Shown: piece after piece, positions 1-64,000 of the stretch | Position numbering within the stretch: the first letter of the stretch is position 1 | Layout of the letters: each line of letters opens with the position of its first letter | Source of the DNA: Diphasiastrum complanatum | Taxonomy: Eukaryota > Streptophyta > Lycopodiopsida > Lycopodiales > Lycopodiaceae | DNA length: 64,000 nt | Reading direction: 5' to 3' | Assembly (NCBI GenBank): GCA_029204225.1 | Contig: CM055112.1 | Span: 5,001-69,000 of the forward strand | Notes under the pieces: generated by a model | The model's database searches: none | Told to the model about the DNA's origin: nothing | What the model saw: the letters and a program-made list of their open reading frames with translations, nothing else | Translations under genes and position numbers: made by a program

Positions 1-104
1 TAAACCCTAAACCCTAAACCCTAAACCCTAAACCCTAAACCCTAAACCCTAAACCCTAAAACCTAAACCCTAAACCCTCAACCCTCAACCCTAAACCCTA
101 AACC

Positions 105-143
<39 letters not shown>

Positions 144-296
144 ACCCTAAACCCTAAACCCTAAACCCTAAACCCTAAACCCTAAAACCCTTAAACCCTT
201 AAACCCTAAATCCTAAACCCTAAACCTTAAACCCTAAACCCTAAACCTTAAACCCTAAACCCTAAACCCTAAACCCTTAACCCTAAACCCTAAACC
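1..296. repeat. Chromosome-end telomere repeat tract, CCCTAAA type
   Basis: About 40 units of CCCTAAA fill this stretch. The C-rich strand reads 5' to 3' into the window, which is the orientation expected at a left chromosome end; the G-rich strand would end in the 3' overhang. Near 75-150 the units change to CCCTCAA, and near 185-265 some have an extra or missing A or T. Such variants are typical of the inner part of a telomere. The repeat ends directly against retroelement sequence at about 296. Confidence 0.95.
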
Positions 297-650
297 TTGG
301 ATGGGTTTCTTGCTCTTCGACATAGCTTTTATCAGCGCTTGCGTGCTCGTGGCTATCCCAGAGCTTTTATCCTGCTTTGCTTTGCTGCTGCTGCTTCATA
401 CAGTGATAGATCTACTCTTCTCGATGCATGTCATCCTGGGCCTCCTAGAGTTCGGCGGACCCCCCTGGTGCTGAAGCTTGAGCACTCTCGTTTTACTCAG
501 GCTCTAAACCTTGGGGCATTCCTAAACCCTAAACTCTCGGACGCATTCCTGAAAGATCCGCAGTTATCGACACTTTTCGGACGGCCTATCATTTGTTGGC
601 TCCGGGCTCGTAACTTACAGGGTTACTTGGTTCACAGTAGATTTCACTGA
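297..650 (+). CDS. C-terminal end of a Penelope-like reverse transcriptase (partial, no start codon)
   Basis: This open frame of about 117 codons has no ATG and begins at the telomere junction, so the N-terminal part of the protein is absent. The visible part fits the thumb end of Penelope-type reverse transcriptases. It has RLRARGYP near residues 14-21, a YSDRSTLL segment near 35-42, a KDPQLSTLFGRP stretch near 86-97, and a closing ARNLQGYLVHSRF motif near 104-116 that resembles the family's NL..LV.S ending. A stop follows at once, and no GIY-YIG endonuclease is found downstream, which fits the endonuclease-deficient telomeric branch. The catalytic palm motifs would lie upstream and are missing. 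Recognition is by motif only; an unrelated reverse transcriptase is possible but less likely. Confidence 0.65.
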   Translation: MDGFLALRHSFYQRLRARGYPRAFILLCFAAAASYSDRSTLLDACHPGPPRVRRTPLVLKLEHSRFTQALNLGAFLNPKLSDAFLKDPQLSTLFGRPIICWLRARNLQGYLVHSRFH

Positions 651-660
651 TGTACTTCCT

Positions 661-780
661 CACCCTCGGAGCATTGGCTCGAGGTTTTACTATGTATTGT
701 TCACCCTTCGAAGCATTTGCTCAGGGTTTTACTCTTTCCATTGTAATCTTCACCCCTTGAAGCATTAGCTCGGGGTTTTA
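661..780 (+). repeat. Three hairpin-forming direct repeats in the 3' region of copy 1
   Basis: Three units begin near 661, 701 and 751. Each has the form ACCC.t.GAGCAtt.GCTC..GGGTTTTA, so each can fold into a short hairpin. A fourth, diverged unit lies at about 1047-1073 and is also present in copy 2. They follow the reverse-transcriptase stop codon and may be RNA structure used by the element. That role is inference. Confidence 0.7.
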
Positions 781-1173
781 TTGCTTTTCAGGTAGTTTAG
801 CTATTTTTTGCCCCATGCCTATTTTTAGCAGTTTTTCTGCTTCATCGGCATTGGTTGGTACTGCTAGTCTTAGCCACTTTTGCTATTTTTGCAGTTTGTG
901 CTTCTGATGCTCCGTCGGCTACATTCGACCTAACGGTTATTTCCATCGGTCACTTTTTTAAGCCCAACGGTCATTTTTAGCCCTACTTGCACTTTAGCCT
1001 ACTAGCACTTTAGCCCTACCTGCACTTTAGCCTACTAGCACTTTGGACCCTTGGAAGCATATGCTCAGGGATTATTCCATTTCTTCTAGTATAAAAGCCA
1101 CATCTTGGCTCACTTTTGCTCTCACTTGTAGTTAGTACTTTTTGGAGAGTGTGGGGTCTGTCCACCTCTTCCT

Positions 1174-1221
1174 TAGCGCCACTGATGAGCTCTCACGAGC
1201 GAAACTAGTCTGGCTTTGCTA
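1174..1221 (+). ncRNA. Hammerhead ribozyme, copy 1
   Basis: All core elements are present in order. Stem I 5' strand: TAGC (1174-1177) and GCCA (1178-1181). CTGATGA core: 1182-1188. Stem II: GCTC/GAGC with loop TCAC (1189-1200). GAAA: 1201-1204. Stem III is minimal, CTAG, followed by the GTC cleavage triplet ending at 1210. Stem I 3' strand: TGGC (1211-1214), a TTT bulge, and GCTA (1218-1221). Predicted cleavage is after 1210. The layout is type I with a very short stem III, the form reported for Penelope-like elements. Confidence 0.88.
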
Positions 1222-1263
1222 TTGATCAGTACTTTTTCTTCATTTGTGTGCAAAAGTGTCTCT

Positions 1264-1275
1264 TCTCTCTCTCTC

Positions 1276-1357
<82 letters not shown>
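1264..1357. repeat. CT/GA microsatellite inside retroelement copy 1
   Basis: Near-pure CT dinucleotide with one CC interruption near 1287. A tract at the matching place in copy 2 (about 1803-1885) shows it belongs to the element and did not arise later by chance. Confidence 0.95.
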
Positions 1358-1359
<2 letters not shown>

Positions 1360-1486
1360 CTTCCTCTCACTCGCCTTACATGTGATTAAGATCTGTTATG
1401 ATCTGTCTCTCTTTAGTTTACTACTCTGATTCGTTCATTGTATCGTTTATCTTCTTCTCTACTGCTACATATTTCTCTTAGTTGTT

Positions 1487-1557
1487 TAACCCTAAACCCT
1501 AAACCCTAAACCCTAAACCCTAAGCCCTAAACCCTAGACCCTAAACCCTAAACCCTA
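1487..1557. repeat. Interstitial telomere repeat between retroelement copies 1 and 2
   Basis: About ten CCCTAAA units with occasional G substitutions, in the same orientation as the terminal tract. The tract joins the 3' end of copy 1 to the truncated 5' end of copy 2. It is most simply read as an old chromosome end that was capped by telomerase and then extended again. Confidence 0.92.
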
Positions 1558-1808
1558 CCTGAAGTTTAGCCTACTAGCACTTTGGACCCTTGGAAGCATA
1601 TGCTCAGGGATTATTCCATTTCTTCTAGTATAAAGCCATATCTTGGCTCACTTTTGCTCTCACTTGTAGTTAGTACTTTTTGGAGAGTGTGGGGTCTGTC
1701 CACCTCTTCCTTAGCGCCACTGATGAGCTCTCACGAGCGAAACTAGTCTAGCTTTGCTATTGATCAGTACTTTCTCTTCATGTGTGTAAAAAAGTGTCTC
1801 TTCTCTCC

Positions 1809-1887
<79 letters not shown>

Positions 1888-2014
1888 CTTCCTCTCACTC
1901 GCTTTACATGTGATTAAGATCTGTTATGATCCGTCTCTCTTTAGTTTACTACTCTGATTCGTTCATTGTATCGTTTATCTTCTTCTCTACTGCTACATAT
2001 TTCTCTTAGTTTTT
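1554..2014 (+). mobile_element. Penelope-like telomeric retroelement, copy 2 (3' end only)
   Basis: This copy matches copy 1 from about 1014 to its 3' end, including the TATA box (from 1629), ribozyme (1712-1759), CT tract (about 1803-1885) and 3' tail. The 5' junction falls at a CCCTA that is shared by the telomere repeat and the element, so microhomology may have joined them. It ends in the same tail as copy 1 (CTCTTAGTT, then AACCCTAAA). No coding sequence remains. Confidence 0.8.
1712..1759 (+). ncRNA. Hammerhead ribozyme, copy 2
   Basis: Same core as in copy 1: TAGC and GCCA (1712-1719), CTGATGA (1720-1726), stem II GCTC/GAGC (1727-1738), GAAA (1739-1742), CTAGTC (1743-1748). The stem I 3' strand reads TAGC instead of TGGC at 1749-1752, which breaks one pair with GCCA. 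Cleavage is predicted after 1748 but may be weaker than in copy 1. Confidence 0.82.
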
Positions 2015-2206
2015 GAACCCTAAACCCTAAACCCTAAACCCTAAACCCTAAACCCTAAACCCTAAACCCTAAACCCTGAAACCTGAACCCTGAACCCTGA
2101 ACCCTACACCCTAAACCCTAGACCCTAGACCCTAGACCCTAAACCCTAAACCCTAAGCCCTAAATCCTAAACCCTACACCCTACACCCTACACCCTAAAC
2201 CCTAAA
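2014..2206. repeat. Degenerate interstitial telomere repeat between copies 2 and 3
   Basis: About 27 units, with CCCTGAA, CCCTACA and CCCTAGA variants mixed with CCCTAAA. It is more diverged than the outer tracts, as expected if it is older. Confidence 0.9.
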
Positions 2207-2938
2207 CTACACCGGCTCTGCCTACAAGTCCCGGAGCTGCAAGACATGCCAAAGCCTATTGTATGCTGGAGAAATCCAGTTAACCTCAAGCATTTTTTGG
2301 TTAAGTCCAAATTTATCTCAAAAGCTTAACCCTGGTCATTTTTGGAGCCTATTCTGGGATTTGCATCACTTATGCTAAAATTTCATGTATAACTTGACCC
2401 TAAAATATTTTAGGGTTTTCAAGAAAAACCAGTTTTTATTATGCTTGTTTTAAGCCCCCCAGTGGTTTAGAGCCATTACGCATGTAATTCTGATGTATTT
2501 TGAACAAGTTATGACAGTTCGGGACCAAAAATCAGGTCTCTAGCTTAATTTTTTGAAATTTTTAGCACCACTGGTACAACGGCTATTACCACCGTTTCCG
2601 TTCTTGGAAAGTGGGGCCTTGTCATCAGCGTGCCACATAAGCAATCCCAGTCTCGCTCACTTGGAGTATATATGAGACAGAAAACCTTTGTAAAACTCAC
2701 TCTTTACGGTGTTCCACTGATGAGCTTGAGCGATCAAGCGAAACTAGTTTGGAATTAAACACCTCTTGTAATAGAGATTCAGTTTCTCACGTTATCTGTC
2801 TCTGCTCCATCTTTCATATCGTTCTTGTCTTGAATGCTTCAGTTCTTTATCTTTTCTAGATAAAATCTTGCATTCTTTCTTTTCAAGAAACGTTTATCTC
2901 TTTTGCTTAGTGTCACTGCTAGCCTTGTTCCGTTGTCC
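2207..2938 (+). mobile_element. Telomeric retroelement copy 3, a diverged relative
   Basis: The copy begins after telomere repeat and ends at telomere repeat (2938-2962), like copies 1 and 2, and in the same orientation. Little sequence is shared with them except the plan: a TATATATG box (2667-2674), a hammerhead ribozyme (2708-2763) and a pyrimidine-rich 3' tail in which CGTTTATCT and CACTGCTA recall the tail of copies 1 and 2. No CT microsatellite and no convincing frame are present. It is probably a different subfamily, and it is the oldest of the three by position. Confidence 0.65.
2708..2763 (+). ncRNA. Hammerhead ribozyme, copy 3
   Basis: GGTGTTCCA (2708-2716) is the stem I 5' strand. 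Then follow CTGATGA (2717-2723), stem II GCTTGA/TCAAGC (2724-2739) closed by the GNRA-type loop GCGA, GAAA (2740-2743), minimal stem III and a GTT cleavage triplet ending at 2749. The stem I 3' strand is TGGAA, a bulge, then ACACC ending at 2763. Stems I and II differ in sequence from copies 1 and 2 but still pair. That compensatory change is good evidence of selection on the fold. Confidence 0.85.
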
Positions 2939-2962
2939 TAAACCCTAAAACCCTAAACCCTT
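2938..2962. repeat. Innermost telomere repeat stub
   Basis: About three and a half units of CCCTAAA-like repeat separate the 3' end of copy 3 from ordinary chromosomal DNA. It may mark where the chromosome end once lay. Confidence 0.75.
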
Positions 2963-5900
2963 AATTACAATCAACGAGACAAAATGAAACTGAAAGACAT
3001 GAATATCTTAGAACAAAATCTTACTTGAACACAATTTTTTTTTCAATAACCTCCATTTAATGAAAGTTCATCAAAGCCTTTTGACACGACTCTTTTTTGT
3101 TTTTTACTTGGTAGTTTCTTACCCAATATTTGTATTTTCTCATTTATTAGATAATACGAGGTACACAATGTTTGTATAACCAGTTTCATATGATTATTTT
3201 CTTGATTAAGATCCAACATAAGATTCTATAAACGAAAATTATCTAGATTTAAGATTTTGTTATCTTTTTTTGTTTACAATAACAAAGTCTCTTTTTCTTT
3301 GCAGTTAGTAAGTAAACCATTCAACATATTCTCCAACCTATGGATTTTTTGCATTGAGCTACCAATGCCATAACTTTTTAATCTAAATCACAATAATCCA
3401 ATAGACCATTTTGTCCTTCACACAAAAACACTATGTGACTGATCCAAAGGATGTTGCATTGAGCTTGGATCTATTGGATATAAATTTCCATCAACCCATA
3501 TATTTTCTGTTCTCCATCCTATGATGCATGATTTCAAGCGCTGACAATTTGGATCCTTTCACAATCCTTTCGGACATTGGAGCATATTTTGTAGGAAGAT
3601 CAATATGGAAATGATACTTAGACATCTTGATATCCGATAGAAAATCAAATGTTTATTATGTTGCAAGCTACTAAAACATGAAGCTAAAGGGATGACCTTA
3701 TGTATTGATTGAAAATTTTTGAACTACAAAAGTTTGAAATAACCTTGGCGCTCTTTTTGATCCATCATACTCCAACTTCCTTGCCTGATACCCAACTAAA
3801 AAGTTTGTAATTATGACGCAAATCCCTTTTCAGTGGATAGGTGCCAAAATTGCAAATATTTTAACTACGAGAATTTGCATTTTCATGGGCTCTCATTGTG
3901 AACCAATCTGTTCGAAGTGTCTTGGATGATATTTAGTTCACTGATTTTGTTTTCCTCTGATATGCAAGCGATGAGCCGAAGGAGGAAATTTGGTTTCGTT
4001 GTTTTCTAGCTGAAATGAAAGACAAGTTTTGCATTTACAAAAGAGGTGACGTTAGTTAATATTAGTACATTGTCTTAAAGTTTGGACTCCAAGTGGCTAC
4101 CCGTCTTTTAGTTAACTACACATGTTACTAGGGGAATTAAGTTACCAGAGCTGCGTGGACAAACCATAAATCCAGTTGGAGTTTTTTACAAACAATGATT
4201 GTCTCTCTCCTATGGGGCATTCCTTAGAAGGCCCTTTTGGTATATGGATTTTCTCTAACGCATCCCAAAAATTGGCACTTCTATCGGCTACAATAAGTCG
4301 AACTGGTTTTGGGAGCACATATTATCTTTTTGTCCTTCATAATAACCATAAAAATCCATTTCTTTTATTCGCAAGTATTCTAAAGCATATAACAATGTAT
4401 AGCCTATATACAATTTGAGACTTTCAAAGGAAGTTAAACAAAATTTTCCTTGAAGGATTGCCCAACATAAGCAACCTAATTTTACAATATGAACCCTTAT
4501 GGTCCCTGCATTACCACGACAATTATGTATAGTTTTAAAAGCAATTCGCTTCTATTTTTTGATGTCGATCTAGCTATGCTCCACCTTGTTGGTGAGCTTA
4601 TTGACCTCAACTTCAAAAAATATTTATCTTTTCATCTGCTTTGTCCAATTCAACTTTCATCTTCAAAAAATCAATTTTGACCTTTGCTTCAGCCTTTTTA
4701 TGAATTGACAACAGAGTGCCGTACTTGTAACTTGACATTTTCTTTTGTTGGCTCAACATATTTCCAGAAGCTCAAATTTCTTCATTCTTCTTGTAAATAC
4801 AAATCTCGTTGTTGAATGAACCCTATAAAATATTTAGAAATATTAGTCATAGATGGAAATTTTGTAACATCAAATACATAACCTTTTTGCATCAACACTC
4901 ACATCTAAAAATTGCCAAGATTGACCAATACCCCCCAAGTTTGTCACATCATTAATTGCTTGAGCCTTATTGAAAGTCAGTGGCTTCATTTTTTAATCGG
5001 TAAATGTATATAAAAATAGCATGGACGTGTAAGAATTTGATGACATTTGACATAGTGAAAAGATGGGTTTTTCTAGAGTGCTTGATATGAACACTTTTGA
5101 CCATCACTAGTGCAAGATTATCATTTGTATGTTGTTTTTATGGATGCCTTTTGAGAATAGAGCTGATAACTCAATAGCAAAAATAATGACAAGCAAGAAT
5201 ACAACTCTAGTTAAAGAATTGTTAACAAAAAAGCACATTGTAAATTGAACTAAAAGAACACAGATAACATTGTTGGAAGTCCCATATTCAGTTTCAGCTG
5301 ATGGCCCATTAAAGTGCATATCAGCTTTGATATTGCAATTTGTATAATGAATTGATAAAAACAGAGAGTATGGTATATACGGACCAGGTCTTTGGTTTAT
5401 TGAATTATGTTCCAGTTGCTCTATTATAGGTTCAACTTCCAGAATCTCTGATTCTTTTCCAAACGAGGCAGTGAACTCAATAAACATGGAAAAAATGTTC
5501 ACAGCAAGCTTTCTCGTGGCTTTCTATGCAATTGTGCTTGAAAGTTTCATCCAGCATAATAAAAGAGAAATGCAGGTGGACAAGCAAAAATTCATTCTTA
5601 TAGAGATACTCAGCATTTATCCTAATTATCAGTAATAGGCAATTCACGAAGCAATTTAACAAGGCTGATCTCAAACTCATTTTAATTTCATCAATCATCT
5701 AAGTCCGAATTCTTACACTTACAGTTATCCAATCCACACAATACTAAATGATTCATTGCAAAGTTAAATTCAATGGAAAACTTTATGTGATTCATACATG
5801 TAAGTAAATGATTAATCAAATATATATAACTTAACAAATGTAGAATAATACAATCAATGTGAGTGAAGAGAAAACACAGAGTATGCACGTCCATATGGGA

Positions 5901-6154
5901 GCAAGTGCACAAGCTCTTGAGCCTTTCTCTGACAAAGCCAATTATTACTGAATAAATGGATCCAACCATGCAATCAGAATCCTTTGTTGAGAACAGCTTT
6001 ACAGTTCAAACTAGTTGCAAAACCTGTATCTTAGGAGTAGACAATAAATCTAATTAGCAAGTCACTTTCTAGTAAACTGTTGAATTATACTCTTTGAGTA
6101 TTCAAGACAAAAAAGGTAACAAAGCAATATTGAGCATTCGCACAGGTCGAGCAC
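2963..6154. other. AT-rich subtelomeric DNA, no recognised gene
   Basis: I see no gene here that I can name. Minus-strand open stretches at 5107-5502 and 5477-5698 code for hydrophobic, low-complexity peptides with no motif I know. Part of the stretch next to 6155 must hold the 3' UTR and terminator of the NADP-MDH gene, but I cannot fix a poly(A) site. Confidence 0.6.
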
Positions 6155-21952
<15,798 letters not shown>

Positions 21953-22328
21953 TTACTTCCTATGCTCCTCTGACAAATATTTAAGCTTCTCTGTGTGTGC
22001 GTGTGGTGGAACCCCCCCCCTCAACGTCACCCTGCCACAAAATCCTCAATAACAGCAGCACATGTTGCAGATCGAAACCAAGCCGCAAGTAGGAATGCTC
22101 TTTGGTATTATCATCATAGAACCTGGGTGCGTGAGCCCAAGTAAAGCACAATACACCAACTCACCATCAGGTGTGAGAAGATCGCAGGTAAGAATGGAAG
22201 CTTTGCTACTCAAAGCTTCAATACGCAGTATTCACGTGGATGGATTCAAATTATCAGCAATGCTTTCATCAAAATTTCGCCGCCTTGCTTCTGGATTTTG
22301 ATGTATATTGAGTGCAATAACAGAAGAA

Positions 22329-22331
<3 letters not shown>
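21953..22331 (-). promoter_or_regulatory. 5' flank of NADP-MDH with a possible promoter
   Basis: This is the stretch upstream of the first ATG. On the minus strand an AT-rich TTAAATATTT lies about 25-35 bp upstream of the ATG, and a TGACGT word lies further up, next to a run of G. Neither is enough to fix a transcription start. A 55-bp sequence (about 22117-22172) resembles one in intron 9 at 7455-7510. Confidence 0.3.

Positions 22332-22362
<31 letters not shown>
22332..22362. repeat. Short CT microsatellite upstream of NADP-MDH
   Basis: About fifteen CT units, about 380 bp upstream of the start codon. Confidence 0.9.
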
Positions 22363-22364
<2 letters not shown>

Positions 22365-24099
22365 TTCTTTCGCTTTGCTTGTTGATGATGATGATAAGCT
22401 GATAAGGCTGCGGTTGCGAAAAGAGTGAAAAATAGGAAGGAAGACAAGGACCACAAGTTTTCGTTGATCAAAAATTTGTGGATAATATTTCAAATTCTTC
22501 TTCATTATCTTGCAATATAAAACGAGGCCCTCCCAGCCTTTGCAATACCCCTTAACTTGCACTTTATTAAAGTTTTTGGCAATTGAAGTATACAAGTCTA
22601 AATGAAAGCATGAAAATGCACAGGTTGATAAAAGAAACAAGAACAAGTTGATAAAAAAAACAAGAACGATGTGGTATTGTACCAAGAAAGGCCTTACCAT
22701 GTCATAATAGCATGAATTTTAAAATTTTAAGATTTGTTTAAAGTTTTTTATTTTATAGTTTTCAAAATTTGGATAGTAGTTTGTTGTAAATTTTTAAGAG
22801 ACATTTAAATGTTAGATGAGATTTATAATATTTGTCATTTATTTTAAAAGTCAATTTATTATAAGTTTTTTTACAAAGTTGTTGTTTAGAGAAATATGTT
22901 GATTCCATTCATGTACTTGTTGGCTTTTTCTAACAATGGCTCAAAGTTTGAATCAATTAAAATCCTAATTAAAAAAGATAAATTTGTTATATGACTGTTA
23001 TATATTGAGCATTTTGGCCCATGAGTTGTTGAAGAGCCTAGATAAATTATCTTGTTTTAGGAGAATCGTTGATTCTTTTTTTGTATATTGCAATTTTTTT
23101 GGAATTTCTTCCATGTTTTTGTATGAAATCTTCAACAGATATTTCTTGCTCACTGAAATTGCTCAGTGGATACTTATTGTGTTTTTCACTTCGTTTAATA
23201 GTTGATGATATTCATTTGCTTTTATGTACTTTCTCAAGTAATAAATGTTGTTGTTGTTTGATAGTTGTGAGTCTTGATGGTATTTTTACTTTAAATGTCA
23301 AGCCAACAATATTAGCATTATGAGAAGTTGCGCATTTTGTGAAGATTAAAATTATGTATATGATAAATTTAGAATTATGTGTAAAACTATTTTGTGCAAT
23401 GGATTTATATTTTAATTTGAAATATGACCATGATCTTCATAAGTTATGATGTCAGTTTGTTGTAAGTTTTAAATAGACATTTTAAACTAGTCAAGATTTT
23501 GTTGACTAGTTTTTTGACAAAATTTGATCTAGTTGGCAATTTGACAAATAACAAGCATTGATAATCAAATCATTGAACAAGAACATAGATCCGAGCCCAC
23601 ACATGTGAAGAGCATCCTACTGTACGGCCAAATTTTAAACGTTGTCTACAGGCCGTACAGTTTTATTCTACAGGCCGTAAAGTGGCCTGTAGATACCAAG
23701 TTGAACTTTTTCCTAGTACAAATTTGGGGTTTTTTAACCTAAACCATTTTTGGAAGGGGGAAAGAGTGGAAGTATGAGAAGTAGTTGTTGGGTTGTACAG
23801 TGATTTAGTTATTTCATTTACTTTCAATTCTTGAAGTATAACTAATTGCAAGTGAGAATAACAATTGGGAATTATTTAAGAAGACTGCCTATGGGAATTT
23901 GGATTTCTTTTTCCCAGTGTGAATTAGAATTTCGAGAAATTGATGAATCTAAGGGAAAAGTGAGTGGAAAGACCGATAATCCATTTATGGAACCATCTAT
24001 GTTTTGCAATTAGATTTGGATCTTGCAAAGTATGATGTTCCATACAAGAATCTAATAACTTGGATTCTTTCCTATTATAAAGTATTTTTTTGTAGTGAC
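22363..24099. other. AT-rich DNA without a recognised gene
   Basis: Strongly AT-rich. Its open frames are short and made of Phe, Leu, Ile and Lys, as chance gives in such DNA. The word CTACAGGCCGTA recurs in direct and partly inverted form at about 23620-23695. Nothing else stands out. Confidence 0.55.
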
Positions 24100-25837
24100 T
24101 GTAACAACCAAGAGAAATTCTAACTTGTAAAAGAATTAAGTTCTTTTTTTACCGATTTTGAAATAGATATTGGATATCTAGGACAGTATGATATTTGGTT
24201 TTGTTGGGATTCATGTTTCTTTTGGGTTAGTGAATACACTTGCGGCATTTTAACTACACTTGAACGATACATTTCGTCTCGTCCATGTCAGGGTGTAATG
24301 CAGAGTGGTATTCTTTGAGTATCGCTTAAGGGGCATGAGGGATTTCAATAATTAGAAGTATCTCTTGGAATTAGTTGTGAATTGGATCTTATATCTAGGT
24401 ATACGATAGCCAAATAATCTTTTTGAATTCTTGGGCAAAACAGATCTAGATGCAGAGGATTTTTGGGAGGAAAAGCTAGTGGTATGGGACATTAGTGACT
24501 CCAAAGGGGATTTCTTGGGTAAGAATGATCTGTAGACCAATGGTTATGTTGGAATTTCATACTGAAGCCCAATTCCATTGGTAATGAGCATCTTGAAAAA
24601 CATGTTTATACTTATTCTTGAAAAACTACAAAAATAGAGGAGGCTCGAATTTCTACTTGAAGATCAAAATATTCAGAATCGAATTTTCCGACCCAATGTC
24701 AATCCCATTGTTCCTTGTTCTTGTTTTGAGTAGTTATGGTTTTTTCATTAGCATGAATCTTGAGCATTTGAGCTAACCTCCCTCTCCACTCTCTCTCTCT
24801 CTTTCTCTCTTTGCTTCTCTATCTCTTCTCTTCTTCTCTTCCCATTTCACCGAAAACCATGTTGAATGCTAGTTTAGTGGGAGTAGTGTTAAGGTGATAG
24901 TGTTAGAGGGAAAAGTAGAAAGTAACTAAAAATAGCATTTTGACATGTTTAGGCACCTATCCAGTGAACTAACTCTCTTTGACAGGCAGAAGGACTGCTC
25001 ACCACCATCTAAAATCTACACCCTACAGTGGCACTGTTGTCGGGGATAGGATTTCACTAACTAGTTTAGTTGCTTTTTTAGTTGTTTTTTCTCTTTAGAG
25101 TGTTTTTAGGAGGATTTTTGGGTAGAGTTAGCTTGTTTTTTGTATTTTCATGTGTTTGGACTATTCACAACTAGTGGAGGAGGTGAGAGAGGGTAGATGA
25201 GGCCCTAAACAGCCTCTAAAGGCTTGACATCCAGCCAAAAACCTTGAAAAACCTAGAAAAATAGCCAAATTTGTATTTTGGAGAGAAAAGAGACAAAATC
25301 CTCATAAGATTTTGTTTTCTCCAAAACTAGTGGAAACCAACCCCTGCATGACTGGCAGCAGCTCTAGAAGGGTACTGTCCTAGACTTGCATAGAAGCCTG
25401 CGAGAGTTAGTTCCAAGCATATTTTGAAAAATCAGAGAAAAACCATAAAAAAAATTCAAAAAACCCTTGTCAAAAACCAAAAAAATTCAGATCTCCATAA
25501 GAACTCTCGTAGAGCTCTCTGAAGTTCTATCTCTATGAGACTAGGGCACAGAGATGTTTGTGAGTGTTAGTTCCCAGTATAAGTGCTCTTGCCAAGGTTC
25601 TCAGTGAGAAAAAGACGGAAAAATCCAGCAGAACCCTCGCAGACAGTGAAATTTTTAGCTCCAGTGGCCAAGAACTCTTGTAGAGAATTCTTAAGTTCCA
25701 TCTCAGTGAGACAAGGACACAGAAGAGCATGCGAGAGTTAGTTTGATCCTAGTGAGCAAAAAAATGGATTTAAGTGCTGAAAAATTAACAAAATCAAAAG
25801 ATCCAAAAAATTCCATCCCATTGTAAGTTCATCAACT
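24100..25837 (+). mobile_element. Degraded Gypsy LTR and leader, Tat/Athila-like
   Basis: A possible LTR (24100-25027, TGTAAC to CTACA) is followed after one base by TGGCACTGTTGTCGGGGA (25029-25046). That is close to the tRNA-Asp type primer-binding site used by Tat and Athila Gypsy elements, with C-to-T differences. The leader downstream (to about 25830) is T-rich and has three diverged copies of a GCGAGAGTTAGTTC-containing repeat at about 25400, 25560 and 25730. No coding part is seen. It is broken and old by appearance. Confidence 0.45.
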
Positions 25838-27430
25838 GATCTTCCAGTATCATGATCTGACTTCTTGATTTCGTCTGAAATCTGGCGAGCAATGCATCCC
25901 ACATCTCCTTAGCTTTGGAGAGTGTAGCTAGGTCGTACATGACCGCAATCGTTGACTTTGGGGGGGGGGGCTGAAGGGAGGGGTTGGGCCTGCATAGAAC
26001 CGCAAACCATGAGAACTATGAGGGGTAACCGTGAGAACCATGATGGGCAACAGAGACTATCTTCGATGGAAGATGATAACAAGGCTACTGCCTTGCCGTT
26101 TTTCTCCCTCCATTCGCGTAGCTCCTTGCCTGTTGTCATAGACATTTCTTCTGTGCCATCCACCCAGGGGAAGAGTCCTTCGCCCTTGAGTATTAGTAAT
26201 GTCTTAACTTTCCAGGCTAGAAAGTTAGATCCTGAAGAATCAAGTATTGTGCAGATCTTGCTCTGCATGCTGTTGATTGAAGCCATTGCTTCTTGGAGTC
26301 TGTTCCCTTGTTGATGGTTGATTGTTTGAATGCTTGGCCTCCTGGATCTGATAGCTTTTTGGCTATGTCAGAATATGATAGGCTGGTCGGCTCTGATACC
26401 ACTGAAGGGAATCGGATGTGATATGCTCTGATACCACTGTAGGGAATCGTGTGATATGCTCTGATACCACTGATGGAAAATGGGAAACGGTCGAAGCTTT
26501 CACGAAGCAACCACGATTCCCTCTTGAGATTCTGATGGAGTTCAAATGCGATCGTTGGACACTGCCAACTGAATCACTCCTACAATCCTCTAGAATGTAG
26601 TCAGGCACTACTGATCTACATTCATAATATTGATGCAACATTCAACATAGTTTCAACCAGGGTGCGGAATTCAAATGAACAAAAAAAATCAGACATATGA
26701 AATAACAGCAGAAGCAATTTCATTCGAGATCAGACACAATGAAAACATGTGCACAAAGGCTACAATATCGTCTATTGATTTTTCTTCTCTGATTCTTCAA
26801 GCATTGCATGCATATCCACACAGTGCATTGGTGCAAGAGAGATACACTTCTCTCACGGATATATGTCTTGCCTACTAGCGGACTTTGGATTTCTATGGAT
26901 CCTGATCACAGAGCTCGTCTTGCAAGCCGACGGACTTGCTGTCTGTATTTCGTCTTGATTGCTTACTAGCATCAGACTACTATGCTTACTTACATTGTGT
27001 GTGTATTTTGTTGATCTATATGTCAAGTATCATCTAGTAAGTATAGTCGCTCTATGTAAATCTAAAATTAGAGTGATTAAGCATCTACAACTAATCAGGA
27101 AATTACAAGAGTGGCAGATTAGCCACGACCCAGGAAGTATCTGCTGACGTCATGCCATCAGATCAAATTTCTGTACTTCTGGGTACTTGCGAGTCACGTC
27201 GTTGGTTTCGTCTCTGTCATTGGTTTCGTTTTGCTCATCTGCCTTTCTCTCATACTGGACCGCAAAAGATTCTCGTTCGTGAATCTTTCGTGTTCGCAAA
27301 CCGTTCGTCTTCATCTCCTTTGACTTTCGTGTTCGTGGAACTCTTCGTGTTTTGTGTCTCCAGATTTTCGAGTTCGCAAATGTCTCCATCGGGCTGAATG
27401 CTTTATAATTAGAAACATTTTGTTTCTTCA
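25838..27430 (-). mobile_element. Copia fossil, family A: gag fragment plus LTR
   Basis: A gag start of the MASINxxQxKICTILDSS type (26286 downward) lies next to an LTR (26471-27430, 960 bp, TG...CA) on its 5' side in minus orientation. The initiator-Met type primer-binding word occurs three times in tandem between 26391 and 26470. Only the 5' part of the element is present, and it is broken. It belongs to the same family as the element at 30205-36052. Confidence 0.75.
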
Positions 27431-27770
27431 TTTATGACAGTGGATACACTCAATTTTCGGATTTAGCCAACATGAATCGACAGTATGTCCTTCGCATTTG
27501 CATCTCACGAATGTGTTCTTGTCTCTACTCTATTGTTTTGACTTTTCTTTGTTCTTCCACTTGCCTTTGCTGGCTATTGATCTCGATCCTGCTTTCAATC
27601 TAACTCCCTCTTAGGCTTGAATTGCTTCTTCGTCTTCTCCTTGTTGCTATAGAGAGCATGGTCATAAGCATCCTTGTGATCAAGGTGCTCTCAAGCTTCG
27701 ACTTCTTTTTGAATCTTGACAACTGTCTTCTTTTTTTTTTATGCAGATTTATATTCGGATCTTAGCCAGT
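27431..27770 (-). mobile_element. Copia family A gag fragment
   Basis: This matches, in inverse orientation, the gag and zinc-knuckle region seen at about 53150-53470, including the words for TCAATTTTCGGATT and ATGAATCGACA. It is a separate short piece, probably of an older copy into which the neighbouring LTR-bearing piece went. Confidence 0.5.
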
Positions 27771-29950
27771 TGATGAAAGGCAAGCATCTTCATGGCTCCT
27801 TGGAACGTGCCGGCTTCTCGTTACTACATACGACTTAAGAGGAGGAGGTGGAAAGCCTGAGACAATTACTTTTTGAAGACTTTATTAAAAGGGCTAGCCA
27901 AGAGCTTACACCATTCTCGAGATATATGACTTCAAGATCCGAGCCTAAGAGGCTTTCTTATGGTGAGAAAGGCAAACAAATGGATCTTGATTCCACTAGT
28001 TATGCTTATTTTATCTCACATGAAGAGCCAAAGGATGTTCAAGAGGCACTCAATTCAAAAGAATGGTTTTCAGCCATGAACCAAGAATATGATGCTTTGA
28101 TAACCAACAAGACTTGGGAGCTTGTGGATCTTCCATCCAAAAGACACACTATTGGTTGCAAATGAGTTTTCCGAGTCAAATATAATCAAGATGGTACAAT
28201 CAACAAATATAAGACAAGACTTTGTGCAAAGGGCTTTGCCCAAATTTATGGACTTGATCATGAAGAAACATATGCACCTGTTGCAAAGATGGTATCAATA
28301 AGAGTTATCATTTCCATTGCCTGTTTTTTCAAATGGAGAATGTTACAATTAGATGTCTCAAATGCTTTTTTTAAATGGATATCTAGAAGAAGAAATCTAT
28401 ATGGAACAACCACATGGATTCATCAAAGGTGAGTCCAAAGTATGCTTGCTCTTTAAGAGTCTCTATGGACTAAAGCAAGCACCAAGATCGTGGTATGCTC
28501 GACTAAACTCTTTTCTTATTTCACTAGGATTCATTCTTAGTGATTATGATCCTTCCTTGTATATCAAGTTTTATGCTAGTGATATTGTCATTTTACTCAT
28601 TTATGTTGATGATATTATCATAAGTGGAAGTAATATCAATTTAGTTGAAGAAACTAAAGTTGCACTTGGAGGAGAATTCAAGATGCAAGATCTTGGAAAA
28701 CTTCATTACATTTTAGGCTTAGAGATTGACATGCATGATGATAACGCTTTTATTTGTCAATCCAAGTATGCTCTTTCAATGCTAAAGAAATTTAATATGT
28801 TAAATTGTAAGAGTATTGATACTCCAATGGAGCAAAATGTGAAAGATCCTAATAAAGGTGATGAAAAATCCTTCATGGACATCGCACTTTTTAGGAGTCT
28901 TATAGGCTCCTTAATTTGGGTTACTATAACTAGACCTGATATCAGTTTTAGTGTTCATAAGTTAAGCCAAGCTATGCAAAATCCTACAATTCATCATTGG
29001 AAAATGGCCAAAAGGGTACTTAGGTACATATCTTCATCCTATGATTATGGTTTATTATACAAGAGTGAAGACCTTTCTATGGTTGGATATTCTGACTCGG
29101 ATTTTGCAAGTGGTAAAATGGATCGAAAGTCTACAAGTGCTTATGTGATTTATCTTGGAGGAAATTTGATATCTTGGCAAAGCAAGATGCCATATCTCTT
29201 TCATCTTGTGAAGCCCAAATACAAAGCTCTTACTACTATAACATATGAAGTACTTTGGATCAAGAGGTTGCTTTTGGAACTAAAGACTATCAAAGAAGAT
29301 GATATACCATTGATCATGTGTAATAATATTCCAGCACAAGCCCTTGCCAACAACCCAATATTCATGCAAGGAGCAAACACATCGAAGTTGCACATCACTT
29401 TGTGAGAGAGAAACTCATTGGAGGGGAAATCTATTTAGAGCACATCGACACATCATCATGTATTGTAGATTTGCTTACCAAACCTTTGAGCAAGAATTCT
29501 TTCATCAAGCATAGAGCCAATCTTGGATTAATTTCGAGATCCATGTTCATGTCAACATAGAATACTTTTCAGGAGGAGTGTTGAAAATGGAAAATCATCT
29601 ATCTTTACTTTTGGCTATGATAAAGTTTTTTCTACATATATGTACTGTTCTATATCGAAAATGCCAAATTTGGCCTAGAGGAAACTCGAGCTACATGGTT
29701 ATATGAGATCTAGTTGGTCAAATACAACATGCATATAGAAGTTTGGCATAGAAATATCAATTATAGGCTTGTAAAAACACGAGTCATATCACATGCAAAG
29801 GTTGTAAGTGTTCCAAAGTGACATGCAAAGCATGCACAAAGTGTAATGGACACATGCATAGTGATTTGGACAATTCTAGTTTAGAAATTGCCACATGGTA
29901 AAAGTTGGTAGATAGATATGCATGTAAAGTGACATATGTCACTAGTTTGT
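27771..29950 (+). mobile_element. Copia fossil, family B: reverse transcriptase, RNase H and LTR start
   Basis: Parts: the segment before reverse transcriptase (27848-28165), reverse transcriptase with the YVDDI motif and RNase H (28353-29405), a purine-rich tract ending at 29578, and an LTR from 29579 (TGTTGAAAATGG) that is cut short near 29950. Gag, protease and integrase are not present here. It is broken, but much of the reverse-transcriptase region is still readable. Confidence 0.85.
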
Positions 29951-30204
29951 TAGTTTGCACTTAGATGTGGAACAAAGTAGATGAATGCTAGCTCTACCGA
30001 CTTGCTCCCTCACAAAATGATATTGCACCTCAATATGCTTGCTCCTAGCATGAAAGATAGGATTGGTTACCAACCTTTTGGATGATAGATTGTCACAAAA
30101 GATGATTGGGCTCTTTGAAAAATCCAACAAGTGAAGATCCTTGATCATCCTCTTGATCCATACCATCTCCTTTGTGCAATTTGTAAGAGCTTTGTACTCG
30201 GCCT
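29951..30204 (-). mobile_element. Copia fossil, family C, older copy (left piece)
   Basis: An RNase H region with DMVWIKRMIKDLH-like sequence. Its other part lies at 36053-36247, beyond the family A element that was inserted into it. It is broken. Confidence 0.75.
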
Positions 30205-33200
30205 TGATGCGAAACGAGACGGAAACAAAACAATTTGGATGGATTTCAGATATAATTGCTGGTTACTGCCAACTGTATCATTCCTACAGTCCTCCAGAAT
30301 ATAGACTGACATTGCTGATCTACGTTTGAGATTAACACAACATTCAACAAAATTTAAACCAATGTGCAAAATTAAATGAACAAGTGAATCAGACCCACGA
30401 ATAACAGCAGACCAATTTGCATTCAAGATTAGAGAAGACAAGAGTGATATGTGCGCAAACGGCTACAAAATCATCTATTGATTTTCTGATTCTTCAAGTA
30501 CTACATGCAAATCCACGCAGTGCATTGGTGTGAGAGAAAAACAGTTCTCCCCCGAGTAATGTCTCGCTTACTAGCGGACTTCTGGATCTACAGATCCCAT
30601 GCAGAATTGTCTCACACGTTGGCGGACTTATATTTTGTATTTTTTGTCTTCTTGCTTACTAGCATTAGACCTTTTTGTCTGTATATCAAGTATCATCTAG
30701 AAAGTATATAGTGCATTGTGTAACTCCTAGATTAGAGTAATTAAGCATCTACAACTAATCACGAATTACAAGAGTGACAGATTAGCCATGACCTAGAGTG
30801 TATCTGTTGACGTCATGCTATCAGATCAGATATCTGTACTTCCGTGTACTTGCATGATCTTGTTGGTCCTTTTTGAAACTTGAGGGCAGAAAAGAGTGTT
30901 GCAATGATTTTCATGTCGCTTCGTGTCTTTTGACTTTTGCGTCATCTGAATTTCTCTCCCTGTATCGCGAACAATTCTCTTTCGCAAATTTTTCTCATTC
31001 GTGTCTTTTCGCCAGGGTGTTCACGAACATTTCTGCTTCGTGTCTTTTGAGTTTCGCGTTCGTGAACATTTTCGTCAGGCAGAGGGCTGAAAGCTAGCAA
31101 AGCTTTGGTAACAAAAACATTTTGTTTCTTCAGCTCTCTCTCAAAGCATAATAGCTTTATGACTCCAAGACTACTCCTCTGTCTTTCAAAAAGTCCTTTG
31201 TCTAGGGCTTTGGTGAAGATGTCAGCAACCATGTCTTTCGTTCCTATGAAGGTGATCTGCAACATCTTCTTTTCAATCAGATATATTTAGATCCAAACAT
31301 AAGATTAACATTATGATTTTGACATATGCAGCACATACTAAGAGATCATACAACATTTTTGCAAATACATATGGAAGCTTGAGTGCATGGTCATCACAAG
31401 GGATGGAGAAGTCACATTGGCAAGCACGAGCAACATTTTATCGAAATACACAACATGGAGAAACCAATGAAAAACAAAACTACATTTGTCAATTGTTTCA
31501 GTGGTTCTACCGCAGAGTTCAGATTCGATAAATAAGCACTCACAATGCCATTGTGAGAGGCATTCTCAGAGGCTGTGAGAGAGCTAGTGATAGCCAGCTA
31601 CAAGACCAGAGGCTCGTTTCTTGTTTTGTCCAATTCATTTAGGAACTGCTTGAGCTAAATTATCTCGTTGGCCATCTTTGCTGCTGCAACATACTCTACT
31701 TCATAGGATGACTGAGCCATTATGGTCTGTTTCTTGTTGGACCGAGAGAACTGCCGCTCCCGATGCGATGGTGCATCCTCCTGAGACGCTTTTACAATCG
31801 TCCTTGAGGAATGCCCAGCTTGCATCACTGTAGGAAAACATCTTGAAATCTGCATCATAACAATAACACAGTCATAATCTCTTGTTAATTGAAGATATTG
31901 TAAAATTTGTTTTGCAATCTTCCAATGTGTCGAGCCTGGATTCGTGTAGAATTGGCCCATTCTGAACACTACATAAGTAATGTCAGGGCATGTGTTGTCT
32001 GCAAGGTACATCAACGAAGCTATCAGCTTTCTATAAGGTGTGAGCTGCATTTGTTCTCTCTCTTCTTCAGTCCTTGGACAATCATCGTTTGTCAGCACCG
32101 TTTCTGCAAGCATTGGAGTATTCGCTCCTTTGCAATTCAGCATCCCAAAATCCTCTAGGATTTTCTGGGTGTATCTGGACTGGTGAATGTACAGCTCACC
32201 TCCCTCATAGTCCCTTTCAATTTGCAAGCCAAGGTAGCACCTGGCTTCTCCCAGATCCACGATCTCGAAATGTTTGGAGATGTCCGTCTTCACTTCAGCA
32301 ATCAGCTGCTCACTCTTGCAGATTATCAGAGTGTCGTCCACATATACAACTACAATAATGGTCTGCCCATCTGCAACTTAGAGAGATACACATTGGAATC
32401 AGCCATCAGTGGCTTGAATTCTAATGATTTCAAGGCTTGATCCTCTTTTTTGTACCATTGTCGAGCTGACTATTTTAGACCGTAGATACTTCTATGCATT
32501 CTGCATGCATAATCAGAAAGTGAATTCGAGACATAACCTGGGAGTTGATCCATGTAGACCTACTTGTCTAGCTCACCATGCAAGAAGGCTGTCTTCTCGT
32601 CCACAATGTGGATCTTGAGTAGGGATGAATGTTTGACAACAAGAGAAAAGGTTTCAGAGTACTCAATACCATATCTCTGAGAAAATTCCTTCACTACCAG
32701 TCTTGCCTTTTTCCATCTGGTCTATACTTGAGCTTGAAAACCCATTTGCATTTGACAATCTTGCGCTTATGCGGTAATGGCTCCAACGTCCATACCTGGT
32801 TCTTCCTCATGGATTCCATATCTTCATTCGTGGCTTGGATCCATTTGTCCTTCTCTAGACATTCAATCGCTTCCTCGAAATTATGTGGTTCGTCACTGAA
32901 TCCACAGAACTCTTCTGATGTAGAAGCAGAGCTATCTGGCACATATCTTGTTGGCGCTCTTCATGGTCTTGTCGACCTTCTCGGAGATCCTCCTGGGACA
33001 TGAATGCCTTTGTCTTTGTCTGCTCTACTAGGTACGGAACCATCCTAGTTTACGAAAACTGTAGCAGTAGGCTGTCTCTCGAATCTTTTGTCTTATTGTC
33101 CTACTCTCATCAAATCTGACATCTCTCACTGTCTTCACAGTATTCGTGTCTGGCATGTAGACTCTGTAGTATGACGAGTTGTTGTCATAACCTACTAGAA

Positions 33201-36052
33201 ATCCCTGTTCAACTTTCTCATCAAGCTTCTTTCGAAGCTTATCATCAAGAATATGTGCATAAGCTGCACAGCCAAAGATTCTGATGGGAGACAGGTTGGG
33301 CTTTCTACCCCACCATAACTCATGTGGTGTCGTGTGAGGGACACCAGACTTCCCTGTCCTATTCTAGATGTATGCAACTGTAGCTACTGCTTCAGCCCAC
33401 AGTACCCTTGGAGCTTTCGAGTAGGCCATCATGCATCAGCTTCCATTAGGGTCCTATTCTTTCTTTCTGCAACACCATTGTGCTGCGATGTGTAGGCTGC
33501 AATCCTTCTGTGAATGATGCCACGATCATTGCAGAAGTCAGTGAAGCGATTCGAGATGTATTCGCCACCTCAATCTATTCTGATCTGTTTCACTTTGTTG
33601 CTTGTACATCTCTCAGTCCAATTCACATATTTTATCAAGTGCTTCAAATTTATTCTAAATGAAGTACACTCTAGCAAATTTATTATAATCATCAATGAAG
33701 GTTATGTAATATTTTGAGCCTCCTACTGAGATCACATTGAAAGGCTCACATATGTCAGAATGCACTAACTCCAAAATCTTGGTCGTTCTGTAGGAGTCTT
33801 TGACAAATGGTGTGCGTGACATCTTACCCTTCAAACATGCATCATAGGTGGCCAAATTGGTTGCATTCGAGGTGCTGACCCCTATTATTGCTCCATGATG
33901 GCTTGCTTGGTAAAGTGCCATTGAGTTCATGTGGCATAGTCTCCTGTGCTACAGAGTGTCTGGCGAATCATCATGAGTCTGATACACCTGATCTGCAGAC
34001 AGGTGTACCTTCAAGTGATATAGATTACCTTTTCTTCTGCCTTGAGTGATTAGGGTACTGGTACTGGTGTCAACCACGTTGCATGTTTCGTCAGAAAACA
34101 TCACACGTATCGTTACATCTACTATTTTTGCCATAGAAAACAAGTCTTGCTACAGTGTAGGCACCAACAGAACGTCTTCAAGTCATCTGTCTCTTCCATT
34201 GGTGTTGAGCCACAGTGAACCAATACCGTTCACTTGATGTTTGGATCCATCTCCAAGAACAATGAATCTTAAAGAATCCGCACTTTTGAAATTAGACATG
34301 ATTCGTCTTGATGTCACAAAGTGTGAGGTGGCTCCTGAATCTAGGATCACCTCATGTGTGTTAGATGTTGACGTTGTACACATGTCTTCACAAATGTAGA
34401 CGGTCGAATAATTTCTGTTCAATCTCTCTTTGCCCATTTTTGAGCTCTCAGGATCATCGACATAGGATGAACTGTAGGTCATTGTAGGATCTTTCATGAG
34501 CAGGGTTCTAGTTGTCTGAAAAGATCTGGGTAAGGCTCTCAACAGGTTAAGTGAGCTACTTCTTAGCTGACACTGTATTTTCTGCTCCAGAGTTATGTAG
34601 TGATAGAAATAGATCCTTCATCTTCCTTACAAAAGAAGTGAGGTCCTTCCCATCCCACTGTAGATTTGTCAGCTGATCTTCCAACATCATTATTTGACTT
34701 CTTGATTTCGTTTGAGATTTCGTGAGAAGTGTATTCCACATCTCCTTAGCTTTGGAGAGTGTAGCCAGGTCAAGTGTGAGACTATCTTCGATGGAAGATG
34801 ATAGCAAGGCTACTACCTTGTCATTTTTCTCCCTCCACTCGTGTAGTTCTTTGTCTGATGTCGTAGGCATATCCTCTGTGCCATCCACCCAGGGGAATAA
34901 ACCTTCACCCTTGAGTATCAATGATGTCTTAACTTTCCAGGCTAGAAAATTAGATTCTGAAGAATCAAGAATTGTACAAATCTTGTTTTGTATGTTGTTG
35001 ATTGAAGCCATTGCTTCTGGAGTGTGTTCTCTTGTTGACGGTTGTTTTTCTGAATGCTTGGCCTCTTGGATCTGATAGCTTCTTGGATATGTCAGACTTT
35101 GACAGGGTAGGCTCTGATACCACTGATGTGAAATGAGATGCGAAACAAAACAATTCGGATGGATTTTAGATATGATCGCTGGTCACTGCTAGCTATATCA
35201 TTCCTACATTCCTCCAGAATGTAGACAGGCATTGCTGGTCTACGTTTGAGATTAACACATCATTCAACAAAATTCAAACCAAGGTGTGAAATTAAATGAG
35301 CAAGTGAATCATACACACAAATAACAGTAGACCAATTTGCAGTCAAGATCAGACAAGACAAGAGTGATATGTGCGCAAACGGCTACAAAATCATCTATTG
35401 ATTTTCTAATTCTTCAAGTACTACATGCAAATCCACGCAGTGCATTGGCATGAGAGAAATACAGTTCTCCCACGAGTAATGTCTCGCTTACTAGCGGACT
35501 TGTGGATCTACAGATCCTATGCAAAATTGTCTCGCACGCAGGCGGACTTGTATTTTGTATTTTTCGTCTTCTTGTTTACTAGCATTAGATTTTTTCATCC
35601 GTATATCAAGTATCATCTAGAAAGTATATAGTCACATCATGTAACTTCTAGATTAGAGTAATTAAGCATCTACAACTAATCACAAATTACAAGAGTGGTA
35701 GATTAGCCACGACCTAGAGTGTATCTGTTGACGTCATGCTATCAGATCAGATATCTGTACTTCTATGTACTTGCATGATCTTGCTGGTCCTTTTTGGAGT
35801 GTGAGGGCAGAAAAGGGTGTCACGACAATTTTTGTGTCGCTTCGTGTCTTTTGACTTTCGCGTCATCTAACTTTTCCCTCCTGTACCGCAAAAAATTCTC
35901 TTTTACGAATTTTTCTCGTTTGTCTCTTTTCACAGGTTGTTCGCGAACATTTCTGCTTCATGTCTATTGACTTTCGCGTTCACGAACATTTTTGTCAGGC
36001 AGAGGGCTGAAAGCTAGCAAAGCTTTGGTAAACGAAACGTTTTGTTTCTTCA
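30205..36052 (-). mobile_element. Copia element, family A, end-to-end copy with both LTRs
   Basis: 5848 bp, flanked by the 5-bp duplication GGCCT (30200-30204 and 36053-36057). LTRs: 30205-31132 and 35124-36052, both TG...CA. The primer-binding site, initiator-Met type, is at 35111-35122. Parts between the LTRs, on the minus strand, are gag (about 35011-34556), protease (about 34540-34183), pre-integrase and integrase (about 34143-33000), and reverse transcriptase with RNase H (about 32940-31650). The first 215 bp of the two LTRs differ at very roughly one base in nine, so the insertion is old. The coding region is broken in several places. It sits inside a family C Copia fossil. Confidence 0.92.
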
Positions 36053-36247
36053 GGCCTCACTAGATGACAATGAGATAGTGGCTTGTTTCTTCGACATCCA
36101 TGATATAGCTCCATTACTTATGAAAATACAATGAGCACTAATGGATTTCCTACCTATTATATCTCTAGCATATCCGAATCTGAAAATCCAAAAAGGTTAG
36201 GTGATGATCCCTCATACAATATGCCAAAATCTCGAGTTCCAATGATG
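36053..36247 (-). mobile_element. Copia fossil, family C, older copy (right piece)
   Basis: Continues the RNase H region of the piece at 29951-30204 on the other side of the nested family A element. It ends against the LTR of a younger family C copy at 36248. Confidence 0.75.
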
Positions 36248-39200
36248 TGTGAAAGAATTCAAATCATTGATAATCCAAATCCATAAACTGATCTTGGGAG
36301 AAAGAGAACAAATCAACAATCTTGCCAATGTAGAAAAATCAGCATGTACTCTATGAATAAGATGCAAACTCTAATAGAACTTGATCAAAACTAAATCATA
36401 ACATAAAAAGAAGTTGTTGCCCATAAAAAATCAGTAAACAACTATATTTCACACATGTGGATCTAAAATTAACATTTATTGATCATTCTACACATCGAAT
36501 TGCAAGCAATACAAGTATTGTGCACCAATGGATAGTAGAACCCAAGAGAACCATGTATAAGCATGAAATGAGATAGAGGAAGAAAGAAGATATGCTTCTC
36601 CATGAGTTACATCCTTTTATAATAGGTCAAAACCCTATTTGGCCACTTGGCTTTCCCTCCGAAATGTAAACCCTACTATTTTTGGGACTAGATTCAATGT
36701 ACCCAACATTCAAATCTGAATCTACTCAAACTCGACTTCTAGCTTTCCCTCTATTTCCATATAGATAATTTGAAATGCATTTAAGACTAGTATAACTTTG
36801 AAAAGTCAAACTCTAAGTCTAATATGAAAATTGGCCTCAATTGTGTATTTAGCAATTTTGTCAACTATTACCAATATTGACTAAACTAGTTGAAATCCTT
36901 CACACTCCCTCTTCAACTAGTTTTAACATAGACTTCGATAATACTCCAAGTGAAGTTCTATGTTTCATGAACAAGTCCTTTCCCAATGCTTTGGTGAAGA
37001 TATTAGCTACACATTCTCTTGAGGACACATGTTGAAGCTTCACCTCCTTTGCTATGACTTGCTCCCTCACAAAATGATATTGCACCTCAATATGCTTGCT
37101 CCTAGCATGAAATATAGGATTGGTTGCCAACTTTTGGGCTGATAGATTGTCACAAAAGATGATTGGGCTCTTTGAGAAATCCAACGAGTGAAGATCCTTG
37201 ATCATCCTCTTGATCCATACCATGTCCTTTGTGCAATGTGTAAGAGCTCTGTACTCGGCCTCACTAGATGACCATGAGATAGCGGCTTGTTTCTTCGACA
37301 TCCATGATATAGGTCCATCACCTATGAAAATACAATGAGAACTAATGGATTTTCTATCCATTATATCTCCAGCATAGTTCGAATCTGAAAATCCAAAAAG
37401 ATTAGGTGATGATCCCTCATACAATATGCCAAAATCTTGAGTTCCAGTGATGTACCTCAAAACTTGTTTTCCTAGCTTCCAGTGCTCCTCACTAGGATCT
37501 TGCATGAATCGACTCAATCTTCCAACACAATAGCTTAGATCTGTTCTAGTAATGGTTAGATAGATGAGCGAACCAACTAGCTTTCTATAGAGAGTAATGT
37601 CCTTGAAGGATCTTTCACTACCTCTTGTAGTTAGCTTTACATGAGACTCCATAGGTGTATCACTAGCTTTTGCATCTACCATATGAAATCTTTCTAGAAT
37701 AGAATTAGCATAATTCTCTTGACAAATGATAGTACATTGAGAAGTCTAATGACTTCTATTCCCAAAATGTAATGCAAGTTACCAAGATCATGCATCTCAA
37801 ACTCCTTTTTAAGAGCACTCTTGATATCTTCCACATCTTGATTGTCTCCACCACTCAAGATGATATCATCCACATGGATTAGACAGATGGTAATATCATT
37901 TCCAGCAAACATATAATAAAGTGAATGATCATACTCACTCATAACAAAGCCTTGATAGAGTAAAAAAGTGTTAAGCTTAGCATACCAACTCCTTGGTGCT
38001 TGCGTAAGGCCATACAAACTCTTTTGTAGTAGACACACATCTTTGTTAATGAAATGTAGCTCTAGGGTTGCTTCATGTACACTTCCTCCTCAAGATCACC
38101 ATTCAAGAATGCATTTGTGACATCCATTTTCCATAGATCCCATCCATAAAGTGTAGCAAGTGATGATGACTCGAATGCTTACCATCTTTGCCACGGGTGC
38201 AAAGGTCTCATCATAGTCAATCCGTTGTTCTTGATCATATCTTTTTTTTACTAAAATTGTCTTGTACATATTGATAGATCCATATTGGTTTGTCTTCACC
38301 TTGAATATCCATTTGCATCCAATAGCTTTTTTGTCCTTAGGTAACTCCACCAATCTCCATGTTCCATTCTTCATAAGAGCTCAAGACTCAAGATCCATTG
38401 CTTGGATCCACTCCTCTTCTTTCCTTGCTTCATCTACACTTGTAGGTTCATCAAAAGAGGTTAGGAAAGCAACATAATTTCCAGAAACTACTTGCTTACC
38501 CTTTTCATCATATGTGAGCCTTGAAGGCATTTGTCCTTCCCTTGATGTTCTCCTTGGCTTTTGACTTGATCCATCATCATCTCCATCTGAAGTAGGTTCC
38601 TTTACATCAACACCAAGAATGTAAGATCCATCCACATCACCATCAATAGTACTTGAAGATACTTTTGGAATGTTTCCCTCATCAAAAATGACATCTCTAC
38701 CAATAATTACCTTATTAGTAGAAGGAATGTAAACCTTGTAGGCTTTACTCACCTCACTATATCCAACAGAAATACCTTTCCTTGAAGATGGATCCTCCTT
38801 GTTCCTATTACCAAGAGTAATGTTGACATAGCATGTGCATCCAAGAGTTCTTAGAAAGTTGACACTTGGCCTCTTCTTGAATAGCATCTCAAAAGGTGTC
38901 CTTCCATCCAAAATAGCACTCGGCCACCTATTGCACAAGAAATTGGCACACAACAAAGCTTGATCCCAAAATGGTGTTTCAAGATTAGCACTTAACCTCA
39001 TGGATTTAGCACTTCACATAAAGTCCTCTTCTTCCTTCAGCCACTCCATTTTGTTGTGGTGTCCTTGGGGTTGTCTACTCCCTCTTGATCCCATACTCAT
39101 CACAAAAGGCCTTTAACTTGGTAGATATGTACTCACCACTATTGTCACTCCTTAAGCACTTGATCCTTGTGAAAAATTGGTTCTCCCTTGAATTATTGAA

Positions 39201-41336
39201 CTTAACAAAGACATCATACACTTCATCCTTGCTCTTTAGTAGATAGATCCAACAAAATCTACCAAAATCATCTATGAAAGTTACATACATCTTAACTCCA
39301 CTATTGCTAGTTGCATAGTTCCATGAATATCCGAATGTACAAATTGAAAAGGCTTTGTAGATCTAGAGGTACATCTAGCATAAGGTTGTCTATGTGACTT
39401 TGACAAAGCACAAGACTCACAAACATGATTGATGCCACTTAAGGAACTTGGAAGGCCTATCACAACCTTCTTTCTAGCCATTACCTCCAATGACTTGAAG
39501 TTGAGGTGTTACATCCTTTTATGCCAAACCTCTTGAATAGGTATTTGCTCTCTTGCAACAAATCCAACTTGGTTAGCAATAAAATAAGCATTTAGTTTGA
39601 ACAACTTCCCTTGTCTTTTTCCTTTTGCAATCATGATATCCTTCATTTTTATCATACAAGCATCTCCATCAAACTCAACCTTGAGGCCTTTACTTAGCAA
39701 TTGACTCACACTAAGCAAATTCTTGGTAATAGAACATCCTCCAAATGAAAATTCCTATATATAGAGAGAGAAATAAGAATTGTGCCAATCCCTTTGATTG
39801 CACACTCACCATCATTGGCCGCGTAGATCACCCTCTCGTCATTTCCATATGCCAACAAAGAAGTGAAGTACTCTTTGTGAAAAGTCATGTTTGAACTTGC
39901 TCCACTATCAATCCACCATGGATCTAGATCTGTATCATTAGCAAGCATACATGAAGACATCACAAAAGCATCATCATTTGCATCTTGAACATCCAAACCA
40001 TCCTCATCAAGAGTAAGATTACCTTGTTTGTCTCCTTGATCTCTCTCCTTCTTGTAGCACTCACTTGCAAAGTGTCCTTTGATGCCACAATAGAAGCACT
40101 TGAGCTTTGATCTATCTTTCTTTTTGCCACTTGAAGAATCATCCACTTGATCTTGCCCTTTAGACCACTTGCTTTTGCTTTTGCCCTTTGTGAACATAGC
40201 TTCCTCTTGAAGTGTCGATGTAGATCCACCTCTTGCTTGAAGCCTATATTCTTCATTGATCAAGATCTCTTGAAGATCAATCAAAATTGGCAGTGTCTTT
40301 TGAATAGCAAGAATTTGAACAATGTTAGCATGAGCATCCAATAATCCATTAAGAATAACTTGAATGCAAGCCAACTCATCATTCAATGCTTTCACTCTCA
40401 ATATAAAAGTATTTGGACTTTTTTCATTATTTTGCAAACAAGAAAATATTTTTCTTCTTAGAGTCAACACTCTAGAAGTAGACTTAGATTCATAATGCTT
40501 CTTCTATGAATCCCAAGCATCCTTAGATGAAGTACTCTTACCAACTTCCTTGAGAAGCTCATTGGTAACATTCATCTTGATCATGTGTAGAACCTTCTTG
40601 GCCCTCTTGTCATACCTCACTTGATCTTTTGTTGTGTTGTCAATCTCTCCTCCAGACCTAGAACAATATCCAAAACATCATTTATCTCAAGAAGTGATTC
40701 CATCCTCACTTTCCACAATAAATAGTTACTTGATCTATCCTCAATCTCATCACTCTTGCCACTTCATAAGATTGAGACACACTCAAATGATGTCCACAAA
40801 CCTCACTATCTAGAGATCCAATCAAAATTAGGGTTTTGACAATATCACCAAAAAGTGATTATTCCAAATCTACATGCAAATGCTGAAAATTTGATATGCA
40901 ATATATTAGCCACCACTTAGGTTATTCCAATGATCCAAAAATCGGCCAAATCCAGTATGTGAACTGAGAAATCGGAATTGAACAAGATTATAGGCCTATT
41001 TAGACTTTTGATCTACAAAAGATCCAATCTACATATGCAAGAAACTCAATTTTGGTGTAGAATCCTCTCTAGCATGCTCTAGCCTTGATATCTTCACCAA
41101 ATCATTGATAGATATGATTCCCTCCTTCATAACCTAAAACACAAGCTCCAATACCATGTAAAAGAATTCAAATCATTGATGATCCAAATCCATAAACTGA
41201 TCTTGGGTTAGAAAGAGAACAAATCAACGATCTTGTCAATCTAGAAAAATAAGCATCTACTCTATGAATGAGATGCAAAATCTAATAGAACTTGATCAAA
41301 ACTAAATCATAACATTAAAATAAGTTGTTTTCCATA
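36248..41336 (-). mobile_element. Copia element, family C, nearly end-to-end copy
   Basis: 3' LTR 36248-36904 (TGTGAA...TTCACA, 657 bp). RNase H and reverse transcriptase about 36905-38380, with YVDD-type region near 37860. Integrase about 38381-39290. Pre-integrase and protease about 39281-39960. Gag with a CCHC knuckle (CFYCGIKGHFASEC) about 39960-40620. Primer-binding site 41145-41156 (initiator-Met type). A 5' LTR begins at 41157 and is incomplete. It is broken, with long readable stretches. It probably went into the older family C copy at 36247. Confidence 0.88.
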
Positions 41337-42540
41337 TAAGCATACCTGATTCTTCCTCATGGATTCCATCCCCTCATTCATGGCTTGGATCCATTTGTCC
41401 TTTTTTGGACATTCAATCACTTCTTCAAAAAATGTTTGTGCTCCTCCACTGAATCCACAAAACTCTTCTGATGTGTAAGCTGAGCTGCCTGGCACAAATC
41501 TTGCTGGCGCTCTTTGTTCTCTTGTCGACCTTCTAGGAGATGCTTCTGGAATTGCAATGCTCTTGTCTTTATCAGCTCTGCTAGGTCCGGAACCATTTTC
41601 GTTTATAGGTACTGTAGCAGTAGATTGGCTTGCAAATCTTTCTTTGTCTAATTCGTCACTCGAATGAGGTGTGACTCGAACATCTTTGTCTGAGTATTTG
41701 TCCTCTGCTCTCTCTATCACAATTGGTAGATCATAGTATTGTATACCAAGGACTTCATAACTGACAGGATCATCATTGGCCATTGTTCTGCTCTCATCAA
41801 ATTTGACATCTCTGACTGTCTTCACAATGTTTGTCTCTGGCATATAGACTCTGTAGTATGACGAATGATTGTCATATCCTACAAGATATTCTTGTTTTGC
41901 TTTTTCATCAAGCATCTTTTGAAGCTTATCAGGAACATGTGCATAAACTGCACAGCCAAAGATACGAATGTGAGTCAAATTGGGTTTTCTACACCACCAT
42001 AATTCATGTGGTGTCGTGTGAAGAACACCAAACTTTCTTGTCCTGTTCTGAATATATGCAGCTTACTGCTTCAGCTTAGAGCACTCTTGGAGCCTTTGAA
42101 TAGGCCATCATGCACCTGGAAGCTTCCATTAGAGTCCTGTTCTTTCTTTCTACAACACCGTTGTGCTGCGGTGGTGTGTAAGCTGCAGTTCTTCTATGAA
42201 TGATTTCACGATCATTGAAGAAGTCAATGAATCGATTCGAGATGTATTCTCCACCTCAATCTGTTCTGATCTGCTTCACTTTATTACCAGTGCATCTTTC
42301 TGTCCAATTCATATACTCTGTGAACTTGTCAAGTGCTTTTGATTTATTGTGAATAAAATAGACTTTGGCAAATTTACTATAATTCTCAATAAAGGTTATA
42401 TAATACTTTGAGCCTTCTACTGATATCACGTTGAAAGGTCCACAGATGTCAGAATGTACAAGCTCCAGAACCTTTGTAGTTCTGTAGGAGTCTTTTACAA
42501 AAGGAGTATGTGACATCTTACCAAGAAACCATATACAAAG
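41337..42540 (-). mobile_element. Copia fossil, family A: integrase region fragment
   Basis: Matches the integrase and post-integrase region of the 30205-36052 element, with IRIFGCAVYAHVPDKL and the STREQRAPARFVP stretch. It has no LTRs and is broken. Confidence 0.8.
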
Positions 42541-43545
42541 CAATAGTCTTCAAGAACACTGAGGTATACAACCTTAGGCTTATAACCGAACAAGACTTCA
42601 TAAAGTGCACTCCTTCCATTAGCTTCATAATTCCATAAAGTTTTGCATGATGGAACATACACATGCACCAAAAACTTGAAGAGACAAGACACAGCCAAAT
42701 GTAACTTGTGGATCCATCAATGGTACATGCAAAGCAAGAAACACCTTCCTTGCTTACTGATAAAGAAAGATGAACATCGGAATGTTCCAACTCCATAGAA
42801 TGTTCTGTCTTTTTAGAAGACATTAAATATGGATCCATAAGTGATTTTGCCATAGAATAAGCCACTCTTGGCTTGATCTCCTTAACTATAATAGGCATAG
42901 ACCTGAAGTTGGAAACATACAACTTCCTATGCCATAGCTCTTTCTTGGAAACATAAGTCAACAATGCAGCATCACATAAACTTGAATTTTCGTGCACATC
43001 TAGCTTGAAAATACCTTCATATTTAGATCCACTTGCAAGAATCTTATCTTCTTTCTTTATGAAACAACATTGATATTGAAATCCAGTTCATAACCATCAT
43101 CTAACAACTTTACTACACTAATCACACTCTTTGTGAGACTAGGCACATAGGGAACATTGGAAAGTGTAAAATTCATAGAAGATGTAAGTTTTAAGGAACA
43201 ACTTCCAACACCTTCAATTGCACATGCATCACCAACTGCTGTGTATATTGATTTCTTAGGATCTAGAACAGATTCAGTAGAAACAAAAGAATCTTTGGAG
43301 CAACTCATATGAGTTGTTGCTCCACTATCAATATACCATGATACATCATTAAAAAGTAAAGAAGAAAAACTAGACATCAGAAGAGATGCCTCTCCACAAC
43401 TCGCATGTGAGTCTTCTATGATACAACTGGCTTGAACTTCTTGTGTCTTCTTCTTGAAGTTAGAAGGATGAGCTGACTCATCTTCTACTCCACCATAGTC
43501 TTTGTTCTTTGTTTTTTTCTTGGTGAAGGCACGACAGTACTGGTC
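42541..43545 (-). mobile_element. Copia fossil, family D: protease and pre-integrase fragment
   Basis: Contains an aspartic protease with WYIDSGATTHM (about 43340-43310) and a pre-integrase segment ending in ELWHRKLYV (about 42940). The sequence differs from families A and C. It has no LTRs and is broken. Confidence 0.75.
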
Positions 43546-44110
43546 AGACCGCATTCAACCGCACCCCAACTGCATTCGCCCTTGAACCGTAGCGACCACA
43601 TTCAATCGCAACAGACCACATTCATCCACCACAGATCGCATTTAACTGCAAACCGGTCGCATTCCAACGGCATTCAACTGCATTCAACCGCACCCCAACG
43701 ACATTCACCCTTGAATCGCAACAAACCACATTCAGTCGCAAACAGATCGCACCCCAACTGCATTCGCCCTTGAACCGTAGCGACCGCATTCAATTGCAAC
43801 AGACTGCATTCAACCGCAAACAGACCGCATTCAACCGCACCCCAACTGCATTCGCCCTTGAACCGTAGCGACACATTCAACCGCAACAGACCGCATTCAA
43901 CCGCAAACAGACCACATTCAACCACAAATAGACCGCATTCAATCGCATTCCAACTACATTCGCCCTTGAACCGTAGCGATCACATTCAATCGCAACAGAT
44001 CGCATTCAACCGCAAACAGACCGCATTCCAACCGCATCCACTGTCTGAAGCACCCGCATTCAACCGCAAACATACCACATTCCAACCGCATCCACTGTTG
44101 AACCTTAGCA
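43545..44110. repeat. Minisatellite of about 85-135 bp units upstream of the Gypsy gag
   Basis: Units begin CCCTTGAACCGTAGCG and recur at about 43572, 43709 (diverged), 43768, 43855 and 43962. Each is filled with ACCGCATTCAACCGCA words of 10-20 bp in varying number. It ends about 110 bp before the gag ATG, so it may be a leader repeat of that Gypsy element. Confidence 0.88.
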
Positions 44111-47100
44111 ACCACATTTCGATCTAACACCACATTTCGGACAAAGAATCCAACGAGTCCAGTTACCAAAGAGTCCAAGAGGCCTATTTCCACAATCCTA
44201 AGGTACTCTAGAGCTGTTATGGATCATCCTTACGATCCGAATTCAACAGAGGACTATCCACCAAAGATGGTCTCCCCATCCACCGAACAGGCTCAATTTA
44301 ATATATATTCTAGGATGAAATCCCAAGTTCAAGAGCCATCCACCAACCCATTTGACAGATGGGTACCCATGCGTTTTGAAGTTCCATACGATCGACCAAA
44401 TTTTCATGCTGCAGAATCTTCACATGCACGAGCGCACTTAAACGGAGCTTTTGCATATAATATTCCGTGTACTAAAAAACGTATTCCAAAGCTAGATTTA
44501 GCTAAGTACGACGGTAACACTAATCCTCAAAGATTTCTTCAAGTCTTTGAGAATGCATGTGATGTCTATGGCAAGACATTACCAGATGCCATGGTACAAC
44601 TCTTCTCGATGACCATGACCAATCGAGCACGAGAATGGTTTTTTAACTTGATCATGAAGATAAACGAGACTGGTCACTCTTTAAGGAGGCATTTGTCAAA
44701 CAATTCAAGCCATTTCGCTTGATCGAAAGTCCTTTTGTCAAGCTAAGTAACATCAAAATGACAAAAGATGAGAAAGTACGTGACTACATTGAACGATATA
44801 AAAGATTAAAAAGTTAGGTACAAGAGCAACCCACTGAGTCTATGCTCATAATTTGGTTCCTCGTTGGACTCCCACAATGAATACGACGTGAACTTTGCTC
44901 CAATGATGAATACACATCATTGAAACAAGCCATGTCTGATGCCATTCGAGAAGAAGATGAGAGATCAGAGTTGATGAGCCACGTGAACGGAGAGCACATT
45001 GTGCTGTCCAAGAAACTCGACCAAACGAGGAAACACGAGAACAGTTGTGGAAAACACAGATGGAGTTGCTTAACCAGCAACACCAACAACAGATGGAGAA
45101 ACTCACGAAAGAGTTTCAAAACATCTTAAGTCTATCTAGAACTCGACGCCAGGTCAGTTACCCACTGGCCAAATCCAGCATAGACCAGAGAACACATGGT
45201 GCCCTCACTGTCGAGGTGCACACATTGGCAATGAGTGCCCTTCATACCAACCAGTCCCAGATACTTCATTAATCAAATGTGACATCTGCGACTTTATGGG
45301 GCATACCTCACTTTATTGCTATTATAACCCAAGGAATTAGCCTCACAACCATTCAGGAGGACATTATCAACCTCCCCGACACCAGTTTGTTTCACATAAT
45401 CAAAATCAACACTATCCATCACGAAACAACCAAGTCCATATACAAGAGTTGCCCAGACAATCTAGACATGAACCTCAACCACAACTGGCACTCTTAGGAC
45501 CACCTCCAAGCGGAAAACCTGATCTAGGATCACAAAAACATAGACACCCTCAAGAATTTGCACAGACACATCATGTAGAAAACTCCTACGATCACTCATA
45601 TCATCATGATACAACACTTTCATCTATTAGTTCTCAACAATATCCAACCGACAACTCATGCTCGTGCAAACGGGATGAGTATTCCACACCACAGGAAAAT
45701 CCAGCACAACTAGCCATCCAAGATGGTTATGCTATTGCCACAGGCCCAATGAGTAACCGCTGTTCTATTTGTGGTGAAACTAGCTACTCCATGGTTGACT
45801 GTAAAGTTAAGAACCAATACTATGTGGAGTGCCTAGAATGTGTTCGCAAACACAGTTTCGAATAATTCCCTAAACAACCTAACATGATCCTTCCAACACG
45901 TCATATATCATCCAAACCTGTTAGAGTTCTAACTAGAGCACAACGCCAACAACAAGAACAACAGCACAACAATGAAAAATTAGTTGACCCGAATGGAATC
46001 CACTTGACAGCTTCCACATTACCCAAAGACTACCCAGACCCAAAAGTGGAACAAAGGCAATATAATGAGTTTCGAGAGGAGTTTTTCGAAAAGTCTGTTA
46101 TCTGCTCAGATCCCTAACTAAGAACAGTTTCAATAGGGACTTGAAGTATTTTATGACCTCCTGCAAGCTCAACTCACTATGACATTCCATAGTGTGCTAA
46201 AATCTTTCACCGGGCTTCAACGATATATCCATCGTAGTTTTCAGCTACCTACTGTTCCTGATGAGCAGCGAAAAACAGAAGAGATTCCTGAAATTATCCA
46301 GATTCCTATGAATCTGCTAAATATCAGTGTTGCTAAGGGGACTAACATCACCTTGCTTTTGTCCTATAAAGACTATCATGTGGTATCTACTATTCTTGAT
46401 AGCGGATCAGGCATAAATATAATGGCTTTGTCCTTGGCAAAGTCATGGGGCTTCCATACCCTCGATCAACCATGATACAAACTTCGCATGGATGATCAAC
46501 GTGTTACAGACCTTGCTGGTCATTTATCAAATATTAAAGTTCGAATAGAAGGTGTCAAATTTGTAATCGATTGTGTCATCTTAGAGTTACCAGAAGATAC
46601 CAATACTTATAAACTCCTTCTTGGTACACCTTGGCTCTAGATGGCAGGTGGTGTCCAAGATTGGAAGCATAGCAAAATTACCTTTGGCAATCATGACAAA
46701 CGAGTCACTGTTGACTCAACTAGCCATGTCAAGCCTGCTAAAGTTTATGATGATTGGTCATCAACAACATATGACGAATCAGATAGTGTCCCGATCCAAC
46801 CCAAAAATTAGTATACAAGATCAATGGACATAATCAATTGGGGACAGGCACTGGCCATTGTGGACTGTGCTGATTCCAATCGATGTCGTATCAAAATCGT
46901 TGCAAAAGTTGTGGATATTATCCCATCTTCTATAGACATTGATACATCCATCATCCCACTTATGATGATTGACTTGATTCCTATAGTGTGGTGCCCAGGA
47001 GAACCTAGTGTCTCTATCGCCCATGTTTCCGAAGAAGGTATTCTTTCCATGGATGATGCTGAAATGACGGATGAACATGTTGTCCTTTATCTAGATGCCT

Positions 47101-48590
47101 AACGTTATCCACCAAAAGCAATTCCTCAGGAGATTAAGTCACCAGGGCCGTTGACTTATGTCCAACTAACATCCAAAGTACCCAACACACAAGCGTATAG
47201 GCCCAAACCCAAAGTATACACATGGGATGTGTATCCAGATGAAGTCTGGGATACAATTGATGATGACATGATAAGTGAGGCAAAAACACCGCCCACTCAA
47301 AAACCACAAAACCCTCAATTACAAAAAAAATAATATTATCGATACAAACTTAACCGAGCGTAAAAACAGATGCGTGAGAAGCTTAAGCAACCAATTAAGC
47401 CCTTGTCTAAAGACATGAACACCAAACCATCAGACCAAGCTTCCACGTCCGGTAGTGACTCAACACAGATGAATCCCAAAGTTCCAGAAAACTTTCTGGA
47501 ACCACCTTTTGATCTTCCACAAAAATTTAAAGATTTCACACTGGATGACGTTGTTATCCAGTTACCGCAGCCACACCGGGAACCTACACCAAATTCCAAC
47601 TCCTTTGAAGGACCAGCTAAAACGATGTCGTTAAACCTTAAAGATTCTAACGAGGAGATGGATCAACTAGTTCATGTTGGTGCCCACCTTTCGTCCGAAC
47701 AACTTTCTGATCTGGAAACTTTACTTTGCAAATATAGGGATGTATTTGCATGGAACTATATAGAAATGAAAGGAATTCCGTCTGAAGTAGTGGTTCATAC
47801 GATTCTTTTGGAAGACAATGCTAAGCCTATTTGGACTAAACCTTACAAAAGTAACCCCGTCTATCGTGAGAGAATTGATGAAGACATTAAGAAATTGCTG
47901 GATGCTGGGTTCATTTATGAAGTCCAACATACTGACTGGATATCACCCATTGTGGTTGTACCCAAGAAAAATGACAAACTTTGTATCTTTGTCGATCTCA
48001 AGAACCTTATTGCGGTTACGAAGAAAGACCATTTTCCCTTGCCTTTAACGACCCAAATCTTAGAGAAAATGGAAGGAGCTGAAGATGGATTCAGTGATTA
48101 TCTGGATGGATTTAGCAGTTATTTCCTTGTTCAAATAGCCCCTGAAGATAAACATAAAATGGCCTTTGCCATAGAGAACGAGGTTTATGCTTATAACGTC
48201 ATGCCTTTTGGCTTATGCAACGCCCCTTCAATGTTTCAACGGGTCATGCAACTGGCCTTCCAAGACCTGTTACATCGGATTGTGGAGATTTATCTTGACG
48301 ATCTGGGTGTACATTCCTCGGCAGCTACGCACCTTGACGCACAGGAGAAAATCTTCATTCGCTGTTGTAGATTTGAAATTTTTCTAAACCGTGATAAGTG
48401 TCAAATTTGGGTTACCCATGGGGTGGTCCTCGGACATATAATTTCAAAGGACGATATTTCTACCGATCTTTCAAAAATCAAGGTTATAGTAGAAATGCCC
48501 TTTCCTGCAATAGTGAAGGAAGTTTCTGTCTTCCTCAGTCACACAAATTATTATCGCATCTTTATAATTGATTATTTAGAGCTAAGCACT
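44111..48590 (+). mobile_element. Ty3/Gypsy fossil, Tat-like: gag to reverse transcriptase
   Basis: Parts: gag with a retrotransposon-gag domain (44219-44722 and nearby), a gag/zinc-knuckle and linker region (about 44920-46120), an aspartic-protease-like segment (about 46300-46640, with ILDSGSGINIM), and reverse transcriptase (about 47640-48590, with VVVPKKN, MPFGLCNAPSMFQ and YLDDL). It is broken in many places. No 5' LTR is seen. Confidence 0.82.
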
Positions 48591-49510
48591 ATGTTGATAT
48601 TAAGAGATCTCCCAGAGATTTTAAAGTTGATGACTGGGTATATCTTAGAATACCTAAAGATTCTAAGACTATGAGTACAGAGAAGCATTATAAACTGTCT
48701 ACAAGATATTGTGGACCGTTTCAGATTATAAAGAAAATTGGTTCTTTAGCTTATGAACTAGATCTTTAGAACAAAACTACATCTCACCCAATGTTTCATG
48801 TAAGTCGATTGAAACTAAGTTTGCATGAAGGTGAAGTAGTTGGTTCAGATACCCATTTGGAGGACTCATTGCTTAGCATTCCTTTGGAACCTGAAAAGGT
48901 ACTCAGAACCAGAGATAAACAATTGAGAAATCGTTCTATCTCTGAGTGCTTGATCAGGGGGAAGAGATGGACTGAGAATGATGATTCATGGGAAAGGGTC
49001 GAAAGCATAAAAAAGAATTTTTCTAGGTTTCATTTCTAGAGATAGAAATGGATTAAGGGGGGAAGAATGTTATGTCCATGTCCTGTACAAGGGAATCGGA
49101 ATTATTCTTGACGTGGATAGCCGGTCACTCCTGTTGTATGTGGTTATTAGTTATGCTACGTCATTCCCGACGTGGTCGTATTAAATAATTAATAATCATA
49201 TGAGGGCCCAGACCTATAATTGGACATAGGAGCACATGCATGGTGAAGACTGCTTTAATGCAAGAGTAGGAGATCAATAGCTCAATATAGGTGCATGGGA
49301 ATCCTAAAGAAAATATTCTCTCTCTCTAGAGGAGAATAAGTCTAGTGGAAACTCGCCCCTCCTCCTATTGTGAATTATGATTCTTGAGCCAGTGTTTCCT
49401 CTCCTCTCTTGTGTTCTTCACTGTGGCTTGGGAGTGGATTGGTTAGGGTATTGACTAGCCTCTCCATATTGGTTGGGTGGTTCATGCTCCACATGTGTCC
49501 TTTTGGTTTG
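48591..49510 (+). mobile_element. Gypsy fossil: integrase C-terminal region and 3' LTR, different origin
   Basis: An integrase C-terminal segment with PMFHVSRLKLS (about 48790) and a chromodomain-like end are followed by a purine tract and an LTR starting TGTTATGTCC at 49069, running to about 49510. It follows directly on the Tat-like reverse transcriptase with no RNase H or integrase core between, so the whole is a mosaic of two elements. It is broken. Confidence 0.65.
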
Positions 49511-51300
<1,790 letters not shown>

Positions 51301-51604
51301 TACTATTTTTGTACAGAAAACAGCTTCATTTTATCTTATGTTTGAAGTCTGATCAATTTCTAGTTGAGTTTGCATCCCTTTCATTGAGTAGATGTGGAAC
51401 TAGGCTGGCGACTAGCATAGTATATTGGATGGTCTTTCTTATGTTTGTCCTTCTGGCTCAGACATAACTATGAAATAGTATCGTCCAGTTAGGCGGTCTT
51501 AGAATTGGAGCATTAATCAGCTTCTGCTTGAGTTCTTTGAATGCTTTATGTTGTTCTGCCGTCCAAATATACGTGACTTGTTTCTTGAATAACTGAACAT
51601 GAAA
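51301..51604 (-). mobile_element. Gypsy fragment, end of reverse transcriptase
   Basis: The minus strand reads VTYIWTAEQHKAFKELKQKL followed by INAPILRPPNW, the connection region after a Gypsy reverse transcriptase. It is short and broken. Confidence 0.6.
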
Positions 51605-54134
51605 AGTTCGCAAAAGAAAATTTTTTGTGATACAGCAGAAGAAAATCAGACGACGCGAAAGTCAAACGGCTCGAAGCGACACAAAAATATTCATGATACT
51701 TTTTGACCTTCACGTTCCAAAGGATCAGGAAGATCATGCAAGTACCAAGAAATACAAAAATCCCTGATCAGATATGATGACGTTAGCGGAAGAGTGTTGG
51801 GACGTGCCTAACCCACCTCTCTTGTAATCCGTGATCAGTTATAGATTGTTTAGTCTATTAATCTGGTGTGCTACTCTGAATGTATAAGATACACATAGTA
51901 GGAGATAGAAATACATAGAATACAGATTACAGAATAGAAGTCTCAAGACAAGTTTTATAAGCAAGATCCAAGAATATCCAACAAGTCTGCTAGTAAGTGA
52001 GACATTACTCGTGGGAGAGCACTGCTTCTCTCACACCAATGCGTTGTGTGGGTCTGTCATACAGCGCTCGAAATCAAGAGTATCAATAGATGATACTATA
52101 GCTATTACGCACATATCACTCTTATCTTAGTCTGATCTTGAATGAATTACTATCTGCCATCGCTTGTGTATCTCATTCACTCATTTACCAATTCCACACA
52201 CTGATTCAGTTTTTGTTGAATGTTGTGTTAATCTAAAACGTAGATCAACAGTGTTTGTCTACATTCTGGAGGATTGTAGGAATGATCTAGCCGGCAGTGA
52301 CCAGCAATCATATCTGAAATCCATCTGAATTAATTTTCGTTATTAATTTGATTTTGCTTCAGCAATTCAATATCAGAGCTTGTTCAAGTTTTGTTTCATT
52401 TCATCTAGTTTTGTTTTGTTTCATTTTGTTTGAGAGCTTGATTGATATTTGCAATTTGCGTTACCATTTTTTTTTGGCATCAGTGGTATCAGAGCCCACC
52501 TGTCATAGTCTAACATAGCCAGAAAGCTATAAGATCCAGGAGGCTAAGCATTCAAAGAACCATCACCAAGTGAGAACACAATTCACAACAATGGCTTCAA
52601 TAAGCAGCATACAATCCAAGATCTATATAATCCTCGATTCATCAAGATCTAACTTCCTAGCATGGAAGGTTAAGACCTTGCTGATACTAAAGGGAGAAGG
52701 ATTATTTCCCTTGGCAGATGGTACTGACGAGATGCCTAAACTACAGACAAGGAGCTACACAAATGGAGGGAGAAGAATGACAAGGCAATAGCCATGTTAT
52801 CTTCATCCATCGAGGATAGCCTAACTCTTGACCTGGCTACAATCTCTAAAACAAAGAAAATGTGGGATACATTACTCACAAGATTTCAGACAAAATCATG
52901 TAGTCAGATAATGTTGTCTGAAGATCAACTAACAAACCTGTAGTGGAATGGTAAAGACCTCACTTCCTTCATTAGAAAGATGAAGGATCTATTTCTATCA
53001 CTACACAGTTCTAGAGCAGAAAATGTAGTGTTAACAGAGAAGTAGCTTACATATCTATTGAGAGCCCTACCAAGATCCTTCCAGACAACTAGAATGATGC
53101 TAGCAAAAGATCCTACAATGACACTCGAAAAAGCTGTTGTCAAGATTCGAGAAGAAGTCAAAGCTCGAGAGCACCTTGATCACAAGGATGCTTCTGATCA
53201 ACCTCTCTACAACAACAAGGAGAAATCAAAGAAACAATTCAAGCCTAAGAGGGAGTCAGATTGAAGACATGATCAAGATCAGCCAACAAAAGGAGCCAAC
53301 AAAGGCAAGTGGAAGAACAAAAGAAGGTCGAAACAGCAGAGTGAAGACAAGAACACATGCATGAGATGCAAATGTAAAAGACATATTTTGTTGATTCATG
53401 TTGGCTTAATCCAAAAATTGAGTGTATCCATTGTCATAAGAAGGGTCATGCAGTCATGGACTGCCATTAGAACTCAAGAAACAAATCAGGTCAAAGCAGA
53501 CAGGAGAACAACAATAGTTCATCCTATGTCGAGGATCTAGAGAGCTCAAAAATGGGCGAAGAAATATTGAATCACGGGAATTCAACCGCCTACATCTATG
53601 TAGACATGTGTGCAATGTCAACACCTGACACACGAGAGATAATTCTTGATTCAAGAGCTATCTCACACTTCATTACATCAAGACAGATCATGTCTGATTT
53701 CCGAAGTGCAGATCCATCAAGATTTATCGTTCTTGGAGATGGATTGAAGCATCAAGTGAATGGTATTGGTTCACTGTGGCTCAACACAAATAGTAGAGAT
53801 AGACAACTCGAAGATGTTCTGTTTGTGTGTACACTACAGCAGGACTTGCTATCAGTGGCAAGAATAGCTGATGTAGGGATGCATGTGATGTTCTCAGATG
53901 AAGCATGCAACATTGTTGATGCAAGTACCAGTATGTTTATCACTCAAGGAAGACAACATGTATCACTTGAAGGTACGTCTACCTGCAGATCAAGTGCATC
54001 AAACTCATGATGATTCGCCATATACTCTATGGCACATGAAACTATGCCATATGAATTCAATGGCACTATATCAAGCAAGCCATCATGGAGCAATCAGAGG
54101 GGTGAGCATCTCGAATGCAACTAGTTCGATGACC
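51605..54134 (+). mobile_element. Copia fossil, family A, plus-strand copy: LTR, gag and protease
   Basis: A 5' LTR (about 51605-52482, its beginning lost), primer-binding site TGGTATCAGAGC at 52484-52495, gag from about 52590, a protease and pre-integrase region (about 53550-54130). The reverse transcriptase and 3' LTR are absent; unrelated sequence begins near 54135. It is broken. Confidence 0.82.
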
Positions 54135-56290
54135 TGTGATGCATGTGATGGAGATGACGGAGCAGGAAATAAGAGTGGGCAAACCCGACTATCAGATAAT
54201 AGTTCGGGATCAGGTAGCCAGAGAGCCGAAGTTGCTTCCAAAACTTTTTCCCTTCCCCCTCTCACTTTTAACTCCTCATCCTATTCTGCTTTTAATTTTT
54301 CCGAAAGATTCATTCCAACTTACCCTATTTTTTCATCTTCCCTTTCTCCACCACCTCATAGCAGAATAATGGGCTTATCAAAAGGTCCAGCTAACACATA
54401 CAAAGCCCAACGGGATGAGTTTCTTCAAAAACTCTGCTCCCCCAATGCAACATTTAATTTGTTAAACACACGTCCTCCTAAACCTGTCATCCCTGCACCT
54501 CTCTCTCCAGATCACTCCATCCCTGACCTCTCAGAAGTTAACACCGACATTGGGGGTAATGACGACTTCCTGGCAGATCCACCAGAAACAAAAAGATTCT
54601 CGTCCAGGCAAAACATGGGTGCAACTGAGCCATCAACAAGCGAGCAAGCAAAGGAAAAAGATACGGACACAAAGGCCTTGGATGATTACCTGGCAAGGCC
54701 ACCACAACCATGTAGAGTAGCTTCTCCGACCAGGCCCAGGAGCAAGATGGCTAATACAAAAGAGTCAGAGAAATTTGAAAGGAAATACCCTCCCAACATG
54801 AGGGGAGGCAAGAGAACATAGATCAAAGCCAATACTCCACTAGGTCCGAGATCATTGCGACATTACAACCGTAACCGAAATGGCAAAACAAGATCCTAAA
54901 GGATAGCAGGTGGCTCCAAGAGTACCTGAAGACACCAACATAGAAGTGAATAGATCCATTCTACATGCCGCTATAACGCAGAAATCCATGGCCAGCCGAA
55001 AAGCCACAGGTCGAGTTGGTGAACTGGCCAGTGATTCCGGAAATTTCAGAGAGAATCTCCCCGGATGACCTGAGACTATAGTTGCTAGATTTTGGGCACA
55101 AATACAAAACAAGTGCCGATCTATGCGTGCAAGAACGTGCCGAATACTGCCGATCTATGGTCTTTCTAATGCAGCAAGAATGTTTCTGAGATCTAGTTTG
55201 GATCTGATCAAGATCAATCCCAACGTAGCCCTCCAGTCAGAAGAAGACCATGAGATGATGGCCCGACTATACTATAGAACAACCTTCATGTCATCACGAT
55301 ACGTCACCATGGTGGAAGACTGGTAGGAGATGGGTTTCATTGAAAAGATAGAGAGTACCTGGGGCCACTAAACTTCGGAAGTAAGCTCCGCTTCCAAGTA
55401 TTTGAAGCCCTGGGGCGAAAGATCAGCGAGCAAAAACAAATGACAAGACGACGAGATGAGCAGGACTCGCAAGAGGTTTTCAAGAGGGCTAGAATGTAGC
55501 GGCCATTGAGAGACCTTCATTTTTGAGAAACAGTTTTGCGAATAATAAGCACCTGTTCTTACGGAAGCGAACGAAGGTCCATGTTTTTCCAAGTGCCGAG
55601 CAAAACGACATCACCTATGTTGCAGTGGGTCCTGCAACAAATTAGGGGTGGATAATGTTAGCAGATTCCAGGGAATCCCGAGATGCCAAGCCAAGCTGAA
55701 GACATAGATTATCTCTCACCCATGATCGAGGAGGTCTTAGAAGGAGGAGAGCAGAAGAAGTTGAGAGCCGAGCATGAGAGCCGAGAAATTATTAGCTAGG
55801 ATGACAATGAATTATCTATGTGAGCCTACATGGTGTATCCCAGAGAAGGAACGACCATGTAGGAGCTAGTAATGACTCCTAGGCATTGTAAATAAGCGTA
55901 GACCCCCTTAAATAATTTAGAGTGAGCCACCTTTTGATGGTGACCTCTAGTGGAAGGGCAAATTCCACTTGTATTTTCCAAATTAGTGGAATTACCACTT
56001 GGGCTCCACATGGGCAGCCTTCTTGCTTATTTAAGGGCCCCCCTCTCTTGTGAGGGAGCTTTTGATTATATTGTCAAGTGCTCTTGAGTGAATATAGAAG
56101 ATCTTCCACGAGTTCTTGATGATTGTAAAGCTCCTTGTTCATGGCAATCTTCTTGAGTGAAATTTCTATGAGCATGTTCTGATTTCCTTTTGTGTTTGTG
56201 GATTAATTAAATTTCTTGCTTACCCTCTTGTTTGTGGAATGTAGATGTGGATTAACTTTCTTGTTTCTTGAATTTGTAGTTTTAGCATGC
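54135..56290 (+). mobile_element. LTR-type fossil of unrecognised family
   Basis: An open frame to about 54821 is rich in Pro, Ser and Asp with repeated DDFLADPPE/DDYLARPPQ phrases. After it come short frames and a segment with MARLYYRTTFMSSRYVTMV (about 55250-55320) that I cannot place. A purine-rich AGGGGTGGATAA is followed by TGTTAGCAG at about 55657, which may open a 3' LTR reaching about 56286. The LTR reading is tentative. It is broken. A non-autonomous element that acquired unrelated sequence is another possibility. Confidence 0.35.
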
Positions 56291-56559
56291 AGGTAGACTA
56301 TAGAGGCTGAGTTTGTGGATTTGATTTGGCTTGTATATGCATGTAGTTGAGTAACGTATCTGTCTCTTCCCACTGACAGGCTAGGAATACACGTTGTAAT
56401 ATGAAAAACACTTGGAAACTGTTCTAACAAGAAGACCAAACCGTAAAGAACTGTAACCAATGGAAGTAACAAAAGAAGAAGAACGAACGATAAGAGATCC
56501 GTGTTCATAGATTCAGTGAGAATCTATGAACATTCTTCATTCTAGTTTCGCCCATTCCA

Positions 56560-58830
56560 TCATGTTAAAGCATGATTAATTCAGGTATTTCATGCAGAAA
56601 AACACATCTACGAAGAATATTATCCATTCCGCGATGATACAATTGTCTCGCAATCAATTGATAAGGTTGAGCCTTATGGATCAATTGTCTCTTTTGTACT
56701 TTTGTCAAGGAGTCATTAGGTTGACCTAGCATTAGATACTCAACAATATGTGCTGCCCACTCAGGTACTGCTTCAACATCGAATAATGTAGCATCTGGTA
56801 ATTCATCATCCACTTCAGTATTAACTAGTGCGGATTTGATTCTCGAAACATGGCCGAAAAAACAATGTTGTTTACCTTTTCGAACTACAACGCGAAAATC
56901 AAATTCGGTCAATAATAGTAACCATCTTGCAATACACCCTGTATTACATGTCTTGTTCACCAAATACAGTAACAACAATAACTGATGTAGGAATCCCTTT
57001 GAGATCTTTATAAGTCCAAGCAATGCAATCTTGATACTTTATAAGTAATGTCCGTAGCACTTGAAACTATTCAGGAGTAAGTTGTGATCCAACTTGTACA
57101 ATCTTTTTCCATCGTAAACATCTTTCGATTCTGAAACTTGTTCTTCCGGTTCACAATGTGTTTTTGGTAACATGATAACCATATCATCTAGAGTATAGCA
57201 TTTGAAATGCTCTAGCATTCCATGCTGGACTTCGTCTGATTTCTCTTTGTCAAAAGGATTAGCCTTGGATCTTTGCTTAGCCTTCTTAGCAGGAATCGAT
57301 CGTGGAGGTGATGGTTTCCGAGATAATGGACTCTTCTTTGAAGGTGACGACTTCCTGGATGGTGATGTCTTGTAAGAACTCTGACTTGAAGAAGCATTGT
57401 CGACTTTCCCTTTGCCTTTATCCAATAAAGGTGGCACAATCTTGGAATCAACCTTCTGAGGTGGATTTTCCCATTTCAGGACCGTATTATTATGTTGCTT
57501 AGCTTGTTTCTTCATCATTGATCCTATAATCTTGTCTTCCTTCAATATAATTGCTTTTCACAGTTTCATTGTTGGTTCATTAGGAATATTCCGTACTCCA
57601 AATTTGGTTGGATCCAAGTGTTTTAGAATCTGCTCATCAATAAGTTTTGCATTTTGTAAGGATTGCAAAAACAAAAAGCAAAGAGTGATAGAAAAGAAAA
57701 ATGAAAAATAGAAGTGCGTAAGGTGTTCAATGTATTGATGATATATCGATGGATTAGACTAATATTTAATGAAAGTGTGCCCTCACTTTGAAGGTACAGG
57801 CTCAAAAATAAAGTATCTAGTCCTAAAATAAAATAAAATACACAAATGCTTCATTGAGTTTGCAAAAGTTCAGCTCGGTATTCATGAGTATTGAACTGCG
57901 AAAATAAATAGTATACACAATCTATGAAACAACGTATATGATATTGGTGACGAAGACTGTCGTTTTTTCTTTCGTTGAAATATATGAGCGAAATTTGCAA
58001 AGGCTGAAGTGTCGGCATTTTTGCAGAAATAACAATGGCAAATATGAATCGAAAATTAATTCAAGCAAATCAAATGCCAAAAATTCTCAAAAAATGTGAA
58101 GGTTCAAGTGTTGCAATTTTGAACTTTCCCGAAATGCTGAATTTACTAACATAAAAAGTTCCACAATAGCGTTGCATTTCTCGCTAAACATAGTAAAATT
58201 TATTGATGAAGCGAAGGTGTCGGGTTTTTCGCATATTTCTTACATGCTGGAAACCTAGTGAAAACATGGTGGAAACAAATACAAACAATGTTGGTATTTT
58301 CACAAAAATGAAAACAAAAAATGGACAACGTATTAGCGAAAATGTCAATTTTTTAGCAAAACGAGCGAAAAACTTCTCTGATGTTCCATTTTTTGGAAAA
58401 CAATGCGTGGTGAAGTAACAAAGTGCTGTGTCGCATTTTTCGGCACAGGTTGGACGTTGAACTTACAAACAAGTATAAAACAATGATTGTCGTATTTTTT
58501 GCATTATTCGCGAAATTCACAAAGCTTATCCTGTTACCATTTACTCGAGTTTCAAGTAGATGTCCTTCGAGATTTGCTAACTATAATGATCCATTATTAA
58601 AAACTTCTATGACTTTATAAGGTCCCATCCATCTGGTATGTAATTTTTGAAGAAACAACATGTGTCTATTATTGTATAGAAGCATGTAGTCTCCTCGTTT
58701 AATTTTGAATTTTTTAATAGTTTGATCGAATTTTATCGTGTTCATCCATTCATTCCTCATTGCTAATGCGGAATGTCGAAACTTTGAATTCTATTGGTAA
58801 TATGGGATGCATTCCATACATAAGATAATA
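56560..58830 (-). mobile_element. Ty3/Gypsy fossil, Tat-like, minus strand
   Basis: Parts on the minus strand: a region before reverse transcriptase with FKCYTLDDMVIMLP (57039-57545), which resembles 47550 in the other Tat-like copy; the end of RNase H and start of integrase (56565-57023, with ELPDATLFDVEAVPEW); and an integrase C-terminal region (about 58600-58830, with YGMHPILPIEF). The order is rearranged and much is missing. It is broken. Confidence 0.7.
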
Positions 58831-59030
58831 TGGAGTCTGCCTAGTTGTGATCTTCTCGGCAGTCATTACAGGAGTTCCTGAGTACAAAAGGGCCTTCTCA
58901 AAAGATACTTTTACTTTTTTTTCTCTAATTTGGAGTCTGCCTAGTTGTGATCTTCGTGGCAGTCATTACAGGAGTTCTTGAGTACAAAAGGGCCTTCTCA
59001 AAAGATACTTTTACTTTTTTTTCTCTAATT
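58831..59030. repeat. 100-bp tandem duplication inside the Gypsy fossil
   Basis: TGGAGTCTGCCTAGTTGTGA begins at 58831 and again at 58931. The two copies differ at only a few bases (for example TCTCGGCA and TCGTGGCA). Confidence 0.9.
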
Positions 59031-59348
59031 TTTGCTTCCACTTGGACCAATCGAAAGACCCAAAAATGAATTCTACGTAACGTAACTCATCGGGACTAGC
59101 AAATTGGCTTGTAATTTTTGAATTTTTTAAATTGTCGTCGGGCAGCTCTTACACATATGATTGGTTGGCTTGTGCTGCCCGTAGAGTACAATGCTGTCCC
59201 GAATCAACTTCTTCAAGTTAAATTACTAATCCGGAATGGTTACAAACTAGACCACAATTACAAACTAGTTTACAATAGTAACAACATTGGTTGGATATTG
59301 TGATCGCAGTAATCTTGCATAGTTACAAACTAGCGGAAAAGTTTGAAT

Positions 59349-59508
<160 letters not shown>

Positions 59509-59509
59509 C

Positions 59510-60290
59510 ATGGCATCAAGGAGACCGAGATCCACAATAGATTTTGTCATTCTTCACAATGAGAAAGATGAAGCAGAAAATTGGAAACCCAAAAAGTACG
59601 TCAAAAACACATGGGTATTAATGCATCCATCATCAAAAGGACCGTTTAGAAAGAAAAAACGATCCAAGTTATGTTTCAGGTCCTACTGGAAAGCTAGGAT
59701 TCTTGATTTTAGAGCATTGCCAGGTGGACAATCCATTTCAGAGGTGTTAGTTCAACATGTTTATATGCATTTCGAGTTGAGTATTCAATCTGTCAATCCA
59801 AATGATCATAAAAAATACAATTGTAAGTATCTAAATCATTGTAGTTTTATTTTTATGCAACTAAATTCAACTCTATTGTTTTATGCAATTACTTTTATTT
59901 AGCATACTGAATTTGGATATCTATTTGGAAACTCATATCTATTCTTTCATGCAGATTTATATCCATCAAATATAAAGGAATGGGAGCCCACACAATCACT
60001 TGCAGGTATATTGGATGTCATACATTCAGATATATAAAAATTGCAATACTAAGGCCGATCTTCAAAATAACTTGTCGACAATGGAATCTATTTTTATGAA
60101 TCACTTTACATTCCAGATACGCATGGAAGATTTGGAAACCTTGAGACCCTTCCACTTCCAAGGTTGGATAGTGAAGAATGGATTACTCTTGACAACATTG
60201 TTTTAGAATCATTTCGATGCAAGCTCTTTACTGATGTGAAGAATTTTATGAAAATAAGAACTGGGTCCAAAAATGTCCGATTGAGTAGGT
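59510..60290 (+). CDS. Possible three-exon gene or gene fragment, function unknown
   Basis: Exons read as 59510-59822, 59955-60005 and 60117 to a stop near 60298. Both introns are GT-AG (donors GTAAGTAT and GTATAT, acceptors TTTCATGCAG and TTACATTCCAG), and the phases agree, giving about 180 residues. The first exon is basic and starts MASRRPRSTIDF, with YVKNTWVLMHPSSKGPF and FRKKKRSKLCFRSYWK. The third holds GRFGNLETLPLPRLDSEEW. I recognise no domain. The last residues may already be Copia LTR sequence, so the gene is probably cut short at about 60235-60290. It could be a relic of a host gene or of a DNA transposon. Confidence 0.45.
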
Positions 60291-63200
60291 CTAGCTAACT
60301 CCTCACCCAATCTCAAAAGGTGACCCCCTATTGGACTGTGGAAAAAATACAAAATGGACCAAGAGTGGATCCTAATCTGATCCTCAAGAGGGATTGGATG
60401 TCAGATTTACTTGATCTATCAATCTACTTGAGATTAAGATCAATCTAGATCAATTCTAGACACAAAATCCCAACAAGAACAATCATTCATGAAGGTAGGT
60501 GTACTTTCTGGTTTCACACATGTGAAACACTGTCTGAGTATGGATTCCAACCTGAAAATCAAGTACACTATGATAGAACCTCAAAACAATCAAAACAAAT
60601 GTAGACAAATGGAGAGAATCACAATAAATTGCTTCCAAAATCAAGATTGTTGTCTCACATTGATTATAGCCAAATAAGCCTCTATATATACACTTCTTGG
60701 AGCTCAAGGTACTGATCATGCATCAGATCTCACATGTGTGAGGATGCCTTGTCACCATCATGCAATTTGACACTTGGATCAAAACTTTCCATTTTAGGCA
60801 TTTTTGGTCTAAATTCCTACTATATGGAGACCTTCATGAAAATCTTCTAGAAGCAAAAAATCGCAGACTTCAGCTATTTCCACACGTGTGAGCTGTCCTC
60901 TACACATGGGATGTGACACCTACTCAAAACATTTGGCTCATGCAATCAATAGATTGGTGCCATGTGTCATATATCTAAAAAACTAGTTTTTGGCCATTTT
61001 AGCCACTAGAACTTGAATTAAATCATATGTATGACATATATGATTATGGTACATGACAAGTACACTAGTTTCACATGTGGGAACAGGCTCCACACATGTG
61101 TGTTTATCCTACATACAAGATTTTTGGCCTCTACAAGGCTTATTTTGCATTTTTCACACTCCTCAAAAATCTAGCTTGGTAAATCTAGCATAGATCTATC
61201 TATAACTCCAAGAGCCAATCTCAATTTTACAAATGGATCTTTAGGCAATGCCTTGGTGATTATATCAGCAATGCAATCTAATGATGAAACATGAATAAGA
61301 TTGATCTCCTTTGCTTGCAATTTCTCCCTCACGAAATGATGTGCAATCTCGATGTGTTTTGTTCGAGCATGGAAGACTGGATTGTTTGCAAGTTGTTGAG
61401 CTGCTTGATTATCACAATATATGCATGGAATGTCTTCATCCTTGGTCACATGTAGTTCCTCCAAAAGCCTTTTAAGCAAAGAACCTCCTTTGTTGTTGTT
61501 GTCATAGCTTTATACTCTGATTTCGTTGCTGAAAGAGAGATGGTATCGTGCTTTTTGGAAAGCCAAGATATACTCCACATAAGAAATGCACTTATGGATC
61601 TTCTATCCATCTTGTCACCTGCAAAACTTGAGTTCGAATATGCCTCTTAGACAAATATTAGTCCTTTCATAAACTATGTCAAAGTCTTTTGTAGCTGAGA
61701 TGTACCTTAACGCCCTTTTTGCTCCTTTCCAATGACATATTAATGGACTTTGCATGTATTGGCTCAATTTGCCAACACAAAAACTAAGATCAGGTCTAGT
61801 GATGGTTAAGTATATCAAGGAATCAATAAGCATTCTATAGGTAATGATGTCCTCAGAGGATGCTTCACCACTTTCCTTAGAAACTTTTACACTTAGTTCC
61901 ATGGGAGTTTCAACTCCTTTCCAATCAATCATGCCAAATTTTGCTAAGATTGATCTAGCATACTTAGATTGACATATGAAAGTAAAATCATTACTTCTAG
62001 TGACTTCTATTCCAAGTATTACTTTAAGAAGTCCTAGATCTACCATTCTAAATTCACTAGACAAGGAAACTTTTACATTCTTGATGCCATCTAGATCATT
62101 TCCTGTGAGTATAATGTCATCAACATATAAAACTAAGATAATGATCTTCCCATCATTACATTTGTAGTACCATGATGGTTCATAAGAACTTACAACAAAT
62201 CCAATAGAAATAAGATAGGAATGCAACCTAGAGTACCATGCTCTTGGTGCTTTGTTTGAGTCCATAAAGACTCTTCTTCAAGAGACACACCTTGTCTTCT
62301 TCTCCATCTTTGATGAAGCCCTCGGGTTGGCACATGTAGATTTCCTCTTCCAAGAATCCATTCAAGAAAGCATTTGTCACATCAAGTTGGAAGAGCTCCC
62401 ATTTGAAAGAAGTTGCAAGACATATGATTAATCTAATGGTCACAAGCTTTGCAACAGGCGCAAAGGTTTCATCATAATCTATGCCTTTGACTTGCAGAAA
62501 ACCTTTTGCTACAAGTCTAGCTTTATACTTATGAATGGAACCATCTTGATTATATTTCAATCTATATATCCATTTACAAGTAAGAGGCTTCTTTCCATAA
62601 AGTAAATCAACAAGCTTCCAAGTTTGATTTTCCATTAATGCATCAAACTCTACTTGCATAGCTTTCCTCCAATATTGAGATTTATTTGCTTCCTCAAAAC
62701 TAGTTGGTTCTTCAAGCATAGTAGTCAAGAGAGTATAAGAGTTGAGTAGTTGAAAATCTTCCCTTTGCTCCCTTTGTCACTATAAGTGAGCCTTGATGGC
62801 TCAATCCTTGTCCTTGTTGATCTTTTTGGCACCCTTGGACTTTGATAGGTTCCACTTGGTCTTCATCTTCATGAAGCTCCTCCTCGGCCATAGCATGATC
62901 CTTGACAAGTTGACTGTTGTTGGAAGTCACCTTTCCTTTGGCTGCTCCTTTGTCACCATGGTCTCCATAGCTTTGTAGTTAGGATGGCCTAACCTTTTGT
63001 GCCATAATTCCACTTGAGTGAGCACCTCCCTTGCCATGTTCACACTTTTAGCATCCAATTTGAATAACCTCCCTTGCTTGAAACCACTAGCAATACATTT
63101 TTCATATTTCAAGATAGAACATGCCCCATGCTTGAAATCTACATCTAATACACTATCTATAAGTTGTCCTACACTCAACAAGTTCTTTGTAATTGAAGGT

Positions 63201-64000
63201 ACATAAAGAACATTGTCTAGATCTACTTTTTTAGATGATCCTAGACATGAAAGAATGGATCCAACACCTACAATCTCACATTCTTGATCACAGGCCGTGA
63301 AGATAAATTTCTTAGAACTATTGTAAGAAAGTAGATTAAAAAAGTAGTCTTTTTGGTGAGTCATGTGAGAGCTTGCCCAGCTATCAATCCACCAAGTGTC
63401 TTGATTAAATGTTTGTGGTGAGAATACCATCAAAGATAGATTGCCTTATTCCTCCTCCTCAAGTACAAGATGACCTTGATTGTCCTTCTCTTGGGCATTC
63501 TTCTTCTTGTAGCACTCGGATGCAAAATGTCCCTTTTTACCACAAAAGAAAAACTTTGGCTTCTTCTTGTCCTTCTTGCTCTTGCCTTTGGAACTTGATG
63601 CTCCATCTTTGCTCTCCATCTCCATGTCTTGAGTCTTCTTGGATGTAAACTTCTTCTTCTTGCCTTTCAAGGAAAAGTTAGCTTTTTCATCACCATCATT
63701 CAAAGATAAGGAACTCATCCTACTTTTGATATGAAGCATTCTACTCTCCTCACTTACAAGCACACTTTGAAGTTTTTCAATACTAGGAAGTGAATCTTGA
63801 ATAGCAAAAGTTTGAACAAGATTGGAATAATCATCTCCTAATCCATTCAAAATGATTTGAACTAATTCATCATCTTTGATTTTATCATCTCATGAGTATC
63901 CTTGAAGTATTCTTGAAAATTGCTTTCAATGAATCCCATGCCTCTTTGGATGTGGTACAAGATGAGATTTCCTTCAAAAGTTCATTACTTACATTCATCT
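60240..64000 (-). mobile_element. Copia fossil, family E, running off the right edge
   Basis: 3' LTR ending at 61158 in plus coordinates (TGTGAAAAATG on the minus strand); its left limit near 60240-60280 is uncertain because the other LTR is outside the window. Then follow the RNase H end (61171-61479), reverse transcriptase (about 61615-62728, with YVDDI), a pre-integrase and protease region (about 62927-63433) and gag with CFFCGKKGHFASEC (63446-63850 and beyond). It is broken. The window ends within gag. Confidence 0.85.

Follow-up and report, generated by a model that had tools for sequence, protein, structure and literature searches.

The 64-kb window analyzed here starts at position 5001 of a scaffold 46.4 Mb long, whose bases 1–5000 are N. 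Three element copies, bounded and separated by telomere repeat, are stacked at its outer tip:

1..296, + strand: distal telomere tract of CCCTAAA and variant units (CCCTCAA, CCTTAAA and others); the scaffold continues outward as 5 kb of N
297..1487, + strand: copy 1, family E1, 5'-truncated; 297–650 is the C-terminus of the reverse transcriptase (RT), the rest 3' UTR/pseudo-LTR
521..534, + strand: internal telomere word CCTAAACCCTAAAC of copy 1, coding most of Leu-Asn-Pro-Lys-Leu in the RT frame
1178..1214, + strand: hammerhead ribozyme of copy 1 (extent of the Rfam HH9 match, below gathering score); predicted cut after 1210
1488..1557, + strand: telomere tract between copies 1 and 2
1558..2015, + strand: copy 2, also of family E1; its 5' truncation point falls in the pseudo-LTR, at a microhomology of CCCTA (by eye)
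1716..1752, + strand: hammerhead core of copy 2, with one altered base in stem I and without an Rfam match of its own; cut predicted after 1748
2016..2207, + strand: telomere tract separating copy 2 from copy 3; its final bases, 2193–2207, double as the internal telomere word of copy 3
2208..2936, + strand: copy 3, of family E3, whose 5' truncation is at the internal telomere word; codons for the RT C-terminus occupy 2192–2329
2705..2772, + strand: hammerhead ribozyme of copy 3 (extent of the Rfam HH9 match, below gathering score); predicted cut after 2749
2937..2962, + strand: innermost short telomere tract CCTAAACCCTAAAACCCTAAACCCTT, adjoining ordinary sequence

As the initial annotation had described, the three copies lie head to tail in one orientation (297–1487, 1558–2015 and 2208–2936), and all three are 5'-truncated and have 3' ends on CCCTAAA repeat, with repeat tracts between them. 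Across the entire 64 kb, exact CCCTAAACCCTAAA words occur 30 times on the + strand, none of them beyond the first 2.2 kb, and never on the − strand. The start of copy 1, previously placed at 661, is moved to 297; bases 297–650 form an open frame of 117 aa plus stop that corresponds to the C-terminal end of the RT. Copies 1 and 2 are 95.3% identical over their overlap. Copy 3, suspected to be a different subfamily, belongs to another family, its coding remnant sharing 44% identity with a fuller E1 copy over a 41-residue match.

Unit anatomy and hammerhead ribozymes

One E1 unit spans 4773 bp and contains two overlapping open frames of 680 and 749 aa, with no recognised accessory genes. The RT frame terminates at VHSRFH* in all 30 E1 loci fetched (out of 42 matches), and no further frame of at least 120 aa starts downstream of the RT in the 4.77-kb unit. 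Inspection by eye identified the motifs FD[IV]ESLYPSIP, GTAMG, [FY]IDD and N[KR]YQYLPWSSxHP, which we take to resemble those of Penelope-like elements (PLEs). The RT had no match in Pfam or PDB, and thus the PLE label rests on these motifs by eye and on the architecture. A Pfam search covering 617 aa of the RT frame and ORF1 up to residue 419 (all but about 260 aa of that frame) gave no match to an endonuclease domain; the GIY-YIG endonuclease domain is absent within these same stretches. An open frame of the same genome encodes a telomerase RNA-binding domain (E 1e-32), and in this plant genome the element arrays occur alongside both a telomerase domain and telomere repeats.

Each window copy bears a minimal hammerhead whose stem III consists of two pairs. 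The predicted cuts of copies 1 and 3 lie 277 nt and 187 nt, respectively, upstream of the 3' end. Ten distinct sequences from four families share the core CUGAUGA...GAAA, a short or missing stem III, and paired stems I and II; 93.9% of cells are paired, compared to 26–40% when slid. Three pairs show changes on both sides, against a mean of 1.0 in shuffles, of which 10 of 500 reach three. HH9 matches were confined to copies 1 and 3. Comparison of the folds with shuffles gave z-scores of −1.30 (copy 1), 0.02 (copy 2) and −2.95 (copy 3), and thus folding is not clearly better than in shuffles for copy 1 or copy 2. Self-cleavage is a predicted activity. Hammerhead cleavage was discarded as the origin of the short copies, as no 5' end at a cut site was noticed among the junctions listed, those in the rows of L038–L040 excepted.

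Plant retrozymes, which are non-autonomous LTR elements, also bear hammerheads in their LTRs, and the units could be read as retrozymes instead of PLEs. We rejected this reading as extremely improbable: the units code their own RT frame, and a two-pair stem III resembles the minimal type I form of PLEs and Terminons, whereas plant hammerheads are given as type III in the available text of PMC7761336.

Junctions with telomere repeat

At least one telomere unit follows the 3' end in all 29 testable loci among the 30 fetched for E1, in agreement with the earlier expectation that these ends always meet telomere repeat. In 17 of the 29, a single telomere unit leads to the next copy (14 in the exact class, three variants by eye), while 11 run into a telomere tract; the remaining locus, L045, was assigned by reading. 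The E1 tract joints fall into three registers, fitting primers that end in GGGTT, TTTAGG or TTTAG on one 10-nt stub. This telomere-complementary stub (CUUAACCCUA in E1, CCUAAACCC in E3) is placed between the pseudo-LTR and the next unit; it sits at the pseudo-LTR/ORF1 joint and belongs to the element. The telomere-joined 3' ends, the minimal hammerhead and an RT frame without a recognised endonuclease support the proposal that these are endonuclease-deficient PLEs.

The 5' ends of E1 copies are cut at many different points, with the repeat attached directly. Truncations capped by telomere repeat were found in all three window copies, at nine E1 junctions, and in two more E1 copies by pattern. 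TRAS and SART are endonuclease-bearing elements that insert into telomere repeat. Both are listed as telomere-associated transposons in the available text of PMC10088271, and an ordinary endonuclease-bearing retroelement of this style could be imagined to target the repeat here as well. However, such a telomere-inserting LINE is most unlikely and was rejected, given the variable, directly capped 5' ends, a stub that is part of the element, and no endonuclease recognised in the scanned portions of the two frames.

Several truncations away from the internal telomere word carry microhomologies of 2–5 nt. The seven non-word junctions measured sum to 16 nt (one value by eye) against 4.6 expected (P 0.0002), or 11 nt by script alone (P 0.015), and microhomology is absent from two of the seven (three by script alone). 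The script scored 0 for window copies 2 and 3 and for locus L012, where the junction was missed owing to the anchors used or to variant repeats. The value for copy 2 was instead taken by eye, while window copy 3 and L012, both word junctions, were assigned by reading the sequence. Non-word junctions L015, L017 and L028 were left out of the measurement.

A 14-nt telomere word, coding Leu-Asn-Pro-Lys-Leu, lies within the RT gene in three families, and copies are repeatedly truncated at this word and joined there to telomere repeat. Four of the nine E1 junctions, which comprise window copies 1 and 2 and fetched E1 loci, are at the word (chance 1e-8 if independent); word-truncated copies on C17 and C1557 were found by a search for that very junction and therefore left out of this probability. 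The exact pattern identified six word-truncated E1 copies; a seventh match, copy L076 on C9, is not a truncation but an in situ expansion of the word by 14 nt. The mirror-image product, 3'-truncated at the word, numbered zero in the exact pattern search of E1. In family E4, the word pattern gave eight matches, two of them (on C13) unclassified, and there are six word junctions, in three of which (L027, L030 and L031) the word itself is altered. The first base of the word is changed in E4 copy L035, and the word is degenerate in L012, which represents a fourth family, E5. The word is also the endpoint of two internal deletions (L020/L042 and L028/L031). A single founding event may lie behind some of the word-truncated copies on C16 and C3207.

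Codon usage was considered as a sign of selection on the word. E1 and one E3 copy use the same codon at 119 of 284 other shared residues (42%), and other runs of four to five identical codons exist. The identical codons at the word thus appear only modestly unusual, and the case for selection from codon identity alone is only suggestive.

Distribution and arrays of family E1

The genome (1.74 Gb) contains 31 intact-word E1 copies placed on chromosome-scale scaffolds. As anticipated, they cluster at chromosome ends: 21 are within 30 kb of a scaffold end, over nine ends, and 18 of these 21 have the orientation expected from telomere priming, with three opposite. The other ten are elsewhere or at unknown distance, including mid-scaffold clusters on C7 and C10 and a copy on C6, whose scaffold length was not seen. 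Another 17 copies are on unplaced contigs. Copies in both orientations occur close to one end of C16, and L012 and L013 form an inverted duplicate on C5025. The 30:0 strand bias in the window, together with the 21 of 31 copies near ends, led us to reject a chance repeat.

E1 forms head-to-tail arrays of ∼4.8-kb units elsewhere in the genome. Exact unit joints number 25 genome-wide, one of them within 181 bp of a scaffold end, and their spacing is 4.74–4.87 kb in the five contigs checked, one of which is unplaced. The three-step series, initially regarded as unusual, is not so within its own genome, where other ends have longer arrays. Unrelated telomere-rich contigs mis-stacked at scaffold ends would offer a technical explanation; scaffold starts such as C21 and C17 do carry N, and the mixed orientations on C16 would fit. 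However, recurrence of an identical joint 25 times, regular spacing in the five contigs checked, and junctions that fall in continuous sequence, make an assembly artefact very improbable.

The 30 E1 loci have a median pairwise identity of 99.67%, and the RT frame is open over the whole fetched stretch in 25 of them, which suggests that the copies are recent. Gene conversion would likewise make copies near-identical across ends, and the array could have been built by recombination, if subtelomeres were duplicated and telomere tracts crossed over unequally, which would relocate and shorten copies, with the cuts at the word, a 14-nt match to telomere repeat, produced by telomere rapid deletion or t-loop excision. 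Excision of a t-loop at the internal word would yield exactly the 5'-truncated product seen, and the C5025 duplicate and the internal deletions ending at the word also fit. However, block duplication does not predict three 3' junction registers in one 10-nt stub, tract lengths and variant units differ among copies, and several non-word truncations show microhomology. Had a G-overhang invaded the word and initiated break-induced copying, 3'-truncated copies would be expected; the exact pattern search of E1 gave none, its lone match being the L076 expansion, and this route was rejected. Overall, we consider a recombinational origin possible, if rather doubtful.

Proposed mechanism and relation to known systems

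The elements are probably endonuclease-deficient Penelope-like retroelements that live on chromosome ends, primed by the telomere and capped by telomerase. The telomere-complementary stub, located between pseudo-LTR and following unit, would be present in the element RNA. Annealing of the G-rich single strand of the chromosome end to this stub would prime reverse transcription, which would place the 3' end of the new copy on telomere repeat. If run-on RNA from tandem arrays is copied, a single event could add one or more ∼4.8-kb units. Telomerase would cap the copied end with new repeat, often where 2–5 nt match and strikingly often at the 14-nt word in the RT gene. Repeated cycles could produce the three-step series of the window.

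A more tentative proposal is that selection maintains the word in the RT gene as a telomere seed of the element's own, coding protein and a telomerase-extendable DNA end at once. If so, copying that stopped at the word would leave a chromosome end that is already telomere; the element would bring both its own landing site (the 3' stub) and its own cap (the internal word), and the plant would keep mixed telomerase-plus-retroelement chromosome ends. The junctions thus pose a testable pair of questions, whether the end primes the RT and whether telomerase caps at an element-borne seed. Near-identical, largely open arrays reach several ends of a plant genome that also codes a telomerase domain. 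Endonuclease-deficient PLEs offer a natural test of whether telomerase and these RTs have a common origin and still use a common substrate.

Telomeric endonuclease-deficient PLEs have already been described in rotifers, fungi, protists and a spike moss, and the present elements are therefore of a known kind. Coprina is the name of the telomeric PLEs of Selaginella moellendorffii. These are likewise telomere-associated in a plant, as cited in PMC12477314. Athena and Terminon elements of bdelloid rotifers, as described in the available text of PMC6431247 and PMC3846280, similarly have two frames without endonuclease, units of a few kb, a hammerhead, a telomere-complementary 3' stretch, capped 5' truncations and head-to-tail arrays. 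However, their hammerhead is immediately beside the telomere stretch, whereas the predicted cut here is 187–277 nt before the stub, and Terminons are giant units with accessory genes, in contrast to the 4.77-kb unit with none recognised. Due to these two differences, the elements are not classed as Terminons. The available text on Athena and Terminons does not mention a telomere word in the RT gene or truncation there, although PMC10088271 mentions embedded telomere repeats for Athena. No case of truncation at such an internal word was seen in the available text on related elements, and within this known kind both the arrays in a plant and truncation at a word carried by the element look new.

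Poseidon PAc of Anolis also has tandem units that share pseudo-LTRs, with a hammerhead near the pLTR-ORF joint, and its reverse transcription begins inside the RNA, as we propose here; it differs in having a GIY-YIG endonuclease and AT-rich target sites (PMC11167929). HeT-A, TART and TAHRE of Drosophila likewise form retroelement arrays at chromosome ends, and the available text of PMC12477314 states that nothing similar to such telomeric retrotransposons has been found in plants so far. These elements are non-LTR and replace telomerase, whereas the arrays described here coexist with a telomerase domain and telomere repeats.

Element copies at the assembled chromosome tip

Three element copies in one orientation lie within bases 1–2962 of the window, as the initial annotation had proposed, and telomere repeat flanks each of them on both sides. 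These copies and other features of the window are listed below.

297–1487, forward strand: copy 1, family E1
1558–2015, forward strand: copy 2, family E1
2208–2936, forward strand: copy 3, family E3
12059–12345: perfect 142-bp tandem duplication
13100–14683, reverse strand: open frame encoding a DUF659 domain (E 2e-38), presumably linked to hAT-type transposases
19116–20482, 28353–29405, 47364–48674 and 61615–63445: Gypsy- or copia-like retrotransposon fragments (two stretches by Pfam, chromodomain and RVT_1; the others by eye)

Its 46.4-Mb scaffold reads N for the first 5000 bases and the window begins just inside them, at base 5001, so that its start is the assembled chromosome tip. Copy 1, which starts with 117 open codons of a reverse transcriptase (RT) C-terminus, is 95.3% identical to copy 2, and copy 3 carries a diverged version of its RT C-terminal motif.

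An E1 unit on scaffold C18 spans 4773 bp and encodes ORF1 (680 aa) and an overlapping RT (749 aa). The overlap in this unit (loci L058/L074/L059) is some 390 nt, in different frames, and the RT would be translated through either a frameshift or a restart. When 617 aa of the RT frame were scanned, Pfam recognized neither an RT nor an endonuclease, and ORF1 gave no match over its first 419 aa. The RT motifs FDIESLYPSIP, GTAMG and FIDD are plain by eye, and it is these and the architecture, rather than a library match or a tree, that point to a putative placement in the Penelope-like element (PLE) clade. The 3′ UTR contains a CT microsatellite and a hammerhead, and the terminal sequence is CTTAACCCTA.

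All three window copies contain one hammerhead core each (CUGAUGA...CGAAAC), with only two pairs in stem III. Rfam HH9 hits copies 1 and 3 (E 0.12 and 0.32, respectively), both under its gathering score, and does not match copy 2. In single-sequence folding against shuffles, only copy 3 is clearly better (z −2.95; copy 1, −1.30; copy 2, 0.02). With four families taken together (10 distinct sequences), pairing holds in 93.9% of cells, compared to 26–40% in slid controls, and three pairs have changed on both sides. A minimal type I hammerhead of this kind is described for PLEs and Terminons in a passage of PMC7761336.

Genomic distribution and 3′ junctions

E1, much of it arranged as head-to-tail arrays, has at least 42 matches in the genome (among 40 scored of 75 candidates), of which 30 loci were retrieved. 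Their median identity is 99.67% over about 918 bp, and in 25 of them the RT frame upstream of the internal word, a 14-nt telomere-like word within the RT gene, is open across the whole retrieved stretch. Exact unit joints number 25, one of them no more than 181 bp from where C9 ends, with a spacing of 4.74–4.87 kb on five contigs. E3 has 45 matches, six covering the whole 732-base query and the remainder being parts or the diverged relative E4.

Searching for the internal word in intact form by exact pattern gave 48 copies, of which chromosome-scale scaffolds hold 31 and unplaced contigs 17. The expected clustering at chromosome ends is borne out: 21 of the 31 placed copies lie within 30 kb of a left (L) or right (R) scaffold end (C9R, C11L, C13R, C14R, C16R, C17L, C18R, C21L and C21R), 18 of them in the orientation predicted by telomere priming. 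Of the remaining 10, C10 carries four in mid-scaffold and C7 two; a further one, on C6, a scaffold of unseen length, is also counted here. E1 copies with telomere tracts occur mid-scaffold at 38.69 Mb on C7 and 50.44 Mb on C10, and may reflect old chromosome fusions or scaffolding errors.

The 3′ ends, read by script in 28 of the 30 E1 loci, all meet telomere repeat, as the initial annotation anticipated, and so does that of L045 (a 35-bp tract); L049 reaches a contig edge at its 3′ end. In 17 of the 28, a single AACCCTA is followed by the next copy (14 in the exact class, 3 variants by eye), and the other 11 enter a telomere tract. These 11 junctions fall into three registers (6, 4 and 1) within the 10-nt stub, a short telomere-complementary stretch at the element 3′ end. 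The registers fit different permutations of a TTTAGGG primer, and would not be produced by block duplication. The E3 stub, CCTAAACCC, is also found between the pseudo-LTR and ORF1, and is thus part of the element.

At C11:8659–8841 (L032/L036/L037), a 66-bp tandem unit combines the final ~51 bp of E3 with telomere repeat and is matched three times at 66-bp spacing; it is a small satellite derived from the E3 3′ end. Short E4 units with few telomere units at their joints are in tandem on C4 (L024/L039; words at 2142746 and 2143524, 778 bp word to word), possibly a non-autonomous short form. On the unplaced contig C5025 (L012, L013), an E3-bearing stretch is duplicated in inverted orientation about 10 kb apart.

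5′ junctions and the internal word

Within the RT gene of E1, E3 and E4, Leu-Asn-Pro-Lys-Leu is encoded as CTAAACCCTAAACT, which with the preceding base forms a 14-nt match to telomere repeat; E4 copy L035 has TTA first, and the word of a further family, E5, is degenerate. Of the nine junctions between a tract and an E1 element (copies 1 and 2 of the window, plus L046, L050, L065, L066, L067, L068 and L069), four fall exactly at the word, with a chance of about 1e-8 if independent, or 2/7 (chance 2e-4) if some share descent. The exact pattern for such a junction occurs at seven places, six being word-truncated E1 copies after tracts and the seventh, on C9, a word expanded in place; an exact-pattern search for the mirror-image product found no E1 case. 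Word junctions also occur in E3 (window copy 3 and C5025) and six times in E4 (two on C4 near 2.14 Mb, L025, L027, L030 and L031); some of these are preceded by only 1–2 telomere units, and three have an altered word. Two internal deletions also terminate at the word.

Microhomology, measured at seven of ten non-word junctions, is 3, 5, 2, 3, 0, 3 and 0 nt. The sum is 16 nt versus 4.6 expected (P 0.0002) with the copy 2 value of 5 read by eye, or 11 nt (P 0.015) if the 0 from the script, whose anchor had missed this junction, is used instead.

Excision of a t-loop formed at an interstitial telomere word could yield these truncations too, and in sequence alone its products look identical to those of telomerase capping. 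Where E1 and a single E3 copy share other residues, the codon is identical in 42% of cases (34–49% over six comparisons). Because codon identity at the word is thus only mildly unusual, and t-loop excision fits too, we offer its role as a telomere seed as a hypothesis only. A second telomere-like word, CCTAAACCCTGAACT (Leu-Asn-Pro-Glu-Leu), occurs earlier in the E1 RT gene at unit position 2344 (L059, about 290–310, element orientation), where the aligned E3 residues differ.

Proposed mechanism and relation to known elements

Taken as a whole, the data are likely best explained by endonuclease-deficient PLEs that are primed by the telomere and capped by telomerase, a confidence slightly tempered by the single microhomology value read by eye. 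The G-rich chromosome end would prime at the element's own stub, which would account for where the copies lie, how they are oriented and which 3′ registers occur; RNA that runs on through the arrays would, when copied, give the single-unit joints; and telomerase would cap 5′ ends at short matches and at the internal word. A telomerase RNA-binding domain is encoded on C5 (E 1e-32).

Priming at exposed ends and capping of the 5′ end are described for endonuclease-deficient PLEs in part of PMC3846280. The E1 unit resembles such elements as outlined in PMC6431247, which have two ORFs and a length of 4–6 kb: it has two ORFs, no endonuclease recognized and a length in that range. Endonuclease-deficient PLEs of this kind are already known from a spike moss. 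A 2025 review that cites telomere-associated PLEs of that plant reports, on Drosophila-like telomeric retrotransposons, none similar in plants so far (PMC12477314). As far as the literature was searched, in sources seen in part, PLE arrays at several plant chromosome ends and recurrent truncation at a word inside a gene appear to be new.
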